From the NCBI GenBank assembly GCA_903919125.1, contig CAIXGS010000005.1:1-64000 (forward strand): a stretch of 64,000 bases of DNA, read 5' to 3'. How positions within the stretch are numbered: the first letter of the stretch is position 1; the number at the start of each line of letters is the position of its first letter. Both the position numbers and the translations under genes were made by a program. The notes under the pieces were generated by a model. That model searched no databases and was not told the DNA's origin. It saw only the letters and a program-made list of their open reading frames with translations. Source of the stretch: an uncultured Spartobacteria bacterium (GTDB taxonomy: Bacteria > Verrucomicrobiota > Verrucomicrobiia > Chthoniobacterales > Chthoniobacteraceae). Of the stretch, positions 1 through 64,000 are shown one piece after another.

Positions 1-75
1 ATCTTTGGGGTTTCCAGAGGTGCCCTAATTTGTAATCCTGAAAACTATCACGGAGGCGCACGAATTTTTGTTTAA
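1..75 (+). CDS. Possible C-terminal end of a truncated upstream gene
   Basis: The frame is open from the first base to a TAA at 73-75 and reads about 24 residues ending in GGARIFV. The stop lies 9 bases before the next start at 85, which is compatible with an operon. The piece is too short to recognise a family, and an open frame of this size can occur by chance. Confidence 0.3.
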   Translation: MFGVSRGALICNPENYHGGARIFV

Positions 76-84
76 GCTAATTTT

Positions 85-1872
85 ATGGATCTGAGATTGA
101 GTTCCGCAGTTTTACTCTGGCTTTTGTTGCTTGCCGTAGCGTTTTTCCCGATCTTCAAGAAGGGGGAGTTTACAAATGTGTGGTGGAGAAGGACAGTGAC
201 CACGTTTCTGGTTTTACTCGCAGTGGCGCTCCCTGTCTGGCGAATTCGCAGTCTGCTATACAACGGCGAAATTAATGTCGATGAGAGCCAAATCTTGGCA
301 CAGGCGCTGAAGTATCTTTCCGACCCAATGCCCTGGCGTTCTGTTGTCGGCGGATCCAGCGGTCCCCTTAATACGTGGGTTCTGCTTTGGGCCCCACTGC
401 TTGGGATTAAGCTCGGATACTTAGCGGCGCGAATTACAGGATTAATTTGCACGTTCGCACTTCTGTCTGGGACTATTTTCGGCCTGAGTGAAATTGCTGG
501 CAGACGCATAGCCTTAGTCGCTGCAATGCCCGCAACGACATTACTTTTAAGCACTCTCAACCTCGATTTTCTTCACTTCTCCAGTGAACAATTTCCGTCA
601 GCACTATGCGCTTGGATCGTCTATTTAATTGTTAGACAGCGTGAGGAATTATCCCAAACCCGTGCCTATCTCATCGGTTTCCTCACCGGAGCGCTTCCTT
701 TTACAAAAATTCAAGTCGCACCAGCAGGAGTTTTATTGTTTGTTTTTGCATTGATCGTTTTATCGCTCGAGACTGGTACGACAGTCGCAAAGTATCGGAA
801 CATATTCGTACAGATCCTCGGTGGCCTAACTGTTCCCGCCCTCATCCTCGTACCCACTGCAGCGGCGGGTGTTTGGCGTGACTTCATGGAATTCTACATT
901 CAGTCGGGCCTCCGCTACTCTAATTCCGGTCACAGAATCTCCGCCCTCGATTTCCTTTTTAAGGGCGTACCAGACTTCAGTACTTTTTTAACAGTACTTA
1001 TAGTAGCCTCCGCTGGGGCTCTCCTCCTGCAATTAGTGCGGCGCCCCCACCGTTTTTTTTCCCCTGCTAATCTGTTACAGGGTGCCGGTCTCCTCTCTCT
1101 TTTCGGTGTCATGCTGTATGGAATACTTCGTGCGGGCTTTGGCTTTCCACATTATTTGATGCTCCTGATTGGCCCCTCGACCCTCGTTTTCGGGTGGTTG
1201 GCTTCCAATCTCTTTACTGAGCAATCTCTGCTTAATACGGTACCCTCGGAAGTTCAGACCTCACTTGGAGAATTCGTCTTAACCGCTACCCCCAAAAAAG
1301 CTAAAAAGGCCCCGCCTGCCACCCACACAACCTCACCGCCAAGTTTTGCCCCGAGTTCAGAAGCTTTACAAAATAAACGCCTCGGCTTGGGAGTTGCTTT
1401 CGTCACTGTTTTTCTTTGCCTGTTTCAGGCTCGAAGCACCTTCGTGATCTATTCTCGAAATCAACAATTTCTCGCTTCGTGGGGGCAGGAAACGAACTCC
1501 ATCGCCGATGCTATCAAGCAAATGGCGAAACCAGGCGACTCGCTGTGTATCTGGGGCTGGTATGCAAAACTCCACGTCTTCACTCAGCTGCGCCCCGCAA
1601 CCCGATTTGCCGCTGTCAATTTAGAGGCTGATCCAGCCCCCGAGGTTAACCCAACTCTCAGAGCATTTCTTTCCGACGTCCAAACGTCCAAGCCCGCCTT
1701 TTTTGTCGATGCTTCCGATGAGTTCACATTTCCGGGATCCTCTCCGGGGTCCCAACCCCGCTACCATACCTTCCCCGAATTCTCCCGCTGGATTCAATCC
1801 GAATATACGCTGGTAGGATCCACCCAAACACACCCGTCCAGACGGCCTGTGCTTATTTACAAGAGACGATAA
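85..1872 (+). CDS. Multi-pass membrane protein, glycosyltransferase-C-like
   Basis: The 595-residue product has many hydrophobic segments and an acidic motif (NVDESQ, about residue 65) in the first large loop after the N-terminal membrane segments. This is the layout of GT-C enzymes such as the ArnT/GT39-like families, which use a polyprenyl-phosphate sugar in the membrane. A soluble Pro/Lys-rich linker (about 395-425) precedes a final membrane helix and a C-terminal domain of about 140 residues. It stands first in a glycan locus with other glycosyltransferases downstream, which supports a role in surface polysaccharide or glycoprotein assembly. The exact family and substrate are not determined; it could also be a polymerase-like membrane protein. 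Confidence 0.6.
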   Translation: MDLRLSSAVLLWLLLLAVAFFPIFKKGEFTNVWWRRTVTTFLVLLAVALPVWRIRSLLYNGEINVDESQILAQALKYLSDPMPWRSVVGGSSGPLNTWVLLWAPLLGIKLGYLAARITGLICTFALLSGTIFGLSEIAGRRIALVAAMPATTLLLSTLNLDFLHFSSEQFPSALCAWIVYLIVRQREELSQTRAYLIGFLTGALPFTKIQVAPAGVLLFVFALIVLSLETGTTVAKYRNIFVQILGGLTVPALILVPTAAAGVWRDFMEFYIQSGLRYSNSGHRISALDFLFKGVPDFSTFLTVLIVASAGALLLQLVRRPHRFFSPANLLQGAGLLSLFGVMLYGILRAGFGFPHYLMLLIGPSTLVFGWLASNLFTEQSLLNTVPSEVQTSLGEFVLTATPKKAKKAPPATHTTSPPSFAPSSEALQNKRLGLGVAFVTVFLCLFQARSTFVIYSRNQQFLASWGQETNSIADAIKQMAKPGDSLCIWGWYAKLHVFTQLRPATRFAAVNLEADPAPEVNPTLRAFLSDVQTSKPAFFVDASDEFTFPGSSPGSQPRYHTFPEFSRWIQSEYTLVGSTQTHPSRRPVLIYKRR

Positions 1873-2010
1873 CGCTTGACCCGCATCAAATCAGCTCTAA
1901 CTAGATAGACACGGATGATTATATCACACCGAATTCCTACCCGCGCATGACCCTTCCATTCGAATGTAAGAGCCAAAATGAAATTATCGAGATGCTCGAA
2001 GCTGAAGGGG

Positions 2011-2197
2011 ATTCGCCCAGCCATCTGCATCTACCACTGAACGGCTGACCGCGGCACTCTTGCCGTCGTGCAGCAATCTCTCCCAATCAAACGGCGCCGC
2101 AACGCTTCGGAAATCCGCGAACTAGTCGTCCGCCTCCATCAGAGCGGCCTTTCGCGGACTGATTTCGTCCGTAATGAAGGCATCTGCCTAGCCACTC
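2011..2197 (+). repeat. Direct repeat copy 1 (187 bp), left part of IS66 element
   Basis: Begins ATTCGCCCAGCC and covers the leader and first part of tnpA. It aligns without gaps to 2594-2780 with about 22 mismatches by hand count, roughly 88 percent identity. The first 39 bases are identical in both copies. Confidence 0.85.
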
Positions 2198-2427
2198 TTT
2201 GTTCGTATTTGAAACGCGAATCCTCTGCGACCGCTCGGACGAGTCGCCTGGGAACTCCCGCATTTTTCGAACTCGAACCCGACACACTTCGCTCCCTGAC
2301 AGGCTCCCAACAAGCCACCTACCGCCTGTGCCTCACCGGCGGCCTCGTCTTGGAGCTTCACAGGGGTTTCTCCCGCAAGGAGGTGGTCGTCCTCCTGGCG
2401 GTTCTCGCCAAGGCCGGTCTACAATGA
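2068..2427 (+). CDS. tnpA: IS66 family accessory protein TnpA
   Basis: The 119-residue protein has the helix-turn-helix layout of the IS66 first ORF (RELVVRLHQSGLSRTDFVRN and CLATLCSYLKR), followed by a short C-terminal domain with LELHRGFSRK. IS66 elements carry three genes; TnpA is needed together with TnpB for transposition. The start is GTG. The stop overlaps the tnpB start in an ATGA, the normal IS66 coupling. This copy has an intact frame, but the rest of the element is broken, so it is probably not functional. Confidence 0.8.
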   Translation: MQQSLPIKRRRNASEIRELVVRLHQSGLSRTDFVRNEGICLATLCSYLKRESSATARTSRLGTPAFFELEPDTLRSLTGSQQATYRLCLTGGLVLELHRGFSRKEVVVLLAVLAKAGLQ

Positions 2428-2593
2428 TCCCCCTCGGCCCTGCCACCCGCGTTTTCGTGGCGCTCGAACCTGTCGACATGCGCAAAGGCTACGACGGCCT
2501 TTATGGACTGGTCGCCCATCACCTCGGCGAAGATCCCCGCTCCGGCCATCTTTTTGTGTTCACTAACAGCCAGCGCAACCGGCTCAAAATCGT
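2424..2593 (+). pseudogene. tnpB: IS66 TnpB, N-terminal fragment
   Basis: From the ATG overlapping the tnpA stop, the frame gives a typical IS66 TnpB start with VDMRKGYDGLYGLV and HLFVFTNSQRNRLKI. Normal TnpB is about 115 residues; here homology stops after about 57 residues. The frame then runs into the second copy of the tnpA leader at 2594. The protein is therefore truncated by a rearrangement. Confidence 0.8.
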
Positions 2594-2780
2594 ATTCGCC
2601 CAGCCATCTGCATCTACCACTGAACGGCTGACTGCGGCACTGTTGCCGTCATGCAGCAATCTTTCCCATCTAAGCGGCGTAGCAGCGCCTCGGAAATTCG
2701 CGAACTGGTGGGCCGGTTCCATCAGAGCGGCCTTTCGCGGGCTGATTTCGTCCGTAATGAAGGCATTTGTCTGGCCACTC
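2594..2780 (+). repeat. Direct repeat copy 2 (187 bp), left part of IS66 element
   Basis: Second, diverged copy of 2011-2197, inserted exactly where tnpB is cut. The divergence of about 12 percent argues against a recent tandem duplication and fits recombination between two related elements. Confidence 0.85.
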
Positions 2781-2793
2781 CCGGATACTATCT
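2651..2793 (+). pseudogene. tnpA: Second IS66 tnpA copy, N-terminal fragment
   Basis: ATG at 2651 opens a frame closely similar to the first tnpA (RELVGRFHQSGLSRADFVRN, then CLAT and YL). Similarity ends near 2793; the remaining frame to 2845 is unrelated and overlaps the 3' end of the gene on the other strand. It is about 48 residues of the original 119. Confidence 0.75.
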
Positions 2794-2828
2794 CCCCGAG
2801 AGTGTCCAAAACGGTCACTCAGAGGTTA

Positions 2829-4799
2829 CTAAGGCTTCGCCATAATCTGACCGATCGCCCACTTCAAGTTGTAAGCCCATTGAAATCCCATCGCACTACC
2901 AAATATTCCTGTCCATGGGACGATTGCCCAAAAGGCTACGAGGCAAGAGAGGACCTTTCGCTGAAAAGTGGTGACGACACCGAAAAGCGCACACAGGGCA
3001 GCGGCGCTGAGTCCATAAAACCACCCTTCAACTAAGCGGCTGCGGATCCAGACGGAAAGCCAAAAATCAACTTTACCACCCAGAAAGTGATACCCATAAA
3101 GACCACACATGAACCCCAGAAGCATGCACTCAACTAAGCAAATAAGTAGCCATTGCCTACGTGTGTTCGGTTTCGCTATCGCGTGGAGCAAAAAGACAAG
3201 AGCAGCTAAAAGAAGCGGCAAACCAAAGGCGGCTATGAAATGAGATGGTGACGAAGCACTCCATAGAACGTTCGCTCCCTGCGGGACCGGAAGTTTTGAA
3301 TTAATGATTCCGAGATTGAATGTCCCGGGCGGAACACCCCTGATAAGTAAATCAACACCGAGGATTTTGAAGAGCCCAGTCTTTGGGGCAAGAATATTCC
3401 CTAGGACGGTCAGTCCGACCACCGCTCCGGTGAGGATGCTTGCAGCAACACTCACCCGTGACTTCAGAAGCGGCCATCCAGACATCGCATTAGTTCTCAA
3501 GCTGGGACAATTTCGTTTTACAACATAAAGACCTATAGCTGTAAAAACGACGAGAAATAGAATATGATTAAATCCATAGTTTAACGATTGCATGTAAGGC
3601 AGAGGAAGGAACGCCAACATACAGGGCGCGAGAAAGAGAGGCACTCGACGGGCTATCTCCCATTTATCCAAAAAAAACATACCGCTAAGTCCGGCCATTA
3701 GTAGTAACGTTGCAAAAACATGGAGCGAAATAGAGACGAGCCCTGCGCCCAGAATACCGGCTACAATCAAGGAATTAACTTTCGGTGATCTTCCTCCACC
3801 TTTCCGAGAACGAGCATAAGCTACTACAAGAATTAACGGAGAGAGCGCACCTATCAGCCTAGCCGGGTGCGGCACAATGATCAAAGGGTGACCACTATCA
3901 AACACTGCCCAGTCAGCCCCAGGATTAATCGATAAGGTGCTTAAAAAAAACAAGCTGGCAACGATAGCAGCCTCGATTCGACGAAGCCCGAGACGGCGAA
4001 GGCACAAGACAGACAGAAGTAAGCCAGATACTTTAGCAAATCCTACCATCATCCAATAGGGGGTCAGTAGGTCGGAGTATTGGTCGAAGAGTCCCGAAAA
4101 CAGAATAGGGTGCAGAAAGCAGATCTCATCGTAATGCTGCCCAAAGAGGGGTAGTTTCGCCGCGGGGGCAGGAAATCTATGGAAGTCTCCGAATATCGTT
4201 ACAAATGTAAAACCTGTTGCATCACCGGTTGCACAGCAGATTCCCCATACGAGAGTGATAAACAAAGCCAGAATGGGCCAAAGGGGTATGATTTTCCTGA
4301 GTGTGAATCGAAATCCAATACTTTGTTTAACGTCCGTGTTTAAATTTGTGCGCTGACGAATGAAAAACCTCCACGCGCAAAATCCAGCGAGCGAGCCTAA
4401 CTCTATCCAGGCGGCCCAGCGATTAGGAAAGAGGATCGTGAGCAGTCGATTGCACGGTGCAAGCAGAAGATAGCCTGGCAAAAACCCAGCCATCAAAAGG
4501 CCGGTACCCATCTTCGCGCTTCTCATAACCAGAACAGGCCGAACAAACAGAATAGCCCCTAAAAATGCCGCACCAAACATGTATGCCGCGCATAATGACG
4601 CAGAAAGCGGACTCACATTGCCCGACCAAATCCGAGGCAAACCATGCGCAGGATCCGACCAAATATGATGTACCTCCGTGTACAGTTGCTTCATGTAAGC
4701 CCCCTCTGGTCTCCATCCGATCACAATCCACACTGCAGCGGATAAGATAAAAGCGAGAACAAACCCCACCGAGGCAAGAGAAACGTCACGTTTTTCCAT
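2829..4799 (-). CDS. Large multi-pass membrane protein, function unknown
   Basis: The product has about 656 residues with many predicted membrane helices and few long soluble loops. I see no clear catalytic motif. Its size and its place among glycosyltransferases suggest a polytopic glycan protein such as a GT-C enzyme or polymerase, but this is inference. The frame also opens at a TTG at 4820; the ATG at 4799 (MEKRDVSLAS) is the better start. Neither has a visible ribosome binding site. It is divergent from the glycosyltransferase at 4907, and its 3' end abuts the IS66 scar. Confidence 0.55.
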   Translation of the reverse strand: MEKRDVSLASVGFVLAFILSAAVWIVIGWRPEGAYMKQLYTEVHHIWSDPAHGLPRIWSGNVSPLSASLCAAYMFGAAFLGAILFVRPVLVMRSAKMGTGLLMAGFLPGYLLLAPCNRLLTILFPNRWAAWIELGSLAGFCAWRFFIRQRTNLNTDVKQSIGFRFTLRKIIPLWPILALFITLVWGICCATGDATGFTFVTIFGDFHRFPAPAAKLPLFGQHYDEICFLHPILFSGLFDQYSDLLTPYWMMVGFAKVSGLLLSVLCLRRLGLRRIEAAIVASLFFLSTLSINPGADWAVFDSGHPLIIVPHPARLIGALSPLILVVAYARSRKGGGRSPKVNSLIVAGILGAGLVSISLHVFATLLLMAGLSGMFFLDKWEIARRVPLFLAPCMLAFLPLPYMQSLNYGFNHILFLVVFTAIGLYVVKRNCPSLRTNAMSGWPLLKSRVSVAASILTGAVVGLTVLGNILAPKTGLFKILGVDLLIRGVPPGTFNLGIINSKLPVPQGANVLWSASSPSHFIAAFGLPLLLAALVFLLHAIAKPNTRRQWLLICLVECMLLGFMCGLYGYHFLGGKVDFWLSVWIRSRLVEGWFYGLSAAALCALFGVVTTFQRKVLSCLVAFWAIVPWTGIFGSAMGFQWAYNLKWAIGQIMAKP

Positions 4800-4854
4800 G
4801 TAGCGGTGAGCGTGTAACAAGAATTAATACAAGCATCAACAGCTTAATTCGTGC

Positions 4855-4884
4855 TTGGGTTGTTGGTGGTCTTTCTTCTATAAT
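4855..4884 (+). promoter_or_regulatory. Putative sigma-70 type promoter for the 4907 gene
   Basis: A perfect TATAAT lies at 4879-4884 with TTGGGT at 4855-4860, spacing 18. Transcription would begin about 15 bases before the ATG at 4907, giving a very short leader without a Shine-Dalgarno motif. Confidence 0.45.
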
Positions 4885-4906
4885 TTCCGCACCTTTTTGT
4901 TTCTAC

Positions 4907-5731
4907 ATGAGACTGCCCTCGCCACCCCGCCCCAAAGTGCTTCTTTTTATTCCGGCCTACAATTGCGAACATCAATTAAAACGGGTGCTAAATGCAGTGG
5001 CAAAAGACGCCGCCATTTTTAAGGAGGTACTGATTGTCGACAACGGAAGTACGGATGGATCCGTCCAAGCGGTGATAAAAGCAGCATCACAGATTCCAAC
5101 CGCTTTTACCCTTGTCCAAAACAGGCAAAATTTAAACCTCGGGGGTTCTCACAAAGTTGCTTTCCGATATGCCATTGAAAATGGCTTTGATTTTCTGGTC
5201 GTCCTTCACGGCGACGATCAAGCGGACATCAAGGATGTGCTTCCCTTGCTAAAGAACATTGAAGTGGATACCGCAGCGGATTGCTGGTTGGGGTCGCGCT
5301 TTATGCGCGGCTCACGACTCCACGGTTACTCTTCCATTAGGACGCTCGGAAACTGGTTTTTTAATGGCCTCTTCTCTTTTGTCACCGGCCGCTGGATTTC
5401 CGATCTGGGGTCCGGATTAAACGTGTATTCCGTTCGGTCTCTTGCATCTGCCCATTGGACAGGGTTCAAAAACAATCTCACTTTCAATTATTTTCTCACC
5501 CTGGCCTATGCCCATTGGCGATGGAACTGTACTTTTTTCCCAATCACCTGGAGGGAAACAGACCAAGTATCCAATGTAAGGGCCTTCCGACAGGTGAGAG
5601 AAATGCTCGTACTGCTGTTCCATTATATATTTAACAAGAGCTGGATCTTTACACAAAACCACGACGCCATCGGGCCGGACGGCTACGAAGCGAACGTCAC
5701 GTTTAGACACTCGACGCCAAAGCCGGAGTAA
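4907..5731 (+). CDS. Glycosyltransferase family 2, dolichol-phosphate-mannose-synthase-like
   Basis: A 274-residue cytoplasmic or membrane-associated GT-A enzyme. The N-terminal Rossmann-like strand (VLLFIPAYNCE), the VDNGSTDGS motif near residue 45-53, and the metal-binding VLHGDDQAD near residue 102-110 are the standard GT2 signatures. In this subgroup the enzyme moves a sugar from a nucleotide donor to a lipid phosphate or a growing glycan. No C-terminal membrane helices follow the catalytic domain, unlike GtrB types. It is followed by a hairpin and a likely promoter, so it may be monocistronic. The donor sugar cannot be told. Confidence 0.85.
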   Translation: MRLPSPPRPKVLLFIPAYNCEHQLKRVLNAVAKDAAIFKEVLIVDNGSTDGSVQAVIKAASQIPTAFTLVQNRQNLNLGGSHKVAFRYAIENGFDFLVVLHGDDQADIKDVLPLLKNIEVDTAADCWLGSRFMRGSRLHGYSSIRTLGNWFFNGLFSFVTGRWISDLGSGLNVYSVRSLASAHWTGFKNNLTFNYFLTLAYAHWRWNCTFFPITWRETDQVSNVRAFRQVREMLVLLFHYIFNKSWIFTQNHDAIGPDGYEANVTFRHSTPKPE

Positions 5732-5751
5732 TGCAAAAAATGCGGCTCCGG

Positions 5752-5783
5752 ATAAACTACCCTCAGCAGAGCTGAGGTATAAT
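5752..5783 (+). promoter_or_regulatory. Dyad next to a TATAAT box upstream of the GatZ-like gene
   Basis: A perfect 7-bp inverted repeat with a 3-base loop (CCTCAGC aga GCTGAGG, 5761-5777) is followed directly by TATAAT at 5778-5783. The dyad fills the place of the spacer between the -10 box and a weak -35. It may be an operator for a dyad-binding regulator or the end of the upstream transcript. It lacks the T-run of an intrinsic terminator. Confidence 0.4.
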
Positions 5784-5827
5784 AGCGGATAAGCGACTGC
5801 GAACGGGATGAATGGTTAAAACCGCAT

Positions 5828-6997
5828 ATGATTCACCAAAAACTGGAGTCTTTTCTAAGGAAACGGCGCTGCACTCTTCTCGGGGTGGGGCCCATGAGCG
5901 TCCATTGTGTGGATGCAGCTATTGAACTGGCAAATGAACACGAGGCTCCACTCATCCTGATCGCCAGTCGACGTCAAATCGACGGAGAGGAATTTGGAGG
6001 TGGTTATGTCAATCACTGGACAACGGAACAGTTCGCCGAATACGTGATCGAGCGCGACAAGAAGGGCAAAATCCTGCTCGCGCGCGACCACGGCGGGCCC
6101 TGGCAAAACAATTCCGAAAAGGAGGCGGGACTCGGGCTGCGGAGAGCCATGGAGTCAGCCAAGTCTTCCTATCTGACAGACCTGCAGTCAGGCTTTCAAA
6201 TATTGCACATCGATCCAAGCGTTGACATTCACAGCAAGCCAGACATCGACGAAGTGCTGGAGCGCGTATCTGAACTCTACGAGTACTGCTGGAGGGAGGC
6301 GCAGGCACTGCGTCAGGAGGTGATCTTTGAAATCGGAACAGAGGAACAAAGTGGCAGCACCAACTCCCAAGAGGAACTCTCTTACACTCTCAACGCGGTG
6401 CAGTCGTTCTGCTCGAAAAATCGGCTGCCCCCGCCCTCATTTGTAGTCATTCAAGCCGGAACACGCGTCATGGAGACACGCAACATAGGCTCCTTCGATA
6501 GCCCTGTGCGGGTAGCCAACGAAATTCCCGCTGAAATCCAGCTGCCGAAGATGATTGAAATCTGCAACAGCCACCAGATCTTCATGAAGGCCCACAACAC
6601 GGACTACCTTTCCGACGATGGCCTGCAGTGGCACCCGCGCTTGGGGATCCACGCTGCAAACGTGGCACCCGAATTCGGAGTGGCCGAAACTCGGGCGCTG
6701 GTGGAATGCCTCGAATCCAACGCCCTAGGCCAGCTGAGTGAAAGGTTCCTGAGCCTTTCTTTCCAGTCCGGAAAGTGGGACAAATGGATGCTGCCGGAAA
6801 CCAAGGCGACGGACCGCGACCGTGGCATCATTGCCGGTCACTATGTTTTCGCAGCGCCCGAGTGCGTTGAAATCAAGGCGGAAGCGGCCCGCTCACTTGC
6901 GTCGAAGGGGGTCTGCCTAGACAGCGTGCTCAAAAATGCGGTGAAAACTTCCATTCGCAGATACATGCGTCACTTCCGTTTGGAGAAGCTTCAATGA
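5828..6997 (+). CDS. Divergent GatZ/KbaZ-family (tagatose-bisphosphate aldolase-like) protein
   Basis: The 389-residue protein aligns in order with the GatZ/KbaZ TIM-barrel family: LARDHGGP (family GGDHLGP), LHIDPS (HLDCS), FEIGTEEQ (VIGTE), KAHNTDYL (EAHSTDYQ) and the HAANVAPEFG region (KVGPALTF). Classical GatZ and KbaZ are about 420 residues and act as the non-catalytic partner of a class II aldolase in galactitol or N-acetylgalactosamine catabolism. Here no GatY/KbaY partner, kinase or transporter is nearby. The gene overlaps a glycosyltransferase by ATGA and sits in a glycan locus. I infer a biosynthetic role, perhaps an aldolase or isomerase acting on a phosphorylated sugar. Confidence 0.7.
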   Translation: MIHQKLESFLRKRRCTLLGVGPMSVHCVDAAIELANEHEAPLILIASRRQIDGEEFGGGYVNHWTTEQFAEYVIERDKKGKILLARDHGGPWQNNSEKEAGLGLRRAMESAKSSYLTDLQSGFQILHIDPSVDIHSKPDIDEVLERVSELYEYCWREAQALRQEVIFEIGTEEQSGSTNSQEELSYTLNAVQSFCSKNRLPPPSFVVIQAGTRVMETRNIGSFDSPVRVANEIPAEIQLPKMIEICNSHQIFMKAHNTDYLSDDGLQWHPRLGIHAANVAPEFGVAETRALVECLESNALGQLSERFLSLSFQSGKWDKWMLPETKATDRDRGIIAGHYVFAAPECVEIKAEAARSLASKGVCLDSVLKNAVKTSIRRYMRHFRLEKLQ

Positions 6998-7818
6998 AAC
7001 GCGTAGCCACCATCGTTCTCAACCGCAACCTGCCGGAAGTCACCGACAGGCTGTGCGAACACTTGGAGCGCAACGACGGCGACTGCACCGATGTCTACGT
7101 GGTCGAGGCAGGTTCCGACGACAACCGGCTCTCCAAGTTCGCCACATGGCATGCCACATCACCCGAAGCCCGCTCCCTCGGGCTCCGCTACTCTAGGGGC
7201 ATGAATTACGGCCTCAGCCAGCTCTGGAAAGAAGGCAGGTTCGAACAGTACGACGCCTTCTTTCTGCTGACCAACGACACCGAATTGCAGGAACGCCCCA
7301 GCGTCGCCCACCTCACCTCCATCCTCGACGCCCACCCCAAGGTCGGCATCCTGTCCCCCTGCGCCCCGCGCTGGGGCGAGAGGCTCCTCCTTCAAGAGCA
7401 CTCCATCCGCTACTTCTGGTTCATCCACAATAACGCCCTTCTCCTGAGGCGGAGTTTCATCGAATCCATTTTCAATCTTGAAACGCCTGACGCCATGGGC
7501 TTCGTCTTTGACGGCACGAATTTTCGCGGCTACGGATCAGAGAGCGAACTCATTGCCAAGGCCTACGCCAACGACTGGGCAGCGGCCATCACACGAGACG
7601 TCTGGGCCAGCGAAAACGAGTCGCACCTCCTCGACAGAGCCGACGTCATTAAAACCGAAGAGTACGAACTCAACCTCAAGCTCTACGTGGAAGAAGGCCG
7701 CCGCTGGATGCGCAACAAATACGGGTTCAACAGCCGCTGGTCCATGCAGCAGTATGTCAAAAGCTTCTACGACAGTTTCTTCGCGTTCCACCCGGAATGC
7801 GAGCCGTTCCGAATCTAG
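6994..7818 (+). CDS. Glycosyltransferase, GT2-like
   Basis: The 274-residue protein begins with a nucleotide-binding fold (ATIVLNRNLPEVTDRL), has YVVEAGSDDN in place of the usual GT2 VDNxSxD, and FLLTNDTEL as the metal-binding DxD-like motif near residue 90. This resembles rhamnosyl/galactofuranosyl-type GT2 enzymes. It starts inside the stop of the GatZ-like gene (ATGA overlap) with a GGAGA at about 10 bases upstream, so the two are translationally coupled and probably act in one pathway. It converges on the minus-strand operon ending at 7884. Confidence 0.75.
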   Translation: MKRVATIVLNRNLPEVTDRLCEHLERNDGDCTDVYVVEAGSDDNRLSKFATWHATSPEARSLGLRYSRGMNYGLSQLWKEGRFEQYDAFFLLTNDTELQERPSVAHLTSILDAHPKVGILSPCAPRWGERLLLQEHSIRYFWFIHNNALLLRRSFIESIFNLETPDAMGFVFDGTNFRGYGSESELIAKAYANDWAAAITRDVWASENESHLLDRADVIKTEEYELNLKLYVEEGRRWMRNKYGFNSRWSMQQYVKSFYDSFFAFHPECEPFRI

Positions 7819-7883
7819 GGCGCTTTAGCGGACTTGCACCGGCCCCCAAACAGACGACCAAACGCGCAACGCTTGAGGGCATG

Positions 7884-8702
7884 CTACGCCTTCCTTTGCA
7901 GAAAGCTTCCGGCGATCACAGAGTTCAACAGTTCGACGGGAGGCAAAATGCCCGCGTAAATCTCAAACTGACGCTGCAGCTGAAACTTGGCCATCTCAAC
8001 GCCGGGCACGGTCCAGAGTCCCAGTTGACGTGCAGACGTCTCCAGCGGCGAAGCCTCGGCGCGCACCCTCAGGTCAAAAAGACCGCCGCAACACGGCAGC
8101 CATTCCCGAATCACATCCTCCGGAGCATCGCCGGAAGGGGTCGCATTGATCAATAATTCAACCCGCTCCAAAGACTTTCGCCGAGCCTCCCTGCCCGCCA
8201 ACGCGGGCACGCCAAGCAAACGCGCCTTCGCCTTCGCCCGGGCTAGATTGCGCGCACCGATCCGGATTTCCGAAACGCCCGCCGCCTGCGCAGCACGGAC
8301 AACGGAATTCACCACGGAACCACTGCCGTAAATCAAAACCGAATGCACGGGCCGCTGCCGCAGCACCTCCAGACAGCCCGAATAGTCCGTATTGAATCCT
8401 TTCAACACCCCCGCAGTGTTCAAAATGGTGTTCACGGAGCGAATCTCCTCAGCCTCCGGAGAAAGCTCGTCCAGATGCGGGATGATGGCGCTTTTGAGAG
8501 GCATACTTACAGAGCAGCCCGCGACGTCCAATGTGCGCAATGTGCGCGCAAGCACCCCGGCTCCCGGTGCCTTTCTCGGAATGTAAACGGCGTTCACGCC
8601 GTAATGCGCAAACAAGGCGTTAAAAACCGTCGCCCCGAAATTACCGGGTTGAGCTGCAACCGAAAGGAAGAGCCGTGTTTGGTTGTTAACGGGCGGATTC
8701 AT
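7884..8702 (-). CDS. Shikimate-dehydrogenase-like oxidoreductase, altered substrate site
   Basis: A 272-residue AroE-fold protein. Conserved parts are SVSMPLK with the catalytic-type lysine at 70, NT at 91-92, FNTDYSG with the catalytic-type aspartate at 106, a glycine-rich NAD(P) loop (YGSGSVVNSV, about 125-134) and INATPSGD. The usual shikimate-binding motif with two serines (HSxSP) is replaced by QPGNFGATVF (18-27), so shikimate itself is unlikely to be the substrate. The ATG at 8702 lies inside the end of the nucleotidyltransferase gene (17-bp overlap), which makes it the third gene of a coupled operon. I infer a dehydrogenase for a keto or cyclitol-type intermediate of the same pathway. 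Confidence 0.75.
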   Translation of the reverse strand: MNPPVNNQTRLFLSVAAQPGNFGATVFNALFAHYGVNAVYIPRKAPGAGVLARTLRTLDVAGCSVSMPLKSAIIPHLDELSPEAEEIRSVNTILNTAGVLKGFNTDYSGCLEVLRQRPVHSVLIYGSGSVVNSVVRAAQAAGVSEIRIGARNLARAKAKARLLGVPALAGREARRKSLERVELLINATPSGDAPEDVIREWLPCCGGLFDLRVRAEASPLETSARQLGLWTVPGVEMAKFQLQRQFEIYAGILPPVELLNSVIAGSFLQRKA

Positions 8703-10278
8703 GCAAGGCGCCCTGCAAACTCTGCCGTCCCAGCGCATAGAGAAGCTTGTCAAAGGGGTAGTGGTGAAGAGGCGCCATGTTCAAGAAAATCAGCGCCGTC
8801 ATCAAGTTCACACGCTCCCAATCGAGCCCCTGCTCCTGCACAAACGCACGCAAAATCCCGAAGTACTCGCCGGCCAGATGCCGCGAGGCAAAGTCGAAGG
8901 TAATTTCAGCGCCGCTCTCTTCATATGCGAAAAGGCCCTTCTTGATAAAATCATAGGCCAGCAAAATCCCACCATTGAGCTTCGCTAAATCGTAATACTG
9001 GTCTCCAGAGTTCACGTCGCCCCCAAAGTCCTGTCGCCAATCCAGAAGCAGAAAGGCGTCGCCAGCCCTGTCGTAGATGATGTTGTCAAACTGGAGGTCG
9101 CCGTGAAAGAAAGTGCTGCGCCCGTTCAACAACCGAGGCCACGGCACCCCGCCAAGCAAAGAAGAAACCGACGCCACGCTCTCCCCGTTGATCACAGATG
9201 CTACGTCGGACCCGGGATATTTCTGGTGGTAAAAAGCAATGCGCTCAAACGTCTTGGCTCGATAGAATGCCTCGCAATGCGCTTCAAACCCAGCAGCAGT
9301 CACCCCTTCGGCCTTCCACAGATTCTGTTCCAGCCAAGAAAGAAGTTTCCGGAATATCGCGGGCGAATTCTCCTGATAGAGCGTTTTCCCGGGTACGAAA
9401 TCATACGCGTAAAACTGCCCGGAGCAGAACGCGATCTCAGGAAACACAGAAGGATTCAAACGCGCGCGCGCCACACGCTTCTGCACGATGGAGGCGTTTT
9501 CAAAAAACTTAACCACCCTGCCATTCACAATGTACAGAAATTCGCCCACCTTGCTGAAGTCGTACTCTTGAAACTTTGCCGCCGCCTTGTGGAAACGCGC
9601 CTCGGTTCCCAAATCCGTCCACTCCAAAGTTCGGGCCTCGGCCGTCTTGTTCTCCACGAGAGCGCGAATGCCGTTGGAGATCTGGTGTTCCCCTCCTACG
9701 AGAATGTCCTTTTTAAGCGACGGCCAGAACGCTCCGTAATCATGGATGAAACAGAGACCTATGAACGCCTCCGCGCGGCATGCTGGTGGGGTGGTCTTGT
9801 CGAAAATATCGAGAATCAGCGGCGCTGAATCCGCCGTCGCGGCCGCGAGGGCAAAGTTGCAGTAACTCGGAGCCTCCTCCGGCGGAACCACAGCAGTTCC
9901 AAACCAATTCCGGTCCGCATTAAAGGGGATATCCCCATCCCAAAGAGTGTCGCACGAAACAAAGAAAAACGGCTTCTGTAAAAGCGGCTCGCAGAGCGAG
10001 AGGGAATAACCCGGGCCGGAGCCAGACCCCTCATAACGGTCAACTTCGACAAAGTGAAGGCGCCCTGCGGGGTGGGCCGCAGACAGATAAGCCCTGACCT
10101 GCGCTCCATGATACCCCAACGCAATCACAAACTCCGCCTCCGGGGGAAAGCGCTTGATAATGTGCGAAATCACAGCCTCCTGACCAAGAGGAAGCAGAGC
10201 CTTGTTCAATCCGGAGCCAAGCGCGCCCATGCGAGTGCCTTTTCCAGCCGTTAAAATGCAGACCGTCGGAGCGTCCAT
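8686..10278 (-). CDS. Nucleotidyltransferase fused to an APH-type small-molecule kinase
   Basis: The 530-residue protein has two domains. Residues 1 to about 230 are a sugar-nucleotidyltransferase fold with the P-loop-like ILTAGKGTRMG (8-18), the NKALLPLG lysine, and VSCDTLWDGD. Residues from about 245 are an aminoglycoside-phosphotransferase/choline-kinase fold with FFHGDLQFDNIIYD (near 390) and LLDWRQDFGGD (near 410). Such a fusion suggests that one polypeptide phosphorylates a small alcohol or sugar and then activates it with CTP or another NTP, as LicA and LicC do separately for choline. It is three bases after the cupin gene and overlaps the AroE-like gene. No LicD-type transferase is present. 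The substrate is unknown. Confidence 0.8.
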   Translation of the reverse strand: MDAPTVCILTAGKGTRMGALGSGLNKALLPLGQEAVISHIIKRFPPEAEFVIALGYHGAQVRAYLSAAHPAGRLHFVEVDRYEGSGSGPGYSLSLCEPLLQKPFFFVSCDTLWDGDIPFNADRNWFGTAVVPPEEAPSYCNFALAAATADSAPLILDIFDKTTPPACRAEAFIGLCFIHDYGAFWPSLKKDILVGGEHQISNGIRALVENKTAEARTLEWTDLGTEARFHKAAAKFQEYDFSKVGEFLYIVNGRVVKFFENASIVQKRVARARLNPSVFPEIAFCSGQFYAYDFVPGKTLYQENSPAIFRKLLSWLEQNLWKAEGVTAAGFEAHCEAFYRAKTFERIAFYHQKYPGSDVASVINGESVASVSSLLGGVPWPRLLNGRSTFFHGDLQFDNIIYDRAGDAFLLLDWRQDFGGDVNSGDQYYDLAKLNGGILLAYDFIKKGLFAYEESGAEITFDFASRHLAGEYFGILRAFVQEQGLDWERVNLMTALIFLNMAPLHHYPFDKLLYALGRQSLQGALHESAR

Positions 10279-10281
10279 GGA

Positions 10282-11037
10282 TCAGCTCGAATGTTCGGTT
10301 TCAATGTGACCGTCAGGGCGGGCCGTATCGTCGCTGACACGCACCACATCGTCGAGAAACGGGGTGGAGACCTCGTACAAAAGAATGTCCGTAACGGCCT
10401 CCAGTCGATGCAGGACAAAAGGAGTGACATCCACGGATGAAACGGGAGTCAAAGGTAGCGTAACCATGCTTTCCAGCGAAGGCGCATCGATTGATACATT
10501 GGGATCCGCCTTGTAGTGCAACATCGCATTACCTGCGAAAAGGATGTTGGTTTCCTGCTTGTGCCGGTGGTACTGCAGGCTGGTTTTCGTCCCAGCCTTC
10601 ACAAAAATTTCTTTGAAAGCGTACTGCGAGTGGCCGGCATGAAACCACAATTCATGCCCCCAAGGTTTGGAAACTTTTTTAATTTCAGACGCCTTGAAAT
10701 GCCTCGCCTCCGAGGCATGCGCAGCCGCCTCGGGAGACCCTGCGACAAGGAGTTCAACGTCTCCACCCTCAGCGGTGACGCTCGCGCTCTGGTGCACAAG
10801 CTGAACGGCCTCTCGGGCGTGCACTGCATGACTTAGAGCATCGAACTCGACGGAAGCCCCGCCTTGGGCAGCGAACACGAAGACACTATAAAAGCCCTTT
10901 TCCGTGGGGAGCTTCACCGTCTCGCCTGCTTTCAAGCGGAGATGAAAATAAACATAGGGCGCTAAGGCAAACGTATGGCGAGAAAAGGATTCGAGCGAGT
11001 GGCTGGCCACCACGTTTCCTCCGTAATTTTGATTCAT
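10282..11037 (-). CDS. Cupin protein, type II phosphomannose-isomerase-like
   Basis: The 251-residue product has a C-terminal cupin domain with KPWGHELWF (124-132), FVKAGTKTSLQYHRHKQET and possible metal ligands His157, His159 and Glu162. This resembles the isomerase half of ManC-type enzymes. The N-terminal half is another weak beta-rich domain, so it may be a bicupin. It is first in the minus-strand operon with the nucleotidyltransferase-kinase and AroE-like genes. A sugar-phosphate isomerase or epimerase role in the same pathway is inferred. The 272-bp gap upstream is shared with the divergent HAD gene and should hold both promoters. Confidence 0.7.
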   Translation of the reverse strand: MNQNYGGNVVASHSLESFSRHTFALAPYVYFHLRLKAGETVKLPTEKGFYSVFVFAAQGGASVEFDALSHAVHAREAVQLVHQSASVTAEGGDVELLVAGSPEAAAHASEARHFKASEIKKVSKPWGHELWFHAGHSQYAFKEIFVKAGTKTSLQYHRHKQETNILFAGNAMLHYKADPNVSIDAPSLESMVTLPLTPVSSVDVTPFVLHRLEAVTDILLYEVSTPFLDDVVRVSDDTARPDGHIETEHSS

Positions 11038-11309
11038 ATATGTTTGGGAAAACTAATCAGAGATTGCGAGCAGTCTGTCTTCCATCGAGGGCGATTTCAA
11101 AGCAACGCAGAATGTGCTTGGCGTGATTCTGTGCGAAACTCAGCTTTCTAAAAGCAGAAACAGGCGTCGAGAGAATGTCACAAAAAATCACGCCTCCCCT
11201 GAGATCCTCTCCCTTATCGCTTTCGGTGGCTCTTTGTCTGCTCTGATCTGCTCTGCCCATTCCTGTTTGCTTGAATCCCACACGGCGTCTGCCTAAAACT
11301 GCGCGCCCA

Positions 11310-11858
11310 ATGTCTGACTCCACCCCTCACCCCGCGCCGAAACCCTCCTTTTTCATTTTGGACGTGGACGGTGTCATGACCTCAGGCACTTTTTTCTACA
11401 GTGCCGAGGGCAAGATGCTGAAGGTCTTCGGCGCCGACGATCATGACGCCCTCTCCCTGTTGAAGCCCTTCATGAAAATCCGTTTCGTCACAGGGGACCG
11501 CAAGGGATTCGCCATCTCCCAGAAGCGCATCGTCGACGACATGGGTTTCGAACTCGACCTTGTCAGCACCATCCGCCGCGTCGACTGGATCGCCGAAAGA
11601 TATCCGTTGGATTCCGTCATCTACATGGGAGACGGGATTTTCGACCACTACGTCATGCGCAAGGTGGCGTACGCCCTCGCGCCCGCAAACGCTGACCCCA
11701 TGGCAAAGCAGGCGGCCCACTACGTCACGGCCCGACCAGGTGGCGACCGCGCGGTGGCCGAAGCCTGCCTGCACCTGCTCGAACGCTTTTTCGTTCCTTA
11801 CGACCCCCTTCAACTTCCGGGAGCCCAACATAAAATGTCGGGTGAATGGACGGTTTGA
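11310..11858 (+). CDS. KdsC-like HAD phosphatase
   Basis: A 182-residue HAD-family hydrolase of the small, capless KdsC type. Motif I is FILDVDGVMTSG with Asp18 and Asp20; RFVTGDRKG gives motif II; YMGDGIFDHYVM (Asp108, Asp112) gives motif IV; APANADP follows as in KDO-8-phosphate phosphatases. KdsC enzymes remove phosphate from 3-deoxy sugar acid phosphates before CMP activation. The start chosen is ATG 11310 rather than the TTG at 11271. It faces away from the cupin operon and overlaps the broken FAD oxidoreductase gene by 17 bp. It probably dephosphorylates an intermediate of the same pathway; whether it is the true KdsC of the cell is not shown. Confidence 0.8.
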   Translation: MSDSTPHPAPKPSFFILDVDGVMTSGTFFYSAEGKMLKVFGADDHDALSLLKPFMKIRFVTGDRKGFAISQKRIVDDMGFELDLVSTIRRVDWIAERYPLDSVIYMGDGIFDHYVMRKVAYALAPANADPMAKQAAHYVTARPGGDRAVAEACLHLLERFFVPYDPLQLPGAQHKMSGEWTV

Positions 11859-12251
11859 CGCTGCTGCGCCTCGGAACCATCCAGACTTCCTCGTCATCGG
11901 CGGCGGCGTCATCGGCGTCAGCATCGCCCGTGAACTCAAAAGCCGCTTCGCCAATGCCAATGTCGTCGTCCTCGAAAAGGAACGCGCGCTCGGCATGCAC
12001 TCCAGCGGCCGTAACAGCGGCGTCCTGCACGTGGGCTTCTACTACACCGCCGACAGCCTCAAGGCGCGCTTCACCCGCGAGGGCAACCGCTCCCTGACGC
12101 GCTTCTGCGAAGAGCACCAACTGCCTCTCAACCATTGCGGCAAATTCGTCGTCGACCGTTTCGACGCAGACCTTCCCCAGCTCGGCTAACTCTTGCGCCG
12201 AGCCCGGCGCACCGGCGTCCCTATGGAAGACTTCTCCACTGAAGAAGTCAG
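11842..12251 (+). pseudogene. FAD-dependent oxidoreductase (LhgO-like), broken N-terminal part
   Basis: From a GTG at 11842 the frame shows FLVIGGGVIGVSIAREL, VVVLEKERALGMHSSGRN and GFYYTADSLKARFTREG. It is very similar to the intact paralogue at 17735-18940. A TAA at 12187-12189 stands exactly where the paralogue has a glutamate codon (QLDELLRRA against QLG-stop-LLRRA). Homology continues past the stop to GVPMEDFSTEEVS and then ends abruptly at about 12251, where an unrelated minus-strand gene fragment begins. The gene is thus damaged twice. It probably belonged to an operon with the HAD phosphatase. Confidence 0.85.
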
Positions 12252-12468
12252 CGTGACCCTTCTCAAGATAGGCAACATCGAAAGGCGGCACAGCAATGAC
12301 TTCTGCTCGCAACTCCGTGAGCGCTTTTCTTAACCTGCCCAAGTTTTCAGCGTCCGCCAGAATCGCGAAATCAGAATCCCTACTGAATTCTGCCGCCTCA
12401 AAAATACGCAGGCCTGACCGCCCATTCCTCGCCAACAAGTTCTTCAGGAGTTGGACGCATGGAAACAT
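12252..12468 (-). pseudogene. Nucleotidyltransferase-like gene, truncated N-terminal fragment
   Basis: The minus-strand frame reads an open segment with EFSRDSDFAILADAENLGRL and EVIAVPPFDVAYLEKGH, resembling the start of small nucleotidyltransferase-fold proteins of the AbiEii/DUF6036 kind (the RDSDF is DxD-like). After GH the frame passes into the antisense of the FAD oxidoreductase remnant, so the C-terminal part is lost. ATG at 12468 has AAGAGA seven bases upstream; the frame is open further back to a GTG at 12606. The family call is tentative, but the truncation is clear. Confidence 0.55.
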
Positions 12469-12686
12469 AATCCATCTCTTTAAGTAACGCTGAAACTCAC
12501 ACATCGTCAAGACGCATAGCGTCTTTTCAAGCGATTGGCGCGACAGATGGAACGAAGTCTGTTTACCAAGTTTGTGAAAGCTCGGCGATTTACGAAAATG
12601 CTTCACGTAGTGCGAGATCCTGCGACTTCGTCAACATTTTGCGCGCAAGTCGACAACTTCCTGTCATTCGCCATTCAAATTCCCTT

Positions 12687-12723
12687 TTGACTTGGCGCCC
12701 TCTCAAAATAGGCTATATTAGCC
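12687..12723 (+). promoter_or_regulatory. Putative promoter and operator palindrome of the antitoxin-VapC operon
   Basis: TTGACT at 12687-12692 is a good -35 match. An inverted repeat GGCTA tat TAGCC at 12711-12723 ends three bases before the antitoxin ATG. Palindromes at this position are the usual autoregulatory site of Phd/YefM-type antitoxins. The -10 assignment is uncertain because the TATATT inside the palindrome lies 21 bases from the -35. Confidence 0.4.
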
Positions 12724-12726
12724 ATC

Positions 12727-13032
12727 ATGCTTACGGCCAGTGTGGCTACTGCTAAAAATGAATTGTCCCGTCTGTTGCGGCATGTCAAACGCGGCGAGTC
12801 TGTTCTCATTACCGAAAGAAACAGACCAGTGGCCACTCTACAGCCGGTTGTCGCGGCGGGAACCGACGGCCAAAACGCAACGCTCTGTGCTCTTCATGAA
12901 TCTGGAATTCTCACCCTTCCGAGCGGGGCTCCTCTGAACGTGGCCTCTTTTTTAGCCGCTCCTCGGGCAGTTCTTGCTGAGTCCTTAGATCTGCGCAGTG
13001 CCATTTTGGCAGAGCGGGCGGAGGAGCGATGA
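12727..13032 (+). CDS. Phd/YefM-type antitoxin
   Basis: The 101-residue protein shows the Phd/YefM N-terminal fold: SVATAKNELSRLLRHVKRGE, then VLITERNRPVATLQPV. This part binds DNA and dimerises; the less conserved C-terminal part (about 45-101) would wrap the toxin. The last four bases overlap the VapC start (ATGA). Phd-type antitoxins paired with PIN toxins are common. It is intact, unlike the other toxin-antitoxin loci in this window. Confidence 0.88.
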   Translation: MLTASVATAKNELSRLLRHVKRGESVLITERNRPVATLQPVVAAGTDGQNATLCALHESGILTLPSGAPLNVASFLAAPRAVLAESLDLRSAILAERAEER

Positions 13033-13451
13033 ACTTCTGGGATAGCTCAGCTATCGTACCTCTTTTGGTGAACGAACCCGATTCCGTACGCAGGACGGAG
13101 TCCCTAATGGCCGACACAACCCTCATAGTTTGGTGGGGGAGTTCGATCGAATGTGAATCGGCCATCCAGCGACGCTTTCGAGACGGCAGTTTGAATTCTC
13201 TGGGTGCGCGGTTTGCCCGGGAACAACTGTCTGTCCTCAGCTCGGCTTGGCATGAACTCCTGCCTTCCGCGCCGATTCGAACGCTGGCAATCCGCCTTTT
13301 ACGTACGCATCCGCTCCGCGCAGCAGACGCATTGCAATTGGCCGCCGCCTTGTTCTTTGCGCAAGAGAGTCGATCGTCCGTTTCCTTTTTAACGGCAGAC
13401 AGCCGTCTCGCAGATGCTGCTGAAATCGAAGGTATCTGTGTGCTGCGCTGA
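13029..13451 (+). CDS. vapC: PIN-domain ribonuclease toxin, VapC type
   Basis: The 140-residue protein has the acidic residues of a PIN domain in order: Asp5 in FWDSSAIVPLL, a glutamate in SSIECESAIQRR, RAADALQLAAAL, and LTADSRLADAA. VapC toxins cut specific RNAs and stop translation; they are held by the antitoxin from the upstream gene. A strong GGAGGAG sits seven bases before the overlapping start, so translation is well coupled to the antitoxin. Confidence 0.9.
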   Translation: MNFWDSSAIVPLLVNEPDSVRRTESLMADTTLIVWWGSSIECESAIQRRFRDGSLNSLGARFAREQLSVLSSAWHELLPSAPIRTLAIRLLRTHPLRAADALQLAAALFFAQESRSSVSFLTADSRLADAAEIEGICVLR

Positions 13452-13642
13452 ATTAGATTTGTCTTTCGGTGACTTGCCCTGCGGAAGGGAACAGACGCTT
13501 TTCACCATTTTGCACTGGCTTATCGTCCAGTTTCTGAGACTTCAGTCAGTCTGAATTCATGCGTTAACCGCCGCAAACTTGATGGCCTCAATTCATCAGA
13601 TGCATGCGCCACCGTTGGGTTGACGACTCGGCTTACAAATGA

Positions 13643-14734
13643 TCACACAGCTTTGCGGCCTAAGCCTAACGTTTGTCGACAATAGGCGACGCTGCGTTCT
13701 AGCTCGGCGAGTTGATAGCTTTGCTCAGCTTGTTTCTTATCCACATCCGGGGCGGGTTTGAACGAGGGAATGGCGTGTCCTTTTGCTGCCAACGCTTCAA
13801 ACTTTGCCAGCACTTCGGGGCGCCTGTCGTAATGATCCCAAAAGCTGGGCTTTTTGAACGGAAATGGTTTCGAAAAACCGGAGATCGTTTCGATCTGGAA
13901 CGGAACATCAGGGCAAAGCGCCCGCCACCGGTTCATGTACGCAGGCCAATCCACGAGCCCCTCGCCGATGGCTGTCCATTGGACCATCGCCCCATCCTCG
14001 TAGCTCCAAATCATATCATCACGCAGGCTGGAGCAATTCGTGTATGGGCCGAGGCGCTCTAACAAATCTAACGGATCTTCCAGCGTCCAAGCCGCATTTC
14101 CTGAGTCAATGTTGACTCCAACGAAGTCCGGGCCGGCTTTTTCGATCAGTTGAATCAACTCCCAGGAATGCATATCTCCAGCGTGGTTCTCGACGGAAAT
14201 TTTGATGCCTGCATCCATAGCAACTCCCTTGCACGCTTTGAGTACCTGGACGGTGTCCTCGATCCGTGCAAGGATTCCGCCCGGAGTTTTGCGGTCGTCC
14301 ATGCTGCCTAAAATCACTCGAAACACAGGTGAGCCGAGGGCCTTCGAAACCCGAATGCCAGTGCGCAAGTGCTCCTCGGCAGTGCCCCATTTGGGTTTGA
14401 AGCGCACCGAAGTGGGGCAAATGCTCCACGACCCAGTGTAGAGGCGTAAATCGGCGGCGTCGGCCTGCGCTTTGACCTCTTTGAGGGCGCTGTCTTCGAG
14501 GGAAGGCAGGCAGTCGATGTCGGAGAGAAAGAGGGTGTCGAGTTTGAGTTTCGAGGCGTATTGGATGAGTTCAAAAGCGTTCCAGCCCATTGCGCGAACT
14601 GCGAAATTGTCCATGCCCAAGGCGGTCGGGCGAGGGGACAGGGCGGAGGCAGTGGGAGACGTTAGGGGAGAGGCCATCGCTGCGAGCGCGCTTGAAGTGA
14701 GGGCTTGAACGAAACTGCGGCGGGAGAGGTTCAT
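13643..14734 (-). CDS. Tat-exported sugar phosphate isomerase/epimerase-like protein
   Basis: The 363-residue protein starts with a twin-arginine signal (SRRSFVQALTSSALAAMA), so it should be exported folded. The mature part is a xylose-isomerase-like TIM barrel with SVENHAGDMHSWEL and GVNIDSGNAAWTLEDP, the usual acidic metal-binding positions, then IGEGLVDWPAY. Members of this family isomerise or epimerise sugars or inositol derivatives, and exported versions are frequent in Planctomycetes and Verrucomicrobia. It is transcribed away from the gene at 14940. The substrate is unknown. Confidence 0.8.
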   Translation of the reverse strand: MNLSRRSFVQALTSSALAAMASPLTSPTASALSPRPTALGMDNFAVRAMGWNAFELIQYASKLKLDTLFLSDIDCLPSLEDSALKEVKAQADAADLRLYTGSWSICPTSVRFKPKWGTAEEHLRTGIRVSKALGSPVFRVILGSMDDRKTPGGILARIEDTVQVLKACKGVAMDAGIKISVENHAGDMHSWELIQLIEKAGPDFVGVNIDSGNAAWTLEDPLDLLERLGPYTNCSSLRDDMIWSYEDGAMVQWTAIGEGLVDWPAYMNRWRALCPDVPFQIETISGFSKPFPFKKPSFWDHYDRRPEVLAKFEALAAKGHAIPSFKPAPDVDKKQAEQSYQLAELERSVAYCRQTLGLGRKAV

Positions 14735-14939
14735 GAGGGTTATTAGTGCTTTGTGCTTTGTTCAATGCGAGACAAAGTCTGTGGGGCTGAGTTTTTGAAC
14801 AAAACTTTACGGCAAAGATCGACCATCTTAAAGATTGCATCGCGGTGGACTCCTGATGGCTGATTTTGGTGCGCTTTGTGCATAGAAAGGAGCGGTTGCG
14901 GCGACTTGCCAGCGGTCACGAGAACTATATCAATACGGT

Positions 14940-17003
14940 ATGAGCAAAGTTAAGAAGCATCAGCGTGATTGTCCTGTGCTTGGCCGGTTTATTTCGTCTG
15001 CAGAATGCGGTTCGGGACGTGGAACCGCCTACGCCTGTCCTGAGCAGTGTGTGTATTTTCCGTTTACACCGGCGAATTACGATCAGCATTTCGCCTTGGA
15101 AAAAGGCCTCATTGGGGCTGCGCACTCGCGCGGGGAAAGGCATTTAAGCGAGGTGGCGCGCTCGAGGATGTCGGCAAAAATTAGGATACGTACTGGGGCG
15201 TATGATCAAGAAACTGCGATCCAGTCCGAGTTAGCCTGGGCGTACCACTGCGAGCGCGATGTGGAGGGGCGCTCTTTTGGGGAACGCTGGTTGGAGGACA
15301 AAGCCAGCGGCCTCAAGAACGACGAGCGTTTTTTGTTGTCACAGATGAATCAGGTTCGTCCTGTGCTTCTGGAAATAAATCGCATTGTGGATGATATCAT
15401 TATCGAGGGAGTTGATCTCCTTACGGGCGAGGCGTTGCGAGTCCTCGACCGTTCGGCAGCCGGGAGCATGGGGCGGTACTTTGTGGTGCTCGTGTGGTTG
15501 TATCCAATGCCTCATTATCAACGGCTTAGCGGGACGGCGATGCTCATCCCTGATTTGCCAGACATCGAGCCCCAGGAATGGTTGCGGGAAATCATCGCGC
15601 ATCTGGGCGGTCCATCGGGAGGCAGGGAGGAAGCCTATTGGTTGGCGGAGCATTTTCTGAGGGTTCTTGAGTCCATTCAAGCGGTTAGCGAAGCGCGGTT
15701 GGAAGCCATGCTTGGGGCAACCGACATGCAATGGATTACGACGGAATACGGTGTTCTTCCGTCTGCGGGCCTTGAGGAACTTTTTGAAAAGCAGAGCGAT
15801 ATGTTCTCCGACAGTCTGGAGGAGGAGGATATGAAACAGGGATTTGACCAAGTCTTCGTGTGGCTCGAGGCGGCGCCCTCGCTTGAACAGGGGCAAACAA
15901 TGTCTTCGCCGGATGTTTCTAGCGTCGATTTGCCCAGTCGGTTGGTGCTTGGGCGCATTTTATTAGGAGGCGAGCGGCTTCGCTTGGAGGCGCAATCTCA
16001 GGAAAGGCACGGTGTTTTGCGGAACCGGTTTGAAAAACTTGCAGCAGGCCGAGTGAAGTTTTTAGGGGAGCAACACAAGGATTTGGTGGCCGAAGCGCGC
16101 ACCAAGTTAGTCAGCCGGTATGATGCCAGTTTGGTTCCTCCCAAGCTGATTAAGAATCCAATTCAGCTAGGTATCCAACGCGAAATGCGCCTTGCCAAAG
16201 GGGCTGATTCAGAGCTGAGCGTCCTCGAAATCCGTCGCCAACAACTCGTCGCGCTAGTGGATTCCTCGCTCCCAGGTCTTGACGGATTGACCCCACGCCA
16301 GGCTGCTGCAAATCCCGCTTATCGAACGCGTTTGGTGCGGCTGATGAAAACGCATATTCGTGGATGCGACTCCGAGCGACGCCAAAAGGGGCTGGATCTC
16401 GATCTTAATCCGCAACTTGTAGAACTTGGCCTGCATGAATTGATCTCGGTAGCACCACCGCTTGGGAAGGTGGAGGAGAATTTGCAAAGGCGTGCTGGGA
16501 TTCCAGCAGTCAAAAAACTTTCCGAGCGAGATTTAGCAGCGGGTATCAAATCCATGCACCGGCGCTTCTCGGAATTTAAGGACGCGGCTGACGCCGTGGA
16601 TCGAGTGGTTCCCTGGTTGATGGATTTGGTGTCGGAGTTGACGTCATCGTTACTCAAGGAGGAGGAGTTGCTTATTCTTGATATACTTGTGGTGCGCGCC
16701 TTCCATGTGCTTTGGCCAGGAAACAGTCTGCCTCCCGATCTGGAAGACGTCGCTATCATGGAGGGAATGCAACGGGAGATCTCCGAACTGGAGCAGCTTT
16801 TGAGAAACGTTTCCGGCGCACAGGAGGAAGCCGTGATCGAGCGATGGTTGCACGAAACGCCTCAACCTTTGGTAATGGAGGATCTTTCTGGGGTTTTGTA
16901 CAAGGCGAGTTCAGAGATTAAACCTGACGGGACAGGGACGGTTACTATTTTGGCGTTGCTCAAATCGCTTGTGGCAGAGTTGTCATGGGCTTCTGCGCGT
17001 TAA
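14940..17003 (+). CDS. Unrecognised 687-residue protein with N-terminal Cys cluster
   Basis: I do not recognise a named family. The N-terminus has four cysteines (11, 23, 33, 37) in a CPVLGRFIS and ACPEQCVYFPF context, which looks like a small metal-binding module. The rest is soluble and mostly helical. Around residues 440-470 a segment (LPGLDGLTPRQAAANP, then LVRLMK) resembles the toxin-binding region of Xre/MbcA/ParS-type proteins. No signal peptide or membrane helix is visible. It appears monocistronic, and the start lacks a Shine-Dalgarno motif. Coding over the full length is convincing from its length and consistent amino acid composition. Confidence 0.7.
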   Translation: MSKVKKHQRDCPVLGRFISSAECGSGRGTAYACPEQCVYFPFTPANYDQHFALEKGLIGAAHSRGERHLSEVARSRMSAKIRIRTGAYDQETAIQSELAWAYHCERDVEGRSFGERWLEDKASGLKNDERFLLSQMNQVRPVLLEINRIVDDIIIEGVDLLTGEALRVLDRSAAGSMGRYFVVLVWLYPMPHYQRLSGTAMLIPDLPDIEPQEWLREIIAHLGGPSGGREEAYWLAEHFLRVLESIQAVSEARLEAMLGATDMQWITTEYGVLPSAGLEELFEKQSDMFSDSLEEEDMKQGFDQVFVWLEAAPSLEQGQTMSSPDVSSVDLPSRLVLGRILLGGERLRLEAQSQERHGVLRNRFEKLAAGRVKFLGEQHKDLVAEARTKLVSRYDASLVPPKLIKNPIQLGIQREMRLAKGADSELSVLEIRRQQLVALVDSSLPGLDGLTPRQAAANPAYRTRLVRLMKTHIRGCDSERRQKGLDLDLNPQLVELGLHELISVAPPLGKVEENLQRRAGIPAVKKLSERDLAAGIKSMHRRFSEFKDAADAVDRVVPWLMDLVSELTSSLLKEEELLILDILVVRAFHVLWPGNSLPPDLEDVAIMEGMQREISELEQLLRNVSGAQEEAVIERWLHETPQPLVMEDLSGVLYKASSEIKPDGTGTVTILALLKSLVAELSWASAR

Positions 17004-17021
17004 GGCCGAATAAAACGAAGG

Positions 17022-17284
17022 TTAACGCCGAATGCCAATGATTTGATCGTTTTCACTATGGTGACCGATCCAGAACCAGACCATGTCCGCACCGTCTTCT
17101 ACAGCGACTGCCCTGTAATGAATGCCGATCCTCGCAGACCAAAATTTCCCTACTTTTTGAAATGGATTGAGGGGTGTCTCAAATCTCCTTTAAGTAATTC
17201 AAAGTTCTCATCTGCAAGCTTTTGAATTTACGTGGGAAGTTCTGAATAGAACCGCCAAAACTTTGAACTGGCATAGTGAATCAC
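17022..17284 (-). pseudogene. RelE-type toxin gene, inactivated
   Basis: Read on the minus strand from a GTG at 17284, the sequence gives SSKFWRFYSELPT, a TAA stop, IQKLADENFELLKGDLRHPS and IHFKK, then a one-base deletion. It resumes in another frame as KFWSARIGIHYRAVAVEDG and VWFWIGHHSENDQIIGIRR to a TAA at 17022-17024. This matches the overall layout of small RelE-fold toxins of about 88 residues. One nonsense codon and one frameshift make it non-functional. The start overlaps the stop of the antitoxin remnant upstream. Confidence 0.75.
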
Positions 17285-17490
17285 AGTTTCGAGCAGCGGC
17301 CCTCTTTGAGCTCTTTCAGGGCTTCGACGTCGGGCGAATCCAATCTACCTTCACTCACGTCTTGTTCAAATTTGTGATCCCATGCCGAGGCATCAAATTG
17401 CTTGAACCAGTTGCGTGGAGTCGCAAGTTCATGGCGCGAAAGGCGTCGTATGGAAGACTCGATTTTTTCGACGGTGCTCGAGGGATCACT
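17281..17490 (-). pseudogene. Antitoxin partner of the decayed RelE-type toxin, start lost
   Basis: The minus-strand frame reads VEKIESSIRRLSRHELATPR, WFKQFDASAWDHKFEQDV and LDSPDVEALKELKEGRCSKL, then TGA. This is the common 65-75 residue antitoxin found directly before such toxins. The frame is bounded upstream by a TAG at 17491-17493, with no ATG, GTG or TTG before the conserved region. The start codon therefore appears lost. The stop overlaps the toxin GTG, preserving the ancestral coupling. Confidence 0.7.
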
Positions 17491-17734
17491 CTAAATCATA
17501 ACGCCCATGGGTGTAAAGAGTTGTCTGTAAAAGGCCGCACGAGGTTGCGGATGTCCGTCCAATGCCGAAAACTGAAGGTGCTAATCAAAAACAGCACCGG
17601 CCATGGATGAACAAAGTGCTTAGATGTGATGCTTTCCGTTTGGCGGGTGTTGGATTTGCGCCGTGATCCAATCGGGGTAAAGATGAGGGTTGAGCGGGGG
17701 ATGTCTGATGTTCAGGTTAGAGAGATTGGGTTCT

Positions 17735-18940
17735 ATGTCTAAGCATCCGGATTTTCTAGTAATTGGTGGGGGGATCATCGGGGTGAGCATTGCTCGCCGG
17801 TTGAGGGCCGTTTTTGAGGGGGCGTCGGTTACGGTGTTGGAAAAGGAAAGGGCGTTGGGAATGCATTCCAGCGGGCGCAATAGCGGGGTGATTCATGCGG
17901 GATTTTATTACTCGGCGGATTCTCTCAAAGCGCAGTTCACCCGACAGGGGAACCTTGCGCTGACGCAGTTTTGCGAGGAGCACGGACTGCCGCTCCACCG
18001 GTGTGGAAAATTAGTGGTGGCCCGTTCGGAGGCGGACTTGCCACAATTGGACGAATTGCTGCGGCGCGCCAAGGCGAATCAGGTTCCTTTGGAAAGTATC
18101 ACGGAAGAGCAGGCGCGTGAAATCGAGCCTCGGGTCAAGACGGTTCAGCGGGCACTTTTTTCGCCGAGCACGTCCACGGCGGATCCGCTGGCGGTGCTGG
18201 AAGCGATGCGCGTGGAGGCCGAGCGTGAAGGGGTGAAGTTTACGCTGGGGACGCTCTTCGCCGGAAAGGGGCAGGGGAGGTTTGAGTCGAGGACGGGCAA
18301 GTCAACCGGCGGGTATGTGATCAATGCGGCGGGTCTTCACGCGGATTCCATCGCGCGGCAATATGGGTTTTCCCAGCATTACCGCATCATTCCTTTTAAG
18401 GGGTTGTACCTTTATGGGGATGAGACGGCTGGTCTTTTTCGCACGAACATTTATCCCGTGCCAGATTTGCGGAATCCGTTTCTGGGGGTTCACTTTACGT
18501 TGACTGTGGATGGTCACGTAAAAATCGGCCCCACAGCGATACCCGCGTTTTGGCGCGAGCAGTATGGAGGGTTGGAAAATTTTGATTTGGTGGATTGCGT
18601 GGAGACGCTGACAAGGGAGTTGGGGTTGATCGCGTTTGCGGGGTTCGATTTCCGGCGGTTGGCGGTGGAGGAGTTGCAGAAGTATAATAGACGCCATTTG
18701 GTGAAGCTGGCGGGAGAACTCGCGACGCAGGTCGAGGCATCGGCGTATCGGAAGTGGGGGCGGCCTGGGATTCGGGCGCAGTTGATGGATATTCGCACGA
18801 GAAAGTTGGAGATGGACTTCGTCTTGGAGGGAGATGCGAAGTCGTTTCATGTGTTGAACGCGGTGTCGCCTGGATGGACTTGCGCCATTCCGTTTGCGGC
18901 GCACGTTTGCGCTCGGATTAGCGGACTGCTGGGAGGTTAG
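17735..18940 (+). CDS. FAD-dependent L-2-hydroxyglutarate oxidase-like protein (LhgO/DAO family)
   Basis: The 401-residue protein has an FAD-binding GGGIIGVSIA loop near the N-terminus, VTVLEKERALGMHSSGRNSG, the IIPFKGLYLYG region, and a C-terminal GRPGIRAQLMD segment with VSPGWTCAIPFAAHV. These are features of the LhgO/L2HGDH group in the D-amino-acid-oxidase superfamily, which oxidises 2-hydroxy acids at the membrane or in the cytosol. The ATG at 17735 is chosen over the GTG-region start at 17690 because homology begins there. The paralogue fragment at 11842 is about 70 percent identical. Possible roles are repair of 2-hydroxyglutarate made by SerA, or oxidation of a hydroxy acid in glycan synthesis. 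Confidence 0.82.
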   Translation: MSKHPDFLVIGGGIIGVSIARRLRAVFEGASVTVLEKERALGMHSSGRNSGVIHAGFYYSADSLKAQFTRQGNLALTQFCEEHGLPLHRCGKLVVARSEADLPQLDELLRRAKANQVPLESITEEQAREIEPRVKTVQRALFSPSTSTADPLAVLEAMRVEAEREGVKFTLGTLFAGKGQGRFESRTGKSTGGYVINAAGLHADSIARQYGFSQHYRIIPFKGLYLYGDETAGLFRTNIYPVPDLRNPFLGVHFTLTVDGHVKIGPTAIPAFWREQYGGLENFDLVDCVETLTRELGLIAFAGFDFRRLAVEELQKYNRRHLVKLAGELATQVEASAYRKWGRPGIRAQLMDIRTRKLEMDFVLEGDAKSFHVLNAVSPGWTCAIPFAAHVCARISGLLGG

Positions 18941-19044
18941 CGCTCGGAAGGCGCAGGGAGTGAAGGCTGGGCTGGGACGTCGCGCCTCCTGCTTTGCTTT
19001 ATCTGGCGAGTCTGAAAGAATGGCCCGCTTCGCTCTAATGACCC

Positions 19045-20913
19045 ATGGAATCTAGTCCACAACCCAAGGCGCTCCTCATGGGCGCGACTCAGGCTTATCG
19101 CCGCTTGTTCGTTTATCTGATGCCGTATCGGCGGCGGTTTTTCGGCGGACTGGTAACCGCACTTTTGGCCGGGATGAGTTCGACGCTGCTCATGGCGGTG
19201 CTCACGGTCGTCTCCAAACTGGTGCTGGGCGGGGAGTTGAACTTTACCAAAACGCTGCCCTTGGTCGGCGAGGTGGATTTTACCCCTTGGATTCGACAGT
19301 GGTGGCCGGAAGGGGATTGGCGAACCTTGTCACGCGTGGCGGCGGTGTGCGCGCTGATTCCATTGTTCATGGCGCTACGCGGACTGTTGGATTTTCTTGC
19401 TAACTATCAGCTTACTTGGGTGCAACAGCGTTTGACTCTGGATCTTCAACGCAAGGTTTTCACGAGAATCATGGGGCGTTCGTTGGAGTTTTTTAACAAA
19501 CAACGCGGAGCTGAGTTGATTCAAACGGCGTTCGGGATGACCTCCACTTGCGCGAGTGCGGCGATGACATTGGCGCAGGATCTGGTGCGGAGGCCGGCTG
19601 CGGTCATTTCTACGCTGGTGTATTTGACGGTGAAAGACCCGGTTTTCATGGGGTTTAGTTTGGTGGTGTTTCCACTTTGTATGTTGCCTGTGTTGCTGTT
19701 GCGCAAGCGAGTCTTGAGAGGTGCCAAGAGGGAGCAGGAGCAGGGTGCGAAGATTTCGGGGATCGTGATGGAGTCGATTTCAGGGATTCGCGTGGTGAAG
19801 TCCCATGCGCGTGAAGCGTATGAGATTGAGCGATTTACCGAGGCGGCAAAGGATGTCAACAGCACGACGATGCGGATTTACCGGATGGTAGAGATTGTCG
19901 GGCCGCTGGTGGAAACAACTGCATCCCTTGGAATTGCGGGCGGGCTAGTTTACTGCTGGTGGAGAGGGGTGCGCTTCGATGATTTTTCGTTCCGCGTGGG
20001 GCTCTTGGTGCTGTTGTATCCGGATATTAAGGCGTTGAGCCGGCTTCAGATGGTGGTTCAACGGTGCACGACGGCCTCGGATCAGGTGTTTAGGATGTTG
20101 GACGAGCGCTCGGAAATTGAGGATTCCCCGACTGCGTTGCATTTGGGGCGGGCCAAGGGAGCGATTGTTTTTGAAAACGTGACGTATGCGTATCGACCTG
20201 GGGCTGCGCCGGCTGTGAAGGGCTTGAGTCTCGAGTTTGAACCTGGCAAGTTTTACGCGCTCGTGGGGGAAAGTGGCGCAGGAAAGAGCACGATGATGTC
20301 GTTGATGCTTCGCTTTTACGATCCGCAGCAGGGGCGAATCCTGATTGATGGCTATGATCTTAAGGATGTTCAACAGACGTCGTTGCGCGAGAACATTGGG
20401 ATTGTGAATCAGGATCTATTTCTGTTTCACGACACCATCGAAAACAACATTCGTTACGGGCGGTTGGAAGCCACTTTGGAAGAGGTCCGCGCGGCGGCTC
20501 AGATTGCGCACGCAGATGACTTCATCATGAAGCAGCCCCAAGGTTATCAAACTTTGGTTGGCGACAAGGGCTGCAATCTTTCCGGTGGGCAGTTGCAGCG
20601 AGTGACTATCGCACGGGCTATTTTGCGTAATTCGCCCATTCTGTTATTGGACGAGGCGACCTCAAATCTGGACACGGATACCGAGCAGGCGTTTAAGGAC
20701 GCGTTGCGTGCTTTGCGTCAGGGCAGGACGGTGGTGGCGATCGCGCACCGGTTCTCAACAATCCTAGAAGCCGACCAGATTGTGGTGATGGATCAGGGCG
20801 GGGTGGTCGATCGAGGGAGCCATGCGGAGCTCGTCCTACGATGCGCTATGTATGAGCGACTGTTCCGGTTGCAGTTCTCAGTTGGAGAGGAAGCGCAGCC
20901 CGCTCTTTCCTAG
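19045..20913 (+). CDS. msbA: ABC transporter, MsbA-like lipid/lipopolysaccharide exporter
   Basis: The 622-residue half-transporter combines an N-terminal six-helix membrane domain with a C-terminal ATPase. The ATPase shows Walker A GESGAGKST (about 409), the Q-loop VNQDLFLF, signature LSGGQLQRV (about 512), Walker B PILLLDEATSNLD (about 533) and the H-loop AIAHR. This layout flips lipid A-core or related lipid-linked molecules across the inner membrane as a homodimer. Length and motifs fit MsbA, but lipid-linked oligosaccharide flippases are alike. Position near glycan genes is compatible with both. Confidence 0.82.
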   Translation: MESSPQPKALLMGATQAYRRLFVYLMPYRRRFFGGLVTALLAGMSSTLLMAVLTVVSKLVLGGELNFTKTLPLVGEVDFTPWIRQWWPEGDWRTLSRVAAVCALIPLFMALRGLLDFLANYQLTWVQQRLTLDLQRKVFTRIMGRSLEFFNKQRGAELIQTAFGMTSTCASAAMTLAQDLVRRPAAVISTLVYLTVKDPVFMGFSLVVFPLCMLPVLLLRKRVLRGAKREQEQGAKISGIVMESISGIRVVKSHAREAYEIERFTEAAKDVNSTTMRIYRMVEIVGPLVETTASLGIAGGLVYCWWRGVRFDDFSFRVGLLVLLYPDIKALSRLQMVVQRCTTASDQVFRMLDERSEIEDSPTALHLGRAKGAIVFENVTYAYRPGAAPAVKGLSLEFEPGKFYALVGESGAGKSTMMSLMLRFYDPQQGRILIDGYDLKDVQQTSLRENIGIVNQDLFLFHDTIENNIRYGRLEATLEEVRAAAQIAHADDFIMKQPQGYQTLVGDKGCNLSGGQLQRVTIARAILRNSPILLLDEATSNLDTDTEQAFKDALRALRQGRTVVAIAHRFSTILEADQIVVMDQGGVVDRGSHAELVLRCAMYERLFRLQFSVGEEAQPALS

Positions 20914-21309
20914 AGTAACAGTTTTGTGAGGGGGGGTGATCACCCTCCACGATCCGTGCCGCGTCTTCTTAGAAATTGGCAATTGCTGGCAGTCACCAGC
21001 GCTGCGATTCTCCTGTGCTTGTCGTTGGCACGGACGTCTGCAGGCTTAAGCGAACAGATTGCGACCTGAAGTGATCTACATCGAACTCATAGAGTTCGTG
21101 TGTAAAATTTCGAGGTGGGGATTCACTGTAAAAGTTATCCCTTTGAGTCTCGCTAGTGTCTAAAGGCGCGGGTGAACAATGAAATTTTCCGTGGTTTAGA
21201 AGATGGAAAATGTATTGTCACTCGCCGCGTAGGTCACTGCCCGGGAGCTTCTTTGGCGCAGTGACTCTTTGTGGTTGAGCTGATTGCAGCTCGGCGGGTG
21301 AGCGGCTCC
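20914..21309 (+). other. Non-coding stretch of about 400 bp with two inverted repeats
   Basis: No credible gene is seen on either strand. A dyad GGTGATCACC lies at about 20938-20947 within a GAGGG...CCCTC context just after msbA and may end its transcript, although no T-run follows. A second inverted repeat (GTCACTGC at 21233-21240, GCAGTGAC at 21258-21265) lies downstream of the small gene at 21310-21444 in its direction of transcription. Confidence 0.5.
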
Positions 21310-21444
21310 TTACACTGCGGCAGCTTCCTTCTTGGGGCGGCGAACTTTGTGCTTCAGCGCGGCTTCTTTGGCGCGGGTTTTGAGGCGCTCAAGGTAGGCT
21401 GCGCGGCGACGACGTTTCTCAATTTTGTTATTTTGTTGGCCCAT
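21310..21444 (-). CDS. Small very basic protein, 44 residues
   Basis: The minus strand encodes MGQQNNKIEKRRRRAAYLER followed by a Lys/Arg/Ala-rich tail (KRPKKEA-like) and TAA. The composition (about 17 Lys or Arg) and the shape resemble small ribosome-associated or nucleic-acid-binding proteins. I recall similar MGQxxNKxEKRRRR proteins in Verrucomicrobia, but cannot confirm this here. It has no clear Shine-Dalgarno motif. The compact frame with ATG, a coherent basic sequence and a stop is better explained as coding than the longer antisense frame on the plus strand. Confidence 0.65.
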   Translation of the reverse strand: MGQQNNKIEKRRRRAAYLERLKTRAKEAALKHKVRRPKKEAAAV

Positions 21445-21570
21445 AAAGTAAAGGTGAGCCCTAATCTATAGGTGGTTTTCTGGGTGGCACGCAAGGGCAA
21501 AGCAGTATGCTCAGAGCCGCTTTCTTTGCTCAGTGCGTGTTTACTGATTCACTTTGGAAGCTCGTCGCTT

Positions 21571-22812
21571 TTAACGCTCCTGACTCGCGTACAATCCTGC
21601 ACGTCCACAAGTCCAATGAGCCAGCCAGCAGACCGCTAAAAACAAGGGGAAAGCGCTCCACCCGAAAAGTTCAGCCGCCAACAAGGCTCCAGTGAGCGGT
21701 GTGTGTGCAGCTCCAGCAAATACCGCGACAAATCCGAGGCCCGCACAGAGTGGGACTGGTAAACCGAGTGGCCCTGCAATCACATTTCCCAAAGTCGCGC
21801 CGGTGAAAAAGAGCGGAGTGACCTCGCCGCCCTTGAAACCGCTGCCCAAAGAAAGAGCCGTTAGAGTCAGTTTTGCCAGCCAGCTCCAAGCGAGGGCACC
21901 GTGCTCTGAAAACGCGCTGTAGAGGGTGACGGCCGCCGGGTTGAGACTCCATGTGCCAAGCCCAAGATAATCGCTCGTGCCACGTAACTGGCTGAGAGCA
22001 ACCAGCAGACATCCTCCCAAAAATGGGGGGAGCCACCAGACAATCTGGCCCTTCTCTTGCAATGCCAAAATCCCGTGGTGCATCCGCAGGAACATTTTAC
22101 CCGCCATACCGAACGCGAGGGCAGCGACTCCAAGAACCGCTAGCATAGAGAGTTGTGACCATTGTTTCCAATCGGGCATCGGGATGGTGTAGGCCACGTG
22201 GGTGATGCCCCACATGCGAGCGGTCCAATCCGCAAGGAGGGCGCTCCCAACGGCGAGAGGGAGATGACGCCACATCGGCTGCCGGGGTGTAGCGATTTCC
22301 AGCGCGAACATTGCCCCGGCAAGTGGCGTTCCAAAAATGGAGGCGAAGCCAGCCGAGACGCCGGCCACCAGGAGAGCTTGGTGTGAGGAGGCCTGGACTT
22401 GGGTCGCTCGAATCAGGAGCGCCGCAATTCCCCCGCCTATTTGCACGGCCGCGCCTTCCCTGCCTGTCGATGCGCCGCACAGATGCGAGAGCAGTGTGCT
22501 ACAAAAAATGAGCGGGGCCATGCGAGCTTCCGCGGGGCCGTTTTGTAGCCGGATACGCTCTACAAGCAAGTCGTTGCCTCGGTTTGCCATGCCGCCGAAG
22601 CGCCGGTAGGCTGCCACCATGCACACCCCGGCGATGGGGAGGCCGTAAATCAGTTTGGGGTAGTGAAACCGCAGGGCTGTCACGTAGTCCAAGCTGCGAA
22701 GGAACGCGGCGCTCAGCGAACCGCTGGCGATTGCGACGCCGAGAGCCGAAATGATCAGCGCACCGTATTTTTTAGCGGAAACTGTTTTGGGCGAGGCGGC
22801 AATCGTTTCCAT
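21571..22812 (-). CDS. CLC-family transporter, probably fluoride/proton antiporter type
   Basis: The 413-residue multi-pass protein has the CLC helix signatures STGREGAAVQIGGG and GFKGGEVTPLFFTGATLGN. The STGREG motif carries the gating glutamate. The GGEVTPLFF form is typical of the CLC-F branch that exports fluoride, rather than of classical chloride exchangers with GSGIP. The ATG at 22812 is preferred to the TTG at 22818. The space to the preceding gene is only 50 bp, too short for a fluoride riboswitch upstream, so it may be co-transcribed with the epimerase operon. Confidence 0.8.
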   Translation of the reverse strand: METIAASPKTVSAKKYGALIISALGVAIASGSLSAAFLRSLDYVTALRFHYPKLIYGLPIAGVCMVAAYRRFGGMANRGNDLLVERIRLQNGPAEARMAPLIFCSTLLSHLCGASTGREGAAVQIGGGIAALLIRATQVQASSHQALLVAGVSAGFASIFGTPLAGAMFALEIATPRQPMWRHLPLAVGSALLADWTARMWGITHVAYTIPMPDWKQWSQLSMLAVLGVAALAFGMAGKMFLRMHHGILALQEKGQIVWWLPPFLGGCLLVALSQLRGTSDYLGLGTWSLNPAAVTLYSAFSEHGALAWSWLAKLTLTALSLGSGFKGGEVTPLFFTGATLGNVIAGPLGLPVPLCAGLGFVAVFAGAAHTPLTGALLAAELFGWSAFPLFLAVCWLAHWTCGRAGLYASQER

Positions 22813-22862
22813 TCGCAAATCAAATGGGCAAAGTACTTTAGGCCAAGCTGGAATTCAGCCAG

Positions 22863-23711
22863 TTAGGCGACGTGAATGTCTTCAATATTGGCTACAAGCC
22901 TGGGGCGCTCCCCAGGTCGGGACGGTAGGGCACCAGGAATAAGGCGTCCTGTGGCACGCCACACTTCCCACCAACTTTGAGCAAATGTCAGTAGAGATTG
23001 GCCCTCCCCGGTGCCGATATTGCGAATATGAGGTTGCCCCGGCTTCACCTCTGAAAATTTTAGCGCTTCGCAAATCTTTTTTGCTACGTCGCTTACGTTG
23101 ATGAAATCGCGAATTTGCGTGCCAGCACTCATCGGAAAGTCCGCACCGGCCAAGGCCGCTTTTCTGAGCGAGGGCCAAAATCTCTTTTCTGCTTCGCCCT
23201 CCCCGTAGACTTGGAAAAGACGGAGCACCTGCAACTCCAAGTTTAATTCACGAGCCAATCCTAAAAGCGCAACGGACGCAGTCGCCTTGGAAATGGGATA
23301 ACTCAGCGTAGGCCGCAACTCGCAGCTTGGCGGAATCCGCTCATGGAGATCACCCGCGGAGCCGTATTCAAAGTATGTTCCAGTGGCGACGAATTTTCTC
23401 ACGCCCGAATTAGCGGCGGCTTGAAAGAGGTTTGCGCTCGCTAACACATTCCAGTAGAGACATTTATCCAATGTGTCGTAGGGCGGATTTGGAGTGTGGG
23501 ACGCGAGATGGACTACGCAATCAATTCCGGAAAAATGATTTGAGAGATCGTTATCTAGTTCCGCATCGACCCAATCTACTTCAAAATCCAGAGGTATTCT
23601 CGTGTGACTGCCGCTGCGGCGGAGGGCTTTGATACTATGACCAAGAGCGTGCGCCTGTTTTAGAAAGTTGCTGCCGACGAAACCAGTGGCGCCAGTGACA
23701 AATAAATTCAT
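22863..23711 (-). CDS. NAD-dependent epimerase/dehydratase (SDR family)
   Basis: The 282-residue extended short-chain dehydrogenase has the NAD loop GATGFVGSNF near the N-terminus, VVHLASHT, a TGTYFEYG segment and the catalytic YPISK (YxxxK). The TQIRDFINVSDVA segment is typical of nucleotide-sugar epimerases or reductases. It is three bases after the RfbC-like gene, so the two should act together on a dTDP- or CDP-sugar. It may be a 4-ketoreductase completing a deoxysugar. Confidence 0.82.
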   Translation of the reverse strand: MNLFVTGATGFVGSNFLKQAHALGHSIKALRRSGSHTRIPLDFEVDWVDAELDNDLSNHFSGIDCVVHLASHTPNPPYDTLDKCLYWNVLASANLFQAAANSGVRKFVATGTYFEYGSAGDLHERIPPSCELRPTLSYPISKATASVALLGLARELNLELQVLRLFQVYGEGEAEKRFWPSLRKAALAGADFPMSAGTQIRDFINVSDVAKKICEALKFSEVKPGQPHIRNIGTGEGQSLLTFAQSWWEVWRATGRLIPGALPSRPGERPRLVANIEDIHVA

Positions 23712-23714
23712 GGC

Positions 23715-24251
23715 TCAAAAGGGACTCTTGAAATCCTTGAAATGAATAAGCGACTGATCTCGGGAGGACTCTATTACTTCTTTGTTCACGTTCCAGTCAT
23801 GGCCGAAGCTATTCCAATGAACGCCCATGTCGCACTCGCTGTCGTACTCCGTGGTCGTGTTGTAAACGATGACTGAATTATCCTCTAAAGACAGAAAGCC
23901 ATGGGCGACGCCTTTAGGAATATAAATTAATTTTGGCTGAGCGGATTCTAAAATAACTTCGGCAACTGCTCCGTATCCCGGTCCAGTCCGGAGATCTAGC
24001 AAGACGTCCTTCACCGAGCCGGCGGCGCACAAAACGGTCTTAACGTGATCTCTTGGAGGTGCAAAGAAATGCATTCCTCGGACCGCATTTTTTTGCGAAG
24101 TGGTATAAAAAGATTCGGTAAATTCATGCTCCATCCCGTGGGCTTGAAAAAACGTTTTCGTGAATTTTTTAACGAAACTACCGCGTCGGTCCTGATGGTG
24201 GATAAGTTTTACGAGCCAAGCTCCTGGCAGCAGTTCCTTCTCGATTTTCAT
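23715..24251 (-). CDS. dTDP-4-dehydrorhamnose 3,5-epimerase-like cupin (RfbC/RmlC family)
   Basis: The 178-residue protein is a cupin with DRRGSFVKKF, NAVRGMHFFAPP carrying the active-site histidine region, VLLDLRTGPGYG, YIPKGVAHGFLSL and VYNTTTEYD, all in RmlC order and near its normal length. RmlC inverts C3 and C5 of a 4-keto-6-deoxy nucleotide sugar. RmlA, RmlB and RmlD are not in this window, so the precise product (rhamnose or a 3-epimer) is open. It is first of a two-gene unit with the downstream epimerase. Confidence 0.82.
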   Translation of the reverse strand: MKIEKELLPGAWLVKLIHHQDRRGSFVKKFTKTFFQAHGMEHEFTESFYTTSQKNAVRGMHFFAPPRDHVKTVLCAAGSVKDVLLDLRTGPGYGAVAEVILESAQPKLIYIPKGVAHGFLSLEDNSVIVYNTTTEYDSECDMGVHWNSFGHDWNVNKEVIESSRDQSLIHFKDFKSPF

Positions 24252-24301
24252 TCGGTAAATGGCTCGCTGATTTTACTTCAATCAGCTTCATCTCTGTTCT
24301 C

Positions 24302-25081
24302 TTACAATCTTGCGGCGCGGGCGCTCTCTTTTTTCCGTGAGACGATCTCTTCGTATTGTGTGACTGCGCTCGGTGAAATCATGTTGAGATGGTGCATAAA
24401 GATCGGGATCATGCCGTCTTCGGTTGTCAGCAAACGTGGCGGCACATTCTCCAAAAGAAAGGGAAGATTTTCCCGGAACAATGCAGGGAGGTGAAATGCG
24501 CCGTGAAACCCGAAGGTTGGGTAGGGCGGAATGGCGGCTTCGAAAGAAAAGTGCGAGGCCAACTCCACAGATGAAAACCGGCAGTTGTACTGACTTTCCA
24601 ATAGGCCGCGCTTTCGTGTGCAAATTACCAAGTCTTCGTATTCCGTTAATATCTCATTCTCAACGATAGACTGAATTCCAAGGCAAAGCTTTCTTGATCT
24701 CCAGCAGAAGCCTCCGTTTCCGACTACCGGTCCGCTGGGCGTTCCAAACGGGGCTCCAATATAATCATAATGGTAGAAGTGCGGCGAAAACTGGTCTTTG
24801 TTCAGAATGAATCCATCGTAATGCGCGATTAAAATGAAATCAGTCTCAATGTACTTTGGAAGTTCTCTGATGACAAATTCACCGTAGGCAAGGGCTGATT
24901 TGAGCGTTGGAATCTGAACTGAGGGAACTCCGTTGTAGAACTCGGGGGTATCAGTAAAAACGGTAACTTTGTCGAATGAGAATCCGTTTATACAGTTATT
25001 GACGGCCACTCTGCTCAATACCGGTGCGGCGGTGTCAATGAAACATAATCCAACGGACGGTTTTTTGATTGAGTTACTCAT
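24302..25081 (-). CDS. DUF5672-type glycosyltransferase-like protein
   Basis: The 259-residue protein has the conserved DUF5672 core: FILIAHYDGFILNKDQF, YDYIGAPFG and VVGNGGFCWRSRKL. These proteins are found in surface polysaccharide loci and are thought to be glycosyltransferases with a GT-A-like fold. HYDGF would be the metal-binding part. It is 50 bp upstream of the RfbC-like gene in the same direction, which supports joint expression. Confidence 0.75.
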   Translation of the reverse strand: MSNSIKKPSVGLCFIDTAAPVLSRVAVNNCINGFSFDKVTVFTDTPEFYNGVPSVQIPTLKSALAYGEFVIRELPKYIETDFILIAHYDGFILNKDQFSPHFYHYDYIGAPFGTPSGPVVGNGGFCWRSRKLCLGIQSIVENEILTEYEDLVICTRKRGLLESQYNCRFSSVELASHFSFEAAIPPYPTFGFHGAFHLPALFRENLPFLLENVPPRLLTTEDGMIPIFMHHLNMISPSAVTQYEEIVSRKKESARAARL

Positions 25082-25314
25082 TTAGGTTCGGTTTTTGCGT
25101 CTAAGATTGTATCGGGTTGGACTACTCGAATGTAAAACTATATGCGGGTGGAAATTTAAGTTCTGAATCGCGCCAAAGCTCAACTGATTTGTGATTTTCC
25201 AAAATTAGAGAGCCTGCTGCTTTCAAACTCTGGGTTCATCAGAGAATTCCAATGTGTTTAGCAATGTACTGGGAAACAGGTCTTTGGCCTGTGAACAGAG
25301 AAAGTGGCTCACGC

Positions 25315-25947
25315 TCATCTTCCCGTGTGTGGGAGAGAATGCTCCCGGTGCTCCAGAAAAGAGTCCGAGTACAACTTAGCGAGGTGAGGGCTGCGTAATA
25401 TCAGCAGATTCTCTGCATTGCTTTCCTCTGCCGCCTTTGTGAAATTGAAGGAGCCTGTCAGGACAGTTTCCCCGTCAATGATCATCACTTTGTTGTGTGC
25501 GATGGCATGTCTGCCATCAATGTAAGTCGGAATTCGGGCATTCAGCAGAAAGTCAGCTTCGGAGTATTTGCCGGTTTTGTTACTTTTATCCAGAACAGCC
25601 TCCACTCGCACCCCGCGACGCGACGCCGCCACCAGCGCAGTGGCGATGGGAGCTGAGGTAAAGGAATAGGCTTGTACCAAAACGGTTTGGCGCGCTGCGT
25701 TAAGTTCACGCACCACCGCTTCCGTGCAACCGCCGCGCGGTGAAAAATACACCTCAGGGGCTGGGATGAGGCTGTGCTCGCCGGTTGTTTGTTGCGTTTT
25801 TTGCGCGGCTACATTTTTTTCTGTGGAAACGAACCGCTCGAGGAATCCCGGCGCGCTATGGGCTCGAGGAACAGGGGAGAGCAGATGGAAGCTCAGGAGG
25901 CAAAGTCCAAAAACAGAGGCACGCATAAAGATTGCGGGAGACAGCAA
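25315..25947 (-). CDS. Secreted phospholipase D-family nuclease-like protein
   Basis: The 210-residue protein begins with a signal peptide ending near SPVPRAHSA and carries one HKD motif: HAIAHNKVMIIDGETVLTGS followed by FNFTKAAEESNAEN. Single-HKD proteins of this size, such as Nuc, dimerise to form the active site and cleave DNA or phosphodiesters in the periplasm. A second ATG at 25926 (MRASVFGLCLL) would also give a good signal peptide and may be the real start. Confidence 0.85.
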   Translation of the reverse strand: MLSPAIFMRASVFGLCLLSFHLLSPVPRAHSAPGFLERFVSTEKNVAAQKTQQTTGEHSLIPAPEVYFSPRGGCTEAVVRELNAARQTVLVQAYSFTSAPIATALVAASRRGVRVEAVLDKSNKTGKYSEADFLLNARIPTYIDGRHAIAHNKVMIIDGETVLTGSFNFTKAAEESNAENLLILRSPHLAKLYSDSFLEHREHSLPHTGR

Positions 25948-26036
25948 ACGTTAGTCGAGAATAGGAATTTCGCTATAGCAGACTTCTTGATTCCTCCGCT
26001 TGCACGGACGCGTCGTCTGTTGCATTTTCTCTTCTC

Positions 26037-26903
26037 ATGCAGCAACCCTTTCGTTTTATGCAATACCCCATTCTTGCTCTGTTGGCTTTGCTGCCTTGGG
26101 TGGGCGGGTGTGCGGCCCTTGCGGGAAAAACTTCCGATGCCAAGGCCAATTCAAAAAAGGAGGCGAAAGCAGAGGCCACTCCCGAACCGTCCCCATTGGA
26201 GGCGGCTCCGTGGAACGATGCCATTATTACTGCTCTGGAAAAGCTGCCCTTGGGCGGCGGCTATGCGACCACGCTGGTGGCGAGGGATGCGCTGCAATCC
26301 GCGGTAGCATGGGAGGATGGGCGTCCCGCGTTGCGACCGGCGCTGGCGCAGCCCAGTTTTTGTTCCGGAGCCACGTATCTAGTTTGGCTGGTTGCTTTGG
26401 CGCAGCAGCAAAAGGCGGCTCAGTTAAAGTTGTCACCGGAGGTTTGGCGCGCCTTGATCGTGGAGGGGCAGGGCGACGGAGAGGGCGTGTGGGGGCGCTG
26501 GAATGCGAATGGGCCGGGCACTGCGCGTCTCTTTCAGGAAACGGGAATTGGGACTAATTTTACTGATATTCAAAAGGCCAAGGCGGGAGATTTCCTAAAG
26601 ATTTTTTGGAATGATTCCATAGGGGCAGCCGAAAAGGGGCACTCCGTTATTTTTGCCAGCACGGGCATGGAGAAAGGAGAGGAGACAGTTTCGTTTTGGA
26701 GCAGTAACTTGCCAGGAGGTTATGGGAACAAGACTGTCGCGCGATCTAAGATTAAGCGGATGGTGTTTTCGCGTTTGGAACATCCCGAGCGTCTAGAATC
26801 AGTGCTCGATTTGCCTCCTCGTGATAGTTTTCTGAGTAGTTTAGAGGAGAAGAGTGTCTCTCCGGCGGAAGCTGCCAAAGTAATTGGCCTGCCTAAACTT
26901 TAG
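26037..26903 (+). CDS. Putative lipoprotein with papain-like (NlpC/P60-like) fold
   Basis: The 288-residue protein has a signal peptide with a lipobox ending at Cys25 (LLPWVGGCAA), then a Lys/Glu/Pro linker. The mature part shows PSFCSGATYLVWL with a candidate nucleophilic cysteine and, further on, AGDFLKIFW with GHSVIFAST, which gives a candidate histidine. This Cys-then-His order suggests an NlpC/P60 or CHAP-like amidase acting on peptidoglycan, but the similarity is distant. ATG at 26058 is an alternative start. The neighbouring L,D-transpeptidase supports a cell wall role. Confidence 0.55.
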   Translation: MQQPFRFMQYPILALLALLPWVGGCAALAGKTSDAKANSKKEAKAEATPEPSPLEAAPWNDAIITALEKLPLGGGYATTLVARDALQSAVAWEDGRPALRPALAQPSFCSGATYLVWLVALAQQQKAAQLKLSPEVWRALIVEGQGDGEGVWGRWNANGPGTARLFQETGIGTNFTDIQKAKAGDFLKIFWNDSIGAAEKGHSVIFASTGMEKGEETVSFWSSNLPGGYGNKTVARSKIKRMVFSRLEHPERLESVLDLPPRDSFLSSLEEKSVSPAEAAKVIGLPKL

Positions 26904-27077
26904 TGCGGACCAGTGCTAAGCGGGAGTTTATGTGGCCCCGTAAGCAAACATTCTTCGATGTCAGCGGTTGAGTGTGGAATGTGGCTTGCGTCAAAGTGTG
27001 GCAGTTGATTAAAGATTGGTCAGTAGGAATTTCCTGCCAATTGAATCGTTTGACGCTAAGTCGGCCCAGATGTCTGC

Positions 27078-27890
27078 ATGAAAGCTCGAGAGCTTACATT
27101 GATCATTTTTTTTATCGTATGTGGAGAGTCGAGATCGCTTGCCGATCCGCCTGAGAAAACTGATTTGGTCATTCCTTTAACCACCTCAGAGTTTTTGCTA
27201 CCGGGGAAATTTGAGTGGCAAACTGATCTTTCAACCGAGGGAGAGGTATCGATTCATGTGAATCTCTCTTTGCAAATTCTCGAAGTTTATCGTGGAGAAA
27301 TCCTAATTGCTCGCTCGAGCATCAGTTCTGGGAGGACGCATCGTTCAACTCCCAATGGAGTGTTCAGTATTTTAGAAAAGGACGCCGTGCATTACTCCAA
27401 TCTGTACAATAATGCACCGATGCCGTTTATGCAAAGACTTACTGTGGATGGGCTTGCTATTCACGCTGGCGCCCTTCCTGGGGTGCCTGCCTCCCATGGT
27501 TGTATCCGAATTCCCCATGCTTTTGCACGGAGGCTCTTTCAAATCACTTCGAAAGGAAATGCGGTTCACATTTTTGGAGACTCTACGCAGTACAGTTTGG
27601 CGGCGATGAAGAATAAACAGAGTCGGCTCCCAGTTGAAAATCGCATTGCCAAGCAAACTATAGTGCCACTCTCCGATGAAAATATGAGCCGCCCAAAGGG
27701 AGCGGATTTATTTCAACGCCAAACCGAATACCCACGAGTCCAGCTCGTTTATGTGCCCAGTAAAAAGCTGGACGAGTTGGAGCGTGAAGAGCTCCAAGTA
27801 CGAAACGACATTAGTTTAAGTCAAACGCAACGGCAAAGGGAGCTCAACAGATTGTGGGCCGAACAACGCGCTGTAGCGGGAAAGCCTTAA
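27078..27890 (+). CDS. L,D-transpeptidase (YkuD family)
   Basis: The 270-residue exported protein has an N-terminal hydrophobic segment and a YkuD catalytic domain at about 55-170. The active site is LAIHAGALPGVPASHGCIRI with His140 and the nucleophile Cys142. The family cross-links peptidoglycan peptides at the 3-3 position or anchors lipoproteins. A C-terminal extension of about 100 residues is rich in charged residues and likely helical. No partner gene is adjacent beyond the papain-like lipoprotein upstream. Confidence 0.88.
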   Translation: MKARELTLIIFFIVCGESRSLADPPEKTDLVIPLTTSEFLLPGKFEWQTDLSTEGEVSIHVNLSLQILEVYRGEILIARSSISSGRTHRSTPNGVFSILEKDAVHYSNLYNNAPMPFMQRLTVDGLAIHAGALPGVPASHGCIRIPHAFARRLFQITSKGNAVHIFGDSTQYSLAAMKNKQSRLPVENRIAKQTIVPLSDENMSRPKGADLFQRQTEYPRVQLVYVPSKKLDELEREELQVRNDISLSQTQRQRELNRLWAEQRAVAGKP

Positions 27891-28089
27891 CAAACAATAC
27901 AGCGAGGGACGTCAATGAACTTCCCAAAGCCTTTCTGATTTGAAGATATCAGAACGCTCTGGATTTAACACATTCTAACTGGCGTTTTAGCTCCCGCGAG
28001 TGCCTGTAAAGGGCATCTTCCAGTAATGCATCACCCTTCAGACTGCACGGTGCCTGCCCCGTTATTTGCAGCGAGAGTCAGGCTCGGAG

Positions 28090-28740
28090 TCAAATATACT
28101 TAACGACCTCTTCTGTCGGAAAGCGAACTTTGGGCTGGTGCGCATACTTGTCGTCTTCAGCGCGGTAGCCGAGTGCCAATCCGCAGACAGAGGCGTAGCC
28201 TTCCTTTTCGAGCCCGAGAAGCGCGTCGTAGTGATGTGCTTCGATGCCTTCCAGCGGGCAGGAGTCAATTCCTAGGAGCGCGGCCGCCGCCATGGTCTGA
28301 CCTAGAGCGATGTAGACTTGGCGAGAGCACCAGTTGTCCACCCAGCCTTGCTCCGTGGCCTGTTTGTGGGTGTTTAAAATAAAGCCGCGGTATCCCTCCA
28401 GCGACTCGATGCTCACATTACGAACTTCGGCAGTGCGCTTGATGAAATGATCTACATCGGCCACCGAAAGGTTTTTACGATAGGCAAACACCACCATGTG
28501 CGACGCATCAACCGTCTGGGTCTGGCCCCAGGAAATTGCCGGCAACTGAGCGCGTATCTCTGGGTTTTGCACCACAATAAAGCGCCATGGCTGGAGTCCG
28601 AAAGAGGACGGTGCCAACACCATAGCGGCTTCAAGCTCCTGCCATTGGGCTGCGGGGATTTTGCGGGTGGAGTCGAATTTCTTTGTGGCATAACGCCAGT
28701 TCAAAGCATCGGATACGAGGTGGTTCGATACAGAGTTCAT
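28090..28740 (-). CDS. NAD(P)H-dependent nitroreductase family flavoprotein
   Basis: The 216-residue FMN protein matches oxygen-insensitive nitroreductases of the NfsB type: ALNWRYATKKFD, LAPSSFGLQPWRFIVVQN, GQTMAAAALLGIDSCPLEG and a C-terminal ALGYRAEDDKYA. The family reduces nitro-compounds, quinones or flavins as a homodimer in the cytoplasm. Length is normal. The gene stands alone, and no regulator is adjacent. Confidence 0.88.
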   Translation of the reverse strand: MNSVSNHLVSDALNWRYATKKFDSTRKIPAAQWQELEAAMVLAPSSFGLQPWRFIVVQNPEIRAQLPAISWGQTQTVDASHMVVFAYRKNLSVADVDHFIKRTAEVRNVSIESLEGYRGFILNTHKQATEQGWVDNWCSRQVYIALGQTMAAAALLGIDSCPLEGIEAHHYDALLGLEKEGYASVCGLALGYRAEDDKYAHQPKVRFPTEEVVKYI

Positions 28741-28879
28741 CAGTCGGTAAATTCAGGCGTGAAAATAGAACTCAAAGATAGCGGACATTTAGCCGGGTGA
28801 GGGAAGGAAAATCCCTGCTAGAGGGAGAAAAGCGGAGGGGCCGAGGGCGCGCAAGGCCGTCTAGGGTCTTTGATCTACT

Positions 28880-29353
28880 CTATCCTGGCGGGGGTTCTGG
28901 TGGCAGGTTTCCCTCATTCTCCTGAATTTGCCGCAGCACTTCGGAGCGGTCCTCTACCTCGTCCCAGACTTCTTTGGCGACGTAAATTGGAGCACCTTGT
29001 GCCACTGCCAGCGCCACGCAATCGCTTGGACGGCCATCGAGTTCGATGATTTTGCGCTCAAAGAGTTCGTTCTGACAACTCACGATCAAGCGGGCGAAGT
29101 AGGTTTCACTTTTGACCTCGTTGATGATTACTCGGTCCACCTTTGCGCCGAGCGCCGTCATCAGGTGGCACATTAAATCGTGGGTCATTGGGCGTTCCCT
29201 AGGCACCCCCTTCATCAGCACGGAAATAGAGGCTCCCACGGTCTCATCCACATAAATAACAAAAACTTTCTCCTCGTTTCCCAAGAACACCGCGCGCCCC
29301 GTGTTGAGTGGTAACACAGAACGGACTTCCACAGGTACCACGAGCTTGTTCAT
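28880..29353 (-). CDS. Bifunctional nuclease family protein (DUF151)
   Basis: The 157-residue protein has the DUF151 core: VFVIYVDETVGASI, RPMTHDLMCHLMTALGAKV and ELDGRPSDCVALAVAQGAPI, ending in YVAKEVWDEV. DUF151 proteins occur across bacteria; one plant member has DNase and RNase activity, and the bacterial role is unsettled. A Pro-rich tail ends the protein. It is divergent from cstA. Confidence 0.88.
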   Translation of the reverse strand: MNKLVVPVEVRSVLPLNTGRAVFLGNEEKVFVIYVDETVGASISVLMKGVPRERPMTHDLMCHLMTALGAKVDRVIINEVKSETYFARLIVSCQNELFERKIIELDGRPSDCVALAVAQGAPIYVAKEVWDEVEDRSEVLRQIQENEGNLPPEPPPG

Positions 29354-29467
29354 GCTGTTAGACTAAGTCAAAAGTGGGAACGCCTCAAGAGCGGGAGTCT
29401 AGGGAAATCCCTTAACTTGCCTCCGTGTTCCACTCATCACGACTCATCCAGCCACTCCCTCCCCCTT

Positions 29468-31795
29468 ATGAAAAAAGCGCTTCACTTCCTTCTCTGGCTC
29501 GCCGTGGCTCTTCTCGGTGGCGGTGCCTATGCGGTTATCGCACTACGTCGGGCCGAGCCAGTTAACTCTGTCTATTTGTTAACCGCGGCTGTGTGCACTT
29601 ACGCCATTGGGTACCGGTTTTACTCCAAATGGCTCGCTGCACGCGCTCTGGCTTTGGAGGATTTGCGGGCGACCCCGTGTGAACGCAATGAAGATGGACG
29701 CGACTTTGTGCGCACGAATCCGTGGGTGGTTTTTGGCCATCACTTCGCCGCAATTTCTGGTCCCGGGCCGTTGGTTGGCCCCGTGCTGGCTGCGCAATTC
29801 GGATACCTGCCGGGGACCTTGTGGATTCTGCTTGGCGTGGTGCTTGGAGGCGCGGTGCAGGACATGGTGATTTTGGCGGCGTCTACACGGCGGGACGGGC
29901 GTTCTTTGGCTCAGATGGTGCGCGATGAGGTGGGGCGGGCCGCGGGATTTGTGGGCACTGTGGCGGTCCTGGCGATCATGGTTATTTTGTTAGCGGTATT
30001 GGCGCTGGTTGTCGTCAACGCGCTGGCGGAAAGTCCTTGGGGGGTATTTACGGTCGCTGCAACGATTCCCGCGGCGATGTTGATGGGCGGGTACATGCGC
30101 TTCATCAGGCCGGGTAAAGTGTTAGAGGCGTCTGTGATGGGTGCGGTGCTTTTGCTGGCCTCGGTGTGGGGCGGGCAGTTTGTACACTCGAATCCGGAGT
30201 GGGCCGCTATCTTTCGGCTCAAGGCCCATACGCTGGCTTGGAGTGTGATTTTGTATGGATTGGCGGCTTCTGTTTTGCCGGTGTGGCTGTTACTGGCACC
30301 TCGGGATTATTTGAGCACGTTCTTAAAACTCGGCACAATATTTGCCTTGGCCCTCGGCGTGGTGATCGTGTTGCCGGACTTACATATGCCTGCTTTAACC
30401 CAGTTCGTGGATGGGAGCGGGCCGGTGATTCCGGGGAAGTTGTTTCCCTTTTGTTTCATCACTATTGCCTGTGGTGCAATCAGCGGCTTCCATGCGCTGA
30501 TCGCCAGTGGGATCACGCCCAAGATCATTACGCGGGAGCGATTCATTCGCCCGGTGGGTTATGGAGCGATGTGTTTAGAATCTTTGGTGGCGATTTTAGC
30601 GCTGATTGCGGCATGCACCTTGGAGCCCGGGGTGTATTTGGCGATCAATGTGAAGGCGGCCGGCGCGACGCCTGCACTGGTGGCGGAGGCAACGGTGGCG
30701 AAAATCAACGCGTTTGGAGGGCCGTTTAATGTGAGCGTGGCGCAAATGCAGGAGCTTGCGAGGACGGTACAGGAGGAAAGTTTGTTCGGGCGAACGGGTG
30801 GGGCAGCCACATTGGCGGTGGGGATGGCGCGTCTGTTTGCGTCGGCCTTCGGCGACCAAATGCTGGGTTTGTGGTACCATTTTGCGTTGATGTTTGAGGC
30901 ACTTTTTATCCTCACAACCCTCGACGCCGGAACGCGGGTGGGGCGTTATCTTCTGCAAGGTGCACTAGGTTCTGTTTGGAAGCCGTTGGGGGATCCCTCT
31001 AACACGCTTTCTAATTTCCTTTGTAGCGGTCTGATTGTCAGCGCCTGGGGCTTTTTTCTGTTAAACGGCGTTGCGGATCCAGAGGGAGGCACGAAGGCGC
31101 TTTGGCCGATTTTCGGAATCGCCAACCAACTGCTCGCCAGCATCGCGCTGTGCTTTGGCACGCTGATTTTGCTGAAACGTCAGTTGCGTTTGCCTGATGG
31201 GCGTCCTGCAATTGCTCTGGCGACCGCGTTGCCCTTGGTATGGCTTTTGACGGTGACGACCACTGCGGCTGTTCAGAAAATTGGTCATGCGGACCCTCGC
31301 ATCGGGTTCCTTGCCGCAGCTCGCAAGGCGGACACGGACTACGTCCAGTTACAGCTCGAATTGGAGAAGGTAGCGAACGACGCCACTGCGGCGGAGGCGG
31401 TCGGGAAAAAAATGAGAGCTGCGCGGCGGGTGAGTCTTAACATGCGCACGGATGCGGCGGTGACCATTGGGTTTTTGACGCTGGTGGCGGTTCTCCTAGG
31501 GATTACGAGTTGGGAGGCTGCGTTGCTGTTGTCGCGGCGGAAAGAGGCGGTGCTTTCCGAGACGGAGCCCGTCTGGTTGGCGGCGCCCGACGCTCAGCGC
31601 AATGGCGTGCCAGTGGCAGGAATCGTGGGATTGGGACTGGCGTTGATCCAGGAATTATCCGGTCAGGCTGCAGTGGAGCGAGAACGTCTGGTGCAGCAAA
31701 CTCAGTGCGAGTGTCCTCCCAATACGAACCCGAGGGCGAACGCGTTTTTACTCAGTTCTAAGCGCCGGTTTGAGGGCGTGAACCGCTGTTGTTAA
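29468..31795 (+). CDS. cstA: Carbon starvation protein CstA-family transporter
   Basis: The 775-residue multi-pass membrane protein carries the CstA core: CTYAIGYRFYSKWLAARAL, FGHHFAAISGPGPLVGPVLA, FITIACGAISGFHALIASG and LTTLDAGTRVGRYLLQ. CstA and BtsT/YjiY take up peptides or pyruvate when carbon is short. The ATG at 29468 (MKKALHFLLWL) is chosen over the upstream in-frame start at 29417 because membrane helix 1 begins there. The C-terminus is longer than usual and ends in a Cys-containing tail. It converges with pepA. Confidence 0.92.
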   Translation: MKKALHFLLWLAVALLGGGAYAVIALRRAEPVNSVYLLTAAVCTYAIGYRFYSKWLAARALALEDLRATPCERNEDGRDFVRTNPWVVFGHHFAAISGPGPLVGPVLAAQFGYLPGTLWILLGVVLGGAVQDMVILAASTRRDGRSLAQMVRDEVGRAAGFVGTVAVLAIMVILLAVLALVVVNALAESPWGVFTVAATIPAAMLMGGYMRFIRPGKVLEASVMGAVLLLASVWGGQFVHSNPEWAAIFRLKAHTLAWSVILYGLAASVLPVWLLLAPRDYLSTFLKLGTIFALALGVVIVLPDLHMPALTQFVDGSGPVIPGKLFPFCFITIACGAISGFHALIASGITPKIITRERFIRPVGYGAMCLESLVAILALIAACTLEPGVYLAINVKAAGATPALVAEATVAKINAFGGPFNVSVAQMQELARTVQEESLFGRTGGAATLAVGMARLFASAFGDQMLGLWYHFALMFEALFILTTLDAGTRVGRYLLQGALGSVWKPLGDPSNTLSNFLCSGLIVSAWGFFLLNGVADPEGGTKALWPIFGIANQLLASIALCFGTLILLKRQLRLPDGRPAIALATALPLVWLLTVTTTAAVQKIGHADPRIGFLAAARKADTDYVQLQLELEKVANDATAAEAVGKKMRAARRVSLNMRTDAAVTIGFLTLVAVLLGITSWEAALLLSRRKEAVLSETEPVWLAAPDAQRNGVPVAGIVGLGLALIQELSGQAAVERERLVQQTQCECPPNTNPRANAFLLSSKRRFEGVNRCC

Positions 31796-31853
31796 GCCAG
31801 CGGGCCAAGTCCCCCAGAAACGTTTGTTCCCCGAAACCTTGCCCCGCGCGTTT

Positions 31854-33254
31854 TTAACCGCCGCTGGCGAGCCGGACAAGGGTACGCACGCCAAAGCCTG
31901 TCGCACCGGAAGCCAGTCCATGTTTGTCACTCGAGCAATGGGCGGTGTAGGCGATGTCCAAATGCACCCAGGGGGTCTTTTCCACGAAGACTTTTAAGAA
32001 GGCGGCCGCCGTACAGGCTCCTCCCAAACGGCCACCGCTATTTTTAATTTGAGCCACGTCGCTGCGAATACGCTCGATGTGCTCAGGAAATATCGGCATC
32101 GGCCAGACGCGTTCACCGCTTTCAGCAGCCGCCCGCACCACGTCCGCCTGAAACGCGTCATCGTTGGACCAAAGGCCTGCCGCTGAATCCCCCAAAGCGA
32201 CTCCGCAAGCTCCCGTCAGTGTCGCCAGATTGATAATGCGCGCCGCTTTGTGCTCCGAACGAGCCCAGGAAAGTGCGTCTCCCAAAACCATGCGCCCCTC
32301 CGCGTCGGTGTTGACGATTTCCACGTTCACCTTGTTGTGCATCGTCACGATGTCCCCCGGACGATACGCCGTCCCGCTGGGCATGTTTTCCGCCGCCGCC
32401 AAAATTCCAACAACGTTCCGGCGAACGCTCAAGCGAGCAATCGCCTGCATCGCGCCGAGCACTGCCGCGCCGCCGCACATATCGAAAATCATCTCCTCCA
32501 TATTGCCCGCCGGCTTGATGGAAATGCCGCCCGTATCAAAAGTGATGGCCTTCCCTACAAGCACCAAGGGAGCTTGGCCTTTCGGTCCGCCTGCATGGAT
32601 TAATTCAATCAGCCGCGGGCCCCTCGAACTGCCGGAGCCAACGGCCAGGATGCCGCCGAATTTCCGTAGCTTTAACTCCTTTTCATCCAGCACGCGGCAC
32701 TTCAACCCGCATTGTGCGGCGACAGTTTTCGCGGCGGCGGCGAGCGTTTTGGGGTAAAGAAGGTTGCCCGGGGAGTTAGCGAGATCGCGGGCGGCATTTG
32801 CGGCCTCCGCGAGGATGAGACCGTGTTCGGCGGCTTTCTTTGCGTCGGCGAGGTCCTTTTTGGCGACAACGACGACCAGTTCAGCAACGGGTTCAGTCTT
32901 TTTGGGGCGGAAAGTCTCGAAGCGATAAGCGCCTAAGACGAAGCCTTCCACCGCGCTTGCCACGTATTTGGGATGCTCATTGAGGAGCAACAGCACTTTG
33001 CGCTTGCCACGTTTGCGCAGGGCCAGCGCCGCTGCGCCTGCGGTTTCACGGATTGCTGCATCGTCTAGTTTTGCGCTCTCCCCCAAACCCGCGTACAGAG
33101 TGGACGCAGCTCTTTCGCTCAGAAGTGCGCCGACGTCGCCGGAGAATTCGGCATCAGAGGGCGGCGGCACTAACGAGGCTCGCTCGTCTTTGCAAATGAA
33201 CTTGAGGGTGGTCCATGAACCGGCGGGTGGCTCCGAAACGATGCGCAGTTTCAC
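31854..33254 (-). CDS. pepA: Leucyl aminopeptidase, M17 family
   Basis: The 466-residue protein has the M17 catalytic domain with the two-zinc site: LVLVGKAITFDTGGISIKP with the catalytic lysine and aspartate, MCGGAAVLGAMQA, and the diagnostic NTDAEGRMVLGD. It releases N-terminal residues from peptides as a cytoplasmic hexamer. The start is GTG at 33254, four bases after the serA stop, so it is translated in an operon with serA. Confidence 0.93.
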   Translation of the reverse strand: MKLRIVSEPPAGSWTTLKFICKDERASLVPPPSDAEFSGDVGALLSERAASTLYAGLGESAKLDDAAIRETAGAAALALRKRGKRKVLLLLNEHPKYVASAVEGFVLGAYRFETFRPKKTEPVAELVVVVAKKDLADAKKAAEHGLILAEAANAARDLANSPGNLLYPKTLAAAAKTVAAQCGLKCRVLDEKELKLRKFGGILAVGSGSSRGPRLIELIHAGGPKGQAPLVLVGKAITFDTGGISIKPAGNMEEMIFDMCGGAAVLGAMQAIARLSVRRNVVGILAAAENMPSGTAYRPGDIVTMHNKVNVEIVNTDAEGRMVLGDALSWARSEHKAARIINLATLTGACGVALGDSAAGLWSNDDAFQADVVRAAAESGERVWPMPIFPEHIERIRSDVAQIKNSGGRLGGACTAAAFLKVFVEKTPWVHLDIAYTAHCSSDKHGLASGATGFGVRTLVRLASGG

Positions 33255-33258
33255 TAGA

Positions 33259-34857
33259 TTATTTCCCCAAGTTCACGGTTTGGCAGGAGAAGATGTCGGG
33301 ATTATCGAGCAGTTCCGCCACTAGGGCTGGGCCAGGGACGGAGTCGAGATTCAGCACGGTCAGAGCGCGCCCGCCGACTTCGTTTCGAGAGAGCGACATG
33401 CTTGCGATGTTGACTCCGTGTTTGCCGAAAAGGGTGCCGACTTCGCCCACAATCCCGGGGCGATCCTTGTTTTCAAAAATGAAAATCACGCCCTCAGGAC
33501 GCGCTTCCACGTGGCGCCCGTTGATTTTTACGATCCGGGGCGTGCTGCCAAAGAAGGTGCCAGCGACAGAAGACCAGCCGCCTTCTCCGGTGGCTGTCAG
33601 CTCTATGAGTTCTGCGAAATCGGGGGAAAGCGACTCGCTGGATTCTGTGACATTGAGTCCTAAATGCTCCGCAAAACCCGGGACATTGACGATATTGACC
33701 TCTTCTCCGCCAGCCTGACGCAGGAATCCCAACAGCACCGCGCGGGTAACTGGCTTGGTGTTGAGCTCGTTAATTTTGCCCTGGAAGTTAATGTTGATGG
33801 CGCTGCTTCGCTTGGAAACGATCTGCGAGAGGAAAAGGCCCATCTTCTCCCCCAAACTCACGTACGGGGAAAGTTGGACCATCGTCTTGGCATCCACGCT
33901 GGGCATGTTCACCGCATTTCGGATTTCACCCTGCAAAATGGCGGCGCGGATTTGTTGTGCGACCTCGATGCCGACACTCTCCTGAGCCTCGGCGGTGGAC
34001 GCGCCCAAATGGGGCGTGAATACGACGTTGTTGAGTTCGCGCAACGGACAGTTTGCGGGGGGCGGCTCCTGTTCGAAGACGTCCAGTGCGGCGGCGGCGA
34101 CGTGGCGTGTTTTGAGGGCGTTGAAGAGTGCATCCTCGTCCACAAGGCCACCGCGGGCGCAGTTGATGATGCGCACGCCTTTGCGGGCCTTGGTCAACCT
34201 TTCCGCATTGATCATGTGCTTGGTCTCGGGCGTGAGCGGCATGTGGACGGTGATATAATCCGCCTGCGGGATGATTTCATCCAGCCGTTCCACCAGTTCC
34301 ACTCCCAAAGATTTGGCCCGTCCCGCCGAGAGGTAGGGGTCGTAGGCGAGCACTCGCATTCCGAAGGCGATGGCGCGGGAGGCCACTTCTGTGCCGATGC
34401 GTCCCATTCCTAAAATGGCGAGGTTTTTTCCGTGTAACTCTACACCCTCAAAGCTTTTGCGATCCCATTTTCCGGCCTTCACCGAGGCATCTGCTTGAGC
34501 GATGTTGCGGGAAATGGCCATCATCAGCGAGAAGGTATGTTCGGCGGTCGAAACGGTATTGCCGCCGGGAGTATTCATCACGATCACCCCTTTTTTGGTG
34601 GCGGCCTCCACGTCGACGTTGTCTACGCCCACTCCGGCACGGCCCACGACCTTGAGTTGAGTCGCAGCCTCCAAGAGACGGGCGGTGACTTTGGTCTGAC
34701 TACGCACCACGAGCCCCTGGTACTGACTGATGATTTTAAGTAGCTGTTCCTCGGTTTGGCCGGTGATCACATCTACTTGCAGGAGTTTGCCTTCGGCTAA
34801 TTCTGCGATGCCGCGTTCGGAGATGGGATCTGCTACAAGGACTTTAGGTATGGTCAT
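33259..34857 (-). CDS. serA: D-3-phosphoglycerate dehydrogenase
   Basis: The 532-residue enzyme oxidises 3-phosphoglycerate in the first step of serine synthesis. It has the 2-hydroxyacid dehydrogenase core with [18 protein letters not shown] for NAD, catalytic Arg in NCARGG, Glu in FEQEPPP and His in FTPHLGAST. The intervening domain and the C-terminal ACT domain ([19 protein letters not shown]) make it the long form that is often regulated by serine. SerA of this type can make 2-hydroxyglutarate, which gives a possible link to the LhgO-like protein at 17735. pepA follows four bases downstream. Confidence 0.95.
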
Positions 34858-34981
34858 ATCGAAAAAGAGAAATAGCGTGGGATTCTCTTTGCCTTCAACC
34901 GAAGCGCAAAGGGAAAAAAGTTTTTTCCAAAAATCGCCCTTACAAAGAGGCGGCCTTCAATTATGGCAGAGCAAAAGGGGA

Positions 34982-35007
34982 GGCCAAAGCGCTCGGTAAG
35001 CGCTGCC
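34982..35007 (-). terminator. Possible terminator of the antitoxin transcript
   Basis: An inverted repeat AGCGCT cggta AGCGCT with outer GGC/GCC arms lies 160 bp downstream of the antitoxin gene in its direction. Only a short CCCCTTTT follows on that strand, so termination is plausible but weakly supported. Confidence 0.3.
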
Positions 35008-35165
35008 TTAAATAATTGTTAAAAAGCCTCTCTGGCAATTTGTTAACGACGTCACCTTTGGCAGCGAATCTGACAGTCTTCATGAGGTCAGACTGAACTC
35101 GGGGAAATAGAATTTGTGCTTTACCTTCCCACACGGGCTTTCAGTGACACGCTCAGCGGCATTGT

Positions 35166-35483
35166 TCAGCCGTGAAGCGCCTCCAAAACAAGTCTCGGAT
35201 GCCGCTCCACCATGCTCAGTAACACCTGAGCCGGACCATCAGGGTGTCTCCGCTTCTGTTCCCAGTTTTGAAGGGTACGCTGATTCACCCTCATAAACAG
35301 AGCAAGCTGTCGTTGTGTGAGGCCGAGCTTTGCCCGAAGAGCCTTCACGTCGGGAGTCGTCAAGGGTTCAGAAGCAGCAGTTTTCTCAATAACAAACTCA
35401 CGTGAAGGCTCCATTTCACCGCGCATGATTGCCCCCATTTCGCTCACACCTTGAAGCAGGTTATTAAAATCCTTCTCGTTCAT
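35166..35483 (-). CDS. XRE-family antitoxin (HigA/NadS-like)
   Basis: The 105-residue protein ends with a helix-turn-helix domain: VKALRAKLGLTQRQLALFMR, VNQRTLQNWEQKRRHPDGPA, then LLSMVERHPRLVLEAL. This is the form of antitoxins paired with HigB/RelE-type toxins, in which the toxin gene comes first. Its start overlaps the toxin stop (ATGA), as in intact pairs. The toxin is truncated, so this is now an orphan antitoxin that could still repress its own promoter or block related toxins. Confidence 0.88.
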   Translation of the reverse strand: MNEKDFNNLLQGVSEMGAIMRGEMEPSREFVIEKTAASEPLTTPDVKALRAKLGLTQRQLALFMRVNQRTLQNWEQKRRHPDGPAQVLLSMVERHPRLVLEALHG

Positions 35484-35695
35484 AATGTTTCCTTTTTTAC
35501 GTATTCGCTAAGTGTGGCTAATTGTTTGGTAGTCAGGGTTTCCTGTTTGTTTTTTGAGTAAGCGGTTACCAGATAAATAAAAGTCTCCGTGGCGAGGTAA
35601 TAGATGACTCTGATCCCTCCGCTTTTTCCCCGTCCTCTCGCTGCGCACCTAATCTTCCGCAGGCCTCCGCCTCCCTTAATTAAGTCTTTGGCCCC
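35480..35695 (-). pseudogene. RelE/HigB-type toxin, N-terminus missing
   Basis: The minus strand reads GAKDLIKGGGGLRKIRCAAR, GRGKSGGIRVIYYLATETF and LVTAYSKNKQETLTTKQLA, ending LSEYVKKETL and TGA at the antitoxin start. This is the C-terminal two thirds of a HigB-like toxin of about 105 residues. The first 35-40 residues are missing, and no start codon is available in frame before the end of the autotransporter gene at 35707. The breakpoint lies within about 15 bases of that stop codon. Confidence 0.75.
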
Positions 35696-35706
35696 GGTAA
35701 AGAAGT

Positions 35707-38700
35707 TTAAAACTTCGTCGAGAAGGACAATAAGCCCGTCGTGCTGGTGCCCGTTGTGCCTGAAAACGTACTTGTCACCCCTAAGCGCACAGAATGTTTA
35801 TCTTTGAAGGTAGCCGAAATGCCGCCGTCCAAGACGGTGTCGTCGGCGCTTCGATTGCCCCCTTGGATGGTGAAACTTGTGTTTGAAATTCCCACAAAGT
35901 TTGCACCCACCGCTTTGGAATCCTTGGGAAGGTTGTGCTGCCAATAAACGCCGCCATCAGCAGAGTATTCCATGTCCTTCGCCCTCAGCTTGACGCGAAA
36001 ACGCTGCCCCACCTTTGTTGTGATTTGATAATCCGAGAAGGCGTCCAGATGCGTGGGCAATCCCAAATTGCTCGCCTCGGTTTCGTTCGATGCTGTCTGA
36101 GAATATCTCAAATAACTCACACGGAAAACCGAGGCGGTCTCGAAGGCGCTGTCCGCTGGCAACAAAAAGATCGCGAATCCGAACGACGCCCGGAAATCCT
36201 GACTCTGAAACTTGGATTGATACTGAAAGCCACCGAAATCGGTTCGCTTGGAATCATTTTCAGACAGTCCAAAAAGGACCGAAGAGTCCACGACGAATTG
36301 CTCCATGGGCAGAACAGCATAGAGTCCCAAATGCCAAGAATCGCTGTTCACCTGCGCGTTGTCTCCCGAAGCCCGCATCGTGCCAGTCGCCCCCATCAGA
36401 CCAAGCCGCAAACCACCGAGAGTCCGTTCGACCCCGAGCGCACCGCCGATTCCACGAGTGCTACTGCCTGAAAAAATGCCCTCAGCAGGCTCTGCCTTCT
36501 GATTCGCACTGCTGGTGTAGCCGCTGGTCCAGGCTTCCCATTCTCTAGGCTCCTCGTTTTTCGAGATGCGCATGGGCACTTGATTGTTGGGATCAAAGAA
36601 AACGGTGTCACTGCTGTAACTAAAAGTCGCACTGCTGGCTGCCACGGCCGCGACCAAATCCACGCGATTTTCAATCGTCTCACCCAATGCTCCCAAGCGA
36701 GCAATCCCTGAGCGCGCTGAATCCGCCACAAGGCCCGGTGCCATTTGACTCAGCACGCGCGCTTTGGCATCGCCGTTGCCCCCCAGTTTCGCAATCGCGT
36801 TATTCTGCTGATTCACAGCGGAAATCACCTCCGAAGAGAGCGTCCCGCCCATGTTTAAGGAATCAAAAACCTTCCCAATGGAGCGCAGTCGTGACGCTAG
36901 CGACAAATCTTCAGCCTCAGTTTTGTCTATGGATGAAAGCGTCCCATTGAACGTGGCGATTAGTTTGTCCGTGTTGGTGATTGTGTAAAACGCGTTACGA
37001 TCAAAAGCCAAGGTGCCTGATACTGCTAGAGCAGCGCCCAGTGGGTCAGAGCAGTTGACCACATCGCTCAACAACAGGGGTGAGTTTTTAAGGACCACGG
37101 AGGTGCCGCTCAGTCCCAAAATTTGAACATGGGGATTCAAAGTAAGCCCCGAGGTGCCGCCTGAGACGAACAGTTTGACGGTGGAAATCGTGCTGGCTTG
37201 GATGTTCGCCGCGCTAATGTTTAGTTGCACGTTTGCATTTGCAAAGGTGCTTGCCCCCGTTCCTGTCACCTTGAATTTGGAGCCCTCGTTGAGGATGAAA
37301 TTCCGATCAGAGGAGAACACATAAGGAGTGGGCCCCATGTTCAGTGTGGCGAGCGTGTTTACGGTGTAGCTGACGGTCCCCGTGTTGGAGATGGTCTGCA
37401 TTGTCAAACTCCCTTCGGCAACCGTGACGTTCCCGCCGTTCAAGCTGAGCGTGCCTACATCCAAAGTCCCTTTTCCCAGTTTGGTAAATGCGTAAGAACC
37501 CGCGTTCAACGTACCCCAAACCCGACTATCGCCTCCGCCGGGGACCGTAAGGTTCAAGGCTCTGTCCATCCGCGCTCCTCCCAGAAACTGCACGCTGGAG
37601 ATGGTCGCATTCGTGTAAGTGTCGGACTCGAGGTAGTCTCGGGTCTCATATTCGTCCTTGTTATGACCAAATACAATGTCCGTTCGTGCATCCACTGAGC
37701 CTGAACTTAAAATGCTGGTGATCCTTAATTGTGGGGTTATGTGATCTCCAACGCCTTCGTTGGGAAAGTTTTTAAACAGCGTGAAGCCGCCAAGATCAAG
37801 CGTTGCGCCGTTATGAAGCTTAACAAGGCCCGACCCGTCAAGTGCTTGTGAACTAAGTAGTTTCAGGGTTCCTCCATTGACGCCGATATCTCCGGAGCCA
37901 ACACTAAGGCGGTTTGGGAATCGGAAAAAGTTCACTCCACTCAACTCAACGGTGCCTTGCAAATCAGTACTCAAAGCGCCACCGGAGATTTTCAATCCGA
38001 GTGGAGCACCAAAGTTTGCGTCTCCCGCTCCAGAAATATTCCCCGTTATCCGAAGAACCGTCCCAGTATTTGAGGTCACGGTGGTGGAAGTCCGAAAAGT
38101 CATGCTACCAGATTGGGTTACGGTCCCAGATGATATATTAACAAAATGCCCGCCATTTTGCACTGTAAGTCCCTCAAACGGGCCGGCGCCAAGAATGACA
38201 GGCCTTGTGTTCTCCCCTGGCTGGGTAAAAACAATGGTGGATCTCAGGCCATCGGCTGCCGGCGCAAGGATAATCGGGTTCGTGCCGGAGCCGAGTAGGC
38301 TCATGTTCCCGAGAACGAGTGCCCCTTCGCCCACGATAATGCTGCCTGAAATCACCGCATTTGAGCCGTCCAAATACACGGCACCAGCACCGACCTTATT
38401 CACTGCGCTCTGAATCACGACATCCTTCAAATAAGCACTGTTCTTCAAATAAGCACTGTCTGCTACTGTAAATGTGTTGGGGTGGTCGCGGAGTTGACTA
38501 ACGACGTCCTTCAAAAGAGCATTTTCTGTAGCCCCACTTGGATCGCCCACTAAGTTTACTGTGGCATCGGAGGAGACATAGCCGCGCCCAGAATTCGTCC
38601 CGCTACCAATCAGCGTTCCTTTGACGAGGTTCAGCGTTGTTCCAAAGCCGCTAATGGTACTCGAGAAATTAATGTCCGTATTCGGATTGTAAGGATTGGG

Positions 38701-39192
38701 TAGTCTCAGTCCCAACGTGCCGCCTTGGAGGTTTAAAGTCACCCTTGTGGCGCCTGAGGTCGAAAGAGATCCGACTCTAACTTCAGCGGGCGAGTCTCCG
38801 ATGTTGATTGTGACGGCACCACTCGTAACTCGGCGCACCCCAATTACAGAAGAACCCGACGCCGTGATGCTCCCTCCGCTAGTCGATGCACGTAAATCTT
38901 CAAGTGCCAACCATCCTTGGAAAGTTGGATCCGACCTAGCAACATTCAGATTGAAACTACCTAAATCCAGTGTGCCATCAACAATCACAGTTCCCGCAAT
39001 ATTTAATGTAGAGTTGCCCGACAGTGAGCTGTTCTGATAGCGGACCTTTGGGGGATAGGGAAAGTTCGATATATCGGAAACGCTTCCGATTGTAACCGTC
39101 CCGTTCATAGGGCCCAAGTCAGCTGCAAAGAGGGCGCTCGGATGCAGGATCGTTACGAGCAGGATGGCTAATGCACTCAATGCCCTCAGCAT
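35707..39192 (-). CDS. Autotransporter with C-terminal beta-barrel
   Basis: The protein of about 1161 residues has a signal peptide (MLRALSALAILLVTILHP, cleavage near FAAD), a long passenger rich in Gly, Ser, Thr and Asn with the repeating GTLDLG/GxLxLxG pattern of a beta-helix, and a barrel domain over the last 280 residues ending in Phe (LLSFSTKF), as needed for BAM insertion. It should display a fibre-like passenger at the surface. The frame is open to 39339, but the ATG at 39192 gives the proper signal peptide. Its 3' end abuts a truncated toxin gene, which suggests a rearrangement there. Confidence 0.85.
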   Translation of the reverse strand: MLRALSALAILLVTILHPSALFAADLGPMNGTVTIGSVSDISNFPYPPKVRYQNSSLSGNSTLNIAGTVIVDGTLDLGSFNLNVARSDPTFQGWLALEDLRASTSGGSITASGSSVIGVRRVTSGAVTINIGDSPAEVRVGSLSTSGATRVTLNLQGGTLGLRLPNPYNPNTDINFSSTISGFGTTLNLVKGTLIGSGTNSGRGYVSSDATVNLVGDPSGATENALLKDVVSQLRDHPNTFTVADSAYLKNSAYLKDVVIQSAVNKVGAGAVYLDGSNAVISGSIIVGEGALVLGNMSLLGSGTNPIILAPAADGLRSTIVFTQPGENTRPVILGAGPFEGLTVQNGGHFVNISSGTVTQSGSMTFRTSTTVTSNTGTVLRITGNISGAGDANFGAPLGLKISGGALSTDLQGTVELSGVNFFRFPNRLSVGSGDIGVNGGTLKLLSSQALDGSGLVKLHNGATLDLGGFTLFKNFPNEGVGDHITPQLRITSILSSGSVDARTDIVFGHNKDEYETRDYLESDTYTNATISSVQFLGGARMDRALNLTVPGGGDSRVWGTLNAGSYAFTKLGKGTLDVGTLSLNGGNVTVAEGSLTMQTISNTGTVSYTVNTLATLNMGPTPYVFSSDRNFILNEGSKFKVTGTGASTFANANVQLNISAANIQASTISTVKLFVSGGTSGLTLNPHVQILGLSGTSVVLKNSPLLLSDVVNCSDPLGAALAVSGTLAFDRNAFYTITNTDKLIATFNGTLSSIDKTEAEDLSLASRLRSIGKVFDSLNMGGTLSSEVISAVNQQNNAIAKLGGNGDAKARVLSQMAPGLVADSARSGIARLGALGETIENRVDLVAAVAASSATFSYSSDTVFFDPNNQVPMRISKNEEPREWEAWTSGYTSSANQKAEPAEGIFSGSSTRGIGGALGVERTLGGLRLGLMGATGTMRASGDNAQVNSDSWHLGLYAVLPMEQFVVDSSVLFGLSENDSKRTDFGGFQYQSKFQSQDFRASFGFAIFLLPADSAFETASVFRVSYLRYSQTASNETEASNLGLPTHLDAFSDYQITTKVGQRFRVKLRAKDMEYSADGGVYWQHNLPKDSKAVGANFVGISNTSFTIQGGNRSADDTVLDGGISATFKDKHSVRLGVTSTFSGTTGTSTTGLLSFSTKF
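38425..38460 (-). repeat. 18-bp tandem duplication inside the autotransporter gene
   Basis: CTTCAAATAAGCACTGTY occurs twice in a row and encodes the repeat SAYLKN SAYLKD on the minus strand. A third related LKDVV unit lies 20 codons away. In-frame duplication in a surface passenger is compatible with slippage-driven variation. Confidence 0.75.
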
Positions 39193-39650
39193 GGGCCATT
39201 TGTGATGGAGAGCGTTGAGCCGATACGAGGGCGATTTTCCATCAGGAGCAACCCTTTTTAATCCGCAAACAGGGGCAGACAAGGTACATTGAAGGCTTGG
39301 CATAAGGGGGGATTGGCCATTTTTGAATGCCTGCCGCAATATGTCGAAGATAAAAGTCGCGATAGATTTGCTAACGTTACAATACTGTCGGGGCTTGATT
39401 TAGGGTGACCTACTCAATGTCTGAAAGGTATTGCTATAGGCGCGCAAAATGCTGATCTAGAACAAATAAAGATAGGACATGGCTATTTGCTAGGAGTTGT
39501 CTGCCGTTATGTTTTGTGTGTGAGAAGATTTTTCCCGAAGATGCGCGACTCAGCTTTAGAGATTTGAAACTCCGCTCAAAGCTTTTCCAAGAAGTTGGAA
39601 TATCCTTTGTTTACAAGCGCAGTTTCCGCTCAAACTATCATTCTCCCCCT
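39193..39650 (+). other. Divergent intergenic region between autotransporter and sulfatase
   Basis: These 458 bases hold the upstream in-frame extension of the autotransporter (to 39339) and the upstream extension of the sulfatase frame (from 39516). Neither extension looks like part of a mature protein. Promoters for both genes should lie here, but no convincing -35/-10 pair was identified. Confidence 0.5.
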
Positions 39651-41129
39651 ATGAAACTTATTCTCCATTTCGTCTTTCTTTTCGCGACCTGCTTCTCTCT
39701 TCAAGCGGCAGGATTGGCTGGGAAACATCCGAACATCATTTTCATTCTTACCGATGACCAAGGGTATGGAGATATTTCCGCCCACGGTAATCCCGTTCTC
39801 AAGACTCCGAACATGGATCGCTTGCATGACGAGGGGGTTCGCTTTCTTGATTTTCACGTCAGCCCCACTTGTTCGCCTACGCGATCTGCGCTTTTAACGG
39901 GGCGACATGAATTTAAAAATGGAGTGACCCATACCATTCTCGAAAGAGAAAGAATGGCTCTGGACGCCACGACTCTTCCACAAGTGCTCAAAAAAGCGGG
40001 CTACACTTCTGGGATTTTCGGCAAATGGCACTTGGGGGATGAGGATGCCTACCAGCCTGAAAACCGCGGCTTCGACGAGGTCTTCATCCATGGCGCAGGT
40101 GGGATCGGCCAGCACTATCCAGGTTCCTGCGGAGATGCTCCCGGCAACATGTACGCCTCGCCGTTGATTAAACATAACGGGCAGTTTGAAAAAACGGAGG
40201 GTTACTGCACCGATGTTTTTTTTGCGCAGGCGACGAAGTGGATCGAAAAAGTGAAGGGAGAAAAACCGTTTTACGTGCACATCGCCACCAACGTCCCTCA
40301 CGGCCCGCTACAGGTTCGGGACGAGGATCTGGCCCGTTACAAGGACAAGGTTGCTGATCTGGACGCGGCAAAGTTTTTCGGGATGCTTGCAAATGCCGAC
40401 GACAATATCGGGCGGCTTTTGGCTAAACTTTCAGAGTGGGGAATCGAGAAAAATACTCTCGTGATTTTCATGAATGACAACGGCGGGACCGCTGGATGCA
40501 AAGTGTTTAACGCAGGGATGCGAGGCACCAAGGGGACGCCTTTTCTGGGCGGCACTCGAGCGTCGTCGTTCTGGAGATGGCCCGGCACCTTGAAGCCGGC
40601 CGATGCGAGTCAACTCACCGCGCACATCGATTTTCTCCCAACCTTGGCCGAGATCGCAGGTGCCTCGCTCGACGGAAAAGCCGCTGCCCAGATCGAGGGA
40701 CGCAGCCTTGTGCCGATTCTCGAAAACCCAGCCTCGGAATGGCCGACTCGTACGCTCTTTACACACCTCGGTCGCTGGGCAAAGGACAGTTCCCCAGAGA
40801 CGGGTAAATACATGAATTGCAGCGTTCGCACGAAAGACTTTCATCTGGTGAACATCTCAAAGCAAAACAAGCCTGAGTGGATGCTCTTCGACCTCAGGAA
40901 CGACTTCGGAGAGGCGCACAACGTGGCAGCGGAGAACGGGGCTGTTTTCGAAGAATTAAAAGCCGCGTTTGAGAAATGGTGGCCGACAGTCGTGCCGATG
41001 ATGGTCAATGAGACGGCTCCGCTAGCAGTTGAAAATCCGTTTTGGACATTGTACCGCAAACAGTTTGGAAGCTTGCCCCCGCCCGAATCGGAAGCCTCTC
41101 AAAAGAGGCGTGCCAAGGACGACAAGTAG
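39651..41129 (+). CDS. Secreted sulfatase, arylsulfatase-like
   Basis: The 492-residue enzyme has a signal peptide (MKLILHFVFLFATCFSLQAA), metal ligands in LTDDQGYGD, and the formylglycine motif CSPTR with Cys74. FGKWHLGD, HIATNVPHGPLQ and FMNDNGGTAG complete the alkaline-phosphatase-fold active site. It would cleave sulfate esters of a carbohydrate in the periplasm after maturation of the cysteine. Sulfatase multiplicity is typical of marine and gut Planctomycetes and Verrucomicrobia. ATG 39651 is chosen over the upstream frame start because the signal peptide begins there. Confidence 0.92.
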   Translation: MKLILHFVFLFATCFSLQAAGLAGKHPNIIFILTDDQGYGDISAHGNPVLKTPNMDRLHDEGVRFLDFHVSPTCSPTRSALLTGRHEFKNGVTHTILERERMALDATTLPQVLKKAGYTSGIFGKWHLGDEDAYQPENRGFDEVFIHGAGGIGQHYPGSCGDAPGNMYASPLIKHNGQFEKTEGYCTDVFFAQATKWIEKVKGEKPFYVHIATNVPHGPLQVRDEDLARYKDKVADLDAAKFFGMLANADDNIGRLLAKLSEWGIEKNTLVIFMNDNGGTAGCKVFNAGMRGTKGTPFLGGTRASSFWRWPGTLKPADASQLTAHIDFLPTLAEIAGASLDGKAAAQIEGRSLVPILENPASEWPTRTLFTHLGRWAKDSSPETGKYMNCSVRTKDFHLVNISKQNKPEWMLFDLRNDFGEAHNVAAENGAVFEELKAAFEKWWPTVVPMMVNETAPLAVENPFWTLYRKQFGSLPPPESEASQKRRAKDDK

Positions 41130-41388
41130 GAGTTGTTCTGCTCGGTTTACTCAAGGTTGGGCGGGATTACCAGAGTGTCTGTCCCCTGCATTCCCATCTT
41201 TCCATCGGCGGAGTCAACGGCATCCAAACCGCCGTGAAGAGGGACCCCGACGGATCCCATTGGACCTCCTTGGAACGGCACTGGGTTGCCCTTGTGTTCC
41301 ACCAGCTAGGGCGGGTTTTGGTGGATCGCCAGCTAGCAGAAACCGTTGGTTTGGCGCGGCGCATCATGGCGCCAGGCACGATCAGCAG
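41130..41388. other. No gene recognised
   Basis: About 260 bases between the sulfatase and the DUF2442 gene. A 70-codon minus-strand frame at 41167-41379 is present, but its Trp/Arg/Pro-rich product looks like noise. A decayed gene is possible. Confidence 0.4.
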
Positions 41389-41688
41389 TCAGTTCGCTTC
41401 GGCGTTTTGCACCGCTTCGGGCGCGCCAGCCAGAGACTTGAGTGGAAATCGTTCGGGGTGCTCGATGCTTTCCAAATCCAAATCTACATCCAATGCCGGC
41501 CAAGAAAAATGAGCCCCACTTACTCGCTCCACGTTACAGATTTGCGCTATGCTGGCGGACTGAAACCAAGGGAAATCTTCAAATCCCAGAAAATGCTCCT
41601 TACCGTCAACCAAGAGCCAGAAACCTCGGGGAGAAACGTTGAGTACTTCAAGGTCCAAAGTGACGTTGCCAGTGGGCTCTAATTTCAT
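41389..41688 (-). CDS. DUF2442 domain protein
   Basis: The 99-residue protein carries the DUF2442 signature: VLNVSPRGFWLLVDGKEHFL, FEDFPWF, ICNVERV and a C-terminal WPALDVDLDLESIEHPERFP. DUF2442 proteins are usually found directly after DUF4160 proteins and have been suggested to form toxin-antitoxin-like pairs. The ATG at 41688 lies inside the 3' end of the DUF4160 gene, with a 41-bp overlap. The frame extends upstream to 41733, but the conserved part starts at the chosen ATG. Confidence 0.82.
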   Translation of the reverse strand: MKLEPTGNVTLDLEVLNVSPRGFWLLVDGKEHFLGFEDFPWFQSASIAQICNVERVSGAHFSWPALDVDLDLESIEHPERFPLKSLAGAPEAVQNAEAN

Positions 41689-41863
41689 GGTGATGCTCCT
41701 GAATGATGTGAAAGAGTTCGTGGGTTTCAACATCTCGCAAACCTTTGTTCAGTGCCAGCTCAACAGCAGGCTCCAGCCAGAATTCGGCTTCGCCATTTGG
41801 AGAAGTGACATGAACATGGATGCGAGCTTCTTCCCGCGAGAAAAAGAAAAACCGATACTGCTT
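41648..41863 (-). pseudogene. DUF4160 domain protein, 5' end damaged
   Basis: The minus-strand frame reads YRFFFFSREEARIHVHVTSP, NGEAEFWLEPAVELALNKGL and HELFHIIQEHHHEIRAHWQR, then HFGP and TGA: a nearly complete DUF4160 protein of about 71 residues. The frame is closed upstream by a TAA at 41864-41866, and no start codon precedes the conserved part. The preceding frame continues as CLPLKAVS, so a one-base shift near 41858 may have split the gene. It overlaps the DUF2442 gene. Confidence 0.65.
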
Positions 41864-42077
41864 TTAGCGGAAGACAGTCGGGCTCACCCTCGAAACGTAG
41901 CACTCTCAAACCGCTCAGGAAAGAAGGAAGGCTGCCCTTGCCACGGAAGCAACCCACCCAAAGGGAGTCTGAAATTTTTCCCAATAACGCACGATCAGAG
42001 GATGACGGGCCCAGTCCTAAAATCAGAGTGGTTTTTGAGAGCCGGATAAGGCTTCATAGGAAAACATTATTCCCCTT

Positions 42078-42329
42078 ATGAGCCATTGCCGTTTCTGCAA
42101 CTCCTCTTCCTACGGTTCAGGCTGCTTGCACAGTCCTCACCGCAAACACGAACACATCGCTGACGATCATCACTGCGAGTTTTGCAACTCTGCGAGCTAC
42201 GGCTCCGGATGTCTCTATAGCCCCACTGGAAAACACCGCCATGGCCACGGTTCCCGTTGCATCTGGTGCGGTTCCTCCAGCAATGGCAGTGGTTGTCTTT
42301 ACAGCCCTAACGGGAAACACGAACGCTGA
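42078..42329 (+). CDS. Small triple CxxC-repeat protein, putative zinc binder
   Basis: The 83-residue protein is three tandem units of about 28 residues. Each has the pattern C-x2-C-x8-C followed by LxSPxxKH: Cys 4/7/16, 33/36/45 and 61/64/73, with a run such as SSSYGSGCLHSPHRKH. Spacers contain many histidines (HEH, DDHH, HRHGHG). Three cysteines plus a histidine per unit could bind one zinc each. No signal peptide is present. It lies seven bases from the end of a converging sulfatase gene. I do not recognise a characterised homologue, and the function is unknown. Confidence 0.75.
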   Translation: MSHCRFCNSSSYGSGCLHSPHRKHEHIADDHHCEFCNSASYGSGCLYSPTGKHRHGHGSRCIWCGSSSNGSGCLYSPNGKHER

Positions 42330-42336
42330 GTGAATG

Positions 42337-43878
42337 CTAGCGCGGGAACGCCTCCGGTTCCCAAAGCGTTCCTTCTTTGTCTACAACAGGCGTGATGCCG
42401 TTGGCAGGGAAAGTCGTTTTCACGGCTGCATGCAATTGTTCTGTGAGCGCCGCCACCGTCGCAGCCTGCTCGGGCTTTTCCGCAAGGTTCTGCAGTTCCT
42501 TCGGATCCGCGTCGTGATCGTATAACTGGCGCCCCTGCCTGCCTTCGTCCCATTCCGTGTAACGCCAACGCTCGGTGCGCAGCGAGTATCCGAAATTCTT
42601 GCGTCCCTCATCTCCAACCGCAGGACTCGCACCATTCCTGCGGAAGCCGCCCCCACGCACCACTTGGCTTAGCGCCCAACCGCGGCCTGTAGCGGATGGG
42701 TCTTTCAAAATCGGTGCGAGGTCCTGGCCTTGAAGATCCTTTGGCGCATCAATGCCGGCCATTTTTGCGAGGGTCGGATACAGGTCTACGAGGCTCACTG
42801 GAGTTTTTGCCACGGCCTTTTTCGCCTTCGATCCCGGCTCAACGATGAGCAAAGGAACGCGCGCGCTTTCCTCGAAAAGACTCTGCTTCTGCCACAGCCC
42901 ATGCTCGCCCGTGTGATAGCCGTGGTCGCTCGTAAATACGATGATTGTGTTCTCTGATAATCCCAGTCGATCCAAAGCGGAGACCACGCGACCCACCTGC
43001 GCATCCATGAAGCTAATGCTTGCCCAATAGGCTTGCAAGGCTTCTTGGCGGAGTTCATCGGTCAGTTTGTCCTGTTCCTTTTTGTAACTGGCCAACGCTG
43101 CTGGCGGGATTTGGGCTCGCTCCTCAGACGTTACTTTCACCACCGGCGTATCCTTCAGCGGATACAGATCAAAGTAGGGATTCTTTGGAGCAACGTACGG
43201 CGTGTGTGGGCGGTAAAAACCAACCGCGAGAAAGAAGGGGCGATCGTTTTGTTTTGCGCAGCGTTCTAAAATCCATTCGGCATCTGCCGCGATTTTTCCA
43301 TCGGTGTGGTGTTCATCGCTTTTGGGGGAGGCATACCAACTCAGCGTACCGCCGAAGTTTCCTGGATTGAGCGAAAAAATCTTGGGGTGCTCCTCGGTTC
43401 GATCGACTCCCGCAGGATTCACCTGCATTTCCCACGAAGCCGGATCATCCGCGCCATCCGTTCCAATGGAGTTTGGGACACCGTAATGATAGAGTTTACC
43501 GACTCGCGCGGCGAGGTAACCCTGCTGCCGAAATGCTTGTGGCAGGCTGATTCGTTCCGGACAGGTCTGGCGGAAAATCAGGGAGTTGGCCTGAATGCCA
43601 GTGGTGTTCGGGTAAAGGCCTGTGAGCAATGAATTACGGCTGGGACCGCACAATGGGAAGGTGCAGTAGGCACGATCAAAGCGAACTCCGCGCTCCGCCA
43701 ATTTGTCGATGTTTGGGGTCTTTATACGCGGGTCGCCGTAACAACCGAGCATGTTGTTTAAGTCATCTGCGATGATGAAGAGGACGTTCGTTTTTTTTGG
43801 CTCAGCCGCCTGCGCGGAATTTTGCAAACAGCCGACCAAAACAAGGGCACTCAGAAGGAGGGAGCCGAGGATTTTCAT
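42337..43878 (-). CDS. Secreted sulfatase, iduronate-2-sulfatase-like
   Basis: The 513-residue protein has a signal peptide with a lipobox-like LVLVGC (Cys17), metal ligands in IIADDLNNMLGCYG, and the formylglycine motif CGPSR with Cys77. RVGKLYHYG, GFYRPHTPYVAP and FTSDHGYHTGEHGLWQK are typical of the iduronate-2-sulfatase-like group. It would remove sulfate from a uronic acid or similar sugar of host or algal glycans. It is transcribed away from the Gfo/Idh/MocA gene's start but in the same direction, with 43 bp between them. Confidence 0.92.
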   Translation of the reverse strand: MKILGSLLLSALVLVGCLQNSAQAAEPKKTNVLFIIADDLNNMLGCYGDPRIKTPNIDKLAERGVRFDRAYCTFPLCGPSRNSLLTGLYPNTTGIQANSLIFRQTCPERISLPQAFRQQGYLAARVGKLYHYGVPNSIGTDGADDPASWEMQVNPAGVDRTEEHPKIFSLNPGNFGGTLSWYASPKSDEHHTDGKIAADAEWILERCAKQNDRPFFLAVGFYRPHTPYVAPKNPYFDLYPLKDTPVVKVTSEERAQIPPAALASYKKEQDKLTDELRQEALQAYWASISFMDAQVGRVVSALDRLGLSENTIIVFTSDHGYHTGEHGLWQKQSLFEESARVPLLIVEPGSKAKKAVAKTPVSLVDLYPTLAKMAGIDAPKDLQGQDLAPILKDPSATGRGWALSQVVRGGGFRRNGASPAVGDEGRKNFGYSLRTERWRYTEWDEGRQGRQLYDHDADPKELQNLAEKPEQAATVAALTEQLHAAVKTTFPANGITPVVDKEGTLWEPEAFPR

Positions 43879-43921
43879 AAGGGGGGAGATGGGAACTGGG
43901 GAGCGGGTGATGGCCGTTGCG

Positions 43922-45085
43922 CTAGTGTCCCGCGTCTACTTTCGTCCAAGCGGCGTTGTGTTTGCTGGAGGCCACCACGGCTTCGATGAAGGCCATGCCT
44001 CGCACGCCGTCTTCGATTTTTGGGTAGTCCAGAATCGAGGCGTCTGCTTCCACGCCAGAGAGGCGGGCTCGGATGTGGCTGGCAAAGTTGCGGTACACGT
44101 TGGCAAACGCCTCTAGGTAGCCTTCGGGATGAGATGCAGGCGTGCGGCTATTGGCGGCTGCTGCGGCGCATAGATAGCCGTTGGCGGTGCGGAAGATTTC
44201 CTGCGGCTTGTCGAGGTGCTTTACGAGCAGTGTATTGGGCTCGTTCTGATGCCATTCCAAACCGCCCTTCTCGCCGTAAACCCGGATGTTGAGATTGTTC
44301 TCCTCCCCGACGCTAATTTGGGAGCAATGCAGCACGCCCTTGGCCCCGCCTTCGAAGCGCAAAAGCACATTCGCGTCGTCGTCTAAAAGGCGGCCTTCGA
44401 CAAAAGCGGTGAGATCCGCGGCGAGCTCGCTGATCTTCAAGCCGGTGATATATTCAGCGAGGTTCTCAGCGTGCGTGCCGATATCTCCAACGCAACCTGC
44501 TGCTCCAGAACGTGCTGGGTCTGTGCGCCAGGCGGCCTGTTTCTGGCCGCTTTCCTCAAGACGCGTCGCCAACCAACCCTGCGGATATTCGACAACGACC
44601 TTACGGATTTTTCCGAGCGCCCCCGCGTGAACCATTTCACGCGCCTGTTTCACCAGTGGATAACCGGTGTAATTATGGGTCAGGCCGTAGAGCAAACCGG
44701 AGTGGTGAACGAGATTTGAAAGTTCCTTGGCCTCGGCAAGGTTGAATGTAGCGGGCTTATCGGAAAGAACGTGGAAGCCATTTTCCAAGGCCATTTTAGC
44801 CGGAGGAAAGTGCATGTGATTGGGCGTCACGATGGAAATAAAATCCATCCGCTGCTCGGCGGGCAGGGCTTTTTCCGCTTGGATCATCTCGGCGAACGAA
44901 CCGTAGCAGCGAGACGGATCGAGGTAAAAGTCACCTCCAGACGCCTTTGATTTCTCTGGGTCCGAGGAAAACGCGCCGCAGACCAGCTCGATCTGCCCGT
45001 CCATGTTTGCTGCTATGCGATGAACTGCGCCGATAAAAGCGCCGCGTCCGCCGCCGACCATTCCGTAACGAATTTTTCTGCTCAT
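43922..45085 (-). CDS. Gfo/Idh/MocA family oxidoreductase
   Basis: The 387-residue NAD(P)-dependent protein has the N-terminal loop YGMVGGGRGAFIGAVHR, FISIVTPNHMH and VLSDKPATFNLAEA with the family EKP-like motif (here DKP), and a C-terminal alpha/beta substrate domain with VGDIGTHAENL. The family oxidises or reduces sugars and cyclitols. It lies upstream of the iduronate-sulfatase-like gene in the same direction, so the two may serve in degradation of one glycan. Confidence 0.85.
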   Translation of the reverse strand: MSRKIRYGMVGGGRGAFIGAVHRIAANMDGQIELVCGAFSSDPEKSKASGGDFYLDPSRCYGSFAEMIQAEKALPAEQRMDFISIVTPNHMHFPPAKMALENGFHVLSDKPATFNLAEAKELSNLVHHSGLLYGLTHNYTGYPLVKQAREMVHAGALGKIRKVVVEYPQGWLATRLEESGQKQAAWRTDPARSGAAGCVGDIGTHAENLAEYITGLKISELAADLTAFVEGRLLDDDANVLLRFEGGAKGVLHCSQISVGEENNLNIRVYGEKGGLEWHQNEPNTLLVKHLDKPQEIFRTANGYLCAAAAANSRTPASHPEGYLEAFANVYRNFASHIRARLSGVEADASILDYPKIEDGVRGMAFIEAVVASSKHNAAWTKVDAGH

Positions 45086-45177
45086 AGGGATGAGCTAAAG
45101 TGAGGCAGAAGTTGCGTAAGAAGAAAGACAGAAAACGCGAGGAAATGCAGCGTGCGTTTTGGGGGTAGGGAAGGGCT

Positions 45178-45795
45178 TTAGAGTTTGGGAACAAACGCCT
45201 CCACGGTCGCGCTGAGGGATCTCGCAAATTTCAACGCTTGGGGAAACTCGGGTCTACCCAAGTGCACGCTGCCTTGGTGGAGCAATCCTTGGCGGGTCCG
45301 GCGCTGGGCAGCTCCTGCGATTTTGTGCGAACCGAGTATTAGGTCGCCCTTCACAGGATTTTCAAAGCACGCCGCCGAAGATTTTGGTGCGTCCTGAGCG
45401 GCGCACTTCAGCTCTGGAAATGCCTCGCTGAGCGCGAACGCAAGCCGCGAGTGAATAAGAGAGTAGGAGTCCGCAGGGCGCCTTGAGGCGAAGGGCTCAT
45501 TGCGTGGGACGATGAGCGAATAAGGCGCGTCCTGCCCGTGCAAGACCGTGCCTCCGCCCGTCCAGCGGCGCACTACCTCGAGGTCGGGATTGGCGGCCAC
45601 TGCGGCCTCCATGTCTTGAAAGTAGCCGATGGTCACACAGGGCCCAGCCCAGCGATAGATCCGGAGTATCGGAAATACGGCGGTTTCTAAAAGCGCACGA
45701 TCCAACGCCATATGTTGGGCGGGCGAGCGAAGTTCGACGTCGGACCAGAACTGGAGACGGCTCAGAACGTGCTCGGGATTTTGGGATGAGCTCAC
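45178..45795 (-). CDS. Lipoate-protein ligase A family protein
   Basis: The 205-residue protein has the biotin/lipoate ligase fold: YRWAGPCVTIGYFQD, the lipoyl-binding RRWTGGGTVLHGQDAPYSL, and GSHKIAGAAQRRTRQG with the catalytic-type lysine. It probably transfers lipoate or octanoate to lipoyl domains; which of these cannot be told. The GTG at 45795 overlaps the stop of the upstream gene (GTGA), so a start there is more likely than the longer frame to 45921. It is the last gene of the run from proS. Confidence 0.82.
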   Translation of the reverse strand: MSSSQNPEHVLSRLQFWSDVELRSPAQHMALDRALLETAVFPILRIYRWAGPCVTIGYFQDMEAAVAANPDLEVVRRWTGGGTVLHGQDAPYSLIVPRNEPFASRRPADSYSLIHSRLAFALSEAFPELKCAAQDAPKSSAACFENPVKGDLILGSHKIAGAAQRRTRQGLLHQGSVHLGRPEFPQALKFARSLSATVEAFVPKL

Positions 45796-46910
45796 GCCAT
45801 GGGGGCGGCAGACTTCATTTTCGCCATCCATTCGCGATGGATGAGCGGGGAAATTTCCGACGGCTTGATCTCGCTGCGGCCTCCCCAAAAAACGTTGGTG
45901 TACGATACAGGAATCCCGCACGCAGCGAGGTGAGCATCAATGGCGGCTTTGTGTTCGAGAACGCGGCCCTTTTCGGTGCCGTGCGCGACGGACATGATAT
46001 TGACGTTGTTGAAGTCCGTGCCGCCTTCGCGCCAATAGCAATGAGTGAGCACCTCATGACGACCGACTTCACCGCCTGCCTCAACTTCGCGCCCCTGAGG
46101 GACGGCCCAGTGGAATAGCGCGTTGAAACGGGTGACGCGCACGCCGGATTGAGAAGGCTTTACGTGTTCTAAAAACGTCGAGAAGCGGCCGATGACCTTT
46201 CGCGACTGAAGGCTTTCCGCGATTTGGAAGAATTCTTCCAAGTCCACTCCAGCGGCCTCGGCGCGGGCTTTCCAAGGATTCTGAACTAATTCGTGAGGCT
46301 CAAACTCACGTTTAAGTTCCAGCAAAACACGCCACTCCAAGTCCGTGAGTTTGACGTTTTGAACCGGCATCATTTGAGCTGGGTGCTCGATACGATCGCC
46401 AGGCTCCACCGTCTTGCGCCGGACGTGCCCCACGCCCAAGGCGAAAATTCCCTTCGCAGGCATGAGCTTATATTTCTCGCATCCAGTATGATGCATCAAC
46501 ACTTCGCAGTGAGCATCCATGGAAGTTCCAACGGGTACCTTCAGCGTGGTCCAGAGACGGTACTCCGAACCAGGCGTCTGCTGGTCAGTGGAACGCACCA
46601 CCACATGCCCACTGAAGGGGTCGTGCTGGAACATGAAGTCGAAGGCACTATTGAGCTTCTCCTCGGCCACACGCCAGGCCACCAAGGCGCCGTCCGCGAG
46701 GTTCGGAGCGATAAGCGTCTGGCGGACGCGGCGGATAGTTCCTGCTTCCAGCATCGCTCGGATCCGCGAGAGGACGGTGTCGAGCGCCACTCCGGAAAGG
46801 CGGGCAATTTCTTCAAACGGTTCGCGGACGAATCCTTGGATTTTGTCCTCGGAGATTGCAAGGATTTGAGCGTTTACGGGGTCTGTGTGTTCGATGGAGA
46901 TGGCGCTCAT
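45792..46910 (-). CDS. Two-domain siroheme decarboxylase-like (AhbA/AhbB) protein of Lrp/AsnC fold
   Basis: The 372-residue protein has two consecutive units, each a winged helix (EEIARLSGVALDTVLSRIRA; LTDLEWRVLLELKREFEPHE) followed by an AsnC-like beta domain. The second unit ends in FNALFHWAVP, EVLTHCYWREG and NNVNIMSVAHG, which corresponds to the AhbB family core. AhbA and AhbB, usually two proteins, decarboxylate siroheme to didecarboxysiroheme for alternative heme or heme d1 synthesis. Here they look fused. The ATG at 46910 is preferred to 46958. A siroheme enzyme (CysI) is encoded upstream in the same run. A transcription regulator of the Lrp type is the alternative. Confidence 0.7.
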   Translation of the reverse strand: MSAISIEHTDPVNAQILAISEDKIQGFVREPFEEIARLSGVALDTVLSRIRAMLEAGTIRRVRQTLIAPNLADGALVAWRVAEEKLNSAFDFMFQHDPFSGHVVVRSTDQQTPGSEYRLWTTLKVPVGTSMDAHCEVLMHHTGCEKYKLMPAKGIFALGVGHVRRKTVEPGDRIEHPAQMMPVQNVKLTDLEWRVLLELKREFEPHELVQNPWKARAEAAGVDLEEFFQIAESLQSRKVIGRFSTFLEHVKPSQSGVRVTRFNALFHWAVPQGREVEAGGEVGRHEVLTHCYWREGGTDFNNVNIMSVAHGTEKGRVLEHKAAIDAHLAACGIPVSYTNVFWGGRSEIKPSEISPLIHREWMAKMKSAAPMA

Positions 46911-46966
46911 GAGAGGGATGGGGATTACAAATAACGAGTCGTTCGCAGAAAAAACCAAAGACGCAA

Positions 46967-48505
46967 TTAGTACGATTTGGCGAAAAGAACGCGCCGTGGA
47001 CTTGGTTCGCTAGTGATCACGCAGAGTCCAGGTTCTTCGGCTCCAGGGATTTGGCCGGGAGTTGGAATACAGCGAATCGTGACTTTGAGGTCTTCCTTGA
47101 TCTGCTCCTCGACTGCGGCGGAACCGTTCCAGTGCGCGAGAGCGAAGCCTCCGTGCACCTCAGGCTTGTCGGCATTTTTGGGAGTGAAGAAGGCGTAAAA
47201 CTCCTCTTTGGACTCGATCCGCACGGTGTGGGCATCGCGGTATTCCGTGGCGCGGGTGAGTAACGTATTTTGAATATCGTCCAAGGTGTCGGAAACCTGA
47301 GAGACGAAATCACTCATGCTTGGGAACGTCTTCTCTTTGTGTGCGCGATCTCGGCGCGCCACGGCAACAGATCCTTTTTCCAAATCTCGCGGTCCGATTT
47401 CGACCCTCAAGGGAGCGCCCTTCTTAATCCATTCCCAGCTTTTGGTGCCGCCGCTGATATCACGGGCATCGACTTCTACGCGCAAAGGTGAGCCGTGATA
47501 AGTTACTGCTCTTAATGAGTTTGCAAGATTGTGGGCCGCCTCTAGTACGGCTGCGCGGGTTTCTTCCTTTGGAACGACGGGAAGAATGACGACGTGAGAG
47601 GTGGCCACACGAGGTGGTAGAATGACGCCGTCGTCGTCGCCGTGCGCCATGATGAGCGTTCCAATGAGGCGCGTGCTTACGCCCCAACTCGTCGTCCACG
47701 CGAACTCCTGAGTGTTGGTGCGTGAGAGAAATTTGATTTCGCTCGCCTTGGCAAAATTCTGGCCGAGGAAATGTGAGGTACCCGCCTGAACCGCTTTTCG
47801 ATCCTGCACCATGGCCTCGATGCACAACGTTTGGACCGCGCCAGGAAAGCGTTCTCCAGCGCTCTTTTCTCCGGTGTAAACGGGCAGTGCCAGATGCTCC
47901 TTTGCGAACGTGGCGTAAACACCGAGCATCTTGTTTGTCTCCTCGATCGCCTCGGCTTCCGTCTCGTGCGCCGTGTGTCCTTCCTGCCACAAAAACTCTG
48001 CCGTGCGCAAAAAGACGCGGGGCCGCATCTCCCAGCGAACCACGTTCGCCCATTGGTTAATAAGAATGGGCAGGTCGCGATAACTCTGCACCCACTTGGC
48101 GTAGGTCGCCCCGATGATGGTCTCGCTGGTGGGACGAATGACCAAGGGTTCCGCGAGTTGGGAACTCGGGGCCGGGCGTAGATTGCCGTCGGGGCCGACT
48201 TCGAGGCGGTGGTGAGTGACCACGGCGCATTCCTTCGCAAAGCCATCGACGTGCTCGGCCTCTTTCGCCAGATAGGAGAGAGGAATGAACAGCGGAAAAT
48301 AGGCGTTTTTATGGCCAGTAGCTTTGAACATTCCGTCCAGAGTGTGCTGGATATTTTCCCAAAGCCCGTAGCCCCACGGTTTAATTACCATGCAGCCACG
48401 CACATCAGAGGGTTCAGCAAGTTCAGCAGCACGAACGACTTGTTGGTACCACTCGGAAAAGTCGGCGGCGCGGGTGGGGGAGATGGCGGTAGTGGGTTGG
48501 CTCAT
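46967..48505 (-). CDS. proS: Prolyl-tRNA synthetase, archaeal/eukaryal-type short form
   Basis: The 512-residue class II synthetase charges tRNA-Pro. It has GYGLWENIQHTLD, RPTSETIIGATYAKW, motif 2 NVVRWEMRPRVFLRTAEFLW, GHTAHETEAEA and motif 3 GDDDGVILPPRVA. It ends in the FAKSY C-terminus of type 3 ProRS and lacks the bacterial editing insertion. This type is found in a minority of bacteria. It follows cysI in the same direction and precedes the AhbAB-like gene by 57 bp. Confidence 0.95.
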   Translation of the reverse strand: MSQPTTAISPTRAADFSEWYQQVVRAAELAEPSDVRGCMVIKPWGYGLWENIQHTLDGMFKATGHKNAYFPLFIPLSYLAKEAEHVDGFAKECAVVTHHRLEVGPDGNLRPAPSSQLAEPLVIRPTSETIIGATYAKWVQSYRDLPILINQWANVVRWEMRPRVFLRTAEFLWQEGHTAHETEAEAIEETNKMLGVYATFAKEHLALPVYTGEKSAGERFPGAVQTLCIEAMVQDRKAVQAGTSHFLGQNFAKASEIKFLSRTNTQEFAWTTSWGVSTRLIGTLIMAHGDDDGVILPPRVATSHVVILPVVPKEETRAAVLEAAHNLANSLRAVTYHGSPLRVEVDARDISGGTKSWEWIKKGAPLRVEIGPRDLEKGSVAVARRDRAHKEKTFPSMSDFVSQVSDTLDDIQNTLLTRATEYRDAHTVRIESKEEFYAFFTPKNADKPEVHGGFALAHWNGSAAVEEQIKEDLKVTIRCIPTPGQIPGAEEPGLCVITSEPSPRRVLFAKSY

Positions 48506-48611
48506 GCGGGGTGGCGCGGAATGTATTGTAAAACTCTAATCTCTCTCCTTGTTTTTCGCAGGAAGAGAGAAGGCTAAGGACCGTGTTGTGCCGGGGGAAT
48601 TCGGTTGCGCA

Positions 48612-50327
48612 CTATGCGGTAGCCAAGGTTCCGACGCTATGAAATGTGGCATCGGCGGGGAGGACGGCCCGGTCGCAGAAGTCGCCGAAGCCTTCTTCGG
48701 GGAGACGTTCCTGACCGTAGCGTTTGATGATCGGGGCCAGCATTTCCACCGCAGCGTCGAGGGTGACGCTTGGCGCCGCGAGGCGGTTGAGGCGTTCGCC
48801 GTTGTATTTGGCTCCGAGGTAAAGCGCGTACTTGTTCGGGGCGCGTCCCACCAGACCGATCTCCGCAAGGTAAGGCCGCGCGCAACCGTTTGGACAGCCG
48901 GTGACACGCAGGCTGACGGCCTGGCTTTCAACCCGCGCTTGGACGAAGTGCGGTTCGAGTTGCGCGAGGAGCTGGGGCAGAATGCGTTCGCTTTCCGCCA
49001 ATGCGAGACCGCACGTGGGCAGCGCTACGCAGGACATTGAGTTGAGGCGCAAACGGGACCGTTCGTTTTCGTGGTGCAATCCGTGTTTGGCGAGGATGGC
49101 TTCAATTTTTGGGCGCTGCTCACGCGACACTCCGGAAATCGTGACGTTTTGTGACGGCGTGAGACGGAAGTCGCCCGTGTGAATTTCGGCGATTTCGCGA
49201 AGGGCGGTTTTCATCGGCCAGCCGGCTTCGTCGCGAATGCGGCCGCTCAAAATATGGAGACCGTAGAAAGCGGTGCCGTCGGCGCATTCGTGCCAGCCGT
49301 GTGGGTCTTCAATCGTCGTGAAATGGACGGCGCGCGCTGGAGCAAAGGTGACGCCGGAACGCTGTTCGACCTGCTCCTTAAACCAAGCAATGCCGCGGTC
49401 TTCGATGGTGTATTTGAGACGGGCGTGTTTGCGGTTGGTGCGGTCGCCGTGATCGCGTTGCGTGGAAAGAACGGCCTCTCCGACGACGTTGACGTGCTCG
49501 GGCGTGATAAAACCGAGGACGTCGGCGAGGCGGGGATAGGTCTCCGCATTGCCGTGACTCATGCCGAGGCCGCCGCCGACGGTGACGTTGTAGCCGACCA
49601 GTTTGTCGCCTTCTAAAATTGCGATGTAGCCGAGGTCTTGAGAGTACACGTCCACGTCGTTGGAAGGGGGGAGGACGAATCCAGTCTTGAACTTGCGCGG
49701 CAAATAAGTCGGACCGTACATCTCCTCGCGCTCGGGTTCGCCGCCCGCGACTAGTTCTTCATCCAGCCAGATTTCGTGGTAAGCGCGAGTTTTAGGCAAC
49801 GCGAATTCGCTCCAGGCGCGAGCGTGGTTGTAGACCTCCTGCAACGCGGCCGAACGCTCCGGGTTGGGTGGCGCCATGACGTTGCGGTTCACGTCGCCGC
49901 ACGCGGCAATGGAGTCTAGCAGCGCCTTGTGCATCTCTTGGATGAGCGGCTTGACGTCGCCCTTGAGGATGCCGTGAAACTGGAAGGTCTGGCGAGTGGT
50001 CAAGCGCAACGAAGGGCTCGCAAGGTCGCCAGCCAATTTGTCGAGAACGAGCCATTGCGCGGGCGTTGCAACTCCGCCGGGCAGGCGGACGCGTAGCATG
50101 AAGGAGAACGCTTTTTCCTTACCTTCTTTTTTTAGCGCGTTGCGCAAATCCCTGTCGTCCTGAAGATAAAGCCCGTGAAACTTAGTAAGCTGGCCGTTGT
50201 CCTCGGAGATCGCCCCTGTGGAGGTATCGTGTAGATCGGCTACTAGAGTGCCGCGCAGCAGGTTGGATGCGGCTTTGATTGTTTCGTTTGCGGCGAGTGG
50301 TTTTGAAGCGGACGGTTCCGAGGTCAT
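48612..50327 (-). CDS. cysI: Sulfite reductase hemoprotein (siroheme and 4Fe-4S)
   Basis: The 571-residue protein has the two ferredoxin-like half repeats (LRLTTRQTFQFHGI and FRLTPSQNVTISGV) and the siroheme/4Fe-4S cysteines in SMSCVALPTCGLA and RVTGCPNGCARPY. Length and layout fit the assimilatory NADPH sulfite reductase subunit CysI, which makes sulfide for cysteine synthesis. A ferredoxin-dependent sulfite or nitrite reductase is possible because the flavoprotein CysJ is not in the window. The siroheme-decarboxylase-like gene two genes downstream is a notable neighbour. Confidence 0.92.
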   Translation of the reverse strand: MTSEPSASKPLAANETIKAASNLLRGTLVADLHDTSTGAISEDNGQLTKFHGLYLQDDRDLRNALKKEGKEKAFSFMLRVRLPGGVATPAQWLVLDKLAGDLASPSLRLTTRQTFQFHGILKGDVKPLIQEMHKALLDSIAACGDVNRNVMAPPNPERSAALQEVYNHARAWSEFALPKTRAYHEIWLDEELVAGGEPEREEMYGPTYLPRKFKTGFVLPPSNDVDVYSQDLGYIAILEGDKLVGYNVTVGGGLGMSHGNAETYPRLADVLGFITPEHVNVVGEAVLSTQRDHGDRTNRKHARLKYTIEDRGIAWFKEQVEQRSGVTFAPARAVHFTTIEDPHGWHECADGTAFYGLHILSGRIRDEAGWPMKTALREIAEIHTGDFRLTPSQNVTISGVSREQRPKIEAILAKHGLHHENERSRLRLNSMSCVALPTCGLALAESERILPQLLAQLEPHFVQARVESQAVSLRVTGCPNGCARPYLAEIGLVGRAPNKYALYLGAKYNGERLNRLAAPSVTLDAAVEMLAPIIKRYGQERLPEEGFGDFCDRAVLPADATFHSVGTLATA

Positions 50328-50376
50328 AGCGGAGTGTTAAATTAATTGAAAATAGGGTTAAGAATCGGGAGAAGGT

Positions 50377-51627
50377 TCAGCCTTGGAAGGAACGCAGCAC
50401 TAGGGAAGCGTTATGGCCGCCGAAACCGAAACTGTTGTTTAGGGCTATAGAAATTTTACGCTCGCGTGCGGTGTGCGGGGTAAAGTCGAGGTCGCATTCG
50501 TCTTCCGGATCATCGAGGTTGATGGTCGGGGGAATGAGGCCGTTATTGATAGCAAGCGTGCAGGCGATGCTTTCCACTGCGCCAGCGGCTCCCAACAAAT
50601 GTCCGGTCATGGACTTGGTCGAAGAGATGGAGAGACTTTTTGCGTGAGCCCCAAAGACGGCCTTGAGTGCGCGCACTTCGCACAAGTCGCCCACTGGGGT
50701 GGAAGTGCCGTGGGCGTTGACGTAATCGACTTGCTCGGGCGTAATCCCCGCCTTAGCCAAGGCCATGCGCATACAGCGTTGAGCACCCTCTCCGTTTTCC
50801 GGAGGTGAGGTCATGTGGTAGGCGTCCGCAGTGAGGCCGTAGCCGATGATTTCGCCATGAATTCTCGCGCCGCGTTGAAGCGCGTGTTCGAGGCTTTCTA
50901 GGACGACGACTCCGGCACCCTCGCCCATGACGAAGCCGTCGCGGCCTTTGTCGAAGGGGCGTGAGGCGCGTGTGGGATCATCGTTACGGGTTGAAAGGGC
51001 CCTCATTGCGGAGAAACCGCCCACGCCGAGAGGGATCACCGCGGCCTCTGAACCGCCCGCTAAAAAGGCGTCTGCATCGCCATCCCGAATCATTCTCCAA
51101 GCCTCGCCAAGCGCATGGGCCGAGGTGGCGCAGGCGGAGACGGGAGCGAAATTGGGGCCCTGCAAACCGAACTCCATAGAAACCAGACCACTGGCCATGT
51201 TGGAGATCATCATCGGGATCATGAAGGGCGAGATGCGTCCCGGCCCTTTGGTAATGAGGTTGGCGTGCTGGTCGGCGAGTGATTTTAAACCGCCGATGCC
51301 CGAGCCGATGATGACGCCAAAGCGCTCTGGATTTCCGGGGGCACCTTGGAGCCCAGCGTCTTCCATTGCGAGCTTTGCAGCGGCCATACCAAGTTGTGCG
51401 AAACGGTCGGCCCGTTTAGAATCCTTTGGGGTTTTAAACCAATTTGCCGGCTCGAAGTTTTTCACTTCGCCACCAATTTGGCAGTCGTAGCCGGTCGTAT
51501 CAAAAAGCGTAATCCGTGCGATGCCGCTTCGGCCATGGGTAAGGTTATCCCAGAAGGCGTGCAGATCCGACCCAACCGGGCTTGCCACGCCCATTCCTGT
51601 AATGACGACTCTTCGTGATATACTCAT
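50377..51627 (-). CDS. fabF: 3-oxoacyl-ACP synthase II
   Basis: The 416-residue condensing enzyme elongates fatty acyl-ACP. The catalytic triad is visible: cysteine in SACATSAHALG, histidine in VNAHGTSTPVGD and histidine in KSMTGHLLGAAG, with the C-terminal NNSFGFGGHNASLV. It has the full length of FabF. It lies 49 bp upstream of cysI in the same direction. The acyl carrier protein gene, often next to fabF, is not here. Confidence 0.95.
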   Translation of the reverse strand: MSISRRVVITGMGVASPVGSDLHAFWDNLTHGRSGIARITLFDTTGYDCQIGGEVKNFEPANWFKTPKDSKRADRFAQLGMAAAKLAMEDAGLQGAPGNPERFGVIIGSGIGGLKSLADQHANLITKGPGRISPFMIPMMISNMASGLVSMEFGLQGPNFAPVSACATSAHALGEAWRMIRDGDADAFLAGGSEAAVIPLGVGGFSAMRALSTRNDDPTRASRPFDKGRDGFVMGEGAGVVVLESLEHALQRGARIHGEIIGYGLTADAYHMTSPPENGEGAQRCMRMALAKAGITPEQVDYVNAHGTSTPVGDLCEVRALKAVFGAHAKSLSISSTKSMTGHLLGAAGAVESIACTLAINNGLIPPTINLDDPEDECDLDFTPHTARERKISIALNNSFGFGGHNASLVLRSFQG

Positions 51628-51752
51628 AGGTGCTCGAACAGTACAAACTCCGTGGGCGACGCAAACGATGCAAACTCAAAGTGCGTCTGGATCCTGCAAA
51701 ACTTCAGACTCGGTTCACAGGGAGTAGAGAGGAACGCGGCTCCAAACTGAAA

Positions 51753-54299
51753 TTACTGTTCAAAAGTGACCGCGAGCGACTTCGTAGCTTTGCTGAGCGG
51801 TATGCAGTTGTCCTGCACTTCCACTAAGAGTTTTCGGAACGTTTTGCTGGGCTTGGTTAGTGTGAGCACTCCCGTGCGGAGTTCGATATGAAAGGCCTCG
51901 TCTTCGTTACCTTCTGTAATTTTATAGCTGAAAATCGTGCCGGGATCCGGATCCTTTGCGGAGAACGTGGCCAAGGGAGTCTTGGGAATTTGGTTTGCGG
52001 CGATCTTCAAAGTATCAGGGCCCTCGAGGCGTTCGATGGGGCGGTTGCCGGTCCAGGTCGGCAGGCGGGCTACTCGGGCAAGGGCGGCGGCGCTCAGCGG
52101 AAACTTACCAGAACCCAAACCGTATTTTTCAAAATATTCGGTGAGGTTAAATCCTGATTCCTCACTGAAAAGTACCAGAAACCGATCCCGCTTGGCCGAG
52201 GCTTCTTTCGATGGAAGACCATCCAGCGCAGGGTCTGAGCCAGGTTGTTGAAGCCAGTTCATCCAGCGCCCAAAGGCACGCTGATACAGTTCCCAGCCGA
52301 AGCATTCCGCCAGAGTAAAATAGAAGTCATAAGCGACGTTCATCTTGCAGGCTTTTTCCCAAGTTCGCTCCGCGGCAGGCAGTCGAGCCCAAGTCTCGAG
52401 GTCGGCGATACGAGTCTTGGCGTCGAATGTTCCGTGGGAATTGTTGTCCCAAGAGGTGCGGTTATGGAGTTTTTGAAGCACCAGAGCGGGTACCAGATTC
52501 ACATCAACTTCGGCATGGGTTGCGATGGTGTAATTCCCGTCAAAACTGTCCTGAAACGTGTGTCCCAATTCGTGAAGAAAACCCCAGTCGCCCCGAGTTG
52601 GACCGCGCGCAGTTAGCGCGGAGGGAGCCTCGCCGGCTTCTGCTCCGTAGGCCATCATTACAGGATACCCAGCATGGCCGTAACCGACGTAAATATCGCG
52701 GTCTACCAGCATGGACTCGCCACGTTTTCGCCATCTCCCGTAGCCGAGAAATTGGTCCGTAGTTTCCACCGCCCGATGCCAGTAGCTGGCGATACGTCCG
52801 GGATCGTCCATTGACTGAAGTTGGGCTTTTGGGAAATAACCGGTCCAAAGTGGCGTTTCCAACGTGCCCCAAGCTCCCGGAGCGTTTCGGAGCTCGCGCC
52901 ATTGAGCGTCGGTGGTTTTTCCCAGTTCGTAGCGTGGCGACGCGACGGCACCGTCAATGGTGACTTCCACGGTACCCAATGCACAATTCGCCGGAATAAG
53001 AATGCTGATTAGGCCGCCAAAAGCATTTGCTGCAGCTGTTTCCGTAGTCTTGAGCGTTGTGGTTGTGCTGATTTCTGGAAAACGGCGCCATTGGGCAAGG
53101 TTCCAGTTTTTGTCGGTGTGAATTCCTATTTCCAATTGCAGGCCGGCGGCAACAGCCTCAGGCGGTAATGTTACGCGAACGGGTTGGCCGGGTCGGGCGT
53201 ACAAGCCAGTCGAAATCCGTGTGTGTTCCCCGTGGTTAATGAGTCGGTCCGGACCCGTTTTGGCGTTGAAGTTGATTGCTTTCTTTAGTGTCGGCCCCGC
53301 AGAGGGCATGCCGGGAAAATCAGAAGCGAGCGGGTGGGGTGGCGTCTGTGAAGCGGGTTGCTGCTTGAGCCACCAACTTTCGTAACGCGCCATCAACGCG
53401 TTCATAGGTTGAAGGTTACGTCTTAGAGGAGTCTGGGCGGTGCATTTGCTCCAACCGGCCCGCTGGTGCAGACGCTGGAGGGTCTGCTTGAGGGGTTCGG
53501 AGGTGAGGTTCGCGGCCAGGCAGCTTTCGATGCTTATGGCCGCTTCTTGTTGCTCTGCCAAGGAAAGTGCTTTGCTTCCAGTTAGTTCTGCTTCTAGGGC
53601 TTCTGCCGCCCTTTGGCCGCTTGCCAGAGGAGATGGTTCTACGCCTAGGGGGAGACGCAAATCGCTGGGCCCGTTGGGTAAAAAGGCAAGGCCGGCAGGG
53701 ACAAGGAGCTTTTCGGCGAATTCAAGTAGCGCAGGCTTTGCCGCCCAAGGGGTTGTGCTTACTACAATTCCGCCGCCTGAATTTGCAAAGCGCACTAAGT
53801 CTGGAATTGCGGCGTTTGCGAATTCGGGAGTGATGTTGTGGAGATTGATAAAAACGCAGTGTACATTCTGTAAAGCATTTGAATTCCAAGTTTTGGGTGA
53901 TGCTATAAGGTTGGCATCCGGCCACTCAGGATTGGTCTGGGCGAGAACGAGGACAGAGGGGTGCGTCCTCCGGGAAGCCCATTTGCTAAGATTTGCAAAC
54001 CAGCCGTGCATTTCAGGCGTTGCGTTGCTTCCTAGACTCGTGTGAGCCAAGGCTACCACGCGCCCCGAGGAGTCCTTGTCATTAAAGTAACCGCATGCTA
54101 TAAAAATCTCGCGTTTAGAGGATTGTGCGATTGGAAAAGCGAGCTTTCCCACAATGGCAATGCTCCCAGCCGTGCCGTTTAATGTGAGGGCAGGCACTCG
54201 ATCTGTGAGCTGCGCGTAGTCGCTTCGCCAGTCGCAGTAGCTGAGGGGCGCGAGCAGCCAAAGGGTGCTCAGTAAGATCAGGGGGTGGTGGATTTTCAT
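51753..54299 (-). CDS. Secreted M60-family peptidase-like protein (mucinase type)
   Basis: The 848-residue exported protein has a signal peptide (MKIHHPLILLSTLWLLAPLS), an N-terminal region of about 330 residues, and a gluzincin domain near residues 340-650 with GYGHAGYPVMM and the zinc motif FLHELGHTFQDSFDG. EVDVNLVPALV follows. M60 enzymes such as enhancin and BT4244 cut mucin or other O-glycosylated proteins. The last 100 residues resemble a cadherin-like module (FSAKDPDPGTIFSYKITEGN). This fits the sulfatases in a host- or algal-glycoprotein-degrading lifestyle. Confidence 0.82.
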   Translation of the reverse strand: MKIHHPLILLSTLWLLAPLSYCDWRSDYAQLTDRVPALTLNGTAGSIAIVGKLAFPIAQSSKREIFIACGYFNDKDSSGRVVALAHTSLGSNATPEMHGWFANLSKWASRRTHPSVLVLAQTNPEWPDANLIASPKTWNSNALQNVHCVFINLHNITPEFANAAIPDLVRFANSGGGIVVSTTPWAAKPALLEFAEKLLVPAGLAFLPNGPSDLRLPLGVEPSPLASGQRAAEALEAELTGSKALSLAEQQEAAISIESCLAANLTSEPLKQTLQRLHQRAGWSKCTAQTPLRRNLQPMNALMARYESWWLKQQPASQTPPHPLASDFPGMPSAGPTLKKAINFNAKTGPDRLINHGEHTRISTGLYARPGQPVRVTLPPEAVAAGLQLEIGIHTDKNWNLAQWRRFPEISTTTTLKTTETAAANAFGGLISILIPANCALGTVEVTIDGAVASPRYELGKTTDAQWRELRNAPGAWGTLETPLWTGYFPKAQLQSMDDPGRIASYWHRAVETTDQFLGYGRWRKRGESMLVDRDIYVGYGHAGYPVMMAYGAEAGEAPSALTARGPTRGDWGFLHELGHTFQDSFDGNYTIATHAEVDVNLVPALVLQKLHNRTSWDNNSHGTFDAKTRIADLETWARLPAAERTWEKACKMNVAYDFYFTLAECFGWELYQRAFGRWMNWLQQPGSDPALDGLPSKEASAKRDRFLVLFSEESGFNLTEYFEKYGLGSGKFPLSAAALARVARLPTWTGNRPIERLEGPDTLKIAANQIPKTPLATFSAKDPDPGTIFSYKITEGNEDEAFHIELRTGVLTLTKPSKTFRKLLVEVQDNCIPLSKATKSLAVTFEQ

Positions 54300-54406
54300 C
54301 GGCGGTCGGGGTGGGGGGTGCCTTGAATAAACTCGGCTCTAATTATTGCGCGCTAAGCACAAGGGCGGAAAGTAAAACGCCGCATTCTGCTTAAAAAGCT
54401 GAGCGA

Positions 54407-55627
54407 CTAAGTCAACGTTTTTTGCAGCAGATTCGCGAGTGATGCAGTCTTGAATGGTTTCAAGAGTAACCCCGAAAAGCCGAGCGCGTACACAGCTTCC
54501 GGAGTTAGCTTTCCAGCATGTCCTGTGGTGAGGATGACGCGTTGTTGAGGTTTTGTATTCCAAAGTGATCTGGCGAGTTCCATGCCGTTCATACGGGGCA
54601 TGCTCAGGTCCGTGATGACGACGTCAAAACGCTCCGTGCGATGCTTTGCAAGAGCAACCTCAGGCGTCGGCGCGAAGGTCGCCTGGTAGCCCAATGAGGA
54701 CAGGCTTTCCGAGATCACAAGTCCTAAAACTTCTTCGTCATCCACGAACAAGATCCGCTCGCCTTTTCCTTGTGGCACTGCCTGGTTCTCCGTCTTTTGG
54801 ACGCTAGGCGGCACAGACGCACGCAGCGTTCCCAATGTTTCGGAGATGGCCTCCGTTAGATCGAAAGGCTCGTGAGGCCGTTCCTGTTGCCTGCTGAAAT
54901 CCAAGATGGATCCGACAAGGTGTGATGCGCGTCTAGTGCATTTCAATATGGAGTCAAACCGTTTAGTGCAACTCGACGGAGCGTCCGCAAGGTGGATGCC
55001 GCTTTCCGCAAACCCAATAATTCCGGTGAGGATGTTCTTAAAATCGTCAGCGATGGCGGCTGTCACGGTTCCCACGGATTCTAGGCGTCCAGCATGATTT
55101 AGCTTCGCTTCAAGTCTTCGCCGCAGTTGGCCTTCTTGATTTGCCTCATTCCTCGTCTCGGCTGCGTCCTCCATCCGCCGATTACAAGTAGACAGTAAAT
55201 AAGAATGGCACTCCTGATAGTACTCCGCCTCCAGCAAGTGAAACTCGGAACCAGTAAGCGGCAACGACATACGTGCCTGATTCATAATCGACAATAAGGT
55301 CGGCCTTAACTGATCGAGATCGGAATCAAGAGAAAGCAGTTCAGAAGCGCCACAGCGCAGGGCATGCGCTCGATCGCAGGGGCGGTTTAGAATTTTGCTC
55401 AATAAAACCACGCAGGCAGCATCCAGTTCGGGATGCGTTCGCAACTCACGGCAAAGCACAAACGGTTCCGCTCCGCATGTGTCGCAGTCTATGAGAATCA
55501 CATCCGGACGAATAGTGAGCGAAAACGCCACCACCGCCTCATTGGCGTGAACCAAGTAGCGCGACTTAAGTATTTTAGCTAAAGAGCTGTTAGACTTTGC
55601 AACGAGGAGCGTGGTGAATTCATTCAT
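54407..55627 (-). CDS. Degenerate hybrid sensor protein: receiver-like, HisKA-like without His or ATPase, receiver
   Basis: The 406-residue protein has a receiver-like domain (1-115) without the acidic pair at its N-terminus, a coiled/HisKA-like segment (135-275), and an intact receiver (288-406) with FVDDEE, phospho-acceptor Asp340 and Lys390. In the HisKA part the usual AHDFNN is ADDFKN: the phosphorylated histidine is Asp194. After about residue 275 the HATPase domain that should follow is absent, and the chain goes directly to the receiver linker (QGKGERILFVDDEE). It therefore cannot act as a kinase. The ATG at 55627 is chosen over TTG 55630. Confidence 0.8.
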   Translation of the reverse strand: MNEFTTLLVAKSNSSLAKILKSRYLVHANEAVVAFSLTIRPDVILIDCDTCGAEPFVLCRELRTHPELDAACVVLLSKILNRPCDRAHALRCGASELLSLDSDLDQLRPTLLSIMNQARMSLPLTGSEFHLLEAEYYQECHSYLLSTCNRRMEDAAETRNEANQEGQLRRRLEAKLNHAGRLESVGTVTAAIADDFKNILTGIIGFAESGIHLADAPSSCTKRFDSILKCTRRASHLVGSILDFSRQQERPHEPFDLTEAISETLGTLRASVPPSVQKTENQAVPQGKGERILFVDDEEVLGLVISESLSSLGYQATFAPTPEVALAKHRTERFDVVITDLSMPRMNGMELARSLWNTKPQQRVILTTGHAGKLTPEAVYALGFSGLLLKPFKTASLANLLQKTLT

Positions 55628-55947
55628 CAATGGCTCATCGTTTTCCGGAGCGAAATCGGTTTGATCCGATGTCTGATTCCTGAGTCGTTAGCAAGTGGCG
55701 AGTTTTAGTTAAAATGTGGCGCTAAAATATTCACCTCCAATTATTTCCTGCCGCATCTTTGCGTGAAAGATCTGCGAAACTGGACTAGGTGGATTGCTTT
55801 GGGAAAATTAGTGCAATCAGAAAAAATAGATTTTTTTTCAGATTGATATTGTCACCAGCCGTCTTGCTGACATTCTATCAAACCCCGCACCGCGGATTCG
55901 CAGGAGATCCAGACATAAAGTTTGGTTCGGTTGCACTGCTCCCTTAT
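55628..55947 (+). other. Region before rplA; no gene, strong AT-rich inverted repeat
   Basis: This divergent gap holds no recognised gene. At 55814-55845 the two arms CAATCAGAAAAAA and TTTTTTCAGATTG pair except for one A-A mismatch. The structure could terminate a plus-strand transcript or affect the promoter of the ribosomal operon. The promoter itself was not clearly found. The expected rplK, nusG and secE are absent. Confidence 0.5.
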
Positions 55948-56649
55948 ATGGCTATTCACAGATCAAAACGTTATCGCGCTGCTGCTGAGAAAATCAAAGC
56001 AGCACATCCTTATCCCTTCGCGGAAGCCCTTGCTACCCTCAAAGCGCTTCCCGGAACAAAGTTTGACCAGACGGTCACCATTTCTTTTCGCCTCGGGGTA
56101 GACCCTCGGCAGTCGGATCAAATGGTGCGGGGTACCTGCCCTCTACCAAACGGTTCGGGTAAGACAGTGCGCGTGCTGGTTTTCGCTGAAGGCGCTTCCG
56201 CCGATGCCGCCCGTGAAGCGGGTGCTGAACACGTCGGTTACCGCGATCTCATCGAAAAGTGCGTGGGCGGTTTTCAGGACTTCGACGTCGCGATCGCTAC
56301 GCCAGCTTGTATGACCGAAGTTCGGAAGCTCGGCAAAGTACTCGGGCCACGCGGCCTGATGCCGAACCCAAAGACCGGCACCGTCACCGATGACACAGGC
56401 AAGGCCATTCGCGAAGTGAAGGCTGGTCGTGTGGAATTCAAGCTTGATAAGAACGGCAACATTGCGGTGCCCGTTGGTAAGCTTTCTTTCAGTGAAACAG
56501 CTTTGCTGGAAAACGGAACGGCAGTGATTGACGCCATTGTGAAGTCGCGTCCGCCAGCCGCTAAGGGCCGCTTTGTCGAAAACATCTCCTTGGCATCTAC
56601 GATGTCACCTAGCCTCCGAGTGGATGCTTCTCCGTTCTTGAAGTTCTAA
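55948..56649 (+). CDS. rplA: 50S ribosomal protein L1
   Basis: The 233-residue protein matches uL1: [53 protein letters not shown], and the RNA-binding [15 protein letters not shown] followed by [17 protein letters not shown]1 forms the mobile stalk that guides deacylated tRNA out of the ribosome and represses its own mRNA. The frame is open from 55789; ATG 55948 is the start shared with the family. It has no Shine-Dalgarno motif and opens the rplA-rplJ-rplL-rpoB-rpoC series. Confidence 0.97.
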
Positions 56650-56670
56650 TCCCTCTGTCGCTTAGGCGTC

Positions 56671-56813
56671 CTGAGTTGCCTGCTCTCGCGGGAACTTCAG
56701 GTCAGCCTTCGCGGATCGTCCACGGACGTTTCTTAGCTCAATACCCGCTAACTTTTAACTTTCCAAACTAACCCAGCACTCACTGGCTAATTTATCAGGT
56801 TCGTCCTGAGCCA
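56671..56813 (+). promoter_or_regulatory. Structured leader between rplA and rplJ, possible L10 leader
   Basis: Two hairpins are visible in the 200-base spacer. The first (56671-56700) pairs CTGAGTT and CCTGC with GCGGG and AAC-T-TCAG around a TCTC loop. The second (56784-56813) pairs TGGCT with AGCCA and, after a 7-base one-sided bulge, CAGG with CCTG. A bulged stem upstream of rplJ is the position of the L10(L12)4 autoregulatory leader in other bacteria. The identity is inferred from position and shape. Confidence 0.5.
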
Positions 56814-56850
56814 ATCAGATCACAATTTCAGTCACACTTAGGCTACATCT

Positions 56851-57426
56851 ATGCATCCCGCAAAAGCCACCATTGTTGAAGATATCGCTGGGCGCCTCAA
56901 CTCCTCGCCCTTCCTTTTTGTTGCCGATTACACCGGCCTCAAAGTCACTCAGTTTGCTGAACTCCGCAACCGGCTCTTCGCCGTGGGCGCAGAGTTTCAC
57001 GTAGTAAAAAACACGTTTCTGCGCCGCGCCTTAACGGACGCCGGTCTTCCCGAGATCGACGGACTCAAGGGACAAAGCGCGATCGTCACGGGCGAGAAAG
57101 ACGTAGCCTCCGCAGCCAAGGTGGTTAAGACCTTCGCCGCTGAGTTCAAGAAGCCTATTCTCCGGGCTGGGATTGTGGATCACCTCGTGGTGTCCTCCGA
57201 TCAGATCAACGCAATTGCAGACTTGCCTTCTCGCGAAGTTCTTTTGGCAACGCTCCTGGGCGTGTTGCAGGCTCCTGGAACGAAGTTGGTGCGCGTTCTC
57301 AACGAACCCGCCGCCTCTCTGGCCCGTGTGCTTCAGGCCAAGGTGGATCAATCTGGCCAGCCCGCCGAGATTTCCGCCGAGACTTCCGATGCCACGCCGG
57401 AGGCGCCCGAAGCTGTTGCGTCTTAA
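56851..57426 (+). CDS. rplJ: 50S ribosomal protein L10
   Basis: The 191-residue protein matches uL10: FLFVADYTGLKVTQFAELRN, FHVVKNTFLRRALTDAGLP, LKGQSAIVTG, and a helical C-terminus that binds L7/L12 dimers. An acidic Ala/Pro/Glu tail of about 25 residues makes it slightly longer than usual. Together with L7/L12 it forms the stalk recruiting translation factors. Start at ATG 56851 without a clear Shine-Dalgarno motif. Confidence 0.96.
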   Translation: MHPAKATIVEDIAGRLNSSPFLFVADYTGLKVTQFAELRNRLFAVGAEFHVVKNTFLRRALTDAGLPEIDGLKGQSAIVTGEKDVASAAKVVKTFAAEFKKPILRAGIVDHLVVSSDQINAIADLPSREVLLATLLGVLQAPGTKLVRVLNEPAASLARVLQAKVDQSGQPAEISAETSDATPEAPEAVAS

Positions 57427-57619
57427 TTTCTAAATTCAACAAACTTACGCAGCTGTACAGACAGTTGCCGCGCTGCGCGTGAGCAAAGGTCTGTTCTCTG
57501 TAAAATCTTCCTAGGCGCGAGTCTGGGATACCGTGGAGTCCTCGAAAGGGGGTTCCAACTTGCAACACAAACAAAACAACAGGTTCTTTGTCGGGGGAGG
57601 GGCCCTTCCTCTTAATTTC

Positions 57620-57633
57620 TCCGGAGCTCCGGA
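57620..57633 (+). promoter_or_regulatory. Perfect 14-bp palindrome before rplL
   Basis: TCCGGAGCTCCGGA lies 23 bases before the rplL start. As RNA it can fold to a 5-bp stem with an AGCU loop near the ribosome binding area, so it may tune L7/L12 translation. As DNA it could be a protein-binding site. Confidence 0.35.
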
Positions 57634-57656
57634 AAGCGACGATCCCAAAAAAATAT

Positions 57657-58034
57657 ATGTCTGATACACACGCACTGGTTGAACAGCTCAGCAACCTCAC
57701 CATCCTCCAAGTCGCTGACTTGGTAAAGCAACTCGAAGAAAAGTGGGGCGTGAGCGCCGCCGCTCCTGTGGCCGTTGCCGCAGCTGGAGCTCCAGCCGCC
57801 GCCGCTCCTGTTGAAGAGAAGACGTCTTTTGACGTTATCCTCAAGGATTGCGGAGCAAACAAAATCGCCGTGATTAAGGAAGTTCGCGCTGCAGTAGCCG
57901 GACTCGGTTTGGCAGAAGCCAAGGCGCTTGTGGAGTCCGCTCCGAAGGCCCTTAAAGAAGGTGTCACCAAGGAAGAAGCCGAAGAGATCAAGAAGAAGGT
58001 CGAATCAGCTGGCGCCAAGGTCGAAATCAAGTAG
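57657..58034 (+). CDS. rplL: 50S ribosomal protein L7/L12
   Basis: The 125-residue protein has an N-terminal dimerisation helix ([20 protein letters not shown]), the Ala/Pro-rich hinge, and the C-terminal factor-binding domain ([40 protein letters not shown]). Length is normal. The frame is open from 57588, but the family start is ATG 57657. Multiple copies per ribosome sit on L10. Confidence 0.97.
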
Positions 58035-58079
58035 TTTTTCAAAACAGACGAATATTTATTTCGTCCACTCCTGTAATTA

Positions 58080-58118
58080 CTGTGTCCGGCAGGCTCGTTT
58101 TCTGCTTGCCGGACGCAG
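58080..58118 (+). terminator. Strong hairpin after rplL, likely attenuator
   Basis: CTGTGTCCGGCAGGC pairs with GCTTGCCGGACGCAG through about 15 pairs with two G-U positions, around a 9-base loop, and is followed by CTTTTCTC. This is the right place and form for the attenuator that lets ribosomal genes be transcribed more than rpoBC. The T-run is imperfect, so partial termination is expected. Confidence 0.6.
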
Positions 58119-58227
58119 CTTTTCTCTCGTAGAGTCAATCTTTGGTATTCTGACTTCCCATTCTACAACCGCAGAGTCGCGCGTAATTGCTGACCACCTT
58201 TCACTTATCCAGACTGCCGGCAAAAGC

Positions 58228-58267
58228 GAAATGGCCCTCCTTTCCTCTTTTTAGGGGGCCCCATTTC
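58228..58267 (+). promoter_or_regulatory. Second hairpin in the rplL-rpoB spacer
   Basis: GAAATGG (58228-58234) pairs with CCATTTC (58261-58267), and CCCTCC with GGGGG inside. It stands 100 bases before rpoB. In enterobacteria an RNase III site lies in this spacer; a processing role here is only a suggestion. Confidence 0.4.
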
Positions 58268-58367
58268 CTTCACATCCAGCATTCTAGATTGAGTCGGAAA
58301 TCTGACAGCCTGCGTGCGCCTCTGCGGTTTTTTGCCCGCAGCCTCCCGTACCCACCGAATCCCTCTC

Positions 58368-61300
58368 ATGTCTGAGCGTATCAACTTCGGCAAAATTAAG
58401 GAAGGCGCCGAGCCGCCAAACCTTATTGAAATCCAATTAAACTCCTACGTGGAGTTTCTTCAGAAGGACGTCCCACTTAGTCGCCGCAAGGCTACGGGTT
58501 TGCACGCCGTTTTTTCTGAAGTCTTCCCAATCTCCAGTTACGACGAGAAAGTTGTGCTGCAGTTTGACTCCTATGAGATCAGCGAGCCTAAAATGTCTGT
58601 GCGCGAGTGTATGCGTGAGAGCCAGACTTTCTCCGCGCCTCTCTATGTGACTTTCTCGCTCAAAGAAGAGCGGGGGACTAAGGAAGAAAAAGTCTACATG
58701 GGCGAAATTCCGCTCATGACTCCGCAAGGGACCTTCGTGATCAACGGGGCTGAGCGTGTTGTGGTTTCCCAGTTGCATCGTTCTCCGGGGATCGCTTTTG
58801 AAAGCTCCATTCACCTCAACGGAAAGGTGCTCTACTCCTTCCGTATCATTCCGGATCGCGGTTCTTGGTTGGAAGTTCAGTACGACACCAACGATTTGCT
58901 CTATGTTTATTTAGATCGCCGCAAGCGTCGTCGCAAGTTCTTAGCGACCACTTTGCTGCGAGCCCTAGGTTATGGCACTGATGAACAGATCATTCGTTTG
59001 TTCTATGATGTTGAGACCTTGAAGCTTTCCGAGTCCCTCGATGAATCCGAGATCTCCAGCCGAGTGCTCGTGGATTCCGTGTTGGATGGTGAAATCACCG
59101 TGGCTCGTGCTTTTGAGCCTCTTACCAAGGCGACGGTGAGCCAGATCATGGCGCTGGGAATTAAGACCGTTCCTGTGGTCGACCTTAAGGGTGATGACAC
59201 GATCATCAAGGCCCTGAAAAAAGATCCAGTTGATACCGAAGAGGAGGCGCTCAAAGAAATCTACCGCCGCCTGCGTCCTGGCGATCCTCCTTCGGTGCCC
59301 AATGCGCGAAATCTGCTCAAGCGGCTGTTTTTTGATCCGAAGAAGTACGATCTCGGCCGCGTAGGTCGTCACAAGATCAATACGAAGTTGGAGATCAAGA
59401 TCCCTGCGGATCAGCGGGTTTTGACGAACGAAGATTTCATCGGCGCGATGAAGTATCTTATCCAGTTGCGCACCGGTTCGGGCCGTTTAGATGACATCGA
59501 TCACCTAGGCTCCCGTCGTGTTCGTACCGTGGGAGAATTGCTCGCGAACCAGTGCCGCGTGGGGCTGGCCCGTACCGAACGACTTGTGAAGGAGCGTATG
59601 GCGTTGTTCGACATGAACATCGAAGGGATGACGCCGCAAAAGCTCATTAACCCCAAGGCGCTTTCCGCAGTGATTCGCGATTTCTTTGGCCGTTCGCAGT
59701 TGAGCCAGTTCATGGATCAAACCAATCCGTTGGCGGAACTGACGCACAAACGGCGTCTCTCGGCTCTCGGGCCAGGCGGCTTGAGCCGAGACCGTGCAGG
59801 CTTCGAAGTTCGCGACGTGCATCCTTCTCATTACGGGCGTATCTGCCCCATTGAGACGCCTGAAGGTCCGAACATCGGTTTGATTTCCTCGCTCTCCAGC
59901 TATGCGCGGATCAATGACTTTGGTTTCATTGAAACTCCTTACCGCAAAGTGATCAAGGGCTGTGTGACCGATAAGGTCGAGTACCTCACAGGCGATCAGG
60001 AAGAAAAGTTCCTCGTCGCGCAGGCAAATGTACGCGTGGATGAAAAGGGCAAGTTTCTTGACTCTCACGTCGCAGTACGTTCGGGCGGAGACTTCTTGGA
60101 AGTGGAGCCCGACAAGGTTCATTACATGGACATCTCGCCCAAGCAGTTGGTGTCCGTCGCGGCTTCGCTCATTCCATTCTTGGAACACGATGATGCGAAT
60201 CGCGCGTTGATGGGCTCTAACATGCAACGCCAAGGTGTGCCTTTGCTTATCTCAGAATCTCCGTTGGTGGGAACTGGGATGGAGGCCAAGGTCGCTCGCG
60301 ACTCCAGAGCCGTTATTGTAGCTGAGGCTGACGGTATCGTGGCTAGTGTCACGGCCGATCAGATCATCGTTTCACGAGACGGCGAAGTGCCTGAAAGCAA
60401 AAAACGACTCAAACACGACCCGGTTGACGGTGTCCAGTTGTTTGATTTGCGCAAGTTTATGCGTTCCAACGCAGGCACTTGCGTGAATCAGCGGCCGATT
60501 GTTAAAAAGGGTGAGAAGGTTGCAAAGGGACAAGTCATTGCTGATGGTCCGAATTGCGACAGTGGCGAACTCGCTCTCGGTCGTAACGTGCTCGTGGCGT
60601 TCATGCCTTGGAACGGATATAACTTCGAAGACGCCATTACGATTTCCGAACGCGTGGTTAAGGAGGACATTTACACCTCCATCCACATCGACGAATTCGA
60701 GTGCGGCGCCCGCGATACCAAACTCGGGCCTGAGGAAATCACTCGCGATATTCCTAACGTTTCGGAAGAAGCGCTGCGCAATCTCGGTCCCGACGGCGTA
60801 GTCCGTATTGGAGCAGAGATCCGCCCAGGGGATATTCTCGTGGGTAAGATCACGCCAAAGAGCGAAACGGAACTTGCTCCTGAAGAGCGTCTTCTGCGCG
60901 CAATCTTCGGTGAGAAAGCGGCCGATGTGAAGGACACTTCGCTTACGGTCCCTTCGGGAACCTACGGCATCGTCATGGACGTTAAGGTTTCAAGTCGAAA
61001 GGAAGTTGCTAAAATTAAGCTTTCCCCAGGCGAGTCCAAGCGCCAGCAGAAGGAAGCCGAGGAGCATTTCCAGAAGAAAAAACTGGAGCTTCACGAAGAA
61101 CTAACCGAGGCGCTTTCAAACATCCTTTTGGGTGAAAAAATTCCGCTGGACGTGGTGAATGCGCAAACGGGTGAAATCATCATCCCCGCCAATCGCAAGA
61201 TCACCAAGACTCTGCTGCGCAAACTCGCTCAGGTTTATGATCACGTGGATATTGATCCTTCGCCGATTCGCAACAAAATCCGTGAGATCATTTCCCAGTT

Positions 61301-62174
61301 TGAGCCCCGTTTTCAGGAGCTTGATCAGGAGCACGAAAGCTCGATGGACAAGCTTGAGAGCGGTGATGACATCGATCCAGGGATTATTAAGCAGGTTAAG
61401 GTGTACATCGCTTCCAAACGGAAACTTTCCGTTGGGGATAAGATGGCCGGTCGTCACGGGAATAAGGGTGTTGTAGCCCGTATCGTTCCTGAGGAAGACA
61501 TGCCGTTCTTGGCGGATGGTAAGCCTGTGGACATCGTGTTGAATCCGCTCGGGGTGCCTTCTCGAATGAACGTGGGTCAGGTTCTCGAAACCCACCTTGG
61601 GATCGCCGCGAAAGCGCTCGGATTCAAGGTTGCCACCCCAGTGTTCGACGGCATCAAGGAGTCCCAAATCTTCGACTTCCTTAAACAGGCCCGTCAGGTT
61701 GAAGGCTTCACGTGGGTCACCGAAACCGGAAAAGCGTCTGTCTTTGACGGTCGCACTGGGGACGAGTTCGATCAGCAGGTGGTTGTGGGTTACATCTACA
61801 TGCTGAAGCTCGGCCACTTGGTAGCGGATAAGATTCATGCTCGCGCAGTCGGTCCATATTCTTTGGTGACGCAGCAGCCTCTGGGCGGAAAAGCTCAGTA
61901 CGGTGGTCAGCGTTTCGGAGAGATGGAAGTGTGGGCGCTGGAAGCGTATGGCGCAGCCTACACGCTGCAGGAATTGCTCACCGTCAAGTCTGACGACGTG
62001 CAGGGGCGCACCCGCATCTACGAGTCCATTGTCAAAGGTGACAACGCCTTGGAAGCCGGTACGCCGGAGTCCTTCAACGTTTTGATTAAGGAAATGCAGT
62101 CGCTGGGTCTCGACGTCAAAGTCGGTGCTCGCAACGCGAACAGCCCGCCCTCGATTCCGCACGTTTCCTTCTAA
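58368..62174 (+). CDS. rpoB: RNA polymerase beta subunit
   Basis: The 1268-residue subunit is complete. It contains the rifampicin-pocket region [20 protein letters not shown] and [20 protein letters not shown] with the usual sensitive-type residues (Gln, Asp, His, Arg, Ser), then [20 protein letters not shown]. The C-terminus has [17 protein letters not shown] and [19 protein letters not shown]. The first in-frame ATG of the family is 58368; the frame is open from 58314. No Shine-Dalgarno motif is visible. Confidence 0.98.
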
Positions 62175-62265
62175 CCCCCCTCAATCAGTTCAAGCCGCCC
62201 AGCACCTCCGCCGCGCTGGGTGGCTCATTTCAGGCGTCTGTTTCTTTTTCGTATCTTTGTAACGT

Positions 62266-64000
62266 ATGATTGAAACCCCTTCTTTCCGTGAAATTGTTGG
62301 TGAAGAGCGTCCCGCAGCCTTTGATCAGGTTGGGATCACTGTAGCATCGCCCGAGACCATCCGCGCATGGAGTCTTGGTGAAGTTAAGAACCCCGAAACA
62401 ATCAACTACCGGACGTTTAAGCCGGAAAAGGGCGGCCTTTTCTGCGAAAAGATTTTTGGTCCTACACGGGACTGGGAATGTTCATGTGGCAAGTACAAGC
62501 GCATCAAGCACAAGGGTGTGATCTGCGATCGTTGTGGTGTCGAGGTCACACTCGCTCGGGTGCGTCGTGAGCGCATGGGGCACATTGAGTTGGCCGTTCC
62601 TGTCACTCACATCTGGTTTTACAAGTGTATGCCTTCTCGAATTGGTTTGATGCTCGACATGTCGGGCCGCCAGTTGGAGCGCATCATTTACTATGAAGAT
62701 TACCTCGTCATCGATCCGGGTAATACGGGTCTCACGAAGGGACAGCTCCTCAACGAGATCGAGTACCGCGAGGCACTTGACTCCTTTGGCGAAGGTACCT
62801 TCGAAGCGGGAATGGGCGCCGAGGCGATTCGTAAGCTTCTATCCCTGATTGACTTGTCTGCAGTGCAGGGGGAGCTGTCTGAACAGTTGCTCAGCACGAA
62901 GTCCAAGCAAATCAAGAAGAAGGTGTCCAAGCGATTGAAGCTCGTTCAGGGTTTTGCGAACAGCAAGAGCCGTCCGGAGTGGATGATTTTGGAAGTTCTT
63001 CCGGTGATTCCACCGGATTTGCGTCCGCTCGTGCCGTTGGAAGGTGGTCGTTTTGCGACGTCCGATTTGAACGATTTGTATCGTCGCGTGATTAATCGTA
63101 ATAACCGGTTGCGCAACTTGTTACAGCTCAAAACGCCAGACGTTATTATCCGCAATGAAAAGCGGATGCTCCAGGAAGCAGTGGACGCACTCTTCGACAA
63201 CGGTCGCCACGGGCGTGCAGTAACGGGTGCGGGCAACCGTCCGTTGAAGTCGCTCTCTGACATGCTCAAAGGGAAGGGCGGACGTTTCCGCCAAAACTTG
63301 TTGGGTAAGCGCGTCGATTACTCGGGTCGTTCCGTCATCGTCATCGGGCCTGAACTCAAACTGCATCAGTGCGGGTTACCTAAGAAGATGGCGCTCGTAT
63401 TGTTCGAGCCATTCATCATTCGCGTTCTCAAGGAGCGCGGCTATGTGCACACGGTGCGCAGTGCCAAGAAGATGATCGACCGACAGACGCCGGAAGTTTG
63501 GGACATTTTGGAACAGGTGACCAAGGGCCATCCTGTGCTCCTGAACCGTGCTCCCACACTGCATCGTCTTTCGATCCAAGCCTTCGAGCCTCAGCTTATC
63601 GAGGGCGAAGCCATTCGTATTCATCCGCTGGTTTGTACCGCATACAACGCGGACTTCGACGGTGACCAGATGGCCGTGCACGTGCCGCTTTCCGTGGAAG
63701 CTCAGATGGAGGCTCGGATGCTCATGCTAGCGTCCAACAACATCTTCTCGCCTTCTAGCGGCAAGCCTGTGACCACACCGTCCCAAGACATCGTGCTTGG
63801 ATGTTACTACTTGACCCAGAACCCGCGCAGACAAGGCGAGGTCGAGGGAATGCGTCTCCCGCTCTTCGCCGACGCCGGCGAAGTCGAGTTTGCGCTCGCG
63901 GACAAGTCCGTTAAAGTTCACGACCGCATTCGTTTCAAGAACCCGAATGTGGGCCAGAATACGGTCTATGGCGACTCAGCCACTCACGTGATTGAGACAA
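62266..64000 (+). CDS. rpoC: RNA polymerase beta' subunit, N-terminal part, cut by window end
   Basis: ATG at 62266 opens a frame running to the window end (about 578 residues). It has the N-terminal zinc-binding [60 protein letters not shown], and the catalytic metal site [17 protein letters not shown]. These are universal beta' features. It is 91 bases downstream of rpoB in the same operon. The C-terminal two thirds lie outside the window. Confidence 0.98.

Follow-up and report, generated by a model that had tools for sequence, protein, structure and literature searches.

Between positions 4907 and 11858 of the window, i.e. of the whole 64,000-nucleotide stretch that was analysed, seven proteins were typed by scans against Pfam and NCBIfam, and each gene of the module is an open reading frame at the positions given here. 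On the forward strand lie the genes for a GT2-family glycosyltransferase (4907..5731), a GatZ/KbaZ-like protein (5828..6997), a probable divergent GT-A glycosyltransferase (6994..7818; the one protein for which neither Pfam nor NCBIfam holds a matching model) and a KdsC-like HAD phosphatase (11310..11858). On the reverse strand lie those for an AroE-fold dehydrogenase of the HI0607 type (7884..8702), a protein that joins a nucleotidyltransferase to an APH-type kinase (8686..10278, hereafter the fusion) and a cupin of the mannose-6-P-isomerase C-terminal type (10282..11037). The genes are tightly packed: the KbaZ-like gene and its downstream neighbour share 4 nt (6994-6997), the cupin and fusion genes are separated by 3 nt and the AroE-like gene, when its start is taken as the ATG at 8702 suggested by homologues, overlaps the end of the fusion gene by 17 nt, so that the coupled operon of cupin, fusion and AroE proposed in the sequence-only reading holds. 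Compared to a locus from the same genus (L004), the six module genes, a set that leaves the GT2 gene at 4907 aside, yield dN/dS values of 0.03-0.15 and by that measure are under purifying selection. The module genes are real and belong together. The enzyme families, initially read from motifs, agree with the Pfam and NCBIfam assignments, the glycosyltransferase at 6994-7818 having the weakest identity. In PHROGs, the fusion falls within unnamed families, the cupin carries the label 'cysteine dioxygenase', the HAD protein is a 'hydrolase' and the other three proteins found no match.

The KbaZ-like protein passes the Pfam gathering score (PF08013, 37.3 bits versus a cut-off of 26.7) and misses the curated TIGR02810 (29.1 bits versus 568.8). 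Excerpts of PMC11907403 propose Asp87 as the catalytic residue of GatZ/KbaZ, and His88, Glu171 and His257 as the metal ligands. Asp87, His88 and His257 (GatZ numbers) are unchanged in all 22 rows of the alignment, and position 171, read by eye, is Glu or Asp. Glu44 and Lys279, which GatZ and KbaZ share, have been replaced (the former by Ile, Val or Ala, the latter by Asn); because of this loss and the missed curated cut-offs the reaction may differ from that of GatZ/KbaZ. According to the same excerpts, the E. coli proteins are fructose-6-phosphate (F6P) 4-epimerases that yield tagatose-6-phosphate (T6P), and with an added phosphatase this route lets E. coli make tagatose. We predict that the KbaZ-like protein is a metal-dependent ketose-phosphate C4 epimerase (or aldolase). 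The sequence-only reading had left the first step between carbon-carbon bond formation and isomerisation; since relatives of KbaZ are established as C4 epimerases of sugar phosphates (PMC11907403, excerpts), we prefer epimerisation to net carbon-carbon bond formation as the likelier first step. In the KbaZ tree, GatZ/KbaZ are clearly set apart (support 100/100); given the weak support (82/83) for the fork with the module proteins and the length of the viral branches, we make no claim on the direction of transfer.

In the case of the fusion, the N-terminal half is a MobA-like NTP transferase (PF12804, 2.2e-9) and the C-terminal half matches the APH family (PF01636) at 3e-4 and 21.1 bits, under the cut-off of 23.2 that the fusions of two other loci (L037 and L122) pass. 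The AF2 model has a pLDDT of 87, and the fold-match lists, which are filled by the N half, lead to sugar nucleotidyltransferases with Z up to 24.6 (5i1f) and include the MurU structures 4y7u and 8hhd; the MurU sequence model matches at 8.9e-6, under its curated cut-off. In these searches the N half folds like a sugar-1-phosphate nucleotidylyltransferase. Among the matches listed there is no kinase chain, which, with the lists taken up by the N half, carries no information on the C half. Its G-x-G-x-R signature is present in 78/81 viral and 17/19 other frames, and the kinase motif HGDxxxxN in 80/81 and 19/19, respectively.

The cupin, a predicted aldose-ketose isomerase, matches MannoseP_isomer (PF01050) at 1.4e-6 and 28.9 bits (cut-off 23.6) and misses the curated PMI models (26.2 bits versus 372.95). 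Its residues Gln155, His157, Glu162 and His210 are unchanged in 5/5 rows, the QxH..E metal set being found in the same 5/5 rows and in 64/64 of a second motif count. The cupins at other loci comprise the C-terminal half only, and the one of L122 shows a weak similarity to D-lyxose isomerase (9e-4, under cut-off); a sequence search of the PDB with the cupin returned no relative. The phosphatase is related to KdsC (TIGR01670, 4.4e-17; 62.4 bits, below the curated cut-off of 106.95) and conserves the HAD motifs DxDG and GDxxxD in 4/4 rows and in 15/15 frames of the bacterial locus set.

The AroE-like protein, an optional part of the module, carries Shikimate_dh_N (PF08501, 2.3e-14) and misses the curated aroE model TIGR00507 (103.7 bits versus 200.2). 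Its best match in the PDB is HI0607 (SdhL; 1npy, E 3.3e-82; next 5.7e-55), an AroE-like protein of unknown role that, to our knowledge, has no link to a nucleotide-sugar module. This relationship, together with an N-terminal stretch that is unlike canonical AroE in the alignments, bears out the changed substrate pocket noted earlier from the sequence. Lys87 and Asp123, which we take to be the catalytic pair, are kept in 6/6 rows, and 5-ketofructose reductase (7cok) is a further relative (1.2e-45).

The GT2 glycosyltransferase at 4907 is assigned by PF00535 (8.7e-17), alignment and synteny, its homologues adjoining the module in L004, L005, L007 and L008. The protein encoded at 6994-7818 is probably a divergent GT-A glycosyltransferase, judging from synteny (a homologue adjoins the module in 9/14 bacterial genomes) and from the two homologues that were scanned, one of which (L033) matches PF00535 at 4.5e-4, under cut-off, whereas the other (L006) does not match that family. 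Comparison with the adjoining GT2 by hhalign gave a probability of 36.6, AF2 produced a model too poor to use (pLDDT 41) and a sequence search of the PDB found a chance-level relative at most. A methyltransferase accompanies the module in 4/14 bacterial genomes; the one of L004 was sought in the window genome at 1e-5 and not found, in a search that had no positive control. A DNA comparison of truncated with full FAD-oxidoreductase genes gave no match.

The KbaZ-like protein and the fusion occur together in 14 bacterial genomes, all 14 of which also hold the KdsC-like phosphatase and the cupin; AroE was seen in 7/14 and the glycosyltransferases vary. Thus, where six families had been proposed to form the set, a core of four (phosphatase, KbaZ-like protein, cupin and fusion) stands, AroE and the variable glycosyltransferases not being equally essential. 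Among 584 sampled genomes (thresholds: KbaZ 1e-30, fusion 1e-40; counted after removal of G000, G378 and G379, which had entered the sample through the fusion query) both proteins are present in 6, the fusion alone in 1 and neither in 577, which corresponds to a Fisher test value of 1.3e-13 for a fusion profile (A10) that was built with neighbours of KbaZ matches. In a separate search set, 5/5 genomes with the fusion also have the KbaZ-like protein. The association is far beyond chance and extends to separate contigs. Carriers of the four-gene set include Verrucomicrobiota-type MAGs, one Roizmanbacteria MAG, Rhodospirillaceae and Magnetococcales MAGs, other genomes and numerous viral contigs, and the cassette spans three phylum-level bacterial groups; co-occurrence elsewhere, on which the sequence-only reading had staked its proposal, was thereby found in distant bacteria as well as on viral contigs. 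The neighbourhood of the KbaZ-like gene of Streptantibioticus (L045) contains none of the profiled partner genes, and when plasmids were searched with the fusion, 3 matches were returned, all partial. What the sequences show directly is family membership, the retention of catalytic residues, the coupling of the genes and their repeated occurrence together.

Relatives of the fusion are encoded on 375 stretches in IMG/VR (viral here meaning listed in that database). Near the best 80 of these 375, a choice that favours close relatives and includes one contig (L112) already counted as L037, we found KbaZ in 72, the cupin in 65, AroE in 51 and KdsC in 28 cases, several loci reaching the contig end within 6 kb. 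At 80% identity of the fusion the viral loci fall into 46 groups, and KbaZ lies on the fusion strand in 71 of the 72 loci. A KdsC-like gene is missing from 52 of the same 80 loci, 19 of which have a small HAD-like gene instead; the one such gene that was scanned matched no Pfam model. Motif conservation within the best 80 of 375 is incomplete for KbaZ (DHxGP, 60/72), AroE (N(T/S/A)D, 33/46) and KdsC (GD(G/D)xxD, 17/28).

Taken as a whole, the module can with middling confidence be viewed as a dedicated nucleotide-sugar pathway that runs via KbaZ, KdsC, cupin, fusion, optionally AroE, and the glycosyltransferases, in which the order of the steps, the substrate, the nucleotide and the acceptor are what we infer. 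The KbaZ-like metal enzyme would convert a ketose phosphate (F6P, or a pentulose or heptulose phosphate) to its C4 epimer by a retro-aldol and subsequent aldol reaction, after which the KdsC-like HAD phosphatase would remove the phosphate and the cupin would interconvert ketose and aldose. The APH domain of the fusion would then phosphorylate the anomeric hydroxyl and its N-terminal domain would add NMP from an NTP to yield an NDP-sugar. Where an AroE-like enzyme is present, which is the case in about half of the modules, it would carry out an oxidation or reduction at a ketone or alcohol; the sugar might also be decorated by methyl- or carbamoyltransferases. Finally, the glycosyltransferases would pass it on, in the bacterium to a surface glycan and in the viruses to a virion glycan, to DNA or to the host surface. 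The recurrence of the set and the lack of a described match support the proposal of a pathway to a nucleotide-activated sugar, its product and step order remaining conjectural: in the open-access literature searched, which could miss a subscription paper, the gene set was not found described. The signature families of the standard rhamnose, heptose, KDO and sialic acid pathways are absent above cut-off from the seven window proteins, which show sub-cut-off similarity of the KdsC and RmlA/GlmU type only (Pfam, NCBIfam), as had been anticipated from the sequence.

The same genes can be read in other ways. The KbaZ-like protein could be a true synthase that joins a dihydroxyacetone-type donor to an aldehyde to give a higher ketose or ulosonic acid, which KdsC would dephosphorylate as in KDO/KDN synthesis and the remaining enzymes would activate. 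The altered GatZ/KbaZ pocket would suit such a reaction, as would the phosphatase, since KdsC-family members act on KDO-8-P and KDN-9-P and both TIGR01670 and NF058599 match it below cut-off; retro-aldol chemistry is, moreover, common to class II aldolases (PMC11907403, excerpts). We nevertheless hold a synthase to be rather unlikely, as earlier work cited in those excerpts found aldolase activity to be absent from GatZ, and no family of PEP-dependent synthases or CMP-type transferases is matched among the window module proteins (Pfam, NCBIfam).

A different role for the fusion, in which it would activate choline or a comparable alcohol in the manner of LicC-LicA beside KbaZ, cupin and phosphatase genes that serve some other purpose, is suggested by the resemblance of its N half to the choline enzyme LicC (1jyl, Z 23.0) and by the fusion of L122, which touches the Pfam family Choline_kinase (0.0023, under cut-off). 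However, sugar enzymes of the GalU/RmlA/MurU type score as well as or better than LicC, and the link between fusion and KbaZ-like protein, which holds on separate contigs and is co-directional in the viral operons, makes a choline activator improbable. Finally, the neighbourhood might be accidental, with AroE as the shikimate enzyme and the HAD protein as the KDO-8-P phosphatase. The window genome does encode KDO-8-P synthase (KdsA, 347 bits versus a cut-off of 314) and the window phosphatase is the sole KdsC-family match in it; since KdsA is present, this phosphatase may act on KDO-8-P. On the other hand, the curated aroE cut-off is passed by two further AroE genes of the genome and not by the one in the window, the phosphatase is found in exactly those 3 of 12 genus members that have the fusion (KdsA having been looked for in the window genome), and unrelated bacteria as well as viral contigs carry the set too, so that a chance neighbourhood is very hard to credit. 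As a full account, housekeeping shikimate and KDO enzymes are rejected on the grounds of the two other AroE genes and of the co-distribution of phosphatase and fusion within the genus.

The proposed nucleotide-sugar pathway has partial counterparts in known systems. AmgK and MurU, an anomeric kinase and a nucleotidyltransferase of MurNAc recycling, follow the two-activity logic of the fusion as separate proteins; the curated MurU cut-off is missed here. The NDP-heptose pathway (GmhA, HldE, GmhB) likewise unites an isomerase, a kinase-nucleotidyltransferase fusion and a HAD phosphatase in one route, but with other protein families, and in our model the phosphatase precedes the kinase. KbaZ-like genes in PTS operons of Klebsiella, Listeria and Enterococcus encode proteins with 32.5-33.7% identity over nearly the full length of the KbaZ-like protein, in a catabolic-looking context: a fructose-type PTS, accompanied in Klebsiella by transaldolase and transketolase and in Enterococcus by fructose-6-P aldolase. 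The E. coli route from F6P to D-tagatose (PMC11907403, excerpts) shares the KbaZ family, the Asp-His and His residues of the metal site and the order of epimerisation before dephosphorylation; as described there it uses the phosphatase HxpA and has no activation, whereas the window module has Glu44 and Lys279 replaced and continues with a kinase-nucleotidyltransferase. In phage RB69, ORF53_52c of DNA arabinosylation is, as here, a nucleotidyltransferase-kinase protein beside a sugar isomerase (PMC6024577, PMC13390438, both in excerpt), and its parts match both halves of the fusion in fold (ORF052c, TMt 0.61; ORF053c, TMt 0.63). The RB69 pathway, which is itself yet to be characterised, has according to these excerpts a SIS-type isomerase in place of KbaZ, cupin, KdsC and AroE.

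A more tentative extension is that the cassette is spread by viruses and makes a novel donor, i.e. a C4-epimerised and optionally oxidised, methylated or carbamoylated sugar, with which phages (some contigs exceed 200 kb) might coat their virions, their DNA or the surface of the host, and that bacteria such as the source of the window share it for their own surface glycans. The cassette of four to five enzymes predicts a nucleotide sugar that has no name in the curated models, and the steps of its pathway are open to ordinary enzymology. GatZ/KbaZ-type enzymes would thereby gain a biosynthetic role and AroE-like proteins of the HI0607 type a testable substrate class, while candidate genes would be added for the decoration of viral glycans or DNA, which bears on the escape of phages from host defence.

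In the 4.34-Mb assembly that holds the window, three forward-strand genes, encoding a GT2 glycosyltransferase (4907-5731), a KbaZ-like protein (5828-6997) and a second glycosyltransferase-like protein (6994-7818), the last two overlapping by 4 nt, are followed on the reverse strand by genes for an AroE-like protein (7884-8702), a nucleotidyltransferase-kinase fusion (8686-10278) and a cupin (10282-11037). The cupin and fusion genes are 3 nt apart, and the fusion and AroE-like genes overlap by 17 nt, provided that the latter starts at 8702; a KdsC-like phosphatase gene (11310-11858, forward strand) is the last of the seven. The families named in the sequence-only reading were recovered with Pfam and NCBIfam for six of the seven proteins, all distant from characterised members, and every NCBIfam cut-off shown for these six was missed; judged by such profiles, the memberships should be taken as loose. 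One of the two scanned homologues of the 6994-7818 product matches PF00535, with a score below the cut-off, and its putative glycosyltransferase identity is weak. Relative to the same-genus locus L004, six module genes have dN/dS values of 0.03-0.15 and so are being kept as functional reading frames for protein.

Directly 3' of the phosphatase gene lies a truncated FAD oxidoreductase copy (11860-12189), in which about 100 residues correspond to positions 2-101 of the NCBIfam L-2-hydroxyglutarate oxidase model and are followed by a stop codon. A full-length relative (17690-18940; 316 bits, above the cut-off) is found 5.5 kb beyond, and a comparison of the two genes as DNA gave no match. The frames at 2068-3035, adjoining glycan genes, are presumably remnants of an IS66-type transposon, and the small gene pair at 12727-13451 resembles a toxin-antitoxin system of the PIN-domain and Phd/YefM types.

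The gene set does co-occur elsewhere. In two even draws of genomes the KbaZ-like protein was found in 2/288 and 7/299 (E up to 1e-30) and the fusion in 2/288 and 8/299 (E up to 1e-40). After removal of the three genomes brought in by the query itself, 584 were left, of which 6 encode both proteins, one the fusion alone and 577 neither (Fisher 1.3e-13), with a fusion profile that was built with neighbours of KbaZ hits and may be biased towards KbaZ-linked fusions; the sole genome with a fusion and no KbaZ-like protein (G509) has a weak fusion match. A third draw contained the KbaZ-like protein in 3/286. Clear fusion relatives in the genome collection number five, from a Chthoniobacteraceae MAG of the same genus (L004; the family belongs to the Verrucomicrobiota), a Spartobacteria MAG (L005), and Roizmanbacteria, Rhodospirillaceae and Magnetococcales MAGs; two more matches (L009, L010) are short and weak. 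The KbaZ-like protein is encoded in all five genomes, and in two of these its gene is on a different contig from the fusion. Of 12 same-genus genomes, 3 have the fusion (3/97 among the relatives overall), and the phosphatase is present in exactly those 3.

Profile scans of fetched stretches gave 14 bacterial genomes with both the KbaZ-like protein and the fusion (G000, G005, G011, G377, G378, G379, G144, G545, G513, G411, G399, G403, G917 and G908). The KdsC-like and cupin genes are found in all 14, although seven of the cupin calls score low (64-88 bits) and one KdsC call runs off the contig end. AroE (7/14), the 6994-type glycosyltransferase (9/14) and the methyltransferase of the L004 type (4/14) are less general, absences being provisional because the scans covered stretches and not whole genomes. 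The genes run in one direction in Roizmanbacteria (L006: phosphatase, KbaZ, glycosyltransferase, cupin, fusion, AroE) and in locus L061 (phosphatase, AroE, fusion, KbaZ, cupin, methyltransferase). A B12-binding radical SAM protein adjoins the module in two distant bacteria (L004 6291-7856, called by Pfam; L008 4928-6577, matching the L004 profile at 345 bits). Near the Roizmanbacteria module (L006 16845-20832) are genes that we take to be for phosphonate synthesis, presumably encoding a PEP mutase fused to a nucleotidyltransferase, a phosphonopyruvate decarboxylase and an alcohol dehydrogenase.

The set is part of a wider cassette that viruses have as well. Among contigs labelled viral in IMG/VR, a KbaZ search gave three loci and a fusion-profile search 375 relatives; a GenBank marine virus record (taxonomy line Caudoviricetes) also holds cupin, fusion and KbaZ. 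With partners sought within up to 6 kb, the best 80 of the 375 loci contain KbaZ in 72 (on the same strand in 71), the cupin in 65 (64 in a second count), AroE in 51 and KdsC in 28, and a small gene, assigned by us to HAD on its presumed motif, in 19 of the 52 loci without KdsC; the one such protein scanned had no Pfam match. Clustering these 80 at 80% fusion identity gave 46 groups, with KbaZ in 40, cupin in 36, AroE in 25, KdsC in 19, the small HAD-like gene in 18, a NodU-type carbamoyltransferase in 13, and a SnoaL-like protein and a methyltransferase in 8 each. On a 385-kb viral contig (L122), cupin, fusion, AroE, KdsC, KbaZ and carbamoyltransferase genes are consecutive, and Pfam agrees for all six, the KbaZ match (1e-5, 24.9 bits vs 26.7) falling short of the cut-off. 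The carbamoyltransferase, present in 37 of the best 80 of 375 loci, lies directly 3' of KbaZ in viral operons (L122 9757-11229; L100 9643-11115) and suggests an O-carbamoylated sugar. The SnoaL-like protein (PF12680; 27 of the same 80) is encoded inside the module in viral L100 (7517-7855) and bacterial L033 (5282-5614). Near two viral modules (L037 14575-15543; L044 10744-12756) are what we take to be heptose-activation genes, so that heptose may be produced as well as the new sugar.

When the KbaZ-like proteins are aligned with E. coli GatZ and KbaZ, Asp87, His88 and His257 are retained in 22/22 rows, position 171 is Glu or Asp, and Glu44 and Lys279 have been lost; our best guess is a metal-dependent retro-aldol/aldol reaction on a ketose phosphate differing from that of GatZ/KbaZ. 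The phosphatase would then release the free sugar. The cupin has the QxH..E set, the metal ligands of phosphomannose isomerases, and that of L122 is weakly similar to D-lyxose isomerase. The N-terminal half of the fusion has the fold of sugar-1-phosphate nucleotidylyltransferases (AF2 model pLDDT 87; Z up to 24.6) and the C-terminal half the kinase motifs HGDxxxxN and DW, with no kinase relative for that half among the fold matches listed; together they could convert the free sugar to an NDP-sugar, in a manner comparable to the AmgK/MurU pair. HI0607 gives the type of the AroE-like protein (3.3e-82), and a 5-ketofructose reductase is a more distant solved relative (1.2e-45); a ketone/alcohol step on a ketose or NDP-sugar would be a plausible role for this protein, which was found in half of the bacterial modules. 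By pattern matches in the best 80 of 375 viral loci, KbaZ His..Asp (72/72), the AroE Lys motif (46/46) and cupin QxH..E (64/64) are fully kept, and KbaZ DHxGP (60/72), AroE N(T/S/A)D (33/46) and KdsC GD(G/D)xxD (17/28) partly; the misses may reflect viral copies that are altered or have lost activity, or else patterns that are too strict.

The heptose route resembles the module in logic only. In E. coli, GatZ and KbaZ are described as converting fructose-6-P to tagatose-6-P, from which a cell with a phosphatase makes tagatose (PMC11907403). A relative of the shikimate dehydrogenases that acts as a reductase is reported together with another putative shikimate dehydrogenase that showed no activity on 5-ketofructose (PMC7954740), and a gene named sdhL is described next to the L-sorbose operon of E. 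coli ST648 (PMC12817954). Phage RB69 ORF53_52c, a nucleotidyltransferase-kinase-like protein next to a sugar isomerase, is proposed to supply DNA arabinosylation (PMC6024577); the module has a fusion of the same architecture, with fold matches to each half, but other partner genes. Tagatose and cupin are both absent from the main text of a survey that covers 55 elucidated monosaccharide pathways (PMC7725333). KbaZ-like proteins of 32.5-33.7% identity, annotated as non-catalytic aldolase subunits, occur in fructose-type PTS operons on Klebsiella, Listeria and Enterococcus replicons (L040, L041, L043) and may be ketose-phosphate epimerases too. On a Sinorhizobium nodule-strain plasmid (L042 9016-12492), consecutive genes encode a KbaZ-like protein (42% identity), a cupin, a DegT-type aminotransferase and a HAD hydrolase, perhaps an amino-sugar version.

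The proposal of a possible uncharacterised pathway to a nucleotide-activated sugar, sugar acid or polyol is confirmed as an observation and supported as an interpretation. We give an even chance to the whole route, from a C4 epimerase through phosphatase, isomerase and kinase to nucleotidyltransferase, with redox optional. The module fits no characterised pathway to which we could assign it, and, as far as sequence can tell, it probably works like such an epimerase-phosphatase-isomerase-kinase-nucleotidyltransferase route.

Follow-up and report, generated by a model that had tools for sequence, protein, structure and literature searches.

The gene at positions 54407..55627 (minus strand) of the window, the whole stretch of 64,000 nucleotides analysed here, encodes a kinase-less pseudo-hybrid protein of 406 residues. 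Compared with the orthologue at the same locus in another genome of the genus, it has lost both its ATPase domain and its phospho-acceptor histidine, while the C-terminal receiver is intact. What is left is presumably a dimeric receiver protein, which may serve a new function or may be in the course of being lost. The explanation best fitting the observations is that the protein has been retained as a dimeric, output-less receiver after the loss of the kinase, and we put the chance of this at close to even; a recently made, decaying allele is nearly as likely.

Domain organization of the protein

The open reading frame starts with an ATG at 55627 and ends with a stop codon at 54407-54409, comprising 406 codons with no internal stops. 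Its closest orthologue, a protein of 550 residues, is found in a genome of the same genus (G003) and begins at the ATG taken as the start in the original prediction, and an alternative TTG start 3 bases upstream was rejected on this ground. The chain consists of a degenerate N-terminal receiver, a coiled coil, the HisKA helices and an intact C-terminal receiver.

The N-terminal domain (residues 1-118; 55274..55627, minus strand), which had been overlooked, is the second Response_reg stretch reported by Pfam. In the sequence and its alignment, Ala-Lys takes the place of the acidic pair and the lysine is absent. Receiver homology combined with the loss of key catalytic residues identifies the domain as a pseudo-receiver, the fold itself being predicted with low pLDDT. 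The AlphaFold2 model, a monomer computed from a 29-sequence alignment, represents this domain poorly, and that alignment contained no homologues of it. In the orthologues of the same genus, the N-terminal domain is likewise a pseudo-receiver without the acidic pair.

The HisKA (DHp) helical hairpin spans residues ~186-250 (54878..55072, minus strand), with a Pfam match at residues 186-249 (E 1.8e-9). In the model, residues 126-213 form a long helix and residues 219-249 run back as a second one, together making up the DHp hairpin, which like the C-terminal receiver is predicted with good confidence; the junction that follows (251-280) is disordered. The C-terminal receiver (residues 292-406; 54410..54754, minus strand) is defined by Pfam (Response_reg, residues 292-401, E 3e-24), by the alignment and by a model block with pLDDT of 84-97; the best PDB matches of the model are CheY-like receivers. 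Residues D296, D297, D340 and K390 supply the acidic pair, the acceptor Asp and the Lys of a hybrid-kinase receiver, and the receiver is thus intact, as had been claimed. A Pfam scan of the 406-residue protein for HATPase_c, the hybrid-kinase domain with the N, G1 and G2 motifs, gave no match. A receiver and a HisKA domain in one protein with no HATPase domain place it among the ATPase-less HisKA-REC proteins.

Loss of the ATPase domain and of the histidine

The G003 orthologue lies in the same gene order, with rplL, rplJ and rplA on one side and an M60-like peptidase and fabF on the other (the gene names are our own reading of the sequences), and has the same start and the same domain order. 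The two proteins are 67% identical over residues 1-276 and 88% identical over the receiver. In contrast to the protein described here, the orthologue keeps His194, Asn197 and a complete HATPase domain (HATPase_c 293-412, E 1.9e-18). This is the comparison with close homologues that the original prediction had proposed.

In the DNA alignment, the difference is a single clean gap: 432 nt, or 144 codons carrying the HATPase domain, are absent at residue ~281/282 (junction 54780..54790, minus strand), so that G003 codons ~282-425 are gone with the frame preserved. Both breakpoints fall in linkers just outside the HATPase domain. Codon 194 at the phospho-acceptor position (55046..55048, minus strand) has changed from CAC in G003 to GAC, and the histidine expected of a hybrid kinase is replaced by Asp (H194D). 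A second change in the H box, which had escaped notice, is N197K (55037..55039, minus strand; AAC to AAG). Both sites are invariant in the other four sequences of the genus, with His and Asn in G003, G002, G005 and G007. The H+4 residue N198, of the phosphatase type, is retained (D194-D195-F-K-N198). The description of the protein as kinase-dead and receiver-retaining, with Asp194 and with the ATPase domain removed in frame, is therefore borne out.

The more distant orthologues G002, G005 and G007 all have the histidine. The whole ATPase domain is present in G002 and G005; the short frame of G007 stops at a contig end inside the ATPase domain and was rejected as an example of the same deletion. 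Elsewhere in the family, every intact homologue that was read has the histidine as well as the ATPase domain (in one, L181, the histidine stands in the box AHDFNN), and both losses are thus specific to this lineage. A search of 213 genomes in the order revealed no other copy of the gene carrying this deletion. Three apparently contiguous HisKA-REC candidates (G021, G020 and G006) proved on reading to be ordinary kinases or other receiver proteins, and a contig scan for conspecific sequences matched only distant kinases and receivers. Orthology by gene order together with the loss of the histidine and the ATPase domain makes the protein a pseudo-histidine kinase, i.e. a histidine kinase homologue without at least one catalytic function.

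The genome is in 87 contigs and the closest relatives are intact, as would be the case if the real gene were intact and the gap had been created by the assembly or by a mixture of strains. The original prediction would fail if the relatives are intact and the gap is such an error; the first half of this holds, but nothing points to the second. An artefact is very improbable, since the frame is preserved and a mis-join would not give H194D and N197K. The breakpoints carry no repeat that would point to a repeat-mediated collapse of the assembly, which was rejected: within 40 nt they have no word longer than 6 nt in common, and that one is out of register. A short repeat might still be masked by the divergence from G003. 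Nor is there an orphan ATPase fragment, as a search for the displaced segment across the genome returned at best other kinases, with 46% identity or less; translocation of the domain to another place was rejected on the same ground.

A retained receiver or a decaying allele

By combining these observations, it is possible to propose how the protein arose and what it might do. The ancestor would have been a soluble hybrid histidine kinase consisting of a pseudo-receiver, HisKA, HATPase and a receiver. One in-frame deletion of 432 nt removed the whole ATPase domain, and the phospho-acceptor histidine was also lost in this lineage. With both gone, two-component chemistry would exclude autophosphorylation and phosphate transfer via the histidine. 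The DHp helices might still dimerise, the hairpin having been modelled as a monomer only. The receiver, which has every residue needed for phosphorylation in trans, could accept phosphate from one of about ten other histidine kinases (our own reading of 17 HATPase matches in the genome), from an HPt protein, of which the genome has two, or from small phosphodonors. The phosphorylated protein would be a dimeric receiver with no output, possibly acting as a decoy, a phosphate sink or a docking partner.

A retained role is supported by the gene order shared with an intact orthologue, the histidine and ATPase domain kept in homologues of the family, the single clean gap with no displaced ATPase segment, the open frame, the preserved receiver residues, the model of the hairpin and the receiver, the other kinases and the HPt proteins of the genome, the conserved ATPase-less proteins of another genus described below and the low pairwise dN/dS against G003 in HisKA (0.08) and the receiver (0.065). 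The pseudo-receiver and the linker give 0.19 and 0.28. Against it count the occurrence of this state in one genome only among those searched and about twice as much amino-acid change as in the sister, the receiver included. Polarised amino-acid changes number 36 on this branch and 16 on the G003 branch (p=0.008). The flanking controls give 19:17 for the M60-like peptidase and 5:7 for FabF, together 24:24, and the difference between 36:16 and these controls is only suggestive (Fisher p=0.07). Maximum likelihood branch lengths, this branch versus G003, point the same way as the counts, with 0.32 versus 0.14 for residues 1-276 and 0.14 versus 0.005 for the receiver. A branch-wise codon model does not separate the omegas of the branches, owing to saturation of the synonymous sites relative to the outgroups.

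The gene and its upstream region (window positions 54386-55904) form an island of low identity to G003, with 63-79% DNA identity, whereas most flanking blocks have 81-95%; dS is 1.16 in the gene versus 0.36-0.82 in the neighbouring genes. Such an island is compatible with fast evolution as well as with a diverged allele having replaced the original one.

Alternatively, the locus could hold an allele of a dispensable hybrid kinase that has recently lost its function and is drifting towards loss; its H box would now be able to vary, and its open frame would be left over from the functional gene. The orthologue is missing from many genomes of the genus, and the gene is thus dispensable. The deleted form is confined to one genome, the H box has changed twice and the locus is a divergence island. 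Amino-acid change is faster on this branch even in the receiver, as expected if constraint has weakened. Such decay has to be reconciled with 406 codons free of stops and frameshifts, with intact catalytic residues in the receiver and with the low pairwise dN/dS of HisKA and the receiver, which by our estimate permits only about 1/10 to 1/5 of the branch as unconstrained time. The low dN/dS makes neutral drift along the greater part of the branch less likely, yet it is compatible with a recent loss; if the deletion is recent, the low value mostly reflects the time before the deletion. Likewise, the clean deletion at the domain boundaries had been read as a sign of selection for a new role, but in a single genome it is also the expected look of one recent event. 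A new role under selection is at most a possibility: the low dN/dS speaks against long neutral decay, but this branch evolves faster than its sister, in the receiver as well.

An improbable alternative is that the protein works as a DHp-type phosphatase, its HisKA domain dephosphorylating its own or another receiver with no ATPase. In HisKA proteins, the T or N of the motif H-E/D-x-x-T/N, which corresponds to N198, is needed for phosphatase activity alone (PMC3510030); since N198 is kept, residual phosphatase activity is conceivable from the sequence. The conserved histidine is not essential for this activity but contributes to the reaction (PMC12632262), and N197K and H194D alter the active surface.

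Retention as a dimeric receiver might also be viewed on a larger scale. The family would repeatedly convert hybrid kinases into ATPase-less HisKA-REC proteins kept as dimeric receivers, and the gene described here would be a freshly made case in which even the histidine is lost, the intact syntenic sister showing the state before. This broader proposal is doubtful, at perhaps one chance in four.

Comparison with known proteins

A search for the same architecture in relatives, suggested in the original prediction, yielded no second deleted copy of this gene but did reveal an ATPase-less HisKA-REC set in another genus of the family (g7). Its members are conserved TM-PAS-HisKA-REC proteins of ~430-490 residues with the histidine kept and no HATPase domain (loci L203-L206 and L209-L212 in G028, G033, G032, G031, G024, G029, G025 and G026). 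Eight genomes were read by sequence, with Pfam domains checked for two, and a ninth by match span only; no kinase gene is apparent beside two of the proteins (L233 and L234). As in the present protein, the receiver directly follows HisKA with no HATPase; in contrast to it, they have a predicted membrane segment, a PAS domain and the histidine, are conserved across the genus and are of separate origin. By analogy, an ATPase-less HisKA-REC architecture can be kept. A further genome (G027; L199/L207, G027:C59:20959-21630) encodes a separate REC-PAS-HisKA-REC protein, also with the histidine and no HATPase.

In the pseudo-histidine kinase DivL, Tyr occupies the phospho-acceptor site and a catalytic-like domain is retained. 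The present protein resembles pseudo-histidine kinases of the DivL type (PMC5361649, PMC4211667) in having HisKA without the phospho-acceptor histidine, a feature with which DivL is integrated in signalling; unlike here, the role of DivL is known by experiment. The histidine is missing in 0.9% of HisKA domains (PMC12632262).

Archaeal REC-HisKA proteins with no HATPase domain have been described and predicted to dimerise, none having been studied (PMC5847659). The AF_1472-type REC-PAS/GAF-HisKA proteins (PMC5847659) and the 'incomplete HK' class of P2CS (PMC2716373) share with the present protein a receiver and HisKA with no HATPase, and are predicted to dimerise. The AF_1472 type differs in being archaeal and in having PAS/GAF domains, and the related HisKA-only proteins of the same study keep the histidine. 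Osp and FixT, receiver-like kinase inhibitors (PMC9430884), are likewise output-less receiver folds that may work by kinase binding; they differ in being single-domain, unphosphorylated proteins with no HisKA and no acidic pair, whereas the C-terminal receiver residues are intact here.

ATPase-less HisKA-REC proteins are thus not unique, given the g7 set and the archaeal examples, and the kind is known but largely uncharacterised. Such proteins and pseudo-histidine kinases are known from surveys, their origin and role being largely untested. What stands out here is an unusually clean before-and-after pair at one locus, the intact G003 gene and the deleted gene, with which the effects of kinase loss on dimerisation, receiver phosphorylation and selection become measurable.
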